Below, piece by piece: positions 1 to 64,000 of a stretch of 64,000 bases of DNA; position 1 is the stretch's first letter; the number at the start of each line of letters is the position of its first letter. A program made the position numbers and the translations under genes. Location: the NCBI RefSeq assembly GCF_000011345.1, contig NC_004113.1:1116001-1180000 (forward strand), read 5' to 3'. Below the pieces are notes generated by a model. That model saw nothing but the letters and a program-made list of their open reading frames with translations, had not been told where the DNA came from and did not search any database. Source of the stretch: Thermosynechococcus vestitus BP-1 (lineage in GTDB: Bacteria > Cyanobacteriota > Cyanobacteriia > Thermosynechococcales > Thermosynechococcaceae).

Positions 1-206
1 CCTAAGCGACCTGCTGAGTTCCACACCCGCACGGTAATCCCCGATCGCTGGGAGGCCTTCACCTGTTTGGGTTCTCCCTGCTGCACTTGCACACTCACTT
101 CATCCACATGGGAGCCACCCAGGTCAAACTTCTCAATACCAAGGCGGCGGGCGATCGTAGCGACTCGCTGGTGAAGGGTGGATGCAGGGATCAAGGTTAC
201 CGTCAT
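1..206 (-). CDS. TldD/PmbA-family protein, N-terminal fragment (runs off left edge)
   Basis: Reading leftwards from the ATG at 206, an open frame of 68 codons runs off the window edge without a stop. Its later part reads QGEPKQVKASQRSG followed by ITVRVWN, the N-terminal signature of TldD/PmbA-type metalloprotease subunits, which act on small unfolded or modified peptides. The start is well placed: no in-frame ATG lies further upstream within the AT-richer gap before the next gene. Only about 15% of a normal 430-450 residue protein is present, so the metal site cannot be checked and TldD versus PmbA cannot be decided, although the short N-terminus fits PmbA better. Confidence 0.75.
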   Translation of the reverse strand, partial: MTVTLIPASTLHQRVATIARRLGIEKFDLGGSHVDEVSVQVQQGEPKQVKASQRSGITVRVWNSAGRL

Positions 207-342
207 GGCGCTCGGCTTCATTAACAAATCTTAAAACTATTCTACCCCGATCCTCGTCACCGCTGGCGATCGCGCCAATGGGCAAAAAATTGCCATTTCT
301 CGCTAAGATTTTTGGAGCAAGGTCAATCACGAGAAAAAAGCC

Positions 343-672
343 ATGGTGCAACCATCCTTGGGGCTTGATGGTGACGGTGAATGGTTGGGGGGAAAATCAC
401 CCCAGTGGTCTGAGCGCCGTGCCCGCCTTGAAGAACTCATTGTGACACTGCGAATTGCCGATGAATTGGCGGCTGGTAAATACTTGATTACCAGTGGCGA
501 ATTGGCAGAATTGATGGATGTCCACGCCAGTGCCGTCACTAGTCGCGGTGAAGAATGGGTATGGCGCAACTGGCAGATCTCGCGGGTACGCCGTGAGAGT
601 AACCAAATTCTCTGGCAATTGGAACGCATTGATGTGGCCAAAGAGCAGTCCTCAGAATTACCCCCGACGTAG
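343..672 (+). CDS. Small conserved cyanobacterial-type protein, possible winged helix
   Basis: 109 residues, acidic, with no membrane segment or signal peptide. A segment from about residue 25 to 95 (ARLEELIVTLRIADELAAGK, then a helix-turn-helix-like stretch ITSGELAELMDVHASAVTSR and VWRNWQISRVRRE) looks like a small wHTH fold, but I recognise no named family. The gene lies 14 bp before the RNase D gene on the same strand, so the two are probably cotranscribed. The ATG at 343 is preceded by an A-rich tract rather than a clear Shine-Dalgarno. A DNA- or RNA-binding role is inference only. Confidence 0.6.
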   Translation: MVQPSLGLDGDGEWLGGKSPQWSERRARLEELIVTLRIADELAAGKYLITSGELAELMDVHASAVTSRGEEWVWRNWQISRVRRESNQILWQLERIDVAKEQSSELPPT

Positions 673-686
673 TTTGTGAGCGAATC

Positions 687-1322
687 ATGGATCTAGACTT
701 TCCCCTTGAGTGCTTTGACTACGATTTGAGTCCCACCGCCTTGGCGCACTTTCTCAATGCCGATCAGTTGGCTGTGGATACGGAAACCATGGGCTTGAAT
801 ATCCCCCGCGATCGCCTGTGCTTAGTGCAGGTGTGTGACCCCGAGGGGCAAGTGGCAGTGGTCAAGATTGGCCGGGGACAAAAAGAAGCACCCCATCTTC
901 AGCAACTCCTAGAGCACCCCCGCATTACCAAAATCTTCCACTATGCTCGCTTTGATCTGGCCACATTGCGCTACCACTTGGGTATCCGTGTTCATCCTGT
1001 CTTCTGCACCAAAATTGCCAGCAAGATTGCTCGTACCTATTCACCCCGCCATGGCCTTAAGGATTTGGTTTTGGATTTGCTGGGGGTGGAAATTGATAAA
1101 TCGGCCCAAAGCTCTGACTGGGGTAATGCCACGGCACTGCGGGAAGATCAATTGCGTTATGCCGCCAATGATGTGCGCTATCTCATTCCCCTGCGGCAGC
1201 AACTAACGGCAATGTTAAAACGGGAAGAACGCTTTGAGTTAGTGCAAACGGCCCTAAGTTGCCTGCCTGCGATTGTTGATCTGGACTTGGCAGGTTACAC
1301 CCAAGTCTTTGAACACGGCTAG
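687..1322 (+). CDS. rnd: Ribonuclease D-like 3'-5' exonuclease
   Basis: 211 residues forming a single DEDDy exonuclease domain. Visible motifs are Exo I VDTETMGLN (residues about 30-38, the D and E ligands), Exo II HYARFDLATL (about 85-95) and Exo III YAANDVRYLIPL (about 158-170, Tyr plus Asp). The HRDC domains of E. coli RNase D are absent, as is usual in cyanobacterial short forms. The family trims tRNA and other structured RNA 3' ends. It follows the 109-aa gene by 14 bp. Its last 69 bp overlap the convergent nuclease gene on the other strand. Confidence 0.9.
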   Translation: MDLDFPLECFDYDLSPTALAHFLNADQLAVDTETMGLNIPRDRLCLVQVCDPEGQVAVVKIGRGQKEAPHLQQLLEHPRITKIFHYARFDLATLRYHLGIRVHPVFCTKIASKIARTYSPRHGLKDLVLDLLGVEIDKSAQSSDWGNATALREDQLRYAANDVRYLIPLRQQLTAMLKREERFELVQTALSCLPAIVDLDLAGYTQVFEHG

Positions 1323-2048
1323 GAACGGATCAAGCATTGAAACAGAGCTGGGCTGGCAGCGCTCCCAAAAGGGGCAGCCATCGCAGTATTGCGCCCTCTC
1401 CGCTTCGGGCACCTGCGGTAAGTCTTGCCCCTGTTCATAGGCTCGCAGCCATTGGCGCAGTTGATTAAGACACTGCCCCAGCACCTGGTGGGTTTCCTGA
1501 TGCATTGCCTGACTGTAGGAAAAGGTATAGGAACTTGGCCCCTTTTCCCCTCGGGGAAACCAGTAGGTCATGGAAATCTGGCTGGGGGAGTAGGGACTAG
1601 TGGCAGCTAAAAGATAACAGTAAAGGCGAGTCTGCCAATGGTGGATGAGGGTTTCTGGGGCAGGTGGGTGGGCATGGGTTTTCCAGTCGAGGATTTGTGC
1701 TTGCCCTTGGCCAAAAATCACGTAGTCATAAATGCCCACAAGGGTAAACTCCTGCCAGCCCAGACTGCGCGCATGTTCTGCTTCCCCTTGGCCGTCAATC
1801 ATGGGTGGTGGGGTTGCTTGAAAGGCGGCAAACCATGATTTTAATTCGGGCTGAACCTCAAGAATAGGGCTGACATCGAGTCCTTGAAAATGTTGTTGCA
1901 GCAAGCGGTGGAAGTCGCGACCGCGCTTTTGGGCTGCCGTTTGGGTCAACTGTCTAGCCTCTGGCAGCATCAAGCTCTCAAGATAGCGGTACTGATATCG
2001 CCGTGGGCAGGTTTGCAGGGTGTGCAGATGGGCTTGGGAAAGTTCCAT
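1254..2048 (-). CDS. RecB-like PD-(D/E)XK nuclease with Fe-S-type cysteines
   Basis: 264 residues. An N-terminal CPRRYQYRYLE (about residues 14-24) and a C-terminal CDGCPFWERC (about 221-230) give one plus three cysteines, the arrangement that holds a [4Fe-4S] cluster in AddB- and Cas4-type nucleases. The active-site core is QILDWKTH (about 115-122), the D-x-K part of PD-(D/E)XK. No helicase domain is present, so this is a stand-alone nuclease module of the kind annotated as PDDEXK_1. It shares a 69-bp tail-to-tail overlap with rnd. A role in recombination or repair is inferred from the family. Confidence 0.8.
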   Translation of the reverse strand: MELSQAHLHTLQTCPRRYQYRYLESLMLPEARQLTQTAAQKRGRDFHRLLQQHFQGLDVSPILEVQPELKSWFAAFQATPPPMIDGQGEAEHARSLGWQEFTLVGIYDYVIFGQGQAQILDWKTHAHPPAPETLIHHWQTRLYCYLLAATSPYSPSQISMTYWFPRGEKGPSSYTFSYSQAMHQETHQVLGQCLNQLRQWLRAYEQGQDLPQVPEAERAQYCDGCPFWERCQPSSVSMLDPFLAVFKDLGVTCQVQINNRRQAT

Positions 2049-2051
2049 GGC

Positions 2052-4121
2052 CTAGATCCAACCCAATAGTGTCATGATGCCGTAGAGGATCCACAGTGTG
2101 GCAGTGGCGATCGCCCAATAGGGGGCTGCCCACAATCGTTTTTGTCCTTGGTCTGGGGAGTGCCACTCTTGGACTTCCACAAAGGGCACAGTACCCCGGC
2201 GAAACCAACCGCGAATCAGGAGCGATCGCCCCCACAAAGTTTTGAGATAGGCTGGCTCAAGGATTGGCCAAATCGGCCCCCAACTCCCATAGCAGCGCAG
2301 CGGAAACCAGCCATGATCCGTCTCCAGCCACAGGTGCTGTCCGAGGCCATTGCGCAAGCCCTTCGCTGCCCACAACCTCCCCTTCAGCTCCACGGTGGTA
2401 CTGTCGAGGGGCAGGGCCGAGGGAGAGTGGAGGAGTTGAGCAAGGGTGTAGGTTTGCCCTTGCCGCAGGGGGTAGTAGGCATTGAACCGCAGAAATAAAC
2501 CTAAACCGATACCAATGGCAATGAAGCCGCGGGCCAGCGTCAACCCATCGGCTAACCACCAAAAGGGCAATGCGACCGGCCCCAGCCGCAGGGCAAATTG
2601 GCCAATACCTGTGAGTAGGAGGGCAACAAAAAGGCCGGCGATCGCTCCCCAGAAGGGAGCGAGTTGTTGCCAAGCCCGTGGACAGCGAGGAGAGGAGACA
2701 GAGGGCAGGGAAAGCAGCGGCTCCAGTCGCCATTGCCGCGCATAGGTCATCAGGGCTTGCAGGCGCAGTCCCAGGGGACGATGGGAGGAGGTCAAGCGAA
2801 ACCAATACCGCAGAGGATGGGCGGTATCCCACCGGATCAGCGCCGGCCAATCGAGGGGTTGATCTCCCCACAGGGCAGCTTGGGTGGGGTTGAGAGGCAG
2901 AAGCAGGCGCAGGGATTCTAGGGGAGCACCGATCTCTCCTTGGGCACGCAGGGTCCTTGCTGTGACTTCCATGAGGCGCAACCAAGCCATCACAAGGGTA
3001 TTGGGATTCCCCACTAAGGCGGCGGCTTGGCGATCGCTATAGGACTGCCGCAGTTGATTGCTCCAGAAGCAGAGCAGTTCTAGCCCCCGAAACAGGAGAT
3101 AACTCCCCTGACTCAGGAGGGCACACAGGCCATAAACCGTTCCCCGAAGGAGTCCTTGTTGCCACCGGCAGCGGTAGGGAGGTGCATAGCGATCCCCCCA
3201 ACGGCTACACCAACAGTAAACGTCATAGGGCAGTTGCAACAGCAGGACAAGAGGCGTGACTAGCGTATTTAGCCCCAGCCGCAGTTGGGCAATTTCAGTG
3301 GCCATTAGAGCCAGCAGTTCCTCCCCAGAGAGCGATCGCAATAGACCTTCGCTGACAATAATTCGCCGCTGCCAACGTCCATAGCTAAAAATCACAGGTG
3401 CTGCCGTCATCAGACAGCCGATTTGGGGACGGGGTTGCCACCCTGACCACGGCAAACGCTCCAAGAGCCTCACCGTTTCGGGACTATACTCCTCAAGTTC
3501 TCCAAGACGAACAGGACGCAGACCATAACGGGTACGCAATCGCCACGACCACAGCCAACTGCCCCCACTGAGCAGCCCCAGCCCCAAGCAACCCACCAAA
3601 AACCATGCCATCACCCCTTCCCAGCTCCGCAGGAGAGCTAGTTGATCATTGCCATAGCTGAGGATAGCCGCAATCACCCCCTGGAGCAGCCCTTGGAGCA
3701 GCCAAGCAATGAGGAGCAGGGTTGCCCCCTGGCTCAGCCAGAGATAGATGCGAGGCACTCGTCGCAGTTCCACAGGTGGATTAGCACTTCTTGCCATAAC
3801 AAATACAAGATGGGGGGAAGTCGGTTCCTCATCCATGTAGCGTTCTAGCTCTGGTAGGTGTTTTTGTGCCCAAGTCCGAATCGGTACCACGGGCGATCGC
3901 GCCAAGAGTTGACACAGTTCAATGGCCTCCTGCCATTGATGGGTGTAGGCATAGGCTTTAATCAGGTGCAGGTGAGCCTTTAGACCCTCGCGGCGTTGAC
4001 CGTGGCTGGCAATGACTGCTTTGAAGGCGGCGATCGCCAGTTGATAATCGCCGCGATTAAAGGCAGCCAAACCCGCAACATAGCGAGGATCTAGTCGAAA
4101 ATCAGATTCTGGGTTGGGCAT
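2052..4121 (-). CDS. TPR-containing membrane protein of the M48 peptidase family, catalytic motif lost
   Basis: 689 residues. The N-terminus (about 10-110) has TPR-like helices (YVAGLAAFNRGDYQLAIAAF), then two membrane segments (about 125-185), an M48-like domain and further C-terminal membrane segments. M48 proteases need HExxH plus a downstream Glu. Here the aligned segment reads LMATEIAQL (about residue 275), so both His are replaced, and the SRxxEYxAD region reads LRQSYSDRQAA. The protein therefore looks like a non-catalytic M48 paralogue (see findings). Its stop lies 3 bp from the start of the nuclease gene, so the two probably form an operon. Confidence 0.7.
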   Translation of the reverse strand: MPNPESDFRLDPRYVAGLAAFNRGDYQLAIAAFKAVIASHGQRREGLKAHLHLIKAYAYTHQWQEAIELCQLLARSPVVPIRTWAQKHLPELERYMDEEPTSPHLVFVMARSANPPVELRRVPRIYLWLSQGATLLLIAWLLQGLLQGVIAAILSYGNDQLALLRSWEGVMAWFLVGCLGLGLLSGGSWLWSWRLRTRYGLRPVRLGELEEYSPETVRLLERLPWSGWQPRPQIGCLMTAAPVIFSYGRWQRRIIVSEGLLRSLSGEELLALMATEIAQLRLGLNTLVTPLVLLLQLPYDVYCWCSRWGDRYAPPYRCRWQQGLLRGTVYGLCALLSQGSYLLFRGLELLCFWSNQLRQSYSDRQAAALVGNPNTLVMAWLRLMEVTARTLRAQGEIGAPLESLRLLLPLNPTQAALWGDQPLDWPALIRWDTAHPLRYWFRLTSSHRPLGLRLQALMTYARQWRLEPLLSLPSVSSPRCPRAWQQLAPFWGAIAGLFVALLLTGIGQFALRLGPVALPFWWLADGLTLARGFIAIGIGLGLFLRFNAYYPLRQGQTYTLAQLLHSPSALPLDSTTVELKGRLWAAKGLRNGLGQHLWLETDHGWFPLRCYGSWGPIWPILEPAYLKTLWGRSLLIRGWFRRGTVPFVEVQEWHSPDQGQKRLWAAPYWAIATATLWILYGIMTLLGWI

Positions 4122-4139
4122 ACCTAAGTATTCCCCAGC

Positions 4140-4520
4140 TCACCGTTGCTGGTTACCACCGAGGGCGTGGGCTTTCAAATCCTCTAGGGAGACATACTCA
4201 AGGGCACTGGCATGGGTGGCCTCTAGAATCACAGGGGGAGCAACGCCTGCTTCAAGGGCTTCACGCCAACGGGAGGCACACAGACACCAGCGATCGCCCG
4301 GTTTCAACCCCGGAAATTGATAGGCGGGCACAGGGGTCGAAAGATCATTGCCCCGCGAACGGGTAAACGTGAGAAATTCTGCCGTCATTTGCGCACAGAC
4401 CACATGGGCACCGACATCCCCTGCCCCGGTCCGACAAAAGCCATCCCGATAGAATCCTGTGAGCGGATTTTGACAGCAGCACTCTAAGGGTGTTCCCAAC
4501 ACATTCATTGTCGTCATCAT
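4140..4520 (-). CDS. DUF2237 family protein
   Basis: About 126 residues, with strong resemblance to DUF2237: NVLGTPLECC, TGFYRDGFC, VVCAQMTAEFL, SRGNDLSTP, FPGLKPGDRWCLCASRW and LEATHASALEYVSLEDL. Several cysteines are conserved (ECCC, FC, VVC, WCLC), but no biochemical role is established for the family. Upstream in-frame ATGs exist at 4616 and 4556. The family N-terminus begins at NVLG, and a GGGGA lies about 5 nt before the ATG at 4520, so I prefer this start. The gene lies between the M48-like gene and the divergent clpS. Confidence 0.8.
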   Translation of the reverse strand: MMTTMNVLGTPLECCCQNPLTGFYRDGFCRTGAGDVGAHVVCAQMTAEFLTFTRSRGNDLSTPVPAYQFPGLKPGDRWCLCASRWREALEAGVAPPVILEATHASALEYVSLEDLKAHALGGNQQR

Positions 4521-4659
4521 CAATGTCCCCAAGTCCTTAACTCTCAGTTTAGCCATAGCATAGAAATTTCCTAGAAATTTCTTGAATGTCCTGATTGCAC
4601 CCAATTGCTTTTCCATCCGCTACACTAGGAGGCAGTACTCCTACTCCCCTGTTTGATCT

Positions 4660-4944
4660 ATGCCTAGTGTTGTTCCTCAAGAACGGCAACAGGTTACTCG
4701 CAAACACTACCCCAACTACAAAGTCATTGTCCTTAACGATGACTTCAATACCTTTCAGCACGTGGCTGCCTGTTTGATGAAATACATTCCCAACATGACT
4801 AGCGATCGCGCTTGGGAATTAACGAATCAAGTCCATTACGAAGGCCAAGCCATTGTTTGGGTAGGTCCCCAAGAACAGGCAGAACTGTACCATGAGCAGC
4901 TTTTGCGCGCGGGTCTGACAATGGCGCCCCTCGAACCCGAATGA
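4660..4944 (+). CDS. clpS: ATP-dependent Clp protease adaptor ClpS
   Basis: 94 residues. The core shows VIVLNDDFNTFQHVAACLM, with the Asn/Asp residues of the N-degron pocket, followed by WELTNQVHYEGQAIVW and a C-terminal EQLLRAGLTMAPLEPE, all typical of ClpS. The family docks on the N-domain of ClpA/ClpC and delivers N-end-rule substrates. The gene is monocistronic-looking, with a 109-bp gap to the next gene. A small inverted repeat (AGGAG/CTCCT) lies in its leader around 4627-4642. Confidence 0.92.
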   Translation: MPSVVPQERQQVTRKHYPNYKVIVLNDDFNTFQHVAACLMKYIPNMTSDRAWELTNQVHYEGQAIVWVGPQEQAELYHEQLLRAGLTMAPLEPE

Positions 4945-5053
4945 GGATAGTCATTTGTCAAGCCTGTTATCACGGCTATTAAAAACTCTGAATCCTGTTA
5001 CCTTTCTTCATATGTCACGATAAAAGGTAGTTTCAAAGATTGAGGAACTGCCT

Positions 5054-6769
5054 ATGGCCGTCACTATCACCAAACGTCCACCCCGCTTAACGCTTCAGGT
5101 GCTGGACATTGCCCCCGAGACGACGGCAATTCGTTGCCTAGATTGGGATCGCGATCGCTTTGATATTGAGTTTGCCCTTGAAAACGGCACCACCTATAAC
5201 TCGTTTCTAATCAAGGGTGAACGCATTGCCCTTGTGGACACTTCCCATGCCAAATTTGGCGATCGCTACCTCGAGCAACTCTGGCAACTCGTGAACCCCA
5301 GTGACTTGGACTATCTTATCGTCAGCCACACCGAACCCGATCACAGTGGCCTCGTCAAGGACGTATTAGTCAAAGCCCCCCATGTAACCGTGGTGGCCTC
5401 GAAGGTGGCATTGCAGTTTCTTGGGGATTTGATCCATCAGCCCTTTACTCAGCAGCAGGTGAAAAATGGCGATCGCCTTGATTTAGGGAAGGGGCATGTT
5501 CTTGAGTTTGTCATGGCACCGAATCTCCACTGGCCAGACACCATCCTCACATTTGATCACGGCACCCAGACGCTCTTTACCTGTGATGTCTTTGGTGCTC
5601 ACTTCTGCAACGATGATCCCTTTGACAGCGAGCCAGAACTGCTGGCGCCGGACTTCAAATTCTACTACGACTGTCTCATGGGGCCCAATGCCCGCTCTGT
5701 TCTCTCCGCCTTCAAGCGCCTAGAATCCCTGCCGCCGGTGCAGCTTGTTGCCACCGGTCACGGTCCGCTGTTGCGCCATCATTTGGATCAATGGCTTGAG
5801 TCCTACCGCAATTGGAGCCAAGAGCAGGCTAAGGCCGCCACAACCGTGGCCATTTTCTATGCTGCCAACTATGGCTATAGCAATGCCTTGGCAGAGGCCA
5901 TTGAACGGGGTACCGCCAAAACAGGGGTGGTGGTTGAAAAAATGGATCTGCTCACGGCTGAACCTCAAGATATTCGTGAACTGACAGAGATTGCCGCTGG
6001 GATTATTATCGGCACCCCACCGACGACCGCCGTAGCTAAAACAGCTCTGAGTACAATTCGCGCTGCTGCCCATGCCAAGCAGGCCATTGGGGTCTTTGAA
6101 AGTGGCGTGGCCGATGCTGAACCTGCCTATCCGCTGCTGAACCAGTTTCGGGATGCTGGTCTTGTGCCCTCATTTCCAGTCATTCGGGTAACCGCCGCCC
6201 CCACTGATGCCCTATTTCAAGAGGCAGAAGAAGCGGGCACTGACATGGGGCAATGGCTGTTGCGCGATCGCACCGTCAAGCAGATGAAGGCCTTGGATAC
6301 CGACTTAGATAAAGCCCTTGGGCGACTCAGTGGCGGCCTGTACATTATTACGGCGCAAAAGGGGGCCATTAATAGTGCCATGTTGGCCTCTTGGGTAGCA
6401 CAGGCCAGTACCGAACCCCTTGGGGTTTCGATTGCGGTGGCTAAAGATCGGGCCATTGAGTCTTTCCTCCACGTCGGGGATACCTTTGTCCTCAATGTGC
6501 TTGAGGCGGAGAATTATCAGCCCCTGATGCGCCACTTCCTGAAGCGATTTCCGCCGGGGGCTGATCGCTTTGCCCATGTGAAAACCTATCCCGCCAGTAA
6601 TGGCAGTCCAATTTTGGCCGACGCCCTTGCCTATATGGAATGCACTGTTGTCAGTCGTCTGGATGCCCACGATCACTGGATTGTCTATAGCACCGTTGAC
6701 AGTGGCCGGGTTTCCAAGCCCGATGGCATGACCGCTGTTCACCATCGCAAAGTGGGGAACCACTACTAA
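5054..6769 (+). CDS. Flavodiiron (diflavin) protein, Flv3-like
   Basis: 571 residues with the three-domain layout of cyanobacterial A-type flavoproteins with a C-terminal flavin reductase: metallo-beta-lactamase-like (about 35-265), flavodoxin (about 275-410; AIFYAANYGYSNALAEAI) and flavin reductase-like (about 435-565). The diiron ligands appear intact: SHTEPDHSG, NLHWPDT, FTCDVFGAH and TGHGPLL. A full ligand set fits the Flv3/Flv2 side rather than Flv1, whose ligands are substituted. The family reduces O2 to water using NAD(P)H or ferredoxin and protects photosystem I. Assignment to Flv3 proper is inference. Confidence 0.88.
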   Translation: MAVTITKRPPRLTLQVLDIAPETTAIRCLDWDRDRFDIEFALENGTTYNSFLIKGERIALVDTSHAKFGDRYLEQLWQLVNPSDLDYLIVSHTEPDHSGLVKDVLVKAPHVTVVASKVALQFLGDLIHQPFTQQQVKNGDRLDLGKGHVLEFVMAPNLHWPDTILTFDHGTQTLFTCDVFGAHFCNDDPFDSEPELLAPDFKFYYDCLMGPNARSVLSAFKRLESLPPVQLVATGHGPLLRHHLDQWLESYRNWSQEQAKAATTVAIFYAANYGYSNALAEAIERGTAKTGVVVEKMDLLTAEPQDIRELTEIAAGIIIGTPPTTAVAKTALSTIRAAAHAKQAIGVFESGVADAEPAYPLLNQFRDAGLVPSFPVIRVTAAPTDALFQEAEEAGTDMGQWLLRDRTVKQMKALDTDLDKALGRLSGGLYIITAQKGAINSAMLASWVAQASTEPLGVSIAVAKDRAIESFLHVGDTFVLNVLEAENYQPLMRHFLKRFPPGADRFAHVKTYPASNGSPILADALAYMECTVVSRLDAHDHWIVYSTVDSGRVSKPDGMTAVHHRKVGNHY

Positions 6770-6807
6770 ACTAGATCAGGGGGGCGATCGCCCCCGCCCA
6801 AAGTGCG

Positions 6808-7353
6808 CTAAACTAGGTTTGCTGCGGACGTGGCGGAATTGGCAGACGCGCTAGATTTAGGTTCTAGTACCGCAAGGTGTGTGGGTTCAAGTCCCTCCGT
6901 CCGCACTTTAGAATCTGCAGGCTCCTGCAAATAATAAGCAAGTGCTTTCTTTTGTATAGTTCGAAAAATGTTGTAAAAACCATTGACACGCGAGGGAGTT
7001 AGGCTAATTTCCAGCCCTGTTCGCTGAATAAAATCAGGCCTTAACTGGAGGATTTCTGCGGGAGTCAAGCCATTTAACCCCTCAATTAACAGTCCCACTA
7101 ATCCCTTAGTGAGCTGGGAGTCGGAATCTCCCTGAAATATCACTCTCCCCTCCTGCAAACGAGCAGTTACATATACCTGAGAGACGCAGCCGGGAACTTT
7201 GTGTTCTGGCACCTTTTGCTCCTCAGGGAAAGAGGGTAGGCGCTTCGCAAATGAAAGTAGATACTCATAGCGCCGTCGCTGCTCTGGGATTTGTTGAAAA
7301 CGTTGGACAATCTGCTCAAGACGGGGAGGCAAAGGCTGGGAAAAAGATGACAT
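6808..7353 (-). CDS. sufE: SufE-like cysteine desulfurase activator with a tail encoded antisense to tRNA-Leu
   Basis: 181 residues from the ATG at 7353 (MSSFSQPLPP). Core SufE features are RRYEYLLSFAKRLP, HKVPGCVSQVYV (the sulfur-accepting Cys at about 57) and RSDSQ-type helices up to FRTIQKKALAYYLQ (about residue 145). Known SufE proteins end near here. In this gene no stop occurs, and the frame continues for about 32 codons through the complement of tRNA-Leu to a stop at 6808. SufE takes persulfide sulfur from SufS for Fe-S assembly. An in-frame ATG at 7401 is possible but lacks family support. Confidence 0.85.
   Translation of the reverse strand: MSSFSQPLPPRLEQIVQRFQQIPEQRRRYEYLLSFAKRLPSFPEEQKVPEHKVPGCVSQVYVTARLQEGRVIFQGDSDSQLTKGLVGLLIEGLNGLTPAEILQLRPDFIQRTGLEISLTPSRVNGFYNIFRTIQKKALAYYLQEPADSKVRTEGLEPTHLAVLEPKSSASANSATSAANLV
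6824..6905 (+). tRNA. tRNA-Leu (anticodon UAG)
   Basis: 82-nt gene starting at GCGGACG and ending CGTCCGC plus discriminator A; the seven acceptor pairs all match. The anticodon stem CTAGA/TCTAG (6851-6855/6863-6867) closes loop TTTAGGT, giving anticodon TAG at 6858-6860. A long variable arm fits class II tRNA-Leu, and GGGTTCAAGTCCC is the T arm. CCA is not encoded. The whole gene lies antisense inside the 3' end of the sufE reading frame. Confidence 0.97.
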
Positions 7354-7552
7354 GGGGATTGTAGCAGTGAGCTGGCGACAAAAAGTGAAAATGATTTTCA
7401 CTTCAATTATACTTTCACTGGACTAGCAAGACCCCCTGTAATCACCCATCGGCTGCCTGGGCTAACCTTAAAACCTAGAATGACAGGCCTAGATCCTGAT
7501 TCATCACCCAGAGTTGTCACTTCTACCGAGCAAGAGCTGGCTTCCCTGGGAT

Positions 7553-7581
7553 TTGCTTTGATATCCCCGCTGGGTTATGCT
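7553..7581 (+). promoter_or_regulatory. Predicted sigma-70-type promoter for metE leader
   Basis: TTGCTT (7553-7558) and TATGCT (7576-7581) are separated by exactly 17 bp. Transcription would begin near 7588-7590, immediately before the cobalamin riboswitch, which supports the call. It is predicted from sequence alone. Confidence 0.6.
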
Positions 7582-7589
7582 ATGGTTGG

Positions 7590-7728
7590 CTTAGTTGCTC
7601 GGTTCTGGTGGGGATCAGCCATCAGACGTAAGGGGGAAAGTGCAGTGTGAATCTGCCGCTGTCCCGCAGCTGTGAGGAGAGATCTCACTCTCTAAGTCAG
7701 AATGCCCGCCGAGTGGTCAACCCGATAC
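7590..7728 (+). promoter_or_regulatory. Cobalamin (B12) riboswitch upstream of metE
   Basis: The leader has the characteristic cobalamin-element core: AAGGGGGAAAGTGCAGTGTG (from 7630), AATCTGCCGCTGTCCCGCAG (7651-7670) and the closing B12-box-like TAAGTCAGAATGCCCGCC (7693-7710). Conserved core segments of the class are in the right order. It lies about 270 nt upstream of the metE start. A CATCTG/CAGATG hairpin at 7733-7751 followed by a T-run near 7764 may be part of the expression platform. Repression of B12-independent MetE when cobalamin is plentiful is the expected logic. Confidence 0.9.
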
Positions 7729-8001
7729 GTCAACATCTGCGAGGTACAGATGATGAAAGCAAACTTTTTTGATTTCTATTACTGTCGAACTTTAAGCTTT
7801 GACCCCCCGAGGCCAAATTATCTGAGCTTAACGAGCTGCTGCTAGGCAGTAGTCCTGCTGGTGTAAAGGTAGCAACTAGCTTTTTGCCATTGGCCACCGA
7901 TTTTAGTTAGCTATCTCCATTTGTTTCTAAACGGTGCTGTTTCTGAATCCGGAACCAGCGCTCTTTTCCATTGGACTGACATAATTTAGGCTAGGAAAAC
8001 G

Positions 8002-10278
8002 ATGACCATTCAAACCGCAACCCTAGGGTATCCCCGTATTGGCAAAAACCGTGAGTTAAAAAAGGCACTAGAAGCCTTTTGGAGCAACCAACTGGACGCA
8101 GAAGCTTTGCTCAAAACAGCTCAGGACATTGAATTACAGAATTGGCAAAAGCAGCTTGAGGTCGGCATTGATCGTATCGGTATTGGTGATTTGAGTCTTT
8201 ACGATTCTGTTTTAGATTGGAGCATCCGGTTTGGCATCATTCCAGAGCGGTACCGCTCTTTTACAGGTCTGGAGCAATACTTTGCAATGGCAAGAGGCAA
8301 GGATGGTATTCCAGCCCTTGAGATGACTAAGTGGTTTGATACGAACTATCACTATTTAGTACCTGAAATTAGTGAGGCTTTTCAACCAACTGACTTTAGT
8401 GATTTCCTAGAAACTGTTCGCCGTGCTCAAACCCTCTTGGGCGATCGCGCCGTTCCAATCGTGCTGGGACCTCTCACTCTCCTACGGCTCAGTCGGCTAG
8501 AGACGAACCTAGAGCAAGCTGTTTCCTACTTGCGCGATCGCTATCTCATCCTGTTAAGGGAACTGAAAAATCTGGGTGTGGTTGAAGTGCAAATACACGA
8601 ACCCGCCTTGGTCCTAGAAGAGGCTGATAGCTTTAAGAGCTTCTATCAATCAACATTTGATACACTGCGTCAAGCTAACCTACCCCTTCATCTTGTCACC
8701 TACTTTGATGACCTAGGGGCAGCCTGGCCGTGGGTGATGGAGTTACCTGTGACATGCATCAGTTTAGACTTTACCCGTGGGCACAACCTAGCCCTGCTGA
8801 AAGAGTATGGCTTCCCAGCAGATAAGCAGTTGGGGGTAGGAATTATTGATGGCCGCAATATTTGGAAAATTCGGCCTGAATCCGTGTTGTCAACCTTGGA
8901 AACGATTCAAAGCATCACCGCCAATATTCGTCTACATCCCTCATCTTCCCTACAATTTGTGCCCTATGATGCAAAGCGAGAGGTCAAGCTACCAGAGCCT
9001 TTGCGAGATGTCTTGAGTTTTGCTGAGCAAAAGCTGGATGAGGTAGTCCTCTTGGCTCGGGTGCTCAATAGCAATGATGGAACCAATCGCGAAATCTTAA
9101 TGAAAAACCCCGAATTGACAGCCATACAAGCCCAATGGAAAGCCTTTGAGCAATTTAGCCCTGTCAATCCAACGGTACAGGCGCGGCTTCGCAATCTGAG
9201 TGTGCGTGATTTAGAGCGCCCGCTGCCTTACGAGCAACGTCGAACCCTCCAGCCAACTCTACCGCCCTTGCCAACGACAACGATTGGATCATTTCCTCAA
9301 ACTGCCGAGGTCAGGCAACTGCGGGTGAAGTTAAAACGGCATGAAATCACCCAAGCCGAGTATGAAGCAGCAATCGATGAGGAAATTGCCAAGTGCGTCC
9401 GGTTACAGGAGGAAGTGGGCCTAGATGTGTTGGTGCACGGTGAGTTTGAGCGCTCCGATATGGTCGAGTTCTTTGGCCAGCAGCTCTCTGGATTTGCCTT
9501 TACAGAACACGGTTGGGTGCAAAGCTATGGCAGCCGCTGTGTACGTCCACCAATTATTTATGGTGACATTGCCCGCCCTCAGCCGATGACCGTTCGCGAG
9601 TTTAAGGTGGCACAATCCCTCACCGACAAAATTGTTAAGGCCATGCTGACTGGACCTGTCACTATGATTAACTGGTCATTTACCCGCACTGACATTCCTC
9701 GCAGTGAACAGGCAATGCAGATTGCCCTTGCTTTGCGAGATGAAGTTGCAGATTTGGAAGCAGCCGGTGCAAAAATGATACAGATTGATGAACCGGCCCT
9801 ACGGGAGGGGCTACCCCTGAAAGCAGAACGCTGGAATGAGTATTTATCTTGGGCTGTGGATGCGTTTCGGTTAGCTGCTGGCGTTGCCAAGCCTGAGACC
9901 CAAATTCACACCCACATGTGCTACTCCGAGTTTGGTGACATCATTGAGCACATCGAGCGGCTCGATGCGGATGTATTGTCAATTGAAAATAGCCGCAGCA
10001 ACAATGAGACCCTCTTTCAAATTACAGATGCCGGTTACAGACATCAAGTCGGCGTTGGTGTTTATGATGTCCACAGTCCGGCGGTGCCCAGTGTTGAGCA
10101 GCTTGTGCAACAGCTCCGAACTTCAGTTGCAAATTTAGCCCCTGAACAGATTTGGGTCAACCCTGATTGTGGATTAAAGACTCGCCACTGGGAGGAAGTT
10201 ATCCCATCCTTGAAAAATATGGTAGAAGCCACCAAAACTATCCGGCAAGAGGTAATGCAATCTAAAAATAACGCCTAG
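8002..10278 (+). CDS. metE: Cobalamin-independent methionine synthase MetE
   Basis: 758 residues, the usual MetE length, with a duplicated barrel. The N-terminus TLGYPRIGKNRELKKALE is diagnostic. The C-terminal catalytic half has TTTIGSFPQT, LVHGEFERSDMVEFFG, zinc ligands in HTHMCYSEF (His and Cys) and WVNPDCGLKTR (second Cys), and the Glu of SIENSRSNNE. It transfers the methyl group of 5-methyltetrahydropteroyl-triglutamate to homocysteine. The upstream B12 riboswitch indicates shut-off when cobalamin is available, implying that a B12-dependent MetH exists elsewhere. The gene stands alone. Confidence 0.97.
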   Translation: MTIQTATLGYPRIGKNRELKKALEAFWSNQLDAEALLKTAQDIELQNWQKQLEVGIDRIGIGDLSLYDSVLDWSIRFGIIPERYRSFTGLEQYFAMARGKDGIPALEMTKWFDTNYHYLVPEISEAFQPTDFSDFLETVRRAQTLLGDRAVPIVLGPLTLLRLSRLETNLEQAVSYLRDRYLILLRELKNLGVVEVQIHEPALVLEEADSFKSFYQSTFDTLRQANLPLHLVTYFDDLGAAWPWVMELPVTCISLDFTRGHNLALLKEYGFPADKQLGVGIIDGRNIWKIRPESVLSTLETIQSITANIRLHPSSSLQFVPYDAKREVKLPEPLRDVLSFAEQKLDEVVLLARVLNSNDGTNREILMKNPELTAIQAQWKAFEQFSPVNPTVQARLRNLSVRDLERPLPYEQRRTLQPTLPPLPTTTIGSFPQTAEVRQLRVKLKRHEITQAEYEAAIDEEIAKCVRLQEEVGLDVLVHGEFERSDMVEFFGQQLSGFAFTEHGWVQSYGSRCVRPPIIYGDIARPQPMTVREFKVAQSLTDKIVKAMLTGPVTMINWSFTRTDIPRSEQAMQIALALRDEVADLEAAGAKMIQIDEPALREGLPLKAERWNEYLSWAVDAFRLAAGVAKPETQIHTHMCYSEFGDIIEHIERLDADVLSIENSRSNNETLFQITDAGYRHQVGVGVYDVHSPAVPSVEQLVQQLRTSVANLAPEQIWVNPDCGLKTRHWEEVIPSLKNMVEATKTIRQEVMQSKNNA

Positions 10279-10294
10279 ACACTCTGTTTCAGCT

Positions 10295-10310
10295 CCTGGC
10301 AAAAGCCAGG
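10295..10310 (+). terminator. Hairpin after metE, possible terminator
   Basis: CCTGGC-AAAA-GCCAGG forms a perfect 6-bp stem 17 bp after the metE stop. No T-run follows, so it may be an RNA 3'-end stabiliser rather than a true intrinsic terminator. The remaining 200 bp up to the next gene show nothing else I can name. Confidence 0.4.
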
Positions 10311-10510
10311 TCCCTTAGCAGTATATTCCGGATGTCGGTAAGGAAGAGAGGGCGTTTAGGGTTGGCAATGCCATTCCTGCCCACAGTGATTGAGATGCTG
10401 GGCTCAATTCCTATCGATGGCCCACCCTGCACAGTTGGGCTTTTGGTCATCGGTAGGAATCAGTAATATCAACTTCCTAAGCAACCGTGATATCTCAGCG
10501 AAGGACTGTT

Positions 10511-11035
10511 ATGTCCAGGGGCAATCCTAATCCTGTTGAGCCCAGTTCCAGCCTGAATGAGTTTCTCGAGGAGAAACTAATGGATGAACTATCGGAAATG
10601 CTGCATTGGCAGCAAGCCTTTATTGCCACGAATTTGTTAGTACTTGGATATAACGCTTGGGCAGGTTACCTGTGCGGTGAGCGGGGAGTGGTTATTTGCA
10701 GTACCAATTCTCCTGGGTTTGGCATTGCGGGAGAATCTTTCCGAACTCACTTTGTTCCCCGTTCCCGCCTTGCTCCCTTCCTAAATGCTTGGTTAGCTGC
10801 TCCTGATACTGTGATTTTGCGCCATCACTTTATGACTGCCCACATTTTGGAAGCAGTGGATGCTTACCATCCAGCTACCGAATTAATATTCCTCTTGGAA
10901 TCCTTTAATCGAGTAACGTTTTTCTATCTGAAGAACTTGCCGATCGCGCCGCCTCAATGTTATGAACAGGTGCGTAGAAATTGGCAAGAGTTTCAGCTAG
11001 CTATTGGTCAAGGGCAGTGCCAAACTATACAGTAG
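10511..11035 (+). CDS. Conserved cyanobacterial hypothetical protein
   Basis: About 174 residues from the ATG at 10511 (MSRGNPNPVEPSS); an in-frame ATG at 10487 would add 8 residues. It is a soluble globular protein without signal peptide. Its helix-rich N-terminal part is LNEFLEEKLMDELSEMLHWQ, and its later segments GYLCGERGVVICSTNSPG and LIFLLESFNRVTFFYLKNLP alternate beta and hydrophobic stretches. No family is recognised. It lies between metE and tRNA-Val with its own gaps on both sides, so no operon context helps. Confidence 0.6.
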   Translation: MSRGNPNPVEPSSSLNEFLEEKLMDELSEMLHWQQAFIATNLLVLGYNAWAGYLCGERGVVICSTNSPGFGIAGESFRTHFVPRSRLAPFLNAWLAAPDTVILRHHFMTAHILEAVDAYHPATELIFLLESFNRVTFFYLKNLPIAPPQCYEQVRRNWQEFQLAIGQGQCQTIQ

Positions 11036-11125
11036 CTTTGCCTATACCAGAACCAATGAATTAAGGCCTAGTAAATAGGTAGCTTAAAAATCCTTTTCTA
11101 TAGATTTAAAACAATTGGCTTGCTA

Positions 11126-11199
11126 TGGACACAACTGGACTCGAACCAGTGACCCCCACGATGTCAACGTGGTGCTCTAACCAACTGAGCTATGCGTCC
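11126..11199 (-). tRNA. tRNA-Val (anticodon GAC)
   Basis: 74-nt gene on the minus strand beginning GGACGCA and ending TGTGTCC plus discriminator A. The acceptor stem pairs throughout, with one G-U. The D arm is TAGCTCAGTTGGTTAGA; the anticodon stem CCACG/CGTGG encloses TTGACAT, giving GAC; the T arm is CTGGTTCGAGTCCAG. No encoded CCA. Confidence 0.97.
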
Positions 11200-11228
11200 T
11201 TGGATTTATTATCTTAGCATACACAAGG

Positions 11229-11717
11229 CTAATTTTGTAGCAGCTGAACCGTTACATTTGTATCGGCGCGATCGCTCAACGAACGCGTGGCCACCCCTAA
11301 AATGACCGGCTCACTGACCCCCGGTTGAGGATGTTGGATAGTACGGGCAATCACGGTCAAGCGATCGCCCCCTCGGCCGAGCCGTCCCAAGGAAAATAAA
11401 TCATTGGCTGCTTGTACGAGCGTTGCTTTAAGGGTACTGGGGTCAATGTCGGCAGGAACAGTGATGACCGCTTGAGTGGCGCCATTGTCATAGACGAGGG
11501 TGTATTTGCCGGCACCAGGCACTGGGGAGTGAACAATCGGCACAATACTCAGGGCAAAGAGCCCCACCGTCACAACACCAAGAAACCCACTAATACCGAC
11601 AAAGCGAAAGCGCACACCCCAGCGAAACATAAAAGCGAGTGCAGTCAAGCCGGTCATGACAAGGGTGGCAATGCCTGCCCAGCGGCTATAGGTGGCAAAA
11701 TCGGTGGGGGTTAGCAC
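11229..11717 (-). CDS. ycf51: Ycf51 family protein (DUF2518)
   Basis: 162 residues starting at a GTG (11717). Two membrane segments occupy about residues 12-32 and 38-62, followed by a soluble domain with LVYDNGATQAVITVP, LVQAANDLFSLGRLGRG and HPQPGVSEPVILG, the pattern of Ycf51/DUF2518, found in cyanobacteria and some plastids. Function is unknown. The GTG shares one base with the TAG stop of sufU, so translational coupling is likely. Confidence 0.8.
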   Translation of the reverse strand: MLTPTDFATYSRWAGIATLVMTGLTALAFMFRWGVRFRFVGISGFLGVVTVGLFALSIVPIVHSPVPGAGKYTLVYDNGATQAVITVPADIDPSTLKATLVQAANDLFSLGRLGRGGDRLTVIARTIQHPQPGVSEPVILGVATRSLSDRADTNVTVQLLQN

Positions 11718-12202
11718 TACTGTTCCTCCTCATTACTGACAAAGCCATTCACAGGGGCCTGATCTTGTTGTAAGGCCGCGCGGAGGGTATGCCAGGTCAA
11801 GGTGGCACACTTAATGCGCACAGGAAACTGAGCCACTCCCCGCATCACATTCAGCTTACGGAATTCCGGGGGAAACTCAAATTGTCCCTTCATCATGGCT
11901 TGGAACTGCTCCACCATTTGGAGGGCGCGACTGACGGGCTGACCCCGCAGGGCATCGGCCATCAAGTCTGCTGAGGCCATCGCGATCGCGCAGCCTTCCC
12001 CCTCAAACTGAATATCTTTGATGATCGTTTCCCCCTGCTGATTTGTCTCTAGGGCAACGGTTAAATCAATCGTGTCTCCACAGGAGGGATTATGTCCCCG
12101 TTGCTGACGATCCACAGGCTGGGTGCGACCCCGATGGCGGGGTTTCTTATAGTGTTCCAGAATAACCTGCTGGTAGAGCGTGCGAAGATTATCGATAGAC
12201 AT
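11717..12202 (-). CDS. sufU: SufU-type Fe-S scaffold / sulfur-transfer protein
   Basis: 161 residues. The three ligand cysteines plus Asp are in NPSCGDTIDL (about 40-49), GEGCAIAMASADLM (about 69-82) and RIKCATLTWHTL (about 133-144). The roughly 20-residue insertion between the second and third cysteines (around KGQFEFPPEFRKLNVM) distinguishes SufU from IscU. In other bacteria SufU is a zinc-dependent sulfurtransferase partner of SufS. Here sufE is also present about 5 kb away, so both activator types coexist. The gene overlaps ycf51 by one base. Confidence 0.88.
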   Translation of the reverse strand: MSIDNLRTLYQQVILEHYKKPRHRGRTQPVDRQQRGHNPSCGDTIDLTVALETNQQGETIIKDIQFEGEGCAIAMASADLMADALRGQPVSRALQMVEQFQAMMKGQFEFPPEFRKLNVMRGVAQFPVRIKCATLTWHTLRAALQQDQAPVNGFVSNEEEQ

Positions 12203-12245
12203 TGAGATTGCTCTATGCTTGGTGCATCTACCCCAATAAACTATC

Positions 12246-12659
12246 TTAGGCAGCTAGGGCGGTAAGACTTTGCCAAAACAGCGTCAGGGTGGCTGCCGTC
12301 CCGACACCAAACATCAGGGAGCGCCCTAGGGGAAAATTGGCAATGTAGCAAATGCTGTATAAAAAGCGAGCTACAACAAAACTGAGGCTAGCGATCGCCA
12401 CCGTTACATTATTCACCCCAGCAAAGAGGGTTAGCAGCACCGCCGCCGCAAAAGGCATAAACGTTTCAAAACTATTTTCGTGGGCCCATACCGCCCGCTG
12501 CGCAAAGGGAGGGAGCTTCTCAAAAAGGGCACGGGGAGCCGCCATATCAAAGCCCACCTGCAGGCGTCCTACCACAACAAAAATGTAGGGGAAATAGATA
12601 AGCAGCATTGCTGTCAGTAAACTTGCAGCCAGTAGCCAAGGGATATTGCTCAACATCAT
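12246..12659 (-). CDS. MAPEG family membrane protein
   Basis: 137 residues with four hydrophobic segments. The MAPEG signature appears as RALFEKLPPFAQRAVWAHENSFETFMPFAAAVLL with RFLYSICYIANFPLGRSLMF downstream (each piece overlaps the glutathione-binding loops of the family). MAPEG proteins are membrane glutathione transferases or peroxidases; the substrate here is unknown. Its ATG abuts the stop codon of the upstream PTPS gene with no spacer, indicating an operon with it. Confidence 0.82.
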   Translation of the reverse strand: MMLSNIPWLLAASLLTAMLLIYFPYIFVVVGRLQVGFDMAAPRALFEKLPPFAQRAVWAHENSFETFMPFAAAVLLTLFAGVNNVTVAIASLSFVVARFLYSICYIANFPLGRSLMFGVGTAATLTLFWQSLTALAA

Positions 12660-13532
12660 CTAGACTCGCTCCAACACTGGTAGAGCACCACTGATCACCT
12701 CATTCCGAGGGGGCAATTCTTCGCAGAGGATTTCGCAAGAGTTATTGGGACTCTCAATCAACTTCACCCTATGAAGCGTTGCACCCAATTGGCGAACCGG
12801 CTCCTGCAACAAATGGGCAATGTAAATGGCGATATTTTCTGCCGTTGGCACCACCGTCGCGAAGTAGGGAATATCCTTATTCAAAAACGTGTGATCCAAA
12901 GGTTCAATCACCTGTTCTTTGAGGACTTCCTCGAGCTTAACCAAATCCACAACCATCCCGGTACGCGGATGAATAGAGCCCTTAACCGTAATCTCCACAT
13001 GGTAGTTGTGGCCATGGCCGTGGGGGCGCGCACACTTGCCATAGATGCGGCAGTTCTCTTCGTAGCTGAGGTCCTCAAGGGCTAGACGATGGGCCGCACT
13101 AAAGTGAGCACCAACAGAAAGATAGGCTTCCATAGGGTCTCCCGTGTAGTCCGCCCAAAGGCGGGGATGTTCAAACAGGCGAATGCGCACAAGGGGTAAA
13201 TGGGGAAAGAGTCGATCCCAAATCACCCGCGCAATATGCTCCGTCGTGGGTAACGTGGCTTGAAACTCTGGCCACACTTCATTGAGATAGGAAAAATTCA
13301 GGGGTTCAATGACTTCACGGCGAATGATGTGCTTGACATCCGATAGGTTCAACACCATGCCAAAGTCATCAACAACCCCCTCCATAGAAACAAACAACTC
13401 ATAGTTATGACCGTGGCCAGGAAAGCGACTATTGGCACCAAACCGAGCCAAATTTTCCGCTTCAGACCATTCTGGTAACCAGTAGCGATGACTGGCGGCA
13501 AACTCAGCACGGCGGTGGATGATACAATTCAT
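12660..13532 (-). CDS. Tandem-domain 6-pyruvoyl/6-carboxytetrahydropterin synthase family protein
   Basis: About 290 residues from MNCIIHRRAEFAASHRYW. Two PTPS modules are fused: module 1 (about 1-125) with zinc ligands in AASHRYW and FPGHGHNYEL, and module 2 (about 130-275) with FSAAHRL and GKCARPHGHGHNYHV. Module 2 keeps the nucleophilic Cys of the KC...HGHGH motif, whereas module 1 has FGANSRFPGHGH with no Cys, suggesting one active and one structural site. The family makes pterin or 7-deazaguanine precursors. An in-frame ATG 33 bp upstream is less likely. Confidence 0.85.
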   Translation of the reverse strand: MNCIIHRRAEFAASHRYWLPEWSEAENLARFGANSRFPGHGHNYELFVSMEGVVDDFGMVLNLSDVKHIIRREVIEPLNFSYLNEVWPEFQATLPTTEHIARVIWDRLFPHLPLVRIRLFEHPRLWADYTGDPMEAYLSVGAHFSAAHRLALEDLSYEENCRIYGKCARPHGHGHNYHVEITVKGSIHPRTGMVVDLVKLEEVLKEQVIEPLDHTFLNKDIPYFATVVPTAENIAIYIAHLLQEPVRQLGATLHRVKLIESPNNSCEILCEELPPRNEVISGALPVLERV

Positions 13533-13625
13533 ATCGAGGTATGAAGATTTGCAACAATTGAGCAATCTTCCCCTATCCTAACGGATTCTGGCTCCCCGAG
13601 CCATTGGCTTTTTTGGCACATTTCC

Positions 13626-14681
13626 CTAAAGTCCGCCAAGGATGAAAGGCTTTTGCCGTACTTGGCCAATTAACCAGCGCAGACCGTGGTTACTGAGAAT
13701 CGATAAAGGCCCCATCACCATGAGGGATTTCACCTCTGCACGACTAATTTTAACCCCACCCCCCGGTTGCAGCATCGCCGTTGAGTGGGTGAGCTCCCGT
13801 AGGGTGGCATAGGCAAACAGCAGTGGTAAGACGCAAAAGAGACGAATCGGAATCGCCGCCTTGGGTACGGATAGCAAGTAGGCTTGGGCTTCATCGAGAT
13901 CGTGCCAAGCGAGGGCAATCAATTCTTTAATGGCTGCATGATTTTGCTGAAGATGCTCAGCACTGAGAAGGGTCTGATGACTGCTACCTTGGAGGATTAG
14001 GGATTCATTGGGAATATAGATTGAGTTTTCGTGCTCTGCATCCCAAGCAATATCCTTGAGAATGTTTACCGTTTGGAGAGCTTCACCGAAAGCAGCGCAG
14101 CGCTTGAGCAGCACTTGGTATTCATCGGCCCCAATGCTGGGGGAATGTTCGTGCCACAAATCCGTTAGGAGATAGCCGACCGTACCCGCAACGTAGTAAC
14201 AGTACTCTTTATATTCAGCGAGGGTCTGAATGCGAATGCCGTTGGGATAGAGGTTAATAAACTTTTTCATCCCATGCACCATTTCGCTGACCCAGCGTTG
14301 GACGTGCTGTTGGGATGTACGGGGCAAAGAACGGTAGAGGGTAAAGACGATTCCCGTATGTTTCACCAGTTGCACATGGGCTGGCTCCCCTTGAACTCCC
14401 CGTGCCGTTTCACCATAGCTATTGGCCAGAGCAGGACTGTCAAAACACTGCAGTAGGTGATCCAATAGGGCTGTTTTGGCGGCGATACTGGCAACCGGAT
14501 CATCCTCAACGGTATCGGCAATGCGACAGATAAGATAGGCCACAAGAACCGCCCGACCCAAATTTCCGGGGAGGAAACGAATACTGAGGGCAAATGTGCG
14601 CGAGACTTGGGGCAGTATCTCTTGGCAAAAGCACTCAGCATCCTTGACGGAAACTGGGTTCTCCAGCACCATTTGAATCAT
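13626..14681 (-). CDS. Squalene synthase (farnesyl-diphosphate farnesyltransferase type)
   Basis: About 351 residues (359 if the ATG at 14705 is used; the ATG at 14681 has GGAGTG upstream). The first Asp-rich motif reads CRIADTVEDD (about 52-61), the squalene-synthase form rather than the DELVD form of phytoene synthase. Other landmarks are SRTFALSIRFLP, YCYYVAGTVGYLL and EALQTVNILKDIAWD (second Asp motif), with hydrophobic segments near IRLFCVLPLLFAYATL. It condenses two farnesyl diphosphates to squalene, the entry to hopanoids. A phosphorylase-like gene is divergent to it 0.5 kb away. Confidence 0.88.
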   Translation of the reverse strand: MIQMVLENPVSVKDAECFCQEILPQVSRTFALSIRFLPGNLGRAVLVAYLICRIADTVEDDPVASIAAKTALLDHLLQCFDSPALANSYGETARGVQGEPAHVQLVKHTGIVFTLYRSLPRTSQQHVQRWVSEMVHGMKKFINLYPNGIRIQTLAEYKEYCYYVAGTVGYLLTDLWHEHSPSIGADEYQVLLKRCAAFGEALQTVNILKDIAWDAEHENSIYIPNESLILQGSSHQTLLSAEHLQQNHAAIKELIALAWHDLDEAQAYLLSVPKAAIPIRLFCVLPLLFAYATLRELTHSTAMLQPGGGVKISRAEVKSLMVMGPLSILSNHGLRWLIGQVRQKPFILGGL

Positions 14682-14705
14682 AGGGGGGTTCACTCCTACA
14701 CGCAT

Positions 14706-15177
14706 TGATCGATCGTTGAGTCAATCCTTGACCGTTCCTCAGGCCAATACTCTCAGGCAGTCAATTCACGATTCTCCGAAGAGGCCTCGCGATCGCAACC
14801 CAGCAGGGGATGCCTTCCACAAACAACGATTGAGCAAAGTCTATAGTTATCATACTCATTTTTTGTTTGTCTAAGTGGCCTGTGACAGTTGCCCAGATTG
14901 CCTGAGGGAGAATGGGGGATAGCTCACCCTTTGCCAGGACAATAACATAGCTTCAACAATTAACAACGGTATCAGATTTGGTGGAAAATGCCTCTTGTCT
15001 ACCATAGCGGACGCTTGAGTGTGACACTCTTGCCATTGGTCAGTTTCTAAACTGCCCGCGATCGGCCTATCCAAAAGTTAAGCCATTAGGCAACTCGAAA
15101 ATGTCTACTCCCAGGGTAGCGGGTTGTGTTAACAGGGCAGCCGCAGTCCTCCCCCTAAGAAAACCCATAGGAGAACA
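14706..15177. other. 472-bp intergenic region between divergent squalene synthase and phosphorylase genes
   Basis: No convincing gene. Short open frames on the minus strand (14871-15074) lack initiation signals and family resemblance. The region presumably carries both divergent promoters and the long leader of the rightward gene; the last bases AGGAGAACA form its ribosome-binding site. I saw no tRNA, riboswitch core or strong terminator. Confidence 0.5.
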
Positions 15178-15828
15178 ATGATTCCATGCCTTGTCCTTGT
15201 GCCCCAAGGGGCAGAATATCAAGCCGTACAACAGGGGCTGCAGCCTTCTAGGGCAATGATGATTCCCATACAAGCAGGGGCTGCCGCAGTGACTACGCCG
15301 GCATTGATTCATGCCCTCAGGGAATCCCCTGCGATGGTTCTCATCTTGGGGGTCTGTGGCGGCCTGCGTCCCGATGATCGCGTCGGTGAAGTGGTTGTCT
15401 ACACCAGTTGTCAGGATGAAGCAGGACACACCTATTCTTTAGACCAGAGGTTATTAGGGAAATTGGAGCCTTCGTGGCGACGGGTAAAAGGCATCACAAC
15501 GGCAAAACCCCTTTCTAAGGCTCAGAAAAAACAAGCCCTTGCGGCTCGCTGGGGGGTGGAGGTGGTGGATATGGAGGGGGTACCCCTGCTGAGGGCTTTA
15601 GCGGGGATTCCGGTGGTGATGGTGCGGGTGATCAGTGACGGGGGCGATCGCGACCTACCCGATTTGAGTCAAGCCTATGATTCACAGGGGAATTTACGGC
15701 CGGGGTCACTGGCTACCGCCATGCTCCGCAACCCCCTGGGGGCAGCACACTTGATTCAAGGCAGCCTCAAGGCCCTCACAGTGCTCGCCAGAATTGCCCC
15801 AGAGATTGTTCAGCAACTCACTCACTAG
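15178..15828 (+). CDS. Nucleoside phosphorylase superfamily protein, HpnG-like candidate
   Basis: 216 residues of the MTA/SAH nucleosidase-phosphorylase fold: LILGVCGGLRPDDRVGEVVV (phosphate/ribose region), EVVDMEGVPLLRAL with the ribose-binding Met-Glu (about 140), and VRVISDGGDRDLP with the base-site Asp (about 160). AGGAGA precedes the ATG by a few bases. Divergent adjacency to squalene synthase suggests the hopanoid-associated phosphorylase HpnG, which releases adenine from adenosylhopane. That assignment rests on context, and an MTA/SAH nucleosidase is the alternative. Confidence 0.7.
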   Translation: MIPCLVLVPQGAEYQAVQQGLQPSRAMMIPIQAGAAAVTTPALIHALRESPAMVLILGVCGGLRPDDRVGEVVVYTSCQDEAGHTYSLDQRLLGKLEPSWRRVKGITTAKPLSKAQKKQALAARWGVEVVDMEGVPLLRALAGIPVVMVRVISDGGDRDLPDLSQAYDSQGNLRPGSLATAMLRNPLGAAHLIQGSLKALTVLARIAPEIVQQLTH

Positions 15829-15868
15829 GCCCTCGCTAGGATAGAGTTGGCCAGCGGGGAATAAAGAG

Positions 15869-17281
15869 GTGACGGAGCTGATGGGGCAAATTTTGGGCGA
15901 TCGCTATGAACTCCTGCGTGAACTGGGGTCTCATCCGGGGCGGCGCACCTATCTAGCGTTGGATCGGTGGCACTATGAACAGGTGGTGCTGAAGCTACTG
16001 CTTTTTGGTGGCGGCATAACGTGGGACGACTTTAAGCTTTTTGAACGGGAGGTGGCTGTCCTGCAAACCTTGGATCACCCGGCTATTCCCCGCTATCTCG
16101 ACTATTTTGAAATCAATACCCCTGATCTCAAGGGTTTTGCCCTCGTCCAAACCTACATTGAGGCAAAATCCCTCGCCCTATGGCAAGCAGAGGGACGGGT
16201 GTTTAGTGAAGGGGATTTGCGGCTTTTGGCTGACCGGCTACTGGATATTTTGATCTATCTCCATAGCCGTCAACCGCCAGTCATTCACCGCGACATTAAG
16301 CCGACAAACATTCTCTTGGGCGATCGCTCTGGTCACGATCTTGGCAAGGTCTATCTTGTGGATTTTGGCGCAGTACAAACGGCAATCGCCGGCAGCACCC
16401 GAACCGTGGTTGGCACCTATGGCTATATGCCCCCGGAACAATTTGGCGGTAAAACCCTACCCGCTAGTGATCTCTACGCCTTGGGAATGACACTCATCTA
16501 TTTGGCAACCGCCACGCCCCCCGATGAGCTGCCCCAAAAAGAACTGCGGGTTCAGTTTCAACCTTTAGTGTCCCTGAGTCCCCCTTTTATCCGCTGGCTT
16601 GAAAAAATGGTCGCCCCTGCTCTTGAGGAGCGATTTGACTCCGCTACCGCTGCTCGCCACGCCCTAAAGCAACTGGACAGGTCAGCCGAGGATGCTTCAC
16701 TCATCACAAAAACACCCCCCTACGGTTCCCGCCTACAGGTGAGGGAAAGCCCCCAAGGACTGCTGGTACACATTCCCCCTGTTGGCTTGAATGCCAGTCT
16801 ATTCTTCCTGATTCCCTTTGCAGTGGCTTGGAATGGTTTTTTGGTGGTCTGGTACAGCCTAGCGATTGCTTCTGGCTTTTGGCTGATGGCTGTTTTTGCC
16901 ACGGGTCACCTTGCGGTTGGTTTAGGCCTCATTGGCGGTATTCTCTACAGGCTATTGGGATGGCAGGTGCTGATGGTGAGCCCTAAGGATTTGCGCTTCT
17001 ATGAACACATCCTTGGTTTCCGCTGGCGTCATGCCAAAGTTCTCCCCCTTGAAGTGATTGAAGAGATTGAATTGCAGCCCCGCGGCACGTGCCGCCATCA
17101 GGAGGACGATCGCCAACAGCTGTGGAGCAAACTGGTGATTCGTGCCGGTAGCCAAGAGATTGAACTCACCGAAAACGCCCCTAGGGTGACCTCAAGAGAT
17201 TTGGAATGGTTGGCCTACACCCTTGGCCGCTATTTAGGGCGACGGGTCACCCAGGCTCGTCAGGACTGCCGAAGTACTTAA
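15869..17281 (+). CDS. Serine/threonine protein kinase with C-terminal membrane domain
   Basis: 470 residues from a GTG start (an in-frame ATG lies 12 bp later). The kinase domain spans about 12-270: LGSHPGRRTYLA (P-loop), VVLKLL (Lys), VIHRDIKPTNILL (catalytic loop), DFGAVQT and GTYGYMPPEQFGG. Two hydrophobic segments follow at about 310-330 and 335-365, then a cytosolic beta-rich tail with VLPLEVIEEIELQPRG resembling DUF-type PH-like tails of cyanobacterial kinases. It overlaps the convergent acetyltransferase by 35 bp. Substrates are unknown. Confidence 0.88.
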   Translation: MTELMGQILGDRYELLRELGSHPGRRTYLALDRWHYEQVVLKLLLFGGGITWDDFKLFEREVAVLQTLDHPAIPRYLDYFEINTPDLKGFALVQTYIEAKSLALWQAEGRVFSEGDLRLLADRLLDILIYLHSRQPPVIHRDIKPTNILLGDRSGHDLGKVYLVDFGAVQTAIAGSTRTVVGTYGYMPPEQFGGKTLPASDLYALGMTLIYLATATPPDELPQKELRVQFQPLVSLSPPFIRWLEKMVAPALEERFDSATAARHALKQLDRSAEDASLITKTPPYGSRLQVRESPQGLLVHIPPVGLNASLFFLIPFAVAWNGFLVVWYSLAIASGFWLMAVFATGHLAVGLGLIGGILYRLLGWQVLMVSPKDLRFYEHILGFRWRHAKVLPLEVIEEIELQPRGTCRHQEDDRQQLWSKLVIRAGSQEIELTENAPRVTSRDLEWLAYTLGRYLGRRVTQARQDCRST

Positions 17282-17744
17282 GGACATCACCACTCAGGCG
17301 GCAGATCCGCCACTCAGGTAGAACAGTGGCACCCAGGCGCTCGTAGAATTGAAGGGCAGGCGTATTCCAGTCCAAAACGCTCCACTCGATACGGCCATAG
17401 TCGCGCTCCCTGGCCAGCCGTACCACTGCCTTCAGTAGAGCAGTGCCCACCCCTTGGCGCCGATAGGCAGGTAGGACAAACAAATCCTCTAGCCAAAGGC
17501 CGGGGCGCGTCAGGAATGTGGAGTAGGTGGTAAAAAAGAGGGCGTAGCCAATGACTTCTGTAGGGGTATGGGCAAGGAGGACCTCGGCAGGGGGGCGATC
17601 GCCAAATAAATGCTCTCGCAGTGCTTCCTCTGTACCGCTTACCGCATGACTGAGCTTTTCATAGGCGGCAAGGGCTTGGATCAGTTGGAAGAGGATGGGC
17701 ACATCCTCCGGGGTCGCTGGACGAATCGCAAAGCAGAAAGACAC
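17247..17744 (-). CDS. GNAT family N-acetyltransferase
   Basis: 165 residues. Motif A of GNAT, YRRQGVGTALLKAVVRLA (about 92-109), carries the acetyl-CoA pyrophosphate loop. Motif B is seen in EWSVLDWNTPALQFYERLG (about 117-135). The N-terminus IRPATPEDVPILFQLIQALA is typical. The arrangement resembles diamine (spermidine/spermine-type) acetyltransferases, but the substrate cannot be set. Its 3' end lies within the last codons of the convergent kinase gene; secG is 9 bp upstream on the same strand. Confidence 0.85.
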   Translation of the reverse strand: MSFCFAIRPATPEDVPILFQLIQALAAYEKLSHAVSGTEEALREHLFGDRPPAEVLLAHTPTEVIGYALFFTTYSTFLTRPGLWLEDLFVLPAYRRQGVGTALLKAVVRLARERDYGRIEWSVLDWNTPALQFYERLGATVLPEWRICRLSGDVLKYFGSPDEPG

Positions 17745-17753
17745 GCGCTTCCA

Positions 17754-17987
17754 CTAAATTGAGCGCAGCCAACCAGCACTGAGGGCAACCGTGAGGGCCA
17801 TAAACAACACTGTCAATGTCCACGTGGCACGGTTTAATGTGGTTTCTGCACTTTTGGTGCTGGTAAAAAGCTGGGCTTGACCGCCAATACCAGCGAGGCC
17901 GTCCCCTTTCGGGCTGTGGAGCAAAACCAATACAATCAGGCCCACTGCTGAAAATGCCCACAGACCCATGGCAATTTTTTCAATCAT
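17754..17987 (-). CDS. secG: Protein translocase subunit SecG
   Basis: About 77 residues starting at MIEKIAMGLW (an ATG 33 bp upstream would add an untypical extension). Two transmembrane segments (about 6-24 and 53-73) flank the cytosolic GDGLAGIGGQAQLFTSTKS loop, where GGxxQ...F is the SecG hallmark. It works with SecY and SecE in the plasma or thylakoid membrane. It is 9 bp upstream of the acetyltransferase. Confidence 0.9.
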   Translation of the reverse strand: MIEKIAMGLWAFSAVGLIVLVLLHSPKGDGLAGIGGQAQLFTSTKSAETTLNRATWTLTVLFMALTVALSAGWLRSI

Positions 17988-18108
17988 GCTCCACCTCGCT
18001 GGCAATGCGAATCTATCCAAAATCTATATAATTTGACTTTTTTTCCATCTTACCGCAAGCCCAAGAACCAGTGGCACAATACAAGATAGGCGTTTTGAAC
18101 GTGCCCCC

Positions 18109-18429
18109 ATGAATCAGCAAAATCTGCTTCAGCAATTGCTCTTAATTGGTGTCGGCACCACCTCCCTTGTGGCCGAAAAGTTACGTCAAGTGAGCAACCA
18201 ATGGGTGAAAGAGGGACGCCTCAATGCCGATCAAGCCAAGGCAATGGTGGATGAAGTCCTGACCCACCTCAAAGAAGATGCCGCCTCCCTCGATGAAGCG
18301 GTACAACGACAAACGCGCCAGTTTTTAGAGGGTTTGGGGGTGCCACAACAGTCAGAAATTGATGAACTGCGGGGACGCATTGATCGCCTAGAACGTGACC
18401 TGAGGGAGTTAAAAAATCGTTCATGGTAA
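18109..18429 (+). CDS. Phasin-like / coiled-coil small protein
   Basis: 106 residues: an N-terminal hydrophobic helix (QQLLLIGVGTTSLVAEKL), a middle amphipathic helix rich in charged residues (GRLNADQAKAMVDEVLTHL) and a C-terminal coiled coil (EIDELRGRIDRLERDLREL). This layout matches proteins annotated as phasin family or PHA-granule-associated in cyanobacteria. Function unproven. Its last 7 bp overlap the FKBP gene, so the two are probably cotranscribed. Confidence 0.7.
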   Translation: MNQQNLLQQLLLIGVGTTSLVAEKLRQVSNQWVKEGRLNADQAKAMVDEVLTHLKEDAASLDEAVQRQTRQFLEGLGVPQQSEIDELRGRIDRLERDLRELKNRSW

Positions 18430-18911
18430 AACAATGGGTGCATCGAGGCTGCGGCTGGCTCCTCTGTGGTATTGTCCTAGTAGTGGTATGGTTGGTGGCC
18501 GCTCCGATGGCGATCGCCAGTGTGCCACTGGAGGCGTCAACGGAGGCTGCAGGACTGATGGGGAATCCAAAGGTGGTGACTACCCCTTCGGGTTTGCAAT
18601 ACGAAGATATTGTTGTCGGCTCAGGGGCACAGCCCCAGGTGGGCGATCGCGTCACGGTGCACTACACAGGAATGCTCACTGATGGCCGTATTTTTGATAG
18701 CTCCCGCGATCGCGGTCAGCCCTTCCAATTTCAAATTGGTGTCGGTCAAGTCATTAAAGGGTGGGATGAAGGGGTTGGCTCAATGCACGTCGGTGGTCAG
18801 CGGCGGCTGATTATTCCCCCGAACCTAGGCTATGGTGCCCGGGGGGTGGGCGGGGTCATTCCCCCCAATGCCACGCTGATTTTTGATGTTGAACTGTTGG
18901 GTGTGCAATAG
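18423..18911 (+). CDS. FKBP-type peptidyl-prolyl isomerase, exported
   Basis: 162 residues. A signal peptide or anchor covers about 1-37 (hydrophobic core LLCGIVLVVVWLVAAP), followed by an FKBP domain (about 60-162) with VTVHYTGMLTDGRIFDSS, FQIGVGQVIKGWDEGV, RRLIIPPNLGYG and ATLIFDVELLGV. The active-site aromatic and Asp residues (Y, F, D, W) are all present, so the enzyme looks catalytically competent. Location is the thylakoid lumen or periplasm. It overlaps the phasin-like gene at its start and lies 8 bp before radA. Confidence 0.93.
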   Translation: MVKQWVHRGCGWLLCGIVLVVVWLVAAPMAIASVPLEASTEAAGLMGNPKVVTTPSGLQYEDIVVGSGAQPQVGDRVTVHYTGMLTDGRIFDSSRDRGQPFQFQIGVGQVIKGWDEGVGSMHVGGQRRLIIPPNLGYGARGVGGVIPPNATLIFDVELLGVQ

Positions 18912-18919
18912 GGCAAGGC

Positions 18920-20311
18920 ATGCCCAAGCCTAAAGTACTGTACATTTGCCGCGAGTGTGGTGCTCAGCACCTACAGTACTTTGGTTGCTGTCCCAGTTGT
19001 GGCCAGTGGAATACCCTTGATGAGCAGGTGCTTACCCCGGTGGAGACCGCCCCTCGATGGACAGTACCCCGAAAATCGACCACTCTCCAGCCCCTGAGTG
19101 CCAAAGCCTTAGGAGAGATTAGCGAACAGACCCAGAGCCGTTCTGCCTCTGGATTTACTGAGTTGGATCGGGTTTTGGGAGGAGGGATTGTTGCTGGCTC
19201 TCTGGTGTTGGTGGCGGGAGAACCGGGGATTGGCAAGTCTACTCTTTTGCTACAGATGGCAGCCACCTTGGGGCAACAGCAGCGGGTGCTCTACGTCTGT
19301 GCTGAGGAATCAGCGCAACAGGTGAAGTTGCGATCGCAGCGACTGGGCCTTTCTGCTCCCCCTTCCCTTTATCTCCTAGCAGAAACAGATTTAGAGGTCA
19401 TCCTGCAGGAACTCACCCATCTACAACCCCATCTGGCAATTATTGATAGCATCCAAGCAGTGTATTTGCCCCAACTCACCGCTGCCCCGGGATCGGTGTC
19501 TCAGGTGCGGGAGGGAGCCGCTGCCTTGATGCGCTTAGCGAAGCGGGAGCAGATTAGTTTATTTATTGTTGGTCATGTCACAAAGGAGGGGGCGATCGCT
19601 GGTCCGAAGGTACTGGAGCATCTCGTGGATACAGTGCTCTACTTTGAGGGCGATCGCTTTGCCCGTCATCGCCTCGTGCGTGCGGTCAAAAATCGCTTTG
19701 GTGCCAGTCAAGAAGTCGGCGTTTTTGAAATGGGGGCGCAGGGCTTAGCCGAAGTCACCAATCCCTCCGCTCTGTTTTTGGGCGATCGCGAGCCAACCCC
19801 CGGCACAGCCACCATTGTTGCCTGTGAAGGGACCCGCCCCCTCGTGGTTGAGTTGCAAAGTTTAGTGAGCCCCACCAGTTATCCCTCTCCTCGCCGCACA
19901 GCCACAGGCATTGAGTACAATCGCTTTCTGCAAATTTTAGCCGTACTGGAAAAACGCCTAGGCGTGCCCCTCTCAAAGCTAGATGCCTATGTGGCCTCCT
20001 CGGGGGGGCTGAATGTGGCGGAACCCGCTGCGGATCTGGGGGTGGCGGTGGCTGTTGTGGCTAGTTTTCGCGATCGCTGGGTGCAACCCCAAACGGTGAT
20101 CATTGGCGAAGTGGGTCTAGGGGGACAGGTGCGAGCCGTCTCTCAATTGGAATTACGGCTGCGGGAGGCGCTGAAGTTGGGATTTCGCCGTGCCATTATT
20201 CCCGAAAGCCAAGCCTGTGGGATCGCTGGCCTAGAGATCTATTCGGTGCGCCGCGTTAGCGATGCTATTGTGGCTGCCCTTGCCCCGATTGCCCCTGGGG
20301 AATCCCCATGA
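18920..20311 (+). CDS. radA: DNA repair protein RadA/Sms
   Basis: 463 residues. A four-Cys zinc finger (YICRECGAQH and CCPSCGQW, residues 7-30) precedes the RecA-like core with Walker A GEPGIGKSTLLLQMAA (about 93-108) and the RadA-specific KNRFGASQEVGVFEM (about 256-270). A C-terminal Lon-protease-like domain follows (about 290-455). RadA is a hexameric helicase for branch migration in recombination. It ends 3 bp from the convergent cobU. Confidence 0.96.
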   Translation: MPKPKVLYICRECGAQHLQYFGCCPSCGQWNTLDEQVLTPVETAPRWTVPRKSTTLQPLSAKALGEISEQTQSRSASGFTELDRVLGGGIVAGSLVLVAGEPGIGKSTLLLQMAATLGQQQRVLYVCAEESAQQVKLRSQRLGLSAPPSLYLLAETDLEVILQELTHLQPHLAIIDSIQAVYLPQLTAAPGSVSQVREGAAALMRLAKREQISLFIVGHVTKEGAIAGPKVLEHLVDTVLYFEGDRFARHRLVRAVKNRFGASQEVGVFEMGAQGLAEVTNPSALFLGDREPTPGTATIVACEGTRPLVVELQSLVSPTSYPSPRRTATGIEYNRFLQILAVLEKRLGVPLSKLDAYVASSGGLNVAEPAADLGVAVAVVASFRDRWVQPQTVIIGEVGLGGQVRAVSQLELRLREALKLGFRRAIIPESQACGIAGLEIYSVRRVSDAIVAALAPIAPGESP

Positions 20312-20314
20312 GGC

Positions 20315-20881
20315 TTATCCTTGGGCGTCCAATTGATCCCTCAGAGGTTTGAGGCCGATCCCCCATTGGTGGAGGGGCAGCGCAAAGCCAGCGGTTACAA
20401 GATACACTTCCGTCATCAGGGGACTCAATTGCTGACACAGAGCACCGAGGCGATCGCGAAAACAGCGACCACTGACAGAGGCAGGAACGACTCCCCAGCC
20501 CACCTCTTCGGCAACCAAAATGAGTTGAGCGGCACAGGCTTGCACACTCGCCAGCAATTCGGCAACGGTTGCTTGCCATTGATCTTGGGATTGATCTAGG
20601 CAGTTGGCTACCCAGGTTCCCAAGGAGTCCACAAGCGCGCAATGATTAGGCGGCAGGTCACGCACTAGGGCCGCCAGTTCAAGGGGACAGTCCCGCAATT
20701 CCCAGGCAGCGGGGCGGCGGGCACGGTGCTGTTGAATCCGCTGTAACCATTCCATATCCTCTGGGGAGGCGATCGCCGTCGCAATATAAATCACCGGTTG
20801 TTTGCTTTGGGCAGCCAAGGCTTCTGCCCATTCACTCTTGCCGCTGCGGGTCGGACCGGTCACCAAGACATGATTAGGCAT
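20315..20881 (-). CDS. cobU: Adenosylcobinamide kinase / guanylyltransferase CobU
   Basis: 188 residues. P-loop VTGPTRSGKSEWAEALAA at residues 6-23; then VIYIATAIASPEDMEWLQRI and IQQHRARRPAAWELRD, where the His acts in guanylyl transfer; ALVDSLGTWVANCL and VAEEVGWGVVPASVSGRCFRD complete the family pattern. CobU attaches the nucleotide loop precursor in cobalamin synthesis. It is consistent with cobalamin control of metE in this window. The upstream ABC permease gene ends 16 bp away on the same strand. Confidence 0.92.
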   Translation of the reverse strand: MPNHVLVTGPTRSGKSEWAEALAAQSKQPVIYIATAIASPEDMEWLQRIQQHRARRPAAWELRDCPLELAALVRDLPPNHCALVDSLGTWVANCLDQSQDQWQATVAELLASVQACAAQLILVAEEVGWGVVPASVSGRCFRDRLGALCQQLSPLMTEVYLVTAGFALPLHQWGIGLKPLRDQLDAQG

Positions 20882-20897
20882 GATGAGGCCCTGTTGG

Positions 20898-21749
20898 CTA
20901 ACTCAACTGTCGCGGATCAAGACGTTCCCCTAACCCCTCCCCAAGGAGCGAGAGACCCACTACAAGCAGTGTCATGGCCAGCCCCGGAAAGAGTGTTGTC
21001 CACCACACACCCACCGACAACCCATCCAAGGCCTGTCGTAGATCTTGCCCCCATTCTGGCACCTGGGGCGGCAACCCTAAGCCCAAGAACCCCAGTCCTG
21101 CCAAGGTCAGGATGGCATCGGCGGCATTGAGGGTAAAGAGGACCGGCAGACTGGGAAGCACGTTCACCAAAAGATACCGGTGCAGAATTCGGGGGGTAGA
21201 GGCCCCGAGGGCGCGGGCGGCTTCGATAAAGACTTCGTTTTTTAGGCTCACCGTGTGGTTGCGCACCACCCGATAGTACTGGGGAATGTAGGCAACACTG
21301 AGGGCGATCGCCCCATTGAGCACCCCCTTGCCAACCACAAAGGCCACCGTTGCCGCCAGTAAGAGCCCCGGTAACGTGTAGAGCGTATCCATAAAAAAGA
21401 GTAGCCCGCGATCTAGCCAGCCCCCTTGGTAACCACTGAGCAGTCCGAGGGGTAGCCCCACCAGCAAGCTCAAAAGCGTTGCCACAAAGACCACCTGCAA
21501 AGCGGCTTGGGCACCAAAGATGGTGCGCGCAAACACATCGTAGCCAAGGCGATTGGTGCCGAACCAGTGCTGTGGTGAGGGGGGGGCATGAATCGGAAAG
21601 TCAAGAAATTCTTGGGGGTTGGCAATCCAACCGAGGGCTTGGCCAAGGGGCGCAAGAACCGCCAGTAGCAGAAAAGTTCCACAAATGGCCCCTCCCACCC
21701 ACAATAACCAATCCGAGAGGCTGAATTTCTGCCAACGGTGGTCGATCAT
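20898..21749 (-). CDS. ABC transporter permease, DppC/OppC family
   Basis: About 283 residues from ATG 21749 (MIDHRWQKF); longer in-frame starts upstream would run back across argF and are unlikely. Five to six membrane segments. Family landmarks are HWFGTNRLGYDVFARTIFGA, LGLLSGYQGGWLDRGLLFFMD, the EAA loop EAARALGASTPRILHRYLL and LGLPPQVPEWGQDL. It imports dipeptides, oligopeptides or possibly nickel. No partner permease, ATPase or binding protein is adjacent, so it is an isolated subunit. Its start is 4 bp after the argF stop. Confidence 0.88.
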   Translation of the reverse strand: MIDHRWQKFSLSDWLLWVGGAICGTFLLLAVLAPLGQALGWIANPQEFLDFPIHAPPSPQHWFGTNRLGYDVFARTIFGAQAALQVVFVATLLSLLVGLPLGLLSGYQGGWLDRGLLFFMDTLYTLPGLLLAATVAFVVGKGVLNGAIALSVAYIPQYYRVVRNHTVSLKNEVFIEAARALGASTPRILHRYLLVNVLPSLPVLFTLNAADAILTLAGLGFLGLGLPPQVPEWGQDLRQALDGLSVGVWWTTLFPGLAMTLLVVGLSLLGEGLGERLDPRQLS

Positions 21750-21753
21750 TCCC

Positions 21754-22668
21754 CTAGACCAAGAGACTGGCAAGCAGAGCCTTCTGGACATGGAGGCGAT
21801 TTTCCGCCTGCTCCCAAACACGAGACTGGGGTCCTTCAAGCACACTGGCGGTAATTTCCTCATCGCGGTGAGCCGGCAGGCAATGGAGAACGATCGCCCG
21901 CGGATCCGCAAGGGCTAGGAGGTGATCATTAATTTGGTAGGGCTGAAAAATGGGTTGGCGATCGCCGGCTTCCGCCTCCTGCCCCATACTTGCCCAAACA
22001 TCGGTGTAAAGGGCGTGGGCACCCTTCGCCGCTGCCTGTGGATCCGTGAGAACAGCCACTTCACTCTTACCACCACTCAGTGCCTTAGCTTGCGCCACAA
22101 TATCGGCCAAAGGCGCAAACTGGGGTGGTGAAGCCACACGAATATTCACCCCCAAGAGGGCACAGCCCAGTAGCAGTGAATGGGCCACATTATTGCCATC
22201 GCCAATGTAGCAGAGGGTCAGTCCCGCCAATGTGCCAAAGGATTCCCGCAGCGTCAGCAGATCCGCCAAAATCTGACAGGGATGCTCGCGATCGGTGAGG
22301 GCATTAATCACCGGTATCCGTGCATAGTCGGCAAACAGTTGCAGCTCTGCCTGACCATAGGTGCGAATTGCCACCGCATCCAAATAGCGATCCAATACCC
22401 GTGCTGTATCGGTCAACGGTTCACCGCGCCCCACCTGGGTGGATTGGGGATTCAGGTCAATGACTTGGCCGCCCAGTTGGTACATTGCCACCGTAAAGCT
22501 GACACGGGTACGGGTGGAGGCCTTCTGAAACAGCAGCCCCAAGACCTTAGGACACTGGGGAGCCACCTTGCCGATTTTCATCTGAGCGGCTAAATCTAGC
22601 AGATACTCCGCCTCTGCCCGTGAGAGGTCGGCGATGCTCAGCAAATCACGGCCCCGCAGTGTTTCCAT
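21754..22668 (-). CDS. argF: Ornithine carbamoyltransferase
   Basis: About 304 residues from METLRGRDLLSIADL (an ATG 18 bp upstream is also in frame). The carbamoyl-phosphate motif STRTR, the DREHPCQILADLLT motif and the ornithine-site Cys in VLHCLPAHRDEE are all visible. It makes citrulline from ornithine and carbamoyl phosphate in arginine synthesis. It precedes the ABC permease by 4 bp, probably in one transcript. Confidence 0.96.
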   Translation of the reverse strand: METLRGRDLLSIADLSRAEAEYLLDLAAQMKIGKVAPQCPKVLGLLFQKASTRTRVSFTVAMYQLGGQVIDLNPQSTQVGRGEPLTDTARVLDRYLDAVAIRTYGQAELQLFADYARIPVINALTDREHPCQILADLLTLRESFGTLAGLTLCYIGDGNNVAHSLLLGCALLGVNIRVASPPQFAPLADIVAQAKALSGGKSEVAVLTDPQAAAKGAHALYTDVWASMGQEAEAGDRQPIFQPYQINDHLLALADPRAIVLHCLPAHRDEEITASVLEGPQSRVWEQAENRLHVQKALLASLLV

Positions 22669-22808
22669 CACAAATCTCCCCACCACAACGAATATCCACT
22701 CATGGTACCAACCTCAGAGGCCTTGCAAAGGTACAAATACAACCGTTTTCTAAAATACAGGGGCATTCAGCAACTCCCAGCCTGCTCAGAAGTAACCTTC
22801 TAAGCGGT

Positions 22809-23444
22809 CTATCCCTGCGAGGCTCCCAACCGCGGCTCCGTCCCCGCCAGGAGGCGTTGGATATTACTCTGGTGTCGCCAAATCACAAAAGCCCCTGCAA
22901 TCACGCTAAAGCCCACAAACGGCCACGACTGCGTAAAGAACCAAAACCAAAAGGGCAAGGCTATCGCAGCAGTCATTGAACTCAGGGAGACAATGCGGCT
23001 GACTGCTAAGACCACCAGAAACACCCCAAAGGTGGCCAATGCCGTGGGGGCATTCAGGGCAAGGAGCACCCCTAAGCCAGTGGCAACGGATTTGCCGCCG
23101 CGCCAGCCTAACCAAATCGGCTTACTGTGAGCCAGAACGGCAATGAAGGCGATCGCCAGCAGTACAAATTCAAACCAACCAGCGGGCACGGGACTCCAAG
23201 CTTGCCCCAAGACCCAACGCGCCACAAGAATTGCTCCTAGGCCCTTGCCGACATCGACTAAAAACGTTACCAACCCGGGGCCTTTGCCCACCACCCGCAG
23301 TACATTGGTTGCCCCCGTTGAGCCAGAGCCATGCTCACGAATATCAATACCCCGCAGCGCTTTTGCCAGGAGGTAGCCTGTGGGAATTGAGCCCAGCAGG
23401 TAGCTAATGAGCGCCAGCAGTCCAAGGATCACTGCAGTGGTCAC
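22809..23444 (-). CDS. plsY: Glycerol-3-phosphate acyltransferase PlsY
   Basis: 211 residues with five predicted membrane segments. The three PlsY cytosolic motifs are seen: SIPTGYLLAK then GSGSTGATNVLRVVGKGPG (about 37-55), AHSKPIWLGWRGGKSVATGLG (residues split between loops, about 107-125) and IWRHQSNIQRLLAGTEPRLG near the C-terminus. It uses acyl phosphate to acylate glycerol-3-phosphate at the membrane. The DUF3086 gene precedes it by 24 bp on the same strand. Confidence 0.93.
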   Translation of the reverse strand: MTTAVILGLLALISYLLGSIPTGYLLAKALRGIDIREHGSGSTGATNVLRVVGKGPGLVTFLVDVGKGLGAILVARWVLGQAWSPVPAGWFEFVLLAIAFIAVLAHSKPIWLGWRGGKSVATGLGVLLALNAPTALATFGVFLVVLAVSRIVSLSSMTAAIALPFWFWFFTQSWPFVGFSVIAGAFVIWRHQSNIQRLLAGTEPRLGASQG

Positions 23445-23468
23445 GGGAGCCTCCCAAGGGGAATGAAA

Positions 23469-24437
23469 CTACTCAAAGAAATCAGAACTACGGCTAGGAC
23501 GCAACTGGGGTTCAGGGGCAAAACCCAAGAGCAAGGGATATTGCAGCAGCGAAAGGCTGACTTGGGGTTGGGAATCATCAATGAGAATCAGGGGGATGTA
23601 GTCCTCCTGCTCGAGGCGATCAGCGCGAAAGGCGAGGGCATCGGCGGATTCAAATAGGGCAACCCCTTGATCGGGGCCAAAATCTTGGCGAGTGATTCCC
23701 AAGCAGTCCTGAAGGCCACGTCGCCAGTCTCCCAAGCGCTCAGGGGAATCAGCCAAAACCAAAACCCGCAACATCTCCCCATAGAAGTCCCGTAGGATCG
23801 AGATGATTGCCGAGGCAACAAGGATATTTTGCAACCGACTTGGGAGCGATCGCAGAGCACCCCGTCCCCCAAGATCAAAGAACCAACTTTCAACCCGCTC
23901 AGCGTGAACTTGCTCAAACGTGCGTCGCAACTGCCAAGGGGGGCCATAGTAGTTGGGACTACTCCGATATTGCTCTAGCAAACGGCGGATGCGATCCGCT
24001 TCCTCTTGAAATCCCTCATCAAGAATTAACTTAGGGGGTGTGGCGGCCGTTTCTGCTGGGCTAGGGGCAGTTTCCGCTACAGCGGGTGCCGGAGGCAGCA
24101 ATTCCATTTCCTCAACGGTGGCGGCCAACTCCTGCATGCTCTTCACTAGAAACTCCTTAAACCCCTGCACCCGAATCGCGAGCTCTTGGGAGGCACCCAC
24201 AAAATTACGGCGTAGCTCCTGTTCAATGCGTTCCTTGCGCCGCTCCAGTTGTTCAATGGTCAGTTGCAGACTTTGCTGTCGCTCTTCAAGGGACTTGAGG
24301 CGATCGTGGACCAGACGATGAAACTGCGCATCGAGGGCTTGAATTTCAGCTTTGAGGGCATCGCGCTGGGCTTTCAGAGTCACTAGGTCCTCTGAGGTGG
24401 GGTCAGAGGCATCAGTCACTGTAGGGTCATCCGTCAT
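23469..24437 (-). CDS. DUF3086 domain protein
   Basis: 322 residues. An acidic N-terminus leads into a long coiled coil (about 18-115; LKAEIQALDAQFHRLVHDRL onward), a Pro/Ala linker (about 118-140) and a globular C-terminal domain with EEADRIRRLLEQYRSSPNYY, RVESWFFDLGGRGALRSLPS and LLGFAPEPQL, typical of the cyanobacterial DUF3086 family. Function unknown. Its start overlaps the DUF3119 gene by 11 bp, a pairing that suggests a shared function. Confidence 0.82.
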   Translation of the reverse strand: MTDDPTVTDASDPTSEDLVTLKAQRDALKAEIQALDAQFHRLVHDRLKSLEERQQSLQLTIEQLERRKERIEQELRRNFVGASQELAIRVQGFKEFLVKSMQELAATVEEMELLPPAPAVAETAPSPAETAATPPKLILDEGFQEEADRIRRLLEQYRSSPNYYGPPWQLRRTFEQVHAERVESWFFDLGGRGALRSLPSRLQNILVASAIISILRDFYGEMLRVLVLADSPERLGDWRRGLQDCLGITRQDFGPDQGVALFESADALAFRADRLEQEDYIPLILIDDSQPQVSLSLLQYPLLLGFAPEPQLRPSRSSDFFE

Positions 24438-24831
24438 TGCGAACCGTGGAAATAAAGGCTGTGCGTGGGCAGCGTTCTTGGAGGCATTGTACTAAAGTTT
24501 TGGCGTCGAACAGAATCGGCAGAAAGTGGATATTCTTGACCTCCCGAAAATACAAGAGAACAGGAAAGGCCGGCCAAAAGACCTCCCAGTGCTGCCATTG
24601 CGGATAGGGAAAGTGCCGAATTTGTTGGCTACCCCGGTAGATATCGAGAGCGGTTGCCGTAAACTCCAAGCGTAGCGTTGCCGCCTGTACGGCCAAAAAT
24701 AGGGCAAAGAGTGAAAGGGGCAACCCCAACCACCAACGCAGCCACCACAGGGGCCCACTCAACAACAGCACACCGAGAGGGACGGCAAATGAAGGTTGAA
24801 GGCGAACAGTGGCCAAGGAGGTTTCTTGCAT
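24427..24831 (-). CDS. DUF3119 family membrane protein
   Basis: 134 residues. Two adjacent hydrophobic segments (about 15-45) precede a small soluble domain, LEFTATALDIYRGSQQIRHF and FPVLLYFREVKNIHFLPILF, with the PH-like pattern of DUF3119. Overlaps DUF3086 by 11 bp and sits 4 bp after the secreted Pro-rich protein gene, making a three-gene unit. Function unknown. Confidence 0.8.
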   Translation of the reverse strand: MQETSLATVRLQPSFAVPLGVLLLSGPLWWLRWWLGLPLSLFALFLAVQAATLRLEFTATALDIYRGSQQIRHFPYPQWQHWEVFWPAFPVLLYFREVKNIHFLPILFDAKTLVQCLQERCPRTAFISTVRNDG

Positions 24832-24835
24832 GGGT

Positions 24836-26125
24836 TTACTCCTGCGGGGTTGTCGACTCCTCTAATTGTGGCAAATCCTTTGCCGTGGGAGCAGTTGCCT
24901 CTTCAGTGACCTCAGATGCAGGAGCAGCTGGGGTGGGTTCAGCCACAGAAGGAGCAGGTTGAGCAGGGACGCGCGGGCTAAGGAGAACGGAACGAGCTGG
25001 AGTGTCTGCTTTTTTGAAGGGATTCAGACGCTGCCAGAAGGGTTTTTGCGGTACTGGTGTCTCTTTTTCTGGTTCAACCCTAACTGTTGGTTCTGGGGTT
25101 AGCTCAGCAGGGGTTTCTTCTGGGGGCTCAGGGGTGGGTGGGACTTCCTCTACTGCCTCTAGGGGGAGTGTGGGTGGGGAGTCCTGAGCAACGGGAGTAG
25201 GGGGTGCCTCAACAACAGGCGTGGGTTCTGGGGTGGGTTCAGGGGGGAGGTTGCTGGGCAAATCTGGACTGAGGCTACTTTGGAGATTTTTCGCCGCCAG
25301 TTCTCCCCGTAGCAGGCGCGAGAGAACATCCTTGCCATTGGGTTGATAGGTGACGAGGCGGGTAATGGGATTGTAGGGAGAGGGAATCCGCTGACCATTG
25401 CCATCCAGGAGTTCGAGCCGCACCCAGTTATCCCCCGGCTGCAGTCCAGTGAGATAGTAGGCCTGCCAGCGATCAACAGTGAAAGATTGACCATTGATCG
25501 TGCAGCGCACCTGCCATACCTTCTCATTGTTGAATAGCTGATCCAAGGGTAGGTTGCTGAGATAAAAGTCGAGGAGCACCGGTTCAGTGCCATAGGTACC
25601 GCTGGGCTGATTGTAGGTGAGCAGGGGAAGACGGGCAGCGCGAGTGTCCTCATCTGCGGTGTAGAGATGAAACACGGTTTGAGCATAGGCAAGGGGATTT
25701 TTCAGACTTTCACCCCAGGGGTACACGACAAAAGCACGGAGAAGATGCGTTCCTGGCTCAAGGTGAGTAAATTCAATGGGTGTGCTCAGGTCATAGACAC
25801 TGCGGCTGGGCAGATCATCAAGCACCACCTCCACATGGGGACCCAAGCCTGTGTGCTGATCCTGAAACAGGCGTAGCCCTTGGACACTGAGCTTGACGGT
25901 GACGTTGCGACTTTGGAGCGTTTGGTTGACTTCGGGGGTGAGAATTTTCAGCTGGGGTTCATAGCGATCAAACCAATTTTTCATATCCTCAATGGCCACA
26001 GGAGCCGCCACCTCTGCCAGCGAGCCACTGGATTTTGCCGCTGCGATGTCTCCCATTGACCAGAGGAGAATGATGCTGAGAACTAAGGCGATCGCCCGTT
26101 GCCAACAGACCTGCCAACCCTTCAT
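24836..26125 (-). CDS. Exported protein with beta-rich domain and Pro/Glu-rich tail
   Basis: About 429 residues from MKGWQVCWQRAIALVL; signal peptide with core LVLSIILLWSMGDIAAA (cleavage near AAAKS). A conserved globular region (about 45-270) has repeated Ig-like beta signatures such as LKILTPEVNQTLQSRNVTVK, HTGLGPHVEVVLDDLPSR, LEPGTHLLRAFVVYPWGE and GDNWVRLELLDGNG. The C-terminal 150 residues are low-complexity Pro/Glu/Thr. An ATG 63 bp upstream lacks a signal-like start. Cyanobacteria carry similar proteins of unknown role. It is probably cotranscribed with DUF3119 and DUF3086. Confidence 0.72.
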   Translation of the reverse strand: MKGWQVCWQRAIALVLSIILLWSMGDIAAAKSSGSLAEVAAPVAIEDMKNWFDRYEPQLKILTPEVNQTLQSRNVTVKLSVQGLRLFQDQHTGLGPHVEVVLDDLPSRSVYDLSTPIEFTHLEPGTHLLRAFVVYPWGESLKNPLAYAQTVFHLYTADEDTRAARLPLLTYNQPSGTYGTEPVLLDFYLSNLPLDQLFNNEKVWQVRCTINGQSFTVDRWQAYYLTGLQPGDNWVRLELLDGNGQRIPSPYNPITRLVTYQPNGKDVLSRLLRGELAAKNLQSSLSPDLPSNLPPEPTPEPTPVVEAPPTPVAQDSPPTLPLEAVEEVPPTPEPPEETPAELTPEPTVRVEPEKETPVPQKPFWQRLNPFKKADTPARSVLLSPRVPAQPAPSVAEPTPAAPASEVTEEATAPTAKDLPQLEESTTPQE

Positions 26126-26194
26126 GCGCACCTCAGATGGTTGTAGTACCAAGGACAATTTTCGCAGACGGGCTGCCCACTTCCGCAATCAATT

Positions 26195-26899
26195 CTAGGG
26201 GCTGTAGATCACATGGCCACTGCTAAATTCCCGCACTTCGCCGTTGGTTAGGCGCACCTGCAATGTCCCGCGATCGCTAATTCCCAGACCGATGCCCTGC
26301 CACCTCTGTTCTCCCTGAACAAGCGTGAGCGATCGCCCCCGCAGAAAGTCTCGCTGCGCAGCGACCCCCACCCACTGTGACCGTTGCCAACACCAAAGCA
26401 GTTCAGCACGAATGGTTGCCAAGAGTTCCAAGTCGGTGGGTACGGCTTCCCAGGGATCAAGCAGCTGATGAAGACTCATGGCTTGGGGAAGGCCCATTGC
26501 CTCAACATCTACACAGCGGTTAAGCCCCACCCCCACCACTAACCAAGGGGAACAGCGTTCACAGAGAATTCCCGCCAGTTTCTTCCCCTGAGCCATCACA
26601 TCATTGGGCCACTTCAATTGCAGATGGCGATCCAGCGCTGGCCGCAGCCCACTCAACGCACGCATCACCGCTATCCCTGCTTGGATACTGGGAGCAACGA
26701 TCGCTGGCGAATAGGGCAAAATAAAGGAGGCCGTCAACACTCCCTGCGGGGATTGCCAAGGGCGGTTGTACTGGCCTCGCCCCCGTGTTTGTGCCTGAGT
26801 ATAGATGACTTGGCCGCTATAGAGCTGATCGGCATGGTGCAATGCCCATGTATTTGTGCTCTCACAGGTCTCTAGCCACACCAACCAAGGAAAATCCAT
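26195..26899 (-). CDS. birA: Biotin--[acetyl-CoA carboxylase] ligase
   Basis: 234 residues, catalytic domain only, without the N-terminal HTH of repressor-type BirA. ESTNTWALHH, QTRGRGQYNRPWQSPQG (the biotinyl-AMP GRGxxx loop), LKWPNDVMAQGKKLAGIL and VVGVGLNRC are the class hallmarks, and a short C-terminal SH3-like part follows. It biotinylates the acetyl-CoA carboxylase carrier protein. It stands 6 bp after the 3' remnant of the broken NYN gene. Confidence 0.93.
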   Translation of the reverse strand: MDFPWLVWLETCESTNTWALHHADQLYSGQVIYTQAQTRGRGQYNRPWQSPQGVLTASFILPYSPAIVAPSIQAGIAVMRALSGLRPALDRHLQLKWPNDVMAQGKKLAGILCERCSPWLVVGVGLNRCVDVEAMGLPQAMSLHQLLDPWEAVPTDLELLATIRAELLWCWQRSQWVGVAAQRDFLRGRSLTLVQGEQRWQGIGLGISDRGTLQVRLTNGEVREFSSGHVIYSP

Positions 26900-26905
26900 G
26901 GCGAT

Positions 26906-27405
26906 CTACTTGGGCACTGAAACAGAGGGCTCAATGAGTGCCCGCAACAGTTCTGGTTTCGGATCCGTCTCCACCCGTTCAAAAACCCCCTGCAGGGTCT
27001 GGTGTAACCACTCTGTCAATGCTGCATAGCCTTCGCGCAGGGTTGTGATGTTCGCAGCCACAAAATAGCGATCGCCGCTGTGGGGAGCTGGCACGAGAAT
27101 ATTGGCCCTTTGGCAGTTAGTCAAAGCAATTTCAATTTGACGACCACTCATCTGTGCTGGTGTGGTTTTCTCAATCATGGCGGCCAGTTCCTCTAAGGTA
27201 GCAGTGCAATCGCGATGGTCAAGGAGCCAGGCTAAAGTATGCGACAAGGCTGAAGGTTGGGCGATCGCCACCCGTTCGTGACTGAGCAGGGCCCGATAGG
27301 TTGCCAGACTTTGGAGGGGACGCTTTTCAAAATTGGCCATCACCACAGCACCGGCGGGAAGATGCTCCCGTAGGCCAAGACGCCGTTGATTGGCACTGCC
27401 CTGAC
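26906..27405 (-). pseudogene. C-terminal piece of broken NYN/LOTUS gene (piece 4 of 4)
   Basis: An open frame continues from the left junction of the IS200/IS605 element, QGSANQRRLGLREHLPAGAV, through MANFEKRPLQSLATYRALL, to a stop at 26906. A possible ATG at 27346 or 27340 could let a roughly 145-residue protein be made alone. It has a helical domain (SHTLAWLLDHRDCTATLEEL then RQIEIALTNCQRANIL) resembling a small winged helix. Joining it to piece 3 across the predicted element ends keeps the frame through a Cys codon, so it is the 3' part of the interrupted gene rather than an independent gene. Confidence 0.7.
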
Positions 27406-27434
27406 CAATGAAATGGGATACAAGCCCCGTCCTT

Positions 27435-27616
27435 TTAGGACGGCTTTTTTTGATTTCTAATGTATTCCTTAAGCACCTCTAACGGCGCTCCTCCAACAGA
27501 TGCCGCAAAATAACTAGGGCTCCAAAGTGATTCTTCATGGGGTTTTGGTAGTGCAGCTTTTCCATTCCCTCAGCGTCCGTAACACTGTGCCTTCCTTTAC
27601 GAAGATGACTTGACAT
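27435..27616 (-). pseudogene. tnpA remnant of IS200/IS605 copy 1
   Basis: Matches both ends of the 115-residue TnpA frame of copy 2, but the central 166 bp (a length not divisible by 3) are missing at about 27565. The HUH motif and most of the protein are lost. The stop codon lies in the loop of the left-end hairpin as in copy 2. This copy cannot make its own transposase. Confidence 0.8.
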
Positions 27617-27667
27617 TGCCTGCAGACCAACCTATAATCTAGCTACAGACCAATTATAACACAACCA

Positions 27668-28846
27668 ATGAAAGCTAGATATAGGTATCGTTTCTATCCC
27701 ACAGACCAACAACGACAACGCCTAGCTCAGTTGTTTGGGTGTGTCCGTGTGGTATGGAACGACGCACTGGCAATTTGTAAACAATCTGATTCATTGCCAA
27801 AAACTAGTGAATTGCAAAAGCTGGTAATTACCCAAGCGAAGAAAACACCAGAGCGGCAATGGTTGTCTGATGTTTCTAATGTCCCGTTACAGCAGTCTGT
27901 TGCCGATTTAGGAGTTGCCTATAAAAACTTCTTCGATGCAATTAAAGGTAGACGAAAAGGCAAGAAGATCAACCCTCCTAGATTTAAAAAGAAGACAGAA
28001 AGACAATCGGCCAGATTTACTACCTATGGATTTTCAATTAAAGGCGAAGAAGTTTATCTGGCGAAGATTGGTAATGTCAGACCAATTTGGTCAAGAAAGC
28101 TTCCTTCTAAACCAAGCTCAGTTACGGTGATTAAAGATAATGCAAATCGATATTTTCTCAGTTTTGTGGTCGAGATCGATCCAGTTGATCAACCTGCAAG
28201 TAATCCTTCTATCGGCATTGATTTGGGAATTAAAGCGTTTGCTACTTTAAGTACGGGCCAAAAGATTGATGGCCCTGATTATTCGAAGCTAGACAAAAAG
28301 ATCAGGCGAAAACAACGCAAACTGGCCCGTCAAGTTAAAGGAAGCAAACGGCGGGAGAAAACAAGACTGCAAATCGCTAAGCTTCATAGTCGGATTTCAG
28401 ACATTCGCAGGGATTTCTTGCATAAATTGTCTACCCGCGTGGTTATCGAGAACCAAGTAATCGCGCTGGAAGACTTGAATGTCTCTGGAATGGTGAAGAA
28501 CCGCAAACTCGCTAGAGCAATTAGCTTGCAAGGTTGGCGAGAATTCAGGGTTTTAGTTGAGGCTAAGTGCAACAAACTAAACCGTGAGTTCATTGTCATT
28601 GACCGATGGGAGCCAACCAGTCAGACTTGCTCAACATGCGGTTTTAAATGGGGCAAAGTCGATCTATCCGTTCGCTCGGTCGTATGTCTAAATTGTGGTA
28701 CAGAGCACGATAGAGACGAAAATGCCGCAAGAAACATAGAAAAAGTCGGGATAGGGCATTGCCACGACTATAAATGGACGCAGAGGGAGAGTAAGACTAC
28801 TTCGGTAGCATCACCCGATGAAGCGTCAAGAATCATCGCACTTTAG
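27668..28846 (+). CDS. tnpB: TnpB (IS605 OrfB) RNA-guided nuclease homologue, copy 1
   Basis: 392 residues. N-terminal MKARYRYRFYPTDQQRQRLA and FGCVRVVWNDAL; RuvC-I SIGIDLGIKAFATLSTG with catalytic Asp (about 180); RuvC-II VIALEDLNVSGM with Glu (about 265); zinc ribbon CSTCGFKW and CLNCGTEHDRDENAARNI with the RuvC-III Asp (about 345). All three acidic residues are present. It is nearly identical to the copy at 56925. The reRNA/omega-RNA would run from the 3' end of the gene to the right element end at 28863, with its guide read from the host sequence beyond. Confidence 0.93.
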   Translation: MKARYRYRFYPTDQQRQRLAQLFGCVRVVWNDALAICKQSDSLPKTSELQKLVITQAKKTPERQWLSDVSNVPLQQSVADLGVAYKNFFDAIKGRRKGKKINPPRFKKKTERQSARFTTYGFSIKGEEVYLAKIGNVRPIWSRKLPSKPSSVTVIKDNANRYFLSFVVEIDPVDQPASNPSIGIDLGIKAFATLSTGQKIDGPDYSKLDKKIRRKQRKLARQVKGSKRREKTRLQIAKLHSRISDIRRDFLHKLSTRVVIENQVIALEDLNVSGMVKNRKLARAISLQGWREFRVLVEAKCNKLNREFIVIDRWEPTSQTCSTCGFKWGKVDLSVRSVVCLNCGTEHDRDENAARNIEKVGIGHCHDYKWTQRESKTTSVASPDEASRIIAL

Positions 28847-28863
28847 GGCGGTGAGTATGTCAA

Positions 28864-29292
28864 AATGAAAGACACAGAAGATCGTGTTTTTGCAGACGTA
28901 GCGCAAGTATTCCGAAAACTTGACCATCCCCAACAGCAAAATGTCAAAGTTGGGCAGCAGGGCTTGCACCGCCCCTTGGACTTTACTAATAGGTAGCCCT
29001 TCCTGCCGCAGAAGCTTGCCACACTGCGAATCCCGGCGATACCAATCGAGAATCTGCCGCGTTTTAGCGATCGCCCCCTCAGCATGGCCAACCAAACTCA
29101 CCCTCAAATCGGCACACAAACGACGATTGTCCGTATCTAAGGGAAAGGCGGCGGGGGTGATGGTTGGTGCCGCAGCTGCCATGGGGGGAGCGGGACTGAC
29201 CACCGGCGGCCGGGATTGCACCGTTGGATCGGGAATGTGCACAAAGGCATCACAAATGGCCTGAAAACTCTTGCCCGCAGCATCTTCGTAGG
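28864..29292 (-). pseudogene. Middle piece of broken NYN/LOTUS gene (piece 3 of 4)
   Basis: Between the IS481 and IS200/IS605 elements the minus strand encodes EDAAGKSFQAICDAFVHIP, a Pro/Ala linker, and a domain with ILDWYRRDSQCGKLL, GLPISKVQGAVQALLPNF and LLLGMVKFSEYLRYV. That last domain resembles an OST-HTH/LOTUS fold, frequently fused to NYN nucleases. The longest isolated frame (28826-29242) ends inside the IS200/IS605 element and so carries about 10 non-native C-terminal residues. It is not expected to be functional alone. Confidence 0.75.
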
Positions 29293-30393
29293 TGTCAGGT
29301 CCCGCATCATTATATTCCCAGAAGTCGTGCTAAACTCTTTGAAGCGTACCGGCTCCTTGAGTGCTTGTTCCAAGGTCGGAAAGCATTGAACGATGGAGCG
29401 TAGCCATGCCACGTATTCATGCCAACGCCCGAACGACACCCCGAATTCGCCGTGAGATTCAACAAGCACCGGCTTCGATCAGTCACCGCGAGCTTGCCAG
29501 GCGTTACGGAATCCACCGGCACACAGTAGCGAAATGGCGTAAGCGCGCAAGCGTTGAAGACAAAAGCACCCGCCCGCACCGCCTGCAAACGACGCTTACG
29601 GAAGCGCAAGAGCTTGTGATCGTTGAGGTGCGTAAGCTCCTTTTGCTGCCTCTTGATGACCTTCTCGTTCTTGCCCGGACGTTCCTCAACCCCAATCTGA
29701 GCCGCTCAGCGCTGGATCGCTGCCTGCGTCGCCACGGGGTCTCGAACCTCAGGATACTGCAAAAGGAACGCGAAAGCCTCGAAGGCAGTCCCAAAAGCAC
29801 CACGCGGCAGTTCAAAGCGTACGCACCCGGGTTCATCCCCATCGACGTCAAATACCTGCCACAAATGCCGGATGAGGAGCAGCGCCGCTACCTCTTTGTC
29901 GCGATTGATCGGGCAACGCGCTGGGTCTATTTGGCAATCCACGAGAATAAGAGCGCAGAATCGGCAACGCGCTTTCTTGCAAATGTCCTTGCCAACGCTC
30001 CTTTCGTGGTGCGTACGGTGCTGACCGATAACGGCAAGGAGTTTACCGACCGTTTCTCCTCCGCAGGCGAACGCCAACCCACGGGACGTCATCCGTTTGA
30101 TCAGCTCTGTCGTGAAAAGCGCATCGCCCATCGGCTCATCCAACCCCGCCATCCGCAAACTAACGGGATGGTGGAACGCTTCAACGGCCGCATTGCCGAG
30201 ATTCTGCGCGCTGAACGCTTTGTCTCGGCAGCCGACTTGCAAGAGACGCTCACGCGATACCTTTGGGCGTACAATCACCGCATTCCCCAACGCGTTTTGG
30301 GCCACATGACTCCCATTGAGAAACTGCGATGGTGGCAAACTGAGCGACCAGACCTCTTCGTTTCAAGGGTAGATAATGTCACGGGTCTTGACA
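29293..30393 (+). mobile_element. IS481-family insertion sequence with 6-bp target duplication
   Basis: 1101 bp. Left end TGTCAGGTCCCGCATCATTA; right end, read on the minus strand, TGTCAAGACCCGTGACATTA: imperfect inverted repeats matching at most of 27 positions. CGTAGG flanks both sides (29287-29292 and 30394-30399), a perfect target duplication. Removing the element plus one CGTAGG copy restores the frame of the NYN gene. It has one transposase gene. Confidence 0.93.
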
Positions 30394-30398
30394 CGTAG
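29406..30398 (+). CDS. IS481-family transposase
   Basis: 330 residues from MPRIHANARTTPRIRREI (an in-frame ATG 45 bp upstream is possible). An N-terminal helix-turn-helix (HRELARRYGIHRHTVAKWRK) precedes an integrase core with PIDVKYLP (first Asp), VLTDNGKEFTD (second Asp) and QPRHPQTNGMVERFNGRI (Glu), the DDE arrangement of IS481. The reading frame passes the right inverted repeat: the TAG stop (30396-30398) lies in the duplicated host target. The protein appears intact. Confidence 0.93.
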   Translation: MPRIHANARTTPRIRREIQQAPASISHRELARRYGIHRHTVAKWRKRASVEDKSTRPHRLQTTLTEAQELVIVEVRKLLLLPLDDLLVLARTFLNPNLSRSALDRCLRRHGVSNLRILQKERESLEGSPKSTTRQFKAYAPGFIPIDVKYLPQMPDEEQRRYLFVAIDRATRWVYLAIHENKSAESATRFLANVLANAPFVVRTVLTDNGKEFTDRFSSAGERQPTGRHPFDQLCREKRIAHRLIQPRHPQTNGMVERFNGRIAEILRAERFVSAADLQETLTRYLWAYNHRIPQRVLGHMTPIEKLRWWQTERPDLFVSRVDNVTGLDT

Positions 30399-30661
30399 GC
30401 ACAGCCAATCACCGTTTTGCCGTACTGCCGTAACTTCTTGGCAAGGGAGCCAAAGCCACCATCCCCGGAGACGATCACAAATGTATCAAAGCGGTCATCC
30501 TGAAAAATCAAGTCCACCACATCAATGGCCAATTGAATATCAGCAGCATTTTTGCGATTTTCGTAGGAAAAGCCAAAGACCTGTACAGGTTCAATGCCCA
30601 ATTGGTGCATTTCACGGCGCAGTGACCCAAGGCGAGCATCACTCCAGTTGGCATAGGCACG
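30394..30661 (-). pseudogene. NYN-domain piece of broken gene (piece 2 of 4)
   Basis: In frame with piece 1 after a TAA at 30662-30664: RAYANWSDARLGSLRREMH, VQVFGFSYENRKNAADIQLA, then FDTFVIVSGDGGFGSLAKKL and RQYGKTVIGCAY. This is the C-terminal half of a NYN/LabA-type (DUF88) ribonuclease domain. The usual SGDxDF reads SGDGGF, so one acidic residue is also missing. A frame beginning at the ATG at 30610 runs into IS481 sequence. Confidence 0.8.
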
Positions 30662-30997
30662 TTACAGCAGCACCCGCTCGATGGGGTAGGCTTGGCGAAT
30701 ATGGGCTTGGATCGCACCGAGGGAGATTTTGGCCACATCTGCGGCTTTGATGTTATAGCCTTTAATCAAGTTTTCAATATCGTAGAAAATAGCAGTGCGG
30801 CGCTGGTGATGCCCAGAGGTTCGGGTTGCAAGATGTTCCAGTTTTTCCTCTAAACGCTGTAGCAGCTCCTCGATTTGGGGAGTGAGGGCATGACGTTGAC
30901 GATCCTGTACCCAAGTACCCACCAATGCCCCCGCAGAACTGACCGCCACTACAGGAAGCGGCTCACGGGTAAGGGCGACGGCAAGGGAACCCGCCAC
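30662..30997 (-). pseudogene. N-terminal piece of broken NYN gene (piece 1 of 4) ending in a nonsense codon
   Basis: 111 codons: a hydrophobic start (AGSLAVALTREPLPVVAVSS), a coiled segment (QIEELLQRLEEKLEHLATR) and the NYN N-terminal strand with RRTAIFYDIENLIKGYN carrying the first active-site Asp. It stops at a TAA after ERVLL, where downstream codons continue the NYN domain in the same frame, so a single C-to-T change (CAA to TAA) is the simplest cause. The 5' end merges with a truncated permease gene, so the true N-terminus may be missing. Confidence 0.8.
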
Positions 30998-31745
30998 GAT
31001 CGCTCCTAAAGTTGGGAAACGCTGCCCGCAATCGCTCCTGCACCTTTGCTAAATCCTCTCCCGGCTTTGCTTTAACCATGACATAGGTGATGCGGGTACT
31101 GGGGGACACCAAGGGCAAAAATTCGGGTACCGGTTCACTGGTATTAAACCGTGGGAAGTTCAAGTAAAGGTTCGCAGTTTCCAGCGAGGTAAAAACATAG
31201 GGGCTAGAGACAATTGATTTAACACCGCGCGTCCAGCCAATGACCGTTGCTGGGTAGTTATTCACACGACCTTTCTCCCCCAAAGCTGTGAGGGAAAGGG
31301 CATTGAGGTCAATGCGATCCACAGTGACGCTGTAGGGTTCCTCTAGCTTCCTCAGGGGTGCACCAGCAACTGTCGGCAAAGGCAGCAAGGTTCCTGTCGG
31401 TTCAACACCCACCACTTGCACTGGATCGATCGCCTCGGTCTCTGAACGCCGCCATATGGCTGACTGCATCAGGAGTGGTTCTGCCGCCGCAACCCCTTCA
31501 ACTGCTTGGGCATCAAGGACAACTTGATACTCAATGGGCAATGTCAGGCCAAAATAACGCAACTCACTCGAGGCAATCCAGAAATCCGCTTCGCTTTTGT
31601 TCATCAAGAGAGTGGCGGAGCGACTGAATCCCTCAAGGAGTCCCGTTTGAATGGTGACGAGACTCACAGCAAATGTGATGCCCAGTTGAGCAACGAGGAA
31701 GCGACTAAAATCTTCTAAAAGATTTTTCCGAGCAAGGGAGACCAT
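30963..31745 (-). pseudogene. DevC-like ABC exporter permease, C-terminally truncated
   Basis: The frame from MVSLARKNLLEDFSRFLVAQ has one N-terminal membrane segment (FAVSLVTIQTGLLEGF) and a MacB-like periplasmic domain (DFWIASSELRYFGLTLPIEY; SSPYVFTSLETANLYL) as in DevC permeases of heterocyst-type exporters. It breaks off near AAFPNFRSD. The three C-terminal membrane helices of the FtsX domain are missing and the frame ends in foreign codons within the NYN gene. No DevA or DevB gene is adjacent. It is a deletion product rather than a working transporter. Confidence 0.78.
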
Positions 31746-31821
31746 TTCTCCATCCTAAGTTTTAGCCGAAGTGGTGTCTAGGGCTTTTCAGCCAGTTGGA
31801 GCCCAGAGGTTCGCGATCGCC

Positions 31822-32138
31822 TTAATAAGCCCATAGGCAATCCTTGGCTAAAAACTCAACTGGCACCTCTTGGACTTGGGTCAAGTAATCGCCACCTGAA
31901 TCGGCATATAAGATCGGATGGCGGGCTTGAAAATAGCGGTTGTCATACTCCCATAGGTTCCGATCCCTCGGCGTGAGACGTTGCTGCCGCCGCTTAACAA
32001 TTTCTACCTGATCAAGCGGTGCGCGGAAAGACGAGGCTCTATCACTGGTTAGGGAGAAAGAACACCATCCTGGAAGATAGAGGGTAGGTTATTGATATGG
32101 GTAATGTAATAGAAACTTGATGATCTTGAATTCAGAAC
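31822..32138 (-). pseudogene. Degenerate fragment resembling DarT (DUF4433) ADP-ribosyltransferase
   Basis: Reading leftwards from the intron junction, one frame gives FYYITHINNLPSIFQDGVLS then a stop. A shifted frame continues VEIVKRRQQRLTPRDRNLWE and YDNRYFQARHPILYADSGG to a stop at 31822. The H-I-T-H-x-x-N-L-P-S-I opening and the W-Y-N-Y-F-Q-x-R-x-P stretch are the N-terminal landmarks of DarT-type DNA thymidine ADP-ribosyltransferase toxins. The rest of the domain and any DarG antitoxin are absent. The family call is from memory of motifs. Confidence 0.5.
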
Positions 32139-32766
32139 GTGCGATGCGAAAGCCAGCCAGGTGATTGTCCCGTTAGCCCAACAAGCTAGAACGGGACCGA
32201 TTGTTCCCCCAACCGTAGCCTAGGGAGGCATGCGCGACTGGTAACGGTCAGGTATGAAGCCCTCCCGACAACGGAGCCCGAACCGAAAGGTTGAAGCCGA
32301 ATCCGTGAGGAGGAAGCAACTTTGCCAGCGTCAGGCGATAGGGAGCTAGGCTTGAGGGTATGGTGAACGCAAGTGAAGTGACGCCAGAAGCCTCGTTACT
32401 ATAAACAGGCCAAAGACGCCGATAGGCCTGAGCCAAAATGGCAAACGGACTGGTTTCACTGCTGTCATCTCAGTGGACGGGGACAACAGCTCCGCCGGGG
32501 TAAAGTCACCACCTAACCCCTCGCGTCATCTGGTTGGAACGCGGTAAGCCCGTATCGTCGCCTTGAACATTCAAGGCAGGCAAACCGTAAGGAATGCTGA
32601 TGAGGGTGCGGGTATGGGATGCAGGAGAAAGCGAATGCTGGTCTGTAACGGACCGGATAGGGGTTGAGGAGAGGACCCAACATCACCCCGCCCGAAAGGG
32701 AGCAGACTTCCTGCTGGTCTCCCTTTGCGAGATAACCTGTAGAACCTCTTGAATGGAGACAAGGCA

Positions 32767-33605
32767 GTGCGACGCGAAAGCTAGCCAGATGATTGTCCCA
32801 CTAGCCCAACAAGCTAGAACGGGACCGGTTGTTCCCCCAACCGTAGCCTAAGGAGGCATGCGTGACTGGTAACGGTCAGGTATGAAGCCCTCCCGACAAT
32901 GAAGCCCGAACCGGAAGGTTGGAGCCGAATCCGTGAGGAGGAAGCAACTTCACCAGCGTCAGGTGATAGGGAGCTAGGCTTGAGGGTATGGTGAACGCAA
33001 GTGAAGTGACGCTAGAAGCCTCGTTACTCCAAGCAGGCCAAAGATGCTGATAGGCCTGAGCCAAAATGGCAAAGCGGATTGGATTCACTGCTTGCTTTTC
33101 AGTGAACGGGGACAGCAACTCCGCCGGGGTATAGTCACCACCTAACCCCTCGTGTCATCTGGTTGGAACGCGGTAAGCCCGTATCTTCGCCTTGAACATT
33201 CAAGGCAGGCAAACCGTAAGGAATGCTGATGGGGGTGCGGGTAGAGGAGGTGGGAAAAAGCGAATGCTAGCCTGTAATGGGCTAGATAGGGATTGAGAAT
33301 GCTGGCAGGACATTCAACATCATCCCACTCGAAAGAGGGCAGACTTCCCGCCGGTCCCCCCTTACGAGAAAGTCTATAGAACCTTCCTAATGGTGACAAT
33401 GCAAATGGCGGTGATCTTGAGTCACTGGTGCGGTCACCAACCTGCTCAAAAGGTAGAGAGGCTGTAGATGAGTATCGTAAAGGTTGCATGCACAACCGGT
33501 TCCTCTTAAATGAGGGGTCCTGGGGGGCTCGAGCCGGATGCGGGGAAACTTGCACGTCCGGTTCCTAGGGGGCTAGGGGGCAGCGATGCCCCCCTGCTAC
33601 CCGAC
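32767..33605 (+). mobile_element. ORF-less group IIB intron nested inside the outer intron (twintron)
   Basis: 839 bp from GTGCGACGCG to CTACCCGAC, with domain V at 33531-33564. Removal joins GGAGACAAGGCA to AATGACGGTGG, which matches the uninterrupted equivalent in the inner intron itself (GACAATGCAAATGGCGGTG), so the ends are secure. The insertion lies one base before the RT start codon of the outer intron. Domain IV keeps decayed first and last codons of an RT gene around a compact hairpin at 33482-33497. Confidence 0.93.
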
Positions 33606-33606
33606 A

Positions 33607-35280
33607 ATGACGGTGGACCAAACCACTGGTGCAGTCACCAACCAAACGGAAATAAGCTGGCACAGCATAAACTGGGCCAAAGCCAACCGTGAGGTAAAGA
33701 GGCTGCAAGTGCGTATCGCAAAGGCTGTGAAGGAAGGACGCTGGGGCAAAGTGAAAGCTTTGCAATGGCTCCTGACCCACTCGTTCTACGGCAAAGCCCT
33801 TGCCGTGAAACGGGTAACTGACAACTCAGGCAGTAAAACACCTGGTGTGGATGGGATAACCTGGTCCACACAAGAGCAGAAAACCCAAGCCATAAAGTCC
33901 CTCAGGAGAAGAGGCTATAAGCCCCAACCCCTGAGGCGGGTATATATCCCGAAAGCAAACGGCAAACAGCGCCCGCTAGGAATCCCGACAATGAGGGACA
34001 GGGCAATGCAGGCACTATATGCACTAGCCCTAGAACCAGTCGCGGAAACCACAGCGGACCGGAACTCCTATGGGTTCCGGCGAGGACGTAGCACTGCAGA
34101 CGCCGCCGGACAATGCTTTATAACACTAGCAAGGGCCGACAGCGCAACCTATGTCCCCGACGCTGATATCTCCGGATGCTTTGACAATATCAGCCATGAG
34201 TGGCTACTAGCAAACATTCCACTTGACAAGGAAATCCTACGGAAGTGGCTCAAATCCGGGTTTGTCTGGAAACAGCAACTCTTCCCCACCCATGCTGGGA
34301 CACCCCAGGGAGGGGTAATCTCCCCGATATTAGCAAACATGGCTCTGGATGGGATGGAAGAGCTACTGAATGAAGCACTTCAGAAAAGCCAAAGTCCATC
34401 TCATTAGATATGCAGACGACTTTGTCGTAACCGGACAGACGAGGGAGACACTGTGTATTGCGGCAGCAATAATACAGAAATTCCTCAAGAAAAGGGGCCT
34501 TACCCTATCACCGGAAAAGACAAAAATCGTCCATATCGAAGAAGGGTTCGACTTTCTCGGATGAAACATCCGCAAGTACAAAGGAACACTCCTCATCAAA
34601 CCTGCGGAAAAGAATATAAAAGCGTTCCCCAAGAAAATCCGAGACACACTGAAGCAACTTACAACAGCAACCCAAGAAACTGTGATAGAAGTGCTCAACC
34701 CAATTATCAGGGGATGGGCTAACTATCACAAAGGCCAAGCATCCAAGAAAACCTTTGCCCAAGTGGACCACCTCATCTGGCTAAAACTATGGCGATGGGC
34801 AAGGCGCCGGCACCCAAACAAACCACTCCGATGGGTGAAAAATAAATACATCATCCAAACCGGAAACAGAAACTGGGTGTTCGGTATGCGGACGAAAGAC
34901 AAGGATGGGAAACCGTGGGCTAAATACCTAACACAAGCCTCTGACACCCGAATCGAGCGCCACGTCAAAATCAAGGCAGACGCCAACCCGTCTCTCCCAG
35001 AATGGACGGAATACTTTAGAAACGCAAGAAACTCAAAGAAACCCCCGCCCAATACCGGTACACCCGCCGGAAACTATGGGAAAGACAAAATGGCACCTGC
35101 CCAGTATGCGGGGGAGAGATCGAACAAGACGATCTTACCGAAATCCACCACATACTGCCCAAACACAAGGGCGGTTCTGATGACCTGGACAACCTTGTCC
35201 TAATCCACGCCAACTGCCACAAACAGGTGCACAGCCAAGACGGTCAGCACAGCCGGTTCCTCTTGAAAGAGGGGCTTTGA
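33607..35280 (+). pseudogene. Group II intron-encoded reverse transcriptase/maturase, disrupted
   Basis: Starts at ATG 33607 ([18 protein letters not shown]). RT blocks follow: [56 protein letters not shown] and [18 protein letters not shown]; then, in a shifted frame, [11 protein letters not shown]; then maturase IIRGWANYHKGQASKKTF; and in a third frame an HNH domain with CPVCGGEI, EIHHILPKHKGG and HANCHKQVH. Lesions are a frameshift near 34365-34385, a TGA at 34562-34564 where Trp is expected (FLG*NIRKY), and a frameshift near 35030. It cannot make full-length protein. Confidence 0.88.
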
Positions 35281-35416
35281 GAGGCTTGAGCCGGATGCGG
35301 GGAAACTGGCACGTCCGGTTCTTAGGGGGCTAGGGGGCAGTAATGCCCCCCCTGCTACCCGACTCACACTTCATTGATAAAAGGTACGTAGCCATGGGAG
35401 CGATCGCTAGACTCTT

Positions 35417-35459
35417 GTAGCCTAGCATACAGTTTGCCCCAATAACCTCCTCTTAAGCT
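35417..35459 (+). promoter_or_regulatory. NtcA-activated promoter of the urt operon
   Basis: GTA-N8-TAC at 35417-35430 (GTAGCCTAGCATAC) is a perfect NtcA box, followed after 23 bp by a -10 element TAAGCT at 35454-35459. This is canonical class II NtcA spacing. Nitrogen control by NtcA is known for urt genes in other cyanobacteria. The urtA start lies 37 bp beyond the -10 box. Confidence 0.82.
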
Positions 35460-35496
35460 ATGGGGAATTATTGCTTATACGAGACAGCAAAACCTC

Positions 35497-36810
35497 ATGG
35501 CTCAACGATTTGAACTCGGACGACGGAAATTTTTGGTCTATGGTTCAGCCGCATTAGGAACGAGCCTCCTGATTAAAGGGTGTGCTCCAGCCACAGAAAC
35601 AGGAGGGGGTGGCCAAACACCCGCCACTGGCGGCGACACCATCAAAGTAGGGATTCTGCATTCCCTGAGTGGCACGATGGCCATTAGTGAAAAGAGTGTG
35701 GTGGATGCTACCCAACTGGCCATTGAGCAAATCAACCAAGCAGGGGGGGTTCTTGGCAAGCAGATTCAACCCATTCTGGAGGATGGGGCATCCGACTGGC
35801 CGACCTTTGCCGAAAAAGCCACGAAGTTAATTGATCAAGATAAAGTAGTAGCGGTTTTCGGCTGCTGGACTTCTGCTTCTCGGAAGGCGGTACTGCCGGT
35901 TTTTGAATCCAAGAATCACATGCTTTGGTACCCTGTGCAGTACGAAGGCCAAGAGTGCTCGAAAAACATTTTCTACACGGGTGCCGCTCCCAACCAGCAA
36001 ATCGAACCGGCCGTAGATTGGCTTCTGCAAAACAAAGGTAAGAAATTTTTCTTGGTGGGATCGGACTACGTCTTTCCCCGGACGGCCAACACAATTATCA
36101 AGGCACAACTGGCGGCCAAAGGTGGTGAAACAGTGGGCGAAGACTATCTGCCCTTGGGTAACACTGAAGTCACGCCCATCATTACTCGCATCCGCAATGC
36201 CTTGCCCGATGGCGGTGTGATTTTCAATACCCTCAACGGGGATAGCAACGTCGCCTTCTTTAAGCAGTTGCAGGGAGCAGGTCTGACACCGGATAAATAC
36301 CCAACGATGTCGGTCAGTATTGCTGAGGAAGAGGTTCAAGCCATTGGTGTCGAGTACCTCAAGGGGCACTATGCCGCTTGGAACTACTTTATGACTGTGG
36401 ATACCCCTGAAAATAAATCGTTTGTCGAGGCCTTCAAAGCAAAGTTTGGCCAAAACCGCGTCACCAATGATCCGATGGAGGCGGCCTACATTGCCGTTCA
36501 CCTCTGGAAACAGGCTGTGGAACAAGCAGGCACAGCCGACGATTTGGAAAAAGTGCGCCAAGCAGCCATTGGCCAGACGTTTAATGCCCCGGAAGGTCCC
36601 GTGAAGATGTTTGCGAACCACCACATTTCCAAAACTGTGCGCATTGGTGAGGTGGGTGAAGATGGTCTCTTTAAGATTGTCTATTCCACACCCCAACCGG
36701 TGGATCCGCTGCCTTGGAACCAGTTTGTGGCAGAAACGAAGGGTTTTGCCTGTGACTGGACCCGCACCGATGTGGATAACCCGGGCAAATTTAAGGCTGC
36801 GGGGGCTTGA
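35497..36810 (+). CDS. urtA: Urea ABC transporter substrate-binding protein UrtA
   Basis: 437 residues. The N-terminus has [17 protein letters not shown] and a lipobox-like LLIKGC (Cys at about 29), so it is an exported lipoprotein, perhaps through Tat. The body is a periplasmic binding fold: [58 protein letters not shown] and [11 protein letters not shown] are UrtA/AmiC-type signatures. First gene of urtABCDE under an NtcA promoter; the 110-bp gap to urtB holds a possible attenuating structure. Confidence 0.95.
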
Positions 36811-36920
36811 TTCCCTAATTTCCGAAATTTAGTAGTCCTGAAAACAGTTTTTGTTCCTCAAGGCACTGAACGATCGCAGTTAACTGTCCGGGCTGGCTTT
36901 TTTCCACAGGTTTTAGAACC

Positions 36921-38078
36921 ATGACTTTTTTGCTAGAAAGTGTCTTCAATGGCATGAGTATTGGTGCGGTGTTGCTGTTAACCGCACTAGGGCTGGCGAT
37001 TGTCTTTGGTATTATGGGCGTGATTAACCTTGCCCACGGTGAACTGATGATGCTGGGAGCCTACACTACCTTCGTGGTACAAAATGGCTTCCGTCAATTG
37101 GGAGAGGGTTGGTTTGATACTTATCTATTAATAGCAGTGCCCTTAGCCTTTGCCGTGGCAGCGGGGATCGGTCTCGTTCTTGAGCGGGGAGTCATTCGCT
37201 ATCTCTATGGTCGCCCCCTCGAAACCCTCTTGGCCACTTGGGGCGTGAGTTTGATCCTGCAACAGTTGGTGCGCAGTATTAGTTGGCAGATGACTCTGCA
37301 AATCGCCCTCTTTTGCCTGCTCTTCTTTGGTGGCCGCTGGCTCCTCTCCAAGCGGACGATCGCTCCTCGTTGGCAGGCTTGGGTAACGCCACTGTTACTG
37401 ACGCTCTCTGTCGGAATTGCCCTGACAGCGGGCCTCGTGGCTGGGAGCGCGGTGGGTCTGGCAATGACAAAGCCCTGGTTTGGTGCTCAGGGGGTGGATG
37501 TGACTGCTCCTAGTTGGCTGCGGGGAGGGGTAAGTGTCTGGGGGATGCAGTTTCCCTTGGTGCGCCTCTTTATTATTGCCCTGACAGCAGTGTGTTTGGT
37601 GGCAATTTACCTCTTTCTTCTGCGATCTCAATGGGGTCTACGGATTCGCGCCGTGACTCAAAACCGCAGTATGAGTGCCTGCATGGGGATTCCCACCCAA
37701 ACGGTTGATGCCCTCACCTTTGCCCTTGGCTCTGGTTTGGCGGGGGTAGCAGGCTGTGCCATTAGCCTCTTGGGTTCTGTAAGTCCGAATACGGGTCAGA
37801 ACTACATTGTTGAAGCCTTCATGGTTGTTGTTGTGGGGGGGGTCGGCAAAATTGTCGGTTCAATTGTGGCTGCCCTTGGCATTGGCTTTGTCAACTACGT
37901 CATCGGTTCGGGGTTGATGACCCGCTTTCTTGAACCGCAAACAGCAGTGTTTGACTTCTTTGAATTTTTTGCCAGTACCAGCATGGCACGGGTGATGGTC
38001 TTCATCCTCATCATTGCTTTCCTGCAACTGCGTCCCGCTGGTCTTTTTCCACAAAAAGGACGGACGGTCGATGCCTAA
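36921..38078 (+). CDS. urtB: Urea ABC transporter permease UrtB
   Basis: 385 residues of the LivH class with about eight membrane segments. MSIGAVLLLTALGLAIVFGI and GVINLAHGELMMLGAYTTF open the protein; the EAA-like region RIRAVTQNRSMSACMGI and GSVSPNTGQNYIVEAFMVVV are family features. An insert around residues 135-205 carries extra hydrophobic stretches. It overlaps urtC by 8 bp. It forms the urea channel together with UrtC. Confidence 0.94.
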   Translation: MTFLLESVFNGMSIGAVLLLTALGLAIVFGIMGVINLAHGELMMLGAYTTFVVQNGFRQLGEGWFDTYLLIAVPLAFAVAAGIGLVLERGVIRYLYGRPLETLLATWGVSLILQQLVRSISWQMTLQIALFCLLFFGGRWLLSKRTIAPRWQAWVTPLLLTLSVGIALTAGLVAGSAVGLAMTKPWFGAQGVDVTAPSWLRGGVSVWGMQFPLVRLFIIALTAVCLVAIYLFLLRSQWGLRIRAVTQNRSMSACMGIPTQTVDALTFALGSGLAGVAGCAISLLGSVSPNTGQNYIVEAFMVVVVGGVGKIVGSIVAALGIGFVNYVIGSGLMTRFLEPQTAVFDFFEFFASTSMARVMVFILIIAFLQLRPAGLFPQKGRTVDA

Positions 38079-39240
38079 GCTATCGCAGTTTTCTTTTCCC
38101 AAAGATCGCCTCAGTGGCCGCGAGTTAATGGTGGTGGCTGCCCTTGCTCTAATCCTGATTTTCGTGATGCCATCTCTGTTGCCGGGGTTTCGCTTGGATT
38201 TACTGCACCGCTATCTGGCTCTGGCGATTGTGGCTTTGGGAATAGATCTGATTTGGGGTTTTACGGGATTGCTTAGCCTTGGCCATGGCATTTTCTTTGC
38301 CTTGGGGGGGTACGCGATCGCCATGCATTTAAAACTACAGGTACCCGCCACTGCCTCTAGCTCCCTACCAGATTTTATGTCCCTCTATGGTGTCACGGAG
38401 TTGCCGTGGTTTTGGTATCCCTTCTATTCCTTTACCTTTGCTGTTGCAGCAGTGGTGCTGATCCCAGCCCTATTGGGGGCACTCTTGGGGTACCTTGTCT
38501 TTCGCAACCGGATCCGTGGGGTCTATTTCTCTATCCTTACTCAAGCGGCCATTATCGTCTTTTATAACTTCTTTAATGGTCAGCAAAAGCTCTTTAACGG
38601 CACCAATGGCCTGACAGATTTTCAAACCCTGCTGGGGTTCCCTGTACGCAATGCCCAGACCCAGTATTGGTTCTATGTCCTAACAGTGATTTTCTTGGCC
38701 TTGGCGTATCTTCTCTGCCGTTGGCTGACAATGGGACGCTTTGGCCGCCTACTGGTCGCCATCCGCGATGATGAAGCCCGTGTCCGTTTCTCGGGATACA
38801 ACCCGACCAGCTATAAGGTACTCGTTTTTGCCATTTCCGCTGCCTTAGCAGGAATCGGTGGCGCCTTCTTTACTTTGCGCACCGGCATCATTTCACCACG
38901 GGCGATGGACATTGCCTTCTCAATTGAGATGGTGATCTGGGTGGCGGTTGGCGGTCGTGCCAGCCTCATTGGAGCTGTCCTGGGAGCACTCTTGGTCAAC
39001 TTTGCTCGCAGTCTGTTGAGTGAGCAGTTTGCCGATATTTGGCTCTTTTTCCAAGGGGCCCTGTTTTTAATTGTGGTGTTGGCACTCCCTACGGGAATTG
39101 TTGGCTGGCTGCGCACTGAAGCCCCCAACCTGATTGCGAAACTCTTGGGGCGACCACAACCCCTGGCAACATATCCAGAGTTGGAGTTTGATCCCGAGGT
39201 GCAATATGAGCGTGAAGTTCTCGAACAGGAGGGCAAATAA
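38071..39240 (+). CDS. urtC: Urea ABC transporter permease UrtC
   Basis: About 389 residues from MPKLSQFSFPKDRL (an ATG at 38014 is in frame but lies deep in urtB). LivM class: DLIWGFTGLLSLGHGIFFAL, NRIRGVYFSILTQAAIIVF, GRFGRLLVAIRDDEARVRF and GGRASLIGAVLGALLVNFAR. About nine membrane segments; a charged C-terminal tail. The stop is 5 bp before the urtD GTG. Confidence 0.94.
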   Translation: MPKLSQFSFPKDRLSGRELMVVAALALILIFVMPSLLPGFRLDLLHRYLALAIVALGIDLIWGFTGLLSLGHGIFFALGGYAIAMHLKLQVPATASSSLPDFMSLYGVTELPWFWYPFYSFTFAVAAVVLIPALLGALLGYLVFRNRIRGVYFSILTQAAIIVFYNFFNGQQKLFNGTNGLTDFQTLLGFPVRNAQTQYWFYVLTVIFLALAYLLCRWLTMGRFGRLLVAIRDDEARVRFSGYNPTSYKVLVFAISAALAGIGGAFFTLRTGIISPRAMDIAFSIEMVIWVAVGGRASLIGAVLGALLVNFARSLLSEQFADIWLFFQGALFLIVVLALPTGIVGWLRTEAPNLIAKLLGRPQPLATYPELEFDPEVQYEREVLEQEGK

Positions 39241-39245
39241 TTGCT

Positions 39246-40013
39246 GTGACCCCCATTCTTGAAATTGAGGATCTCACCGTTAGCTTTGAGGGCTTCAATG
39301 CCCTCAATCATCTCTCGTTTCAGATGCAGGCGGGCGAACTACGGGTGATTATTGGCCCCAATGGTGCTGGTAAAACCACGTTCCTCGATGTGATTACGGG
39401 CAAAGTCAAGCCGACACAGGGGCGAGTGCTCTTTAAGGGACACAATCTGCGTCGCTACAGCGAAGATCAAATTGCTCGTATGGGCATTGGTCGTAAGTTC
39501 CAAACTCCCCGCGTCTATCTCAACCTAACAGTGCGGGAAAATTTGGAGTTGGCAGCAGCCCGCCATAAGGGCGTCTTTGCAACGATGTTTCAGCCACTGT
39601 CCCGCGAGGAGCGCGATCGCCTGCACACCTTGATTGACACCATTGGCCTGCGGCCAAAAGCCAACTTTCCGGCAGGACTCCTCTCCCACGGTGAAAAGCA
39701 GTGGCTAGAAATTGGCATGCTGGTGGCGCAATCTCCCGATCTGCTATTGGTGGATGAACCGGTCGCGGGTCTCACGGATGAGGAAACCCACCTAACAGGA
39801 GAGCTTCTAATGGCCTTGGCCGAAAGCCACTCCATTATTGTCATTGAGCACGATATGGAGTTTGTCCGCCAAATTGCCCGCACGGTCACGGTTCTCCATG
39901 AAGGCTCGGTACTTTGTGAAGGTCCTATTGAAACCGTACAAAATGATCCCCGCGTGATTGAAGTTTATTTAGGTGCTCCTCTCGAAGAATCCCACTCGTC
40001 ACAACCGCCATGA
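39246..40013 (+). CDS. urtD: Urea ABC transporter ATPase UrtD
   Basis: 255 residues from a GTG. LivG-type ATPase: Walker A IIGPNGAGKTTFLDVITGK, Q-loop region MGIGRKFQTPRVY, signature LSHGEKQWLEIGM, Walker B LLLVDEPVAGLT and H-loop IIVIEHDMEFVR. The signature LSHGE instead of LSGGQ is usual in UrtD. The final ATGA overlap starts urtE. Confidence 0.95.
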   Translation: MTPILEIEDLTVSFEGFNALNHLSFQMQAGELRVIIGPNGAGKTTFLDVITGKVKPTQGRVLFKGHNLRRYSEDQIARMGIGRKFQTPRVYLNLTVRENLELAAARHKGVFATMFQPLSREERDRLHTLIDTIGLRPKANFPAGLLSHGEKQWLEIGMLVAQSPDLLLVDEPVAGLTDEETHLTGELLMALAESHSIIVIEHDMEFVRQIARTVTVLHEGSVLCEGPIETVQNDPRVIEVYLGAPLEESHSSQPP

Positions 40014-40762
40014 CCCACGTTGATCACTATCCCCTACCCCGGACAGCAGTGGATGCCGATTGGATGCTGCGCATTCGTGGCCTCAATGTCTATTACGGCG
40101 AAAGCCATATCCTGCGGGATATTGACCTGAGTGTGCCTGCTGGCAAAATGGTGTGCCTTATTGGCCGTAATGGCGTTGGCAAAACCACACTCCTGAAAAC
40201 AATCATTGGCCTGCTCAAACCCCGCAGTGGCCAATTGTACTGTCAGGGGCAATCTCTGCTGCCGTTGCGTCCGGATCAGCGAGCCAAGCTAGGAATTGGC
40301 TATGTACCCCAAGGACGGGAAATTATTCCCCGGTTGACGGTGAAGGAGAATCTACTCCTTGGCTTGGAAGCGCGTCCCCGTCGGCAGGCAAAACAGGAGA
40401 TTCCAGAGGAAATTTTTGACCTCTTTCCTGTGCTGAAGAAAATGATCCACCGCATGGGGGGAGATCTCAGCGGCGGGCAGCAGCAACAGTTGGCGATCGC
40501 TCGCGCCCTAATGGGAGAACCTAGACTTCTCCTGTTGGATGAACCCACTGAGGGAATTCAACCCTCGATCATCCTTGAAATTGAGGCGGCGGTTCGTCGC
40601 ATTATTGCCGCCCGAGGCATTTCTGTCCTTCTAGTGGAGCAGCACCTCCACTTTGTCCGTGAGGCGGACTGGTACTATGCAATGCAAAAGGGAGGCATTG
40701 TTGCCTCTGGCCCCACCAGTGATCTCAGTCAAGAGGTGATTCAGCGGTTCCTCGCAGTCTAG
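40010..40762 (+). CDS. urtE: Urea ABC transporter ATPase UrtE
   Basis: 250 residues. LivF-type ATPase: VYYGESHILRDIDLSVPAGK, Walker A LIGRNGVGKTTLLKTIIGL, signature DLSGGQQQQLAIARAL, Walker B LLLLDEPTEGIQPSI and H-loop VLLVEQHLHF. An in-frame ATG 54 bp downstream (MLRIRGLNV) is the usual family start and is an alternative. Last gene of the operon; it ends 3 bp before the convergent ExbB-like gene. Confidence 0.95.
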   Translation: MTHVDHYPLPRTAVDADWMLRIRGLNVYYGESHILRDIDLSVPAGKMVCLIGRNGVGKTTLLKTIIGLLKPRSGQLYCQGQSLLPLRPDQRAKLGIGYVPQGREIIPRLTVKENLLLGLEARPRRQAKQEIPEEIFDLFPVLKKMIHRMGGDLSGGQQQQLAIARALMGEPRLLLLDEPTEGIQPSIILEIEAAVRRIIAARGISVLLVEQHLHFVREADWYYAMQKGGIVASGPTSDLSQEVIQRFLAV

Positions 40763-40765
40763 CCT

Positions 40766-42103
40766 CTACATCGGGCGATCGCCCCCATCCAAGGAACTGG
40801 GTTGCTCCACGAGTGTCACCCGTCGCGGTTGGGCCAGTTGCCGTAGGACTGGTTGCAGATGCCCTAGCGTGTCGTTGAGGCGATCGAGAAGCAGTTGCAG
40901 ATTCCCTGTATCAGCCAGGGCTTGCAGGGCTTGGTTCAGGGTTTCTAACAGTTGTAACCGCTGTTGCAGGGTGCGATCGCTCTCGGCCAAAAGTTGGGCA
41001 ATGTATTGGCTCTGTTGCCGCAGTTGTTGGGCAATGGCGGTCTGTTCCTGATTGACCTGCGCCAGTAGTTCCCCTTGGCTGTGCTGAATCTGGGTCACGA
41101 GTCGCTCAAACTGCTGAATGGACTGTTGCTGCCGCTCCTCAAGCGTGGCCACAAATTGCTGGCGATCCCCGAGGACAGCATCGGCCAGTTGATTTAAATT
41201 ATCCAAGAGTTTTTGCAGCCGTTCCTGCGTGGGCAACTCCCTGCGAATGGTTTCCTGAATCACTTGCTGGAGGGTTTCGCGATCCACCCCTGCGGTCGTA
41301 TTCGTAACGGGGAGGCGGGGCAGCAGTTGATCGTTAATGTAGGTCTCAATTTGCAGCAGCAGCCTATTCTCCCAGCGTTCAACGACCACCATCGGGATCA
41401 TCGCCAGCACACTCAGCACTAAGGCAACGAGGGTCGTATCAAAGGCCACCGCCAGCCCCGTTGTCACTCCGCCAATCCCCTCCTTGATCTGGTTCACGTC
41501 CTGAGCCGTCTCCAAAAAGCTGGAAAAGCCACTGACCGCTTGGCTAATCCCCACCACAGTGCCAATAAAGCCCAACAGGGGAATTGCCCACACTAGAACC
41601 CGGGGAATCGTATAGGAGGCATCGGTGGCGGCGGCAGCACTGCCACTGTCTTCTGCAGCGGCTTCAACAGCAATCTCCCGCTGGCCACTACTGAGAAATG
41701 CCCCTAAAACACGAGCACAGCGATTGGGAAGGAGCGTCCGCCGTTGGGCAAGGGTTTGCTGCAATTGCAAAATATCCCGCATCGTGGTGAAGGGGTAGTT
41801 GGCGGGGATCCAGATTTGACGCAGGCTAGGGGTCTGTTGAAAGAGGGCGATCGCCTTCAAAATTGTAAACCCCAAAACCGTCCACGCAAAAAAGACAGCC
41901 ACCGGTTGTGTCCAGCCGCGATTGAGGAGCAGTTGGCCAAGGTAGGTGCCCTGAAGGGGCAAAAAGAAAATATAGAGGATGACGGTGGCAACGGCAGCGA
42001 TCGCCAGCGCTAACCACAGCGGAACAGTGAGATCACGGCGGGGTACTGGTACGGGGGTCAGGGAAGGGGCAGTTGTTGTCGAAATGGGAGAAGAAGCTGT
42101 CAT
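40766..42103 (-). CDS. MotA/TolQ/ExbB proton-channel family protein with long coiled-coil tail
   Basis: About 445 residues from MTASSPISTT. Three membrane segments: about 32-52, 70-90 and a region around 170-260 with VLVWAIPLLGFIGTVVGISQ and GLAVAFDTTLVALVLSVLAM, the TolQ/ExbB core including conserved Thr and Pro residues. The C-terminal 180 residues are Gln-rich coiled coil (ERQQQSIQQFERLVTQIQHS). Such proteins form ion-driven motors with ExbD/TolR partners; none is adjacent. An in-frame ATG at 42193 would lie inside the convergent neighbour. Confidence 0.85.
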   Translation of the reverse strand: MTASSPISTTTAPSLTPVPVPRRDLTVPLWLALAIAAVATVILYIFFLPLQGTYLGQLLLNRGWTQPVAVFFAWTVLGFTILKAIALFQQTPSLRQIWIPANYPFTTMRDILQLQQTLAQRRTLLPNRCARVLGAFLSSGQREIAVEAAAEDSGSAAAATDASYTIPRVLVWAIPLLGFIGTVVGISQAVSGFSSFLETAQDVNQIKEGIGGVTTGLAVAFDTTLVALVLSVLAMIPMVVVERWENRLLLQIETYINDQLLPRLPVTNTTAGVDRETLQQVIQETIRRELPTQERLQKLLDNLNQLADAVLGDRQQFVATLEERQQQSIQQFERLVTQIQHSQGELLAQVNQEQTAIAQQLRQQSQYIAQLLAESDRTLQQRLQLLETLNQALQALADTGNLQLLLDRLNDTLGHLQPVLRQLAQPRRVTLVEQPSSLDGGDRPM

Positions 42104-42150
42104 GACAATACTCAGGGCGCAAACATTTTTCAATCTATCGTGAAGGAGCC

Positions 42151-42969
42151 TCAAATTTTTGGAACAGCTGCTGCTCCCTGCTGCCACCGCCAAAAACCCG
42201 CCAAGAGACTGCCAATTAGGGAATGAACCACCCCTGAAATCGCGCAGGGTACTGCGGTGAGGGGATTTGCAAAAGCTTGCCGCGCCAACGCCACCCCTAG
42301 CCCAGAGTTTTGCATGCCCACCTCAATGGCGATTGTCCGACAGGTGCGCTCTGAATAGCCCACCGCTCGAGCAAGATAGTAGCCGCCAAGAAAGCCCAAA
42401 CTGTGGAGGGACACCACGGCTGCCAACAGTTGCAAACCATGACTGAGAATCGCCTTGGCACTTGCTGCAAACACGCCACCACAGATGACACAAATACCCA
42501 AAACTGAAATCAAGGGAGAAATAGGGAGCACTTTTTTCACCAAGTTGGGGGCTTTGGTATTCAAAGCTAAGCCGACAAGAATGGGCAGCAGTACCACTTG
42601 GACAGTGCCCCAAAAGAGTTGCAGCGCGTTTACTTCAACGTATTGACCCGCCAGTAGCTGAGTTAAGAGGGGTGTCAAAATAATTGCTGCCAATGTTGAG
42701 CACAGGGTCATGACCACTGACAACGCCACATGGGCGCGGGCAATAAACGTCACCACATTGGAGGCCGTTCCACCAGGGCAGCAAGCGACTAAAATGAGCC
42801 CGACAGCAAAGGGTGCGGACAACTGATATAACTGTGCCACCAGCCATCCCGCCGTCGGCATAATCACGTACTGAGCAATAAATCCGAGGGCAACCGTGCG
42901 AGGCATTAATCCCACGGCTTGGAACTCCCGCCAACTCAGCGTGATCCCCATCCCCAGCATCACGATCAT
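42151..42969 (-). CDS. Bile acid:sodium symporter (BASS) family transporter, N-terminus apparently truncated
   Basis: 272 residues beginning MIVMLGMGITLSWREFQAVG, which in family members is preceded by 25-40 residues containing the first membrane segment. The remaining eight or nine segments look intact: PRTVALGFIAQYVIMPTAGW, LVACCPGGTASNVVTFIARA (the sodium-site crossover) and EVGMQNSGLGVALARQAF. Six bases upstream of the ATG a tnpB element begins, so the 5' end was probably lost at insertion. Substrate (pantoate-like or bicarbonate-type organic anion) is unknown and function is doubtful. Confidence 0.75.
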   Translation of the reverse strand: MIVMLGMGITLSWREFQAVGLMPRTVALGFIAQYVIMPTAGWLVAQLYQLSAPFAVGLILVACCPGGTASNVVTFIARAHVALSVVMTLCSTLAAIILTPLLTQLLAGQYVEVNALQLFWGTVQVVLLPILVGLALNTKAPNLVKKVLPISPLISVLGICVICGGVFAASAKAILSHGLQLLAAVVSLHSLGFLGGYYLARAVGYSERTCRTIAIEVGMQNSGLGVALARQAFANPLTAVPCAISGVVHSLIGSLLAGFWRWQQGAAAVPKI

Positions 42970-43079
42970 CTTTACCTCCGAGAGACCCCCTCGTTTAGGG
43001 AGGGGAGGGATAGGAGCGATAGTCTGTGACTGCCAAGTATAGTTGTGCTACTCACAGAATAATCGCTATAAGGTGAGGC

Positions 43080-51853: not shown

Positions 51854-53055
51854 TCAGGGAATCAGCGGTGAGAAGCCAAATTTGCATTCTGGGTGGTGGG
51901 TTCGGTGGGCTTTATACAGCCCTCCGCTTGGCGCAATTCCCGTGGTCTTCCCCTCCAGAGATCACCCTTGTGGATCACAGCGATCGCTTTGTATTTACGC
52001 CCCTGCTTTACGAACTGATTACGGGGGAGCTAGAGGCCTGGGAAATTGCCCCTCCCTTTGTGGAGCTGCTGCGGGATACACCAGTGGTCTTTCATCAGGG
52101 AGCGGTGACCACTATTGATCTCCAGGAAAAAACTGTTCACCTGGGCAAGGGCGACCCCTTTACCTATGAAAAACTTGTTCTCGCCCTAGGGGGTGAAACC
52201 CCGAAAAGCACTATCCCCGGTGTGGCGGCGGATGCCTTGACGTTCCGTACCCTCAGTGACGCCTACCGCCTTGAAGAAGCGCTGCAACGGTGTGAGCACT
52301 CTGATCGCGATCGCATCCGCGTTGTCGTTGTCGGTGCTGGTCCGAGTGGGGTGGAATTGGCCTGTAAACTGGCGGAGCGACTGGGGAGCCGAGGTCGCAT
52401 TCGGCTGGTGGATCGCAACCCAGAGATTCTGAAGTCCTCCCCTGAATTTAATCGCAAGGCGGCCCTCCGTGCCCTCGAAGATCGGGGCGTTTGGATTGAT
52501 CTAGAGACCACGCCAGTTGCCCTAACTCGCGATCGCATTTCGCTGCAATACAAAGACCGGGTGGACGAGTTGCCCGTGGACATTGTTCTTTGGACCGTTG
52601 GCACAGCGGTTTCGCCGGTGATTGCGGCGCTTGATTTGCCCAAAACTGCCAGCGGTCGGCTCCAGGTGACGCCCACACTGCAAGTGGTTGATCACCCCGA
52701 TATTTTTGCCCTTGGGGATGCGGCGGATGCGGTGGATGAACAGGGACAACCCATTCCCCATACGGCACAGGCAGCTTTTCAGCAGGCGGACTATGTTGCT
52801 TGGAACCTTTGGGCCAGTCTCAGCGATCGCCCGCTACTTCCCTGTCGTTACTCCCACCTTGGCGAAATGCTCACCCTCGGGCGCGATCGCGCTGCCTTGG
52901 CCGGCCTAGGACTGACCCTTGATGGCCCCCTGGCCTATTTGGCGCGGCGACTGGCCTACCTCTACCGCATGCCCACCCTCGAACATCAACTGAAGGTGGG
53001 ATTGAATTGGATAGCCAAGCCCTTTTTGGATCTCCTGACCACCATCGCTAGTTAG
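51850..53055 (+). CDS. ndbB: NdbB-type NAD(P)H-quinone reductase (type II NADH dehydrogenase family)
   Basis: 401 residues from a GTG. FAD site [17 protein letters not shown] (about 11-27), NAD(P) site [20 protein letters not shown] (about 157-176) and C-terminal FAD contact [15 protein letters not shown]. The segments [20 protein letters not shown] and [15 protein letters not shown] closely recall cyanobacterial NdbB, described as demethylphylloquinone reductase in phylloquinone synthesis. No clear membrane segment; a C-terminal amphipathic stretch may anchor it. It overlaps the HAD gene by ATG/GTGA-type coupling and leads into ruvC after 5 bp. Confidence 0.85.
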
Positions 53056-53060
53056 CAGCG

Positions 53061-53540
53061 GTGCGCATTCTCGGCCTCGACCCTGGCCTAGCGACCCTTG
53101 GCTATGGGTGTATTGAGGTGTACAGGGACACCTGCCAAGTGCGGGATTTTGGTGTGATTACCACCTCTGCCGACCTGCCTACGGGCGATCGCCTCCAAAG
53201 TCTCTATAACGATCTGCACACGCTAATTCCCATCCTCCAGCCGGATTTGGTGGCTTTGGAGCGGCTCTTTTTCTACAGAATGAGCCATACCATTGGGGTT
53301 GCCCAAGCACGGGGTGTGATTCTTTTAGTCCTGAGCCAACGGCACTGTCCCCTGCTGGAACTGACCCCCCCCCAGGTGAAGCAGGCCCTCACCGGCTATG
53401 GCAATGCCACCAAAATAGAGGTGCAGCGGGCGGTGCAACGGGAACTCCATCTCTGCACCCTGCCCCAGCCCGATGATGCCGCTGATGCCCTAGCGATCGC
53501 CCTCACGGCCAGTCGTCACTGCGGCCACATCAACGGTTGA
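53061..53540 (+). CDS. ruvC: Holliday junction resolvase RuvC
   Basis: 159 residues from a GTG. Active-site acids are in [14 protein letters not shown] (Asp7), [12 protein letters not shown] (Glu), and [16 protein letters not shown] (final Asp pair). [20 protein letters not shown] is the DNA-binding region. It cleaves four-way junctions with RuvAB. The 3' end overlaps the convergent small gene by 51 bp. Confidence 0.95.
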
Positions 53541-53759
53541 CCAAGCCACTGCCACGGCTTCACTCAGCCATTGGCGCGTTTTTTGATCCAGTAGATCATC
53601 CTCTGCAAGTACCCATTCCTGAACCTGGGCCAGACTGTGGCCCTGGGCACGGCAAATCGCAGTCACGCCGGCGATCGCTGATGCCACGAGATCGCCATTG
53701 ACGGGTTGCTGGCTAAGGGCTGTCATTTCTTCGAGCGTGCGAGGAATGGGATAATGCAT
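53490..53759 (-). CDS. Small conserved cyanobacterial protein
   Basis: 89 residues from [20 protein letters not shown]; an upstream ATG at 53852 lies in AT-rich leader and is less likely. Predominantly helical: [20 protein letters not shown] and [20 protein letters not shown]. No named family is recognised with certainty. It ends inside ruvC (51-bp tail overlap) and is divergent from the cyclase-like gene. Confidence 0.65.
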
Positions 53760-53879
53760 AGGGCAACAGGGCAATTCTGAGAAATCGTAAACTCTCTTAA
53801 CTCTTAAACTGTTTAGTACAGTGCAGTTTACGCCAAATTGTGCCGTTGTCAAGCTCCTTAGTGGACTTCATCACGCAAA

Positions 53880-55925
53880 ATGCAACAACTGTTATACCTT
53901 GAGGTGCCCACTCCCCATACCGCAGCGGTCATTCACTGGCTGCACCACACTTTTGCCCCCCCCATAGGCACCATTGCGCCAAAAGCCACTGGGGGATGTT
54001 GGCAGGTTCCTGAAACCGCCACGGAACTGGCCATTTTCCTGTGGAGCTTACAGCGAACCACATACCTCAAGGTAATGCGCTGGGGAGAGCGGCCTTTTCC
54101 CCAAGAGCGCGCCTGTATCCAACAGCTTCGGCGGCAGCTGCGTTTGGCCTTCCCCCTCCCGACTGAGGAACTGCCCCCTTGGCCGGCTGGTCAGAGCATT
54201 TTTGAGGCCTTGGCCGATCGCTATCCCCTGACGGTGAAGTACTTTCAACGTATGCCCCAAGGTGAGGCGGATTTAGAGCGCGTCTATTGGTGGGAGCAAC
54301 GCTGGCGCCAAGGTATCCAACAGCCTACTCCCCCTGTCCCTGTTGTGCACAGGGTAACAAGCCCCTGTGATCCCCCTACCTATGACCTGGTTTATGTGGG
54401 TGGCGCTTTGGGGGTCGTCCATGCGGCGGTGATGGCGCGGTTGGGCTATCGGGTTCTGCTGATGGAGCGGTTGCCCTTTGGCCGCATGAATCGGGAGTGG
54501 AACATCTCCCGCATGGAATTTCAGAGCCTAATTGATCTGGGGCTATTTACCGCCGCGGAGTTTGAAAGCCTGATTGCCCGCGAGTACCGCGATGGCTTTA
54601 ACAAGTTCTTTGATGCCAATAGCCCTGCCCATTGTCGGGCACCAGTGCTGCACACCCCAACGGTTCTTAACATTGCCCTCGACTCGGCCAAATTCCTGCA
54701 TCTGTGCGGTGAGAAACTGCGCCAAGCAGGCGGTGAGATTTGGGATTGGACAGAATTTAAGACAGCCACAATTCATCCCAATGGGGTGGTTTTGCAAGCC
54801 CAGCACCGCCAAACCCAAGAACAGCGACAGGCGATCGCGCGCGTCCTCATTGATGCCATGGGTACTGCCTCGCCAATTGCCCGGCAACTGAACGGTGGGC
54901 GTGCCTACGATAGTGTTTGTCCAACGGTGGGGGCGATTGTTAAGGGGATTGCGCCGCAAGTGTGGGACGGCGATTATGGCGATGTGCTCTTTAGCCACGG
55001 CGATATTTCGCGCGGACGGCAACTCATTTGGGAGCTGTTTCCGGGGTCAGGGGAAGAGCGCACCATTTACCTGTTTCACTACCACCACATTCGCCGCGAG
55101 TTTCCCGGCTCTCTACTAGAACTTTACGAAGACTTCTTTACAATCTTGCCGGAGTACCGCCGCTGCGATTTAGATCAACTGACTTGGGTGAAGCCGACGT
55201 TTGGTTACATCCCCGGCCACTTTAGCCACCACCGGAGCGATCGCGCCGTGGCCTTTGATCGCGTCTTGGCCATTGGCGATGCCGCCTCCCTGCAATCTCC
55301 CTTAGTCTTTACCGGTTTTGGTTCGCTGGTGCGCAACCTACCACGCTTGACGGATCTGCTGGATACTGCCCTGCGTCATGACCTTGTGCAACAGGGGTTC
55401 CTCAACCAAATTCGCGCCTATCAGAGCAATACAGCGGTGACGTGGCTCTTTTCGCGGGGAATGATGGTGCCCAGCGATCGCCCCCTGCCCCCCGAGCGGG
55501 TCAATGCCATGCTCAACACCTTTTTTGGCATTCTCGGGCAGGAATCCCCGGAATTGGCCGATCGCTTTATCAAAGACCGTGCCGGCTGGCTCCCCTTTAA
55601 CCGTATGGCAGTGCAAGCTGCTTGGCAAAACCCCCGCCTCCTTTGGTGGATCTACGAAATGGTGGGGCCTTGGGATCTGCTGCGTTGGCTGCAAAGCTAC
55701 CTTAGTTTTAGCTTGGATGCCCTGTACCATGCCCTTTTTGGTTTTTGGCTGCCTCCCTTAGTGCGCCGTTGTCAACCATGGCTAGAACCCTTGGCACCGC
55801 AACTTTGGTTTTGGCTCTTGGTGCAAAGCTATGCCCTGAGTTACTCTGTGGGGCAACCCCGCCTCGATCGTTCTTTAGCACTGCTGTCCACCCCTAGAGT
55901 TGATCAAGCTGTTTCCCCTCGCTAA
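53880..55925 (+). CDS. CruA/CruP-type lycopene cyclase family flavoprotein
   Basis: 681 residues. A dinucleotide site at about 170 reads YDLVYVGGALGVVHAAVMAR, followed by LLMERLPFGRMNREWNISRM, a signature of CruA/CruP proteins. HRSDRAVAFDRVLAIGDAAS and LVFTGFGSLVRNLPRLTDLL form the C-terminal FAD contact. The N-terminal 150 residues are a family-specific extension and the last 120 are hydrophobic. CruA cyclises lycopene; its paralogue CruP is linked to protection from carotenoid epoxides. Which one this is cannot be set without alignment. Confidence 0.82.
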   Translation: MQQLLYLEVPTPHTAAVIHWLHHTFAPPIGTIAPKATGGCWQVPETATELAIFLWSLQRTTYLKVMRWGERPFPQERACIQQLRRQLRLAFPLPTEELPPWPAGQSIFEALADRYPLTVKYFQRMPQGEADLERVYWWEQRWRQGIQQPTPPVPVVHRVTSPCDPPTYDLVYVGGALGVVHAAVMARLGYRVLLMERLPFGRMNREWNISRMEFQSLIDLGLFTAAEFESLIAREYRDGFNKFFDANSPAHCRAPVLHTPTVLNIALDSAKFLHLCGEKLRQAGGEIWDWTEFKTATIHPNGVVLQAQHRQTQEQRQAIARVLIDAMGTASPIARQLNGGRAYDSVCPTVGAIVKGIAPQVWDGDYGDVLFSHGDISRGRQLIWELFPGSGEERTIYLFHYHHIRREFPGSLLELYEDFFTILPEYRRCDLDQLTWVKPTFGYIPGHFSHHRSDRAVAFDRVLAIGDAASLQSPLVFTGFGSLVRNLPRLTDLLDTALRHDLVQQGFLNQIRAYQSNTAVTWLFSRGMMVPSDRPLPPERVNAMLNTFFGILGQESPELADRFIKDRAGWLPFNRMAVQAAWQNPRLLWWIYEMVGPWDLLRWLQSYLSFSLDALYHALFGFWLPPLVRRCQPWLEPLAPQLWFWLLVQSYALSYSVGQPRLDRSLALLSTPRVDQAVSPR

Positions 55926-56379
55926 CCTTGGGAACAAAGGTGTTGCGGAGACAAGCACGGTGAATGCAGCAGAGCAGGCAGTGACGGTGCAGATGGCCAG
56001 TAAATTGGGGGCGATCGTCCACCTCTTTAGGCAGTGCAATCCAGATCTGCGGGCAGACCTGCACCCTTGGGCCGATGACCCCCACACCCGCAACTGGGTA
56101 GATCCTGATTCGATTGACATTGGCTTTCACCTGCCCGGTTGGAGTCGCCGCTGGCAGGCCCGTAGTTTGCTCCTGCAAATCCGCCTCTATTGCGATCCAG
56201 ACTTTCCCCAACCCCGTGCCATTGGCCTAGACATTGTAGGGTTTAGCTATATGAGTGAGCAATGGCGGTTCAGCAGTATTGGTCAGGGGGTTTTTAGTGG
56301 CAACAATTTGCCCAGTGAAGATCTGCAAAACCAACTGCGCGCCATTAGCCATGAGATTCTTGCTGTCCTCAATAGCTGA
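55900..56379 (+). CDS. Conserved cyanobacterial hypothetical protein
   Basis: Up to 159 residues; an internal GTG at about 55960 (VNAAEQAVTVQMASKLGAIV) is a more plausible start that avoids the 26-bp overlap with the upstream gene. Features WADDPHTRNWVDPDSIDIGF, LPGWSRRWQARSLLLQIRLY and GLDIVGFSYMSEQWRFSSIG give a mixed alpha/beta fold. No named domain is recognised. Probably cotranscribed with the cyclase-like gene. Confidence 0.65.
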   Translation: MIKLFPLANLGNKGVAETSTVNAAEQAVTVQMASKLGAIVHLFRQCNPDLRADLHPWADDPHTRNWVDPDSIDIGFHLPGWSRRWQARSLLLQIRLYCDPDFPQPRAIGLDIVGFSYMSEQWRFSSIGQGVFSGNNLPSEDLQNQLRAISHEILAVLNS

Positions 56380-56525
56380 CTTTTTCTAGGAACATTTGGC
56401 AACGGTGCATTCACCCTTCTCTTGTTGGCTGGGAACACTGGCTGCCCTGTTTGGGACTATAGACCCCAGTGGTGCCATTCCCAGGACCGCCATGACCAAT
56501 GAAATGGGATACAAGCCCCGTCCTT

Positions 56526-56873
56526 TTAGGACGGCTTTTTTTGATTTCTAATGTATTCCTTAAGCACCTCTAACGGTGCTCCTCCAACAGATGCCGCAAA
56601 ATAACTAGGGCTCCAAAGTGATTCTTCATGGGGTTTTGGTAGTGCAGCTTTTCCATATCGACGACTAGATACACCTTTAAGCGCATTTACAATCTGCGAA
56701 ACAGAAAGTTTAGGAGGGTACTCAATTAGCGCATGGACATGGTCTTCTTCGCCGTTAAATTCAAGAATCTGGAAATCCATCTTCTTGGCGACTTCTCGAA
56801 ACGATTTCTCGATCAGCTCTAATCCCTCAGCGTCCGTAACGCTGTGCCTTCCTTTACGAAGATGACTTGACAT
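56526..56873 (-). pseudogene. tnpA: IS200-type TnpA with an internal N-terminal deletion
   Basis: 115 residues. The HUH motif DHVHALIEYPP and the Tyr of KEYIRNQKKPS remain, as do KLSVSQIVNALKGVSSRRYG and LWSPSYFAASVGGAP. However the start reads RKGRHSV directly followed by TDAEGLELIEKSF, whereas family members have about 18-20 residues there (first beta strand, HLVFVTKYR-like). The same short junction is in copy 1. The protein is therefore probably inactive although its frame is open. Confidence 0.7.
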
Positions 56874-56924
56874 TGCCTGTAGACCAACCTATAATCTAGC
56901 CACAGACCAATTATAGCACGACCA

Positions 56925-58103
56925 ATGAAAGCTAGATATAGGTATCGTTTCTATCCCACAGACCAACAACGACAACGCCTAGCTCAGTTGTTTGGGTGTG
57001 TCCGTGTGGTGTGGAACGATGCCCTGGCAATTTGTAAACAATCTGATTCATTGCCAAAAACTAGTGAATTGCAAAAGCGGGTAATTACCCAAGCAAAGAA
57101 AACACCAGAGCGGCAATGGTTGTCTGATGTTTCTAATGTCCCGTTACAGCAGTCTGTTGCCGATTTAGGAGTTGCCTATAAAAACTTCTTCAATTCAATT
57201 AAAGGTAGGCGAAAAGGCAAGAAGATCAACTCTCCTAGATTTAAAAAGAAGACAGAAAGACAATCCGCCAGATTTACTACCTATGGATTTTCAATTAAAG
57301 GCGAAGAAGTTTATCTAGCGAAGATTGGTAAAATCAGACCAATTTGGTCAAGAAAGCTTCCTTCTAAACCAAGCTCAGTTACGGTGATTAAAGATGCTGC
57401 AAATCGATATTTTCTCAGTTTTGTGGTCGAGATCGATCCAGTTCATCAACCTGCAAGTCATCCTTCTATCGGCATTGATTTGGGAATTAAAGCGTTTGCT
57501 ACTTTAAGTACGGGCGAAAAGATTGATGGCCCTGAGTATTCCAAGTTAGACAAAAAGATCAGGCGAAAACAACGCAAACTGGCCCGTCAAGTTAAAGGAA
57601 GCAAACGGCGGGAGAAAACAAGACTGCAAATCGCTAAGCTTCATAGTCGGATTTCAGACATTCGCAGGGATTTCTTGCATAAAGTGTCTACCCGCGTGGT
57701 TATCGAGAACCAAGTAATCGCGTTGGAAGACTTGAATGTCTCTGGAATGGTGAAGAACCGCAAACTCGCTAGAGCAATTAGCTTGCAAGGTTGGCGAGAA
57801 TTCAGGGCTTTAGTTGAGGCTAAGTGCAACAAACTAAACCGTGAGTTCATTGTCATTGACCGATGGGAGCCAACCAGTCAGACTTGCTCAAAATGCGGTT
57901 TTAAATGGGGCAAAATCGATCTATCTGTCCGCTCTGTTGTATGCATAAACTGCGGCGCAGAGCACGATAGAGACGAAAATGCCGCAAGAAACATAGAGAA
58001 AGTCGGGATAGGGCATTGCCACGACTATAAATGGACGCAGAGGGAGAGTAAGACTACTTCGGTAGCATCACCCGATGAAGCGTCAAGAATCATCGCACTT
58101 TAG
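56925..58103 (+). CDS. tnpB: TnpB (IS605 OrfB) RNA-guided nuclease homologue, copy 2
   Basis: 392 residues, about 97% identical by eye to copy 1. All RuvC acids (SIGIDLGIKAF, VIALEDLNVSGM, EHDRDENAARN) and the zinc ribbon CSKCGFKW/CINCGAEH are intact. It is divergent from the damaged tnpA with a 51-bp gap. The omega-RNA would end at 58120, with the guide read from host sequence starting AAACCTCCCCC. The inferred TAM is TGAC. Confidence 0.93.
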   Translation: MKARYRYRFYPTDQQRQRLAQLFGCVRVVWNDALAICKQSDSLPKTSELQKRVITQAKKTPERQWLSDVSNVPLQQSVADLGVAYKNFFNSIKGRRKGKKINSPRFKKKTERQSARFTTYGFSIKGEEVYLAKIGKIRPIWSRKLPSKPSSVTVIKDAANRYFLSFVVEIDPVHQPASHPSIGIDLGIKAFATLSTGEKIDGPEYSKLDKKIRRKQRKLARQVKGSKRREKTRLQIAKLHSRISDIRRDFLHKVSTRVVIENQVIALEDLNVSGMVKNRKLARAISLQGWREFRALVEAKCNKLNREFIVIDRWEPTSQTCSKCGFKWGKIDLSVRSVVCINCGAEHDRDENAARNIEKVGIGHCHDYKWTQRESKTTSVASPDEASRIIAL

Positions 58104-58120
58104 GGCGGTAAGTATGTCAA

Positions 58121-58344
58121 AAACCTCCCCCTATACCATTGCCAGCAAGCTCAGCCAATGGCCCTCAATGCTGTCTTGGTAAGATTCTTTCTGGTCAGTC
58201 AATTTATCCTTGGCTTTAACTGCGATACGCCCTCCTAGGGCACTGATTAGGGCACTGATTGTGGTTGACACGGCTTGGCGAAGGGTGACCTCCCCCTAAG
58301 GTTTAACGCTAGCACGCAGAAGCGATGGATAAATTTGTTGCTTT
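58121..58344. other. Gap downstream of IS200/IS605 copy 2
   Basis: No supported gene. It contains a direct tandem repeat of AGGGCACTGATT (two units near 58237-58260). After in silico removal of the element, an open frame of about 65 codons crosses the junction (see findings), but no family is recognised. Confidence 0.4.
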
Positions 58345-58494
58345 TTGGGGGAGTCACTTCTGCAAAAATGGGCCAAAACTGGCGCGGCAGCCCTAACCTC
58401 CATGCTCGGATTTTTCATTTTGGCGATCGCGGGGCAGTTGATTGCCGAGGGCCGTCTGGAACAGGGCAAACCTCTATCAAACTCAGTAAACTAA
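58345..58494 (+). CDS. Possible small single-span membrane protein
   Basis: 49 codons from a TTG (or from the CTG at 58360 after GGGGGAG). The product has a short basic N-terminus (LQKWAK), one convincing hydrophobic helix (TGAAALTSMLGFFILAIAGQ) and a polar tail (EGRLEQGKPLSNSVN). The non-ATG start is the weakness. Cyanobacteria have many such small membrane proteins attached to photosynthetic complexes, but I do not recognise this one. It precedes the next gene by 33 bp. Confidence 0.35.
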   Translation: MGESLLQKWAKTGAAALTSMLGFFILAIAGQLIAEGRLEQGKPLSNSVN

Positions 58495-58527
58495 GTCTGT
58501 CAGTCAATTATGTCATTCCTTTGCACC

Positions 58528-58950
58528 ATGACGGTACTACGGCTTTTTGTCTATGGCACCCTCAAACCCGGCTATCCACCCCATGACCGCTTCTGTCGGC
58601 CTTGGCTGAGTGCCCATCAAGCGGCATTGGTCAGAGGCCGCCTTTATCACCTGCCGATGGGGTACCCGGGTCTAACGCCTGAGGAAGGTTGGGTGCAGGG
58701 GGAGTTACTGCTCTTTGAGCATCCCCCTTCCCGCCTCTTGGCGCAGCTGGATGCCTTTGAAGGTTACAGTCCCAACTTGTCGCCTGAGATGAATGCCTAC
58801 CATCGCCAAGAGGTGCCCGTGTATGACTTGACCCATAAACCCTTGGGTACAGCATGGGCTTACATCATGAGCACTGAGCGCGTGCGGGATTTCAATGGTG
58901 AGTGGCTGCCAGAGGGGGTGTGGCAGCGGCCAATCAATCTGCGGGCCTAG
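58528..58950 (+). CDS. Gamma-glutamylcyclotransferase (AIG2-like) family protein
   Basis: 140 residues from [18 protein letters not shown] (the ATG at 58510 would add six). The YGTLKPG loop binds the substrate gamma-glutamyl moiety. [25 protein letters not shown] with the catalytic Glu of the family, and [11 protein letters not shown] follow. Substrate unknown. The last 17 bp overlap the convergent aspS. Confidence 0.88.
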
Positions 58951-60751
58951 GCTTTGTTTTGGCAGTGGTTTTTGCTGGCTTGGCGGGCGTCACATGGAGT
59001 TCCTTGAGTTGCTGCGGTTCCACACTGCTGGGGGCGCCGGTGAGCAGACAACGGGCCTGTTGGGTTTTTGGGAAAGCAATGGTGTCGCGAATGGAATCTG
59101 CGCCAGCAAGGAGCATGACCAAACGATCCAAGCCATAGGCAATGCCCCCGTGGGGCGGAGTTCCAAATTCAAAGGCCTCTAAAAGGAAGCCAAATTTTTC
59201 TTGGGCAGTGGCTTCATCAATGCCGATGATTTCAAACACCTGCCGCTGCAATTCCGGTTGATGGATGCGCAAACTGCCACCACCGACTTCATGGCCGTTG
59301 AAGATGAGATCATAGGCTTGGGCACGGGCGGTTTTGAGATCCCCAAGATCCTCAGGGTGGGGAGCCGTAAAGGGATGGTGCAAGGCCTCAAGACGTTTTT
59401 CCTCAGCATTCCACTCAAACATGGGAAAATCCACCACCCATAGGAGATGGGTTGCCGTTGGATCAATGAGATTAAATTCACGGGCAATGGTCTGGCGCAG
59501 GCGATCCAGGGTTTTATTCACCGTTGCGGTCTCCCCGGCCCCAAAAAGGAGGAGATGCCCCGGCTGGGCACCTGTGCGTTCTAGGAGCAGGGCTTTTTGC
59601 TCTGGGGAGAGATTATCCTTGATGGCGCCAATGGTATCGATCTCGCCGTTGTTGCGAACACGAATGTAGGCTAAGCCTTTGGCACCCGCGGTGGTGGCCT
59701 CTTGGAAGAGATCGCCGCCTGGTTTGATGCGCACGTTGGAGATGCGATCGCTGCCATTGGGAATCGGCAAAATTTTCACCACCCCCCCTTGGGCGATCGC
59801 TCCACTAAAGACCTTGAAACCAGAATCCTTGAGAATATCGGAGACATCCACCAGTTCGAGGCCGTAGCGGGTATCGGGCTTATCGGTGCCATAGCGATCC
59901 ATGGCCTCCTGGTAGCTGAGGCGGGGAAAGGGCCGCGGTAGCTCAATGCCCTTAACGGTTTTGAAAATGTGGCAAATCAGGGCTTCGTTGAGATCAAGGA
60001 TTTCCTCTTGATCCATGAAGCTCATTTCCATGTCCAGTTGCGTAAATTCGGGCTGGCGATCGGCCCGTAAATCCTCATCGCGAAAGCAGTGGGCAATCTG
60101 GTAATAGCGATCGCACCCGGCCACCATTAACAACTGCTTGAACAACTGGGGAGATTGGGGCAGGGCAAACCATTCACCGGGGTTAACACGGCTGGGAACA
60201 AGGTAATCCCGAGCCCCCTCTGGGGTTGAGCGGGTGAGAATGGGAGTTTCCACCTCAATAAAGCCCGCCTCATCCTCTAAGAAGCGCCGCATGGCTTGGA
60301 CAACCCGATGGCGTAACCGCAAATTCCGTGCCATCCGTTCCCGCCGCAGGTCAAGATAGCGATAGCGCAGCCGCACCTCTTCGCGCACCTCCTCATTCTC
60401 CGTGCTGGAGATGGCAAAGGGGAGTTGTTGGCGCACCGTATTGAGCACCTCAATGCCATCGGCGTAGATCTCGATGTCCCCCGTGGCCAATTTCGGGTTC
60501 ACTGAATCCGCAGGACGTTTGCTGACACGGCCAACCACTTTCACGACATACTCACTGCGCAGGCGTTCGGCTTGGGGGTAGGCGTCGGGAGTGCGCTGGG
60601 GATCACTGACAATTTGGACAATGCCGGAGCGATCGCGCAAATCAATAAAGATAACGCCGCCATGATCTCGCCGCCGATCAACCCAACCGTAGAGGGTGAC
60701 CGTTGTTCCGACATCCCTTAGCCGAACATCGCCACAGTAGTGTGTGCGCAT
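58934..60751 (-). CDS. aspS: Aspartyl-tRNA synthetase
   Basis: 605 residues from [13 protein letters not shown] (an ATG 9 bp upstream is in frame). N-terminal OB anticodon-binding domain ([20 protein letters not shown]), class II motif 2 [20 protein letters not shown], a bacterial GAD insertion (about 290-420) and motif 3 [15 protein letters not shown]. The length and GAD domain indicate the bacterial type. Whether it also charges tRNA-Asn cannot be read here. Confidence 0.97.
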
Positions 60752-61010
60752 AGACCCCAATGATTTCTGAGTATGTTGGTAAAGCCTTACTATTTTAGCG
60801 GTTCACCGTCCTACCGTTAGCAGGGCATCCCCAAGGAATCACAGGTTACAGGAGGTGTGCCCTTTAGAAATCGCCATAGAAGTTTACAGAAATTTATGTG
60901 GATTCCCTAACTTTAGTTGCAGCTTCAGCAGATTCCTCCCCAACCTCCAAGGGTCAACGTATGGTAGTAGATAGGCAAAATCTAAAGAAAACCTTAAAAG
61001 GAGGGCAAGT

Positions 61011-61247
61011 ATGACCCCCTCTCTCCTGCGTCAGTTCTGGCACTTTGTTGGGCAAGTACAGGGGGGACGATTGTTGAGTATGGACGATCGCTCCCTACAG
61101 GGGTGGCTAGTGACGCAGTTTAGTGATGTTTATCCCCTGGAACACCACCAGCGCCATCATCTGGAACGCTACATTTCCTCGCGTCTGGCCTTAATTCGCG
61201 AGGTGGCCAGTGACAGCACTCCCCGCAGCTTTGGCGATCGCCCCTAG
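61011..61247 (+). CDS. Small cyanobacterial protein
   Basis: 78 residues, led by a strong ribosome-binding site AAAAGGAGGGCAAGT. Helical and basic (LLRQFWHFVGQVQGGRLLSM; HHQRHHLERYISSRLALIRE). No named family with certainty. It is 83 bp before the MscS-type gene, so it may share its transcript. The 250-bp upstream gap to aspS holds no other gene I can support. Confidence 0.6.
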   Translation: MTPSLLRQFWHFVGQVQGGRLLSMDDRSLQGWLVTQFSDVYPLEHHQRHHLERYISSRLALIREVASDSTPRSFGDRP

Positions 61248-61330
61248 GGAACCTTGAAGCGGGTCAAGCCCTCAAAAGGTGAGAGGATACCTGTAGCACT
61301 GTTTGCCTGCAAGCAAACGATGGGCAGTAG

Positions 61331-63079
61331 ATGATCAACTGGCATAAACCATTCTGGCGGTGGGGCGCGATCGCCGTTTTGACCTTCTTTTTAGCCATTC
61401 TTTCTCCTTGGCTGAGCCTGGCTCAACTCCCCCTACCGGCAATCCATCAAAATCCTGCAACTCCGCTACCGCCTGGCGTCACTCGCATTGGTGAACTAGA
61501 AATTACCGATGTGCGTTTTGATGGCAACACCCTCTTTACAATTGCTGCACCGACCGTTCGCGATCGCAGTAAACTCGGTGATGTCATGCCCGTTGAACTC
61601 CGGGCCGAACTCATCCAGTCCAATCTACGACGGGTACTCCATAGTGCCCTTGAGGCCGACCGGCGATCGCCGGCGAGAGTAGATATTGGTGTTGCCCGCC
61701 TCCATAATGCTTTGGTCATCAGTGCTCGCATTGGCCAAGCGGAACGCACCACTCGCCTCCTGACGGTCACCGAGGCCGACAGCGACTACCATCAACTGCC
61801 CCCCGAAACCCTTGCCCAGCAGTGGCGAGACATTTTGCAGGAGCAGATGAACCAAGCGATTCAAGAACGCACCCACGCTGCCCTAATCAGGCAAACCGAG
61901 CAGGCTGTCTTGATTTTTTTCAAGGTGGGAGCAGGCAGTTTTGCCATTTTCATTGTGCAGCGATTCTTAACCCGCCAACGCCAGCATCTGCAAGGGCAAT
62001 TGGATACAGCGACCACTCAAACCGCCGAACCCGAATGGGTTTTGCCGCTTCTACCCCAGCTGCGACATCACTTTTTTCTCAAGCAGCGCATTAAACTCAT
62101 TCATCTCGTTCGCTATCTGCTGTTGTGGGTACAAGTGGCTCTCTGGCTGCTCGGCCTAGCAGCCATTCTGCGGCTTTTCCCCATGACCCGCTGGCTGAGT
62201 TCTCAAGTCTATGGCCTGCCAATTCTCTGGATGGTGGTCTGGTTTGGCACTGGGCTGCTGAATCAATTTGCCGATTTGGCCTGCGATCGCCTTCGTGTCT
62301 TCTGGGAGCAAAATAATCTGCTCAAGTTTGCCGATACCCAGCGCCAAACATTGCGGATTAGCACCACCATTGAAGTGATGCGGAGTTTGAAGACCGCAGT
62401 GATTTATTTAACGCGGCTGGTGGTCATTCTAAGTTCGCTGGGAATGCCTGTCTCATCCATTTTGGCGGTGGGGGGCTTTCTTGCCCTGGCCATTTCCCTT
62501 GGTTCCCAAAATTTGGTTAAGGATGTGATCAATGGCCTGTTAATTGTCTGGGAAGACCAATACGGCATTGGCGATGTGGTGCAAATTGAATCCTATTCAG
62601 GAATGGTAGAAAACCTCAACTTACGAATCACGCAACTGCGCAATGCTGAGGGGCATCTCATCACGATTCCCAATAGTACAATTACAAAGGTGGCCAACCT
62701 GACCCGTACTTGGTCACGGGTTAACCTAGAACTGTGGGTGGATATTGAAACTAATCCCGATCGCCTGTTGTCGTTGCTGAATGACTTAAGTAACCATTTT
62801 TACGAGGAACCTGAGTGGCAACTCAAGATGCTGGAGCGGCCAGAGATCCTAGGAATCGATCAGATTACTGCCAGTGGCTTACTCGTGCGCATTTGGATTA
62901 AGACACAACCGGGACAACAATGGGCAGTGGGGCGGGAGTTTCGCCGTCGTCTTCTCAACCTCATGGCGGCAGAGGGAATTGCCGTGGGTCGGCTGCATCA
63001 ACAGCTGCATTTGGTGCGCGATCGCAACGGCAAAAACGGTAACGATAAAAAGACCTATCCGTTTCCCTTGGAATCTTGA
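61331..63079 (+). CDS. MscS-family mechanosensitive ion channel
   Basis: 582 residues. A signal peptide (about 1-31) is followed by a long periplasmic domain (about 32-190), three to four membrane segments (about 195-215, 260-290, 295-320, 350-400) and the MscS core: VGGFLALAISLGSQNLVKDV (pore helix with Gly/Ala packing), GDVVQIESYSGMVENLNLRI and ITIPNSTITKVANLTRTW (beta domain). It is larger than E. coli MscS and closer to the extended YnaI/MscM-like forms. The next gene starts two bases after the stop. Confidence 0.92.
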   Translation: MINWHKPFWRWGAIAVLTFFLAILSPWLSLAQLPLPAIHQNPATPLPPGVTRIGELEITDVRFDGNTLFTIAAPTVRDRSKLGDVMPVELRAELIQSNLRRVLHSALEADRRSPARVDIGVARLHNALVISARIGQAERTTRLLTVTEADSDYHQLPPETLAQQWRDILQEQMNQAIQERTHAALIRQTEQAVLIFFKVGAGSFAIFIVQRFLTRQRQHLQGQLDTATTQTAEPEWVLPLLPQLRHHFFLKQRIKLIHLVRYLLLWVQVALWLLGLAAILRLFPMTRWLSSQVYGLPILWMVVWFGTGLLNQFADLACDRLRVFWEQNNLLKFADTQRQTLRISTTIEVMRSLKTAVIYLTRLVVILSSLGMPVSSILAVGGFLALAISLGSQNLVKDVINGLLIVWEDQYGIGDVVQIESYSGMVENLNLRITQLRNAEGHLITIPNSTITKVANLTRTWSRVNLELWVDIETNPDRLLSLLNDLSNHFYEEPEWQLKMLERPEILGIDQITASGLLVRIWIKTQPGQQWAVGREFRRRLLNLMAAEGIAVGRLHQQLHLVRDRNGKNGNDKKTYPFPLES

Positions 63080-63081
63080 GC

Positions 63082-64000
63082 GTGACTCGGCGCATTTTGG
63101 TCATCGGCGGTGGTGCCGCTGGATTTTTTGGAGCAATCTCCTGTGCCACGGCTAATCCTCGCGATCGCGTCACTATTTTGGAAGCTGGGGCAGCAGTGCT
63201 CAGCAAAGTCCGCATCTCTGGTGGCGGTCGCTGCAATGTCACCCACCACTGTTTTGATCCGGCCCTGTTGGTGCAACACTATCCCCGTGGTGGCAAGGCC
63301 TTACGGGGTGCCTTTAGTCGCTTCCAACCCCAAGACACGATCGCTTGGTTTGAGGCGCGGGGAGTAAAGCTGAAAACTGAGGCCGATGGGCGGATCTTTC
63401 CTGTGACTGATGATTCAGAAACGATTATTGATTGCCTTGTGCAGGAAGCAACGGCCTTGGGCATTCGCATTCGTACCCATGCAGCGGTCAAGGACATTGC
63501 CAAAGTGGGCAGCCAGTTTCACGTCACGATCGCTCAGCAGGCTCAGCCCCTTGTGGGCGATCGCATCCTTTTGGCCACCGGCAGTAGTGCCCAAGGATAT
63601 CGCTTGGCGGCGCAATTGGGACACCGCATTATTCCTCCGGTTCCTTCTTTGTTTACGTTTCAAATTGAGGACCCCCTCCTGCAGGAGCGCTCAGGCCTCA
63701 GTGTGCCAGCCGTGCAAGCTACCCTCAAGCTGCCGCAGCAGCCCCCCTTGACGCAAACAGGGGCAATTCTCGTTACCCATTGGGGCTTCAGTGGCCCCGT
63801 GGTCTTAAAACTCTCGGCATGGGGAGCGCGGGCCTTGGCGGCTCACAACTATCGCGGCATCCTAGGGATCAACTGGCTCCCCCACCTCTCGCTGCCGCAG
63901 ATTCAAGGGGAGTTGGCCGCCTGTCGCAGCCATACCCCAAAGCGGGCGATCGCGAACCATTGTCCCTTTCCGCTGCCCCGTCGCCTCTGGAACTACTGGA
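63082..64000 (+). CDS. HI0933-family (BaiN-like) flavoprotein, C-terminus beyond window
   Basis: Open frame of 306 codons from GTG 63082 (VTRRILVIGGGAAGFFGAIS) running off the right edge without a stop. The FAD site GGGAAGFFGAI and the family signature SGGGRCNVTHHCFDP are clear, with GRIFPVTDDSETIIDCL and ILLATGSSAQGYRLAAQLG downstream. Members are annotated as NAD(P)/FAD-dependent oxidoreductases or aminoacetone oxidases; the true reaction is uncertain. It starts two bases after the channel gene stop. Confidence 0.88.
   Translation, partial: MTRRILVIGGGAAGFFGAISCATANPRDRVTILEAGAAVLSKVRISGGGRCNVTHHCFDPALLVQHYPRGGKALRGAFSRFQPQDTIAWFEARGVKLKTEADGRIFPVTDDSETIIDCLVQEATALGIRIRTHAAVKDIAKVGSQFHVTIAQQAQPLVGDRILLATGSSAQGYRLAAQLGHRIIPPVPSLFTFQIEDPLLQERSGLSVPAVQATLKLPQQPPLTQTGAILVTHWGFSGPVVLKLSAWGARALAAHNYRGILGINWLPHLSLPQIQGELAACRSHTPKRAIANHCPFPLPRRLWNYW

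Follow-up and report, generated by a model that had tools for sequence, protein, structure and literature searches.

How does the gene for a conserved protein come to end inside the antisense strand of a complete tRNA gene, and does either the peptide tail or the antisense transcript that results have a role in the cell? This question is raised by sufE of Thermosynechococcus vestitus BP-1, which lies in a stretch of 64,000 nucleotides (NC_004113.1, positions 1,116,001 to 1,180,000) analysed here as a whole and called the window; all coordinates refer to it. The openly accessible literature was searched for SufE, antisense RNA and overlaps of proteins with tRNA antisense in this organism, and nothing about the locus was returned.

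A complete SufE domain with an antisense tail

The reading frame (7353-6808, minus strand) encodes 181 amino acids. As delimited by ORF analysis, Pfam and alignment with relatives, it consists of a core (residues 1-143; 6925-7353), a short linker (residues 144-149; 6907-6924), a tail (residues 150-181; 6811-6906) and the stop codon TAG (6808-6810). The SufE domain (PF02657) is full, i.e. it covers residues 17-135 and profile positions 2-120 of 121, with an E-value of 7e-42 and 142 bits against a cut-off of 27. In the AlphaFold2 model the core reaches a pLDDT of about 96, and the best Foldseek matches of this model are the SufE proteins of E. coli and Salmonella, with a TM-score by target length of 0.86 against 1mzg. 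C56 in the GC.SQV motif is invariant in the 19 sequences aligned and is presumably the conserved sulfur-accepting cysteine known from this family. Purifying selection acts on the core, with dN/dS values of 0.10-0.23. Judged by its sequence, the protein is a member of the SufE family, with SufS stimulation and sulfur acceptance as putative activities, and its gene is the single SufE gene found in the BP-1 genome.

Similarity to 18 relatives stops at about Q143, and no stop codon follows the fold. The frame continues through the linker into the antisense strand of tRNA-Leu(UAG) (6824-6906, plus strand), which was detected by ARAGORN, scores above the Rfam tRNA gathering threshold and has one match in the genome. 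The initial annotation had described a sufE frame that lacks a stop after its core, runs for about 32 codons antisense to the complete tRNA gene and stops at 6808, and ORF analysis, Pfam and ARAGORN show these coordinates to be right. It had also described the two genes as convergent, and indeed the tRNA gene lies wholly inside sufE on the opposite strand. It was right, too, in saying that the tRNA dictates the sequence of the tail: VRTEGLEPTHLAVLEPKSSASANSATSAANLV (residues 150-181), with TEGLEPTHLAVLEPK as an example of a peptide within it, corresponds to the complete tRNA antisense plus 13 nt upstream of the tRNA. The tail stays unchanged because the tRNA cannot change. Just one of the three antisense frames of this tRNA is open throughout, and it is the one used by sufE. 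Having lost its own stop and joined this open frame, sufE therefore gives every complete SufE chain a 32-residue tail, which no full translation of the gene at this locus can avoid.

An artefact, i.e. a sequencing error that hides a stop codon or a falsely called ORF, has in its favour that peptides antisense to tRNAs are common false ORFs (PMC9710616). However, three separate genomes agree, and the conserved domain that forms the core has the low dN/dS values given above. Two other Thermosynechococcus species, G026 and G021, share frame, tail and stop, and all three species are identical over the 99 nt that run from the end of the tRNA to the sufE stop. The hidden stop that the initial annotation had named as a possible refutation is excluded by this agreement, and we give an artefact of any kind practically no credence.

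The linker between core and tRNA antisense has six codons in BP-1 and seven in G026 and G021. In the alignment of the three species, it shows nonsynonymous changes only, plus a 3-nt indel. When G026 is compared with G021, 14 synonymous changes and 5 nonsynonymous ones fall in the core, while all 3 changes in the linker are nonsynonymous (Fisher p 0.036, from small numbers); this contrast is not significant in the other two species pairs. The linker seems free to change. If four random changes were made in it, the frame would still be open in about 76% of cases, and three open linkers are thus weak evidence for selection.

These data bear on the idea that the tail serves the protein, for instance in heat stability, SufS binding or control of SufE turnover, and that selection has kept its frame. 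While the frame is open in three species and the 3-nt linker indel is in frame, the tail is predicted to be disordered (AlphaFold2 pLDDT below 50 for residues 147-181), all linker changes are nonsynonymous, the tail is absent from other SufE proteins and the tRNA alone explains its identity. Such a function thus appears very unlikely to us. Rather, the tail is probably floppy, as modelled, and probably passive, i.e. tolerated rather than selected.

A stop codon borrowed from the neighbour

The sufE stop is the complement of part of a conserved element, CTAAACTAG (6808-6816, plus strand), which the alignment places upstream of the tRNA. Just 5' of tRNA-Leu, gcgctaaactag is kept across the genus, with gcgctagactag in some members, whether or not the accessory genes described below are present. 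In the outgroups G019 and G027, in which tRNA-Leu is found at another place, the alignment shows TAA in the same frame within this element. Since a stop in that frame exists genus-wide irrespective of the accessory genes, the sufE stop probably predates their presence at this site. In the tRNA promoter the element probably serves as the -10 region, and the locus is an example of a gene that takes its stop codon from the element preceding the adjacent gene.

Beyond this stop, and also beyond the stop of the adjacent flavoprotein gene, there is a GC-rich hairpin (6796-6777, minus strand) at which the sufE transcript may end. It has a weak T tract, and a scan expects about two such sites in the region by chance, about as many as are seen.

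An accessory block between two tRNA genes

Six sister species have the flavoprotein gene next to tRNA-Leu and tRNA-Val, and these two tRNAs face each other at a distance of 88-117 bp. Their synteny and DNA similarity to the window extend from 1 to about 6905 and set in again from about 11125. The block that these species are missing (6907-11125; 4.2 kb) occupies exactly the space between tRNA-Leu and tRNA-Val(GAC) (11126-11199, minus strand), its right border. It consists of sufE, a cobalamin riboswitch (RF00174; 7583-7727, plus strand) upstream of metE, metE itself (8002-10278, plus strand), which encodes the cobalamin-independent methionine synthase, and a 182-amino-acid gene without a Pfam match (10487-11035, plus strand). 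A transcriptome study of BP-1 names tlr1090 as a metE gene (PMC5340862). The GC content of the block is 0.479, as opposed to 0.544 in the flavoprotein gene and 0.515 in the right flank.

With one border at the 3' end of a tRNA gene and the corresponding site empty in relatives, the block presents the picture used to recognize tRNA-targeted elements. No direct repeat of the tRNA 3' segment was found at its far end within 6780-11250, and its genes (sufE, metE and the 182-amino-acid gene) include no integrase. Elsewhere in the window, Rfam matches to group II introns lie at 32197-33605, 35286-35363 and 43143-43922, apparently representing more than one copy, with one pair possibly nested or partial.

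The comparison of sufE 3' ends among relatives, which the initial annotation had proposed, gives a uniform picture: the three species with sufE at this tRNA all read through it, and the six sisters have no sufE there. A stop ahead of the tRNA in related strains, which the initial annotation had named as a refutation, is therefore not applicable in that form. The carriers of block and fusion (BP-1, G026 and G021) form one clade with a bootstrap of 98. SufE was found in 5 of 11 Thermosynechococcus species and metE in 7 of the 11 genomes. The sufE-metE pair of G022, which lies at another locus, shares the riboswitch layout and is 77-79% identical; its sufE stops normally with its own TAA 147 codons after the ATG. 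G026 and G021 possess a second sufE in a separate islet, which other species lack. The second copy of G021 (L029, 771768-772196) has an in-frame TAG near its start, immediately followed by an ATG, and is possibly a pseudogene. Because the block is absent in the sisters, its genes change loci and their presence is patchy, sufE and metE are accessory here. Elsewhere in G019, metE is followed by relatives of the 182-amino-acid gene, which are in tandem there; as this gene also lies directly 3' of metE in BP-1, a connection with methionine or B12 metabolism is possible.

Origin of the fusion

Overall, we consider it likely that the block came between the two tRNA genes in the ancestor of the three-species clade and cost sufE its stop codon, with the tail as a passive consequence. 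A block of lower GC content would have settled where the 3' ends of tRNA-Leu(UAG) and tRNA-Val(GAC) face each other; its left junction, no more than about 20 bases from the 3' end of tRNA-Leu, would have removed the sufE stop. By a chance of roughly one in three, sufE would have entered the sole fully open antisense frame of the tRNA, at the end of which the conserved upstream element already held a stop. The 32-residue tail, probably disordered, would leave the SufE fold undisturbed, and the sufE mRNA would hold a full antisense copy of tRNA-Leu, probably ending at the hairpin beyond it.

That the block was gained is the simplest reading of its distribution. Alternatively, the block could be ancestral and the sister clade could have lost it, which would make the fusion older than the split within the genus. 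With two clades only, the tree does not fix polarity, and the outgroup G019 has both metE and the 182-amino-acid gene. Nor does an integrase or a repeated tRNA end at the block borders mark an insertion, and in the outgroups G019 and G027 tRNA-Leu lies elsewhere. Parts of the block, however, sit elsewhere in G019 and G022, its GC content is unlike that of its flanks and the presence of sufE islets at several loci argues for gain, which makes such a loss rather unlikely.

A possible link to iron

Whether inserted or inherited, a sufE transcript that crosses the entire tRNA gene could be more than a passive product. A Fur-box-like palindrome, TGAAAATGATTTTCA (7386-7400), is located upstream of sufE and is retained as a palindrome in G026 and G021; it has two mismatches to the 7-1-7 Fur box, and sites with up to three mismatches are expected about once per window. 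Fur control of sufE via this putative site is plausible, and antisense transcription of tRNA-Leu may consequently rise under iron limitation. In Anabaena, expression of the SufE-like alr3513 went up 7.88-fold when furA was turned off, with FurA not binding the alr3513 promoter in vitro (PMC4788461). Fur-box-like sequences were also seen 5' of sufE in diverse cyanobacteria (L009, L010, L028, L083 and L084), which suggests that iron control of sufE could be widespread.

Could low-iron transcription of sufE then lower tRNA-Leu(UAG) by collision or RNA pairing, with the arrangement being kept as a regulator? The genes are convergent and their overlap is complete, the tRNA has a single match in the genome, the Fur-like site is conserved in the clade and the response of alr3513 in Anabaena points in the same direction. 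Yet the lack of in vitro binding of FurA to the alr3513 promoter speaks against it, a single event in one clade is easily retained by descent, and lowering a single-copy tRNA seems costly. Selection for such coupling is therefore improbable in our view. Similarly small is the chance we assign to the broader proposition that the sufE transcript, under the control of iron, works as antisense RNA against the only tRNA-Leu(UAG) and thereby links iron status to leucine-codon decoding, with the tail being fixed in the protein. If it were true, the mere placing of a gene block would have created a new link from iron status to the decoding of a leucine codon. The initial annotation had suggested a link between Fe-S assembly and tRNA expression; the comparative data speak rather for an accidental block junction with a tolerated tail. 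Insertion with a passive tail thus remains our preferred explanation, and the locus offers a natural test of what convergent transcription through an entire tRNA gene costs.

Comparison with known systems

How unusual is such a fusion? Our survey covered the tRNA-Leu kind only, in 291 cyanobacterial genomes. The tail peptide found matches in 73 of these, nearly all in open antisense frames and mostly short. None of the ten other tRNA-Leu antisense frames of 105-472 amino acids has a Pfam domain; among these genomes, conserved proteins thus rarely end in antisense to a tRNA, although every component of the case is commonplace. An open frame antisense to tRNA-Leu is ordinary by itself, and what is out of the ordinary is to find one joined in frame to a protein with a domain. 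A candidate sufE/tRNA-Leu fusion on an alphaproteobacterial contig (L090) was rejected, as the alignment crosses stop codons and the match consists of tRNA antisense only.

In sequence family, predicted fold and catalytic cysteine, the protein resembles the SufE/CsdE family (PF02657), from which it differs by its 32-residue C-terminal tail of tRNA antisense. Genomic islets at tRNA 3' ends are a known kind of accessory DNA; like these, the block adjoins a tRNA 3' end and has an empty site in relatives, but here neither an integrase nor a duplication of the tRNA 3' end was found, and it is a gap between two tRNA genes that has been filled. In yeast, Tar1p is a protein encoded antisense to rRNA. 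Protein sequence antisense to a structural RNA is common to both cases, but Tar1p is a separate gene, whereas here it is only the tail of a known protein. Finally, peptides antisense to tRNAs have been treated as spurious in published work and are collected as such in AntiFam (PMC9710616), and the sufE tail is indeed the usual tRNA-Leu antisense peptide of many genomes. In contrast to a stand-alone false ORF, however, it is here the in-frame C-terminus of a real, conserved protein. Thus, a peptide of a type normally filtered out as an annotation error is here, with the empty site as a control, the true end of a protein, and automatic trimming would therefore yield the wrong one.
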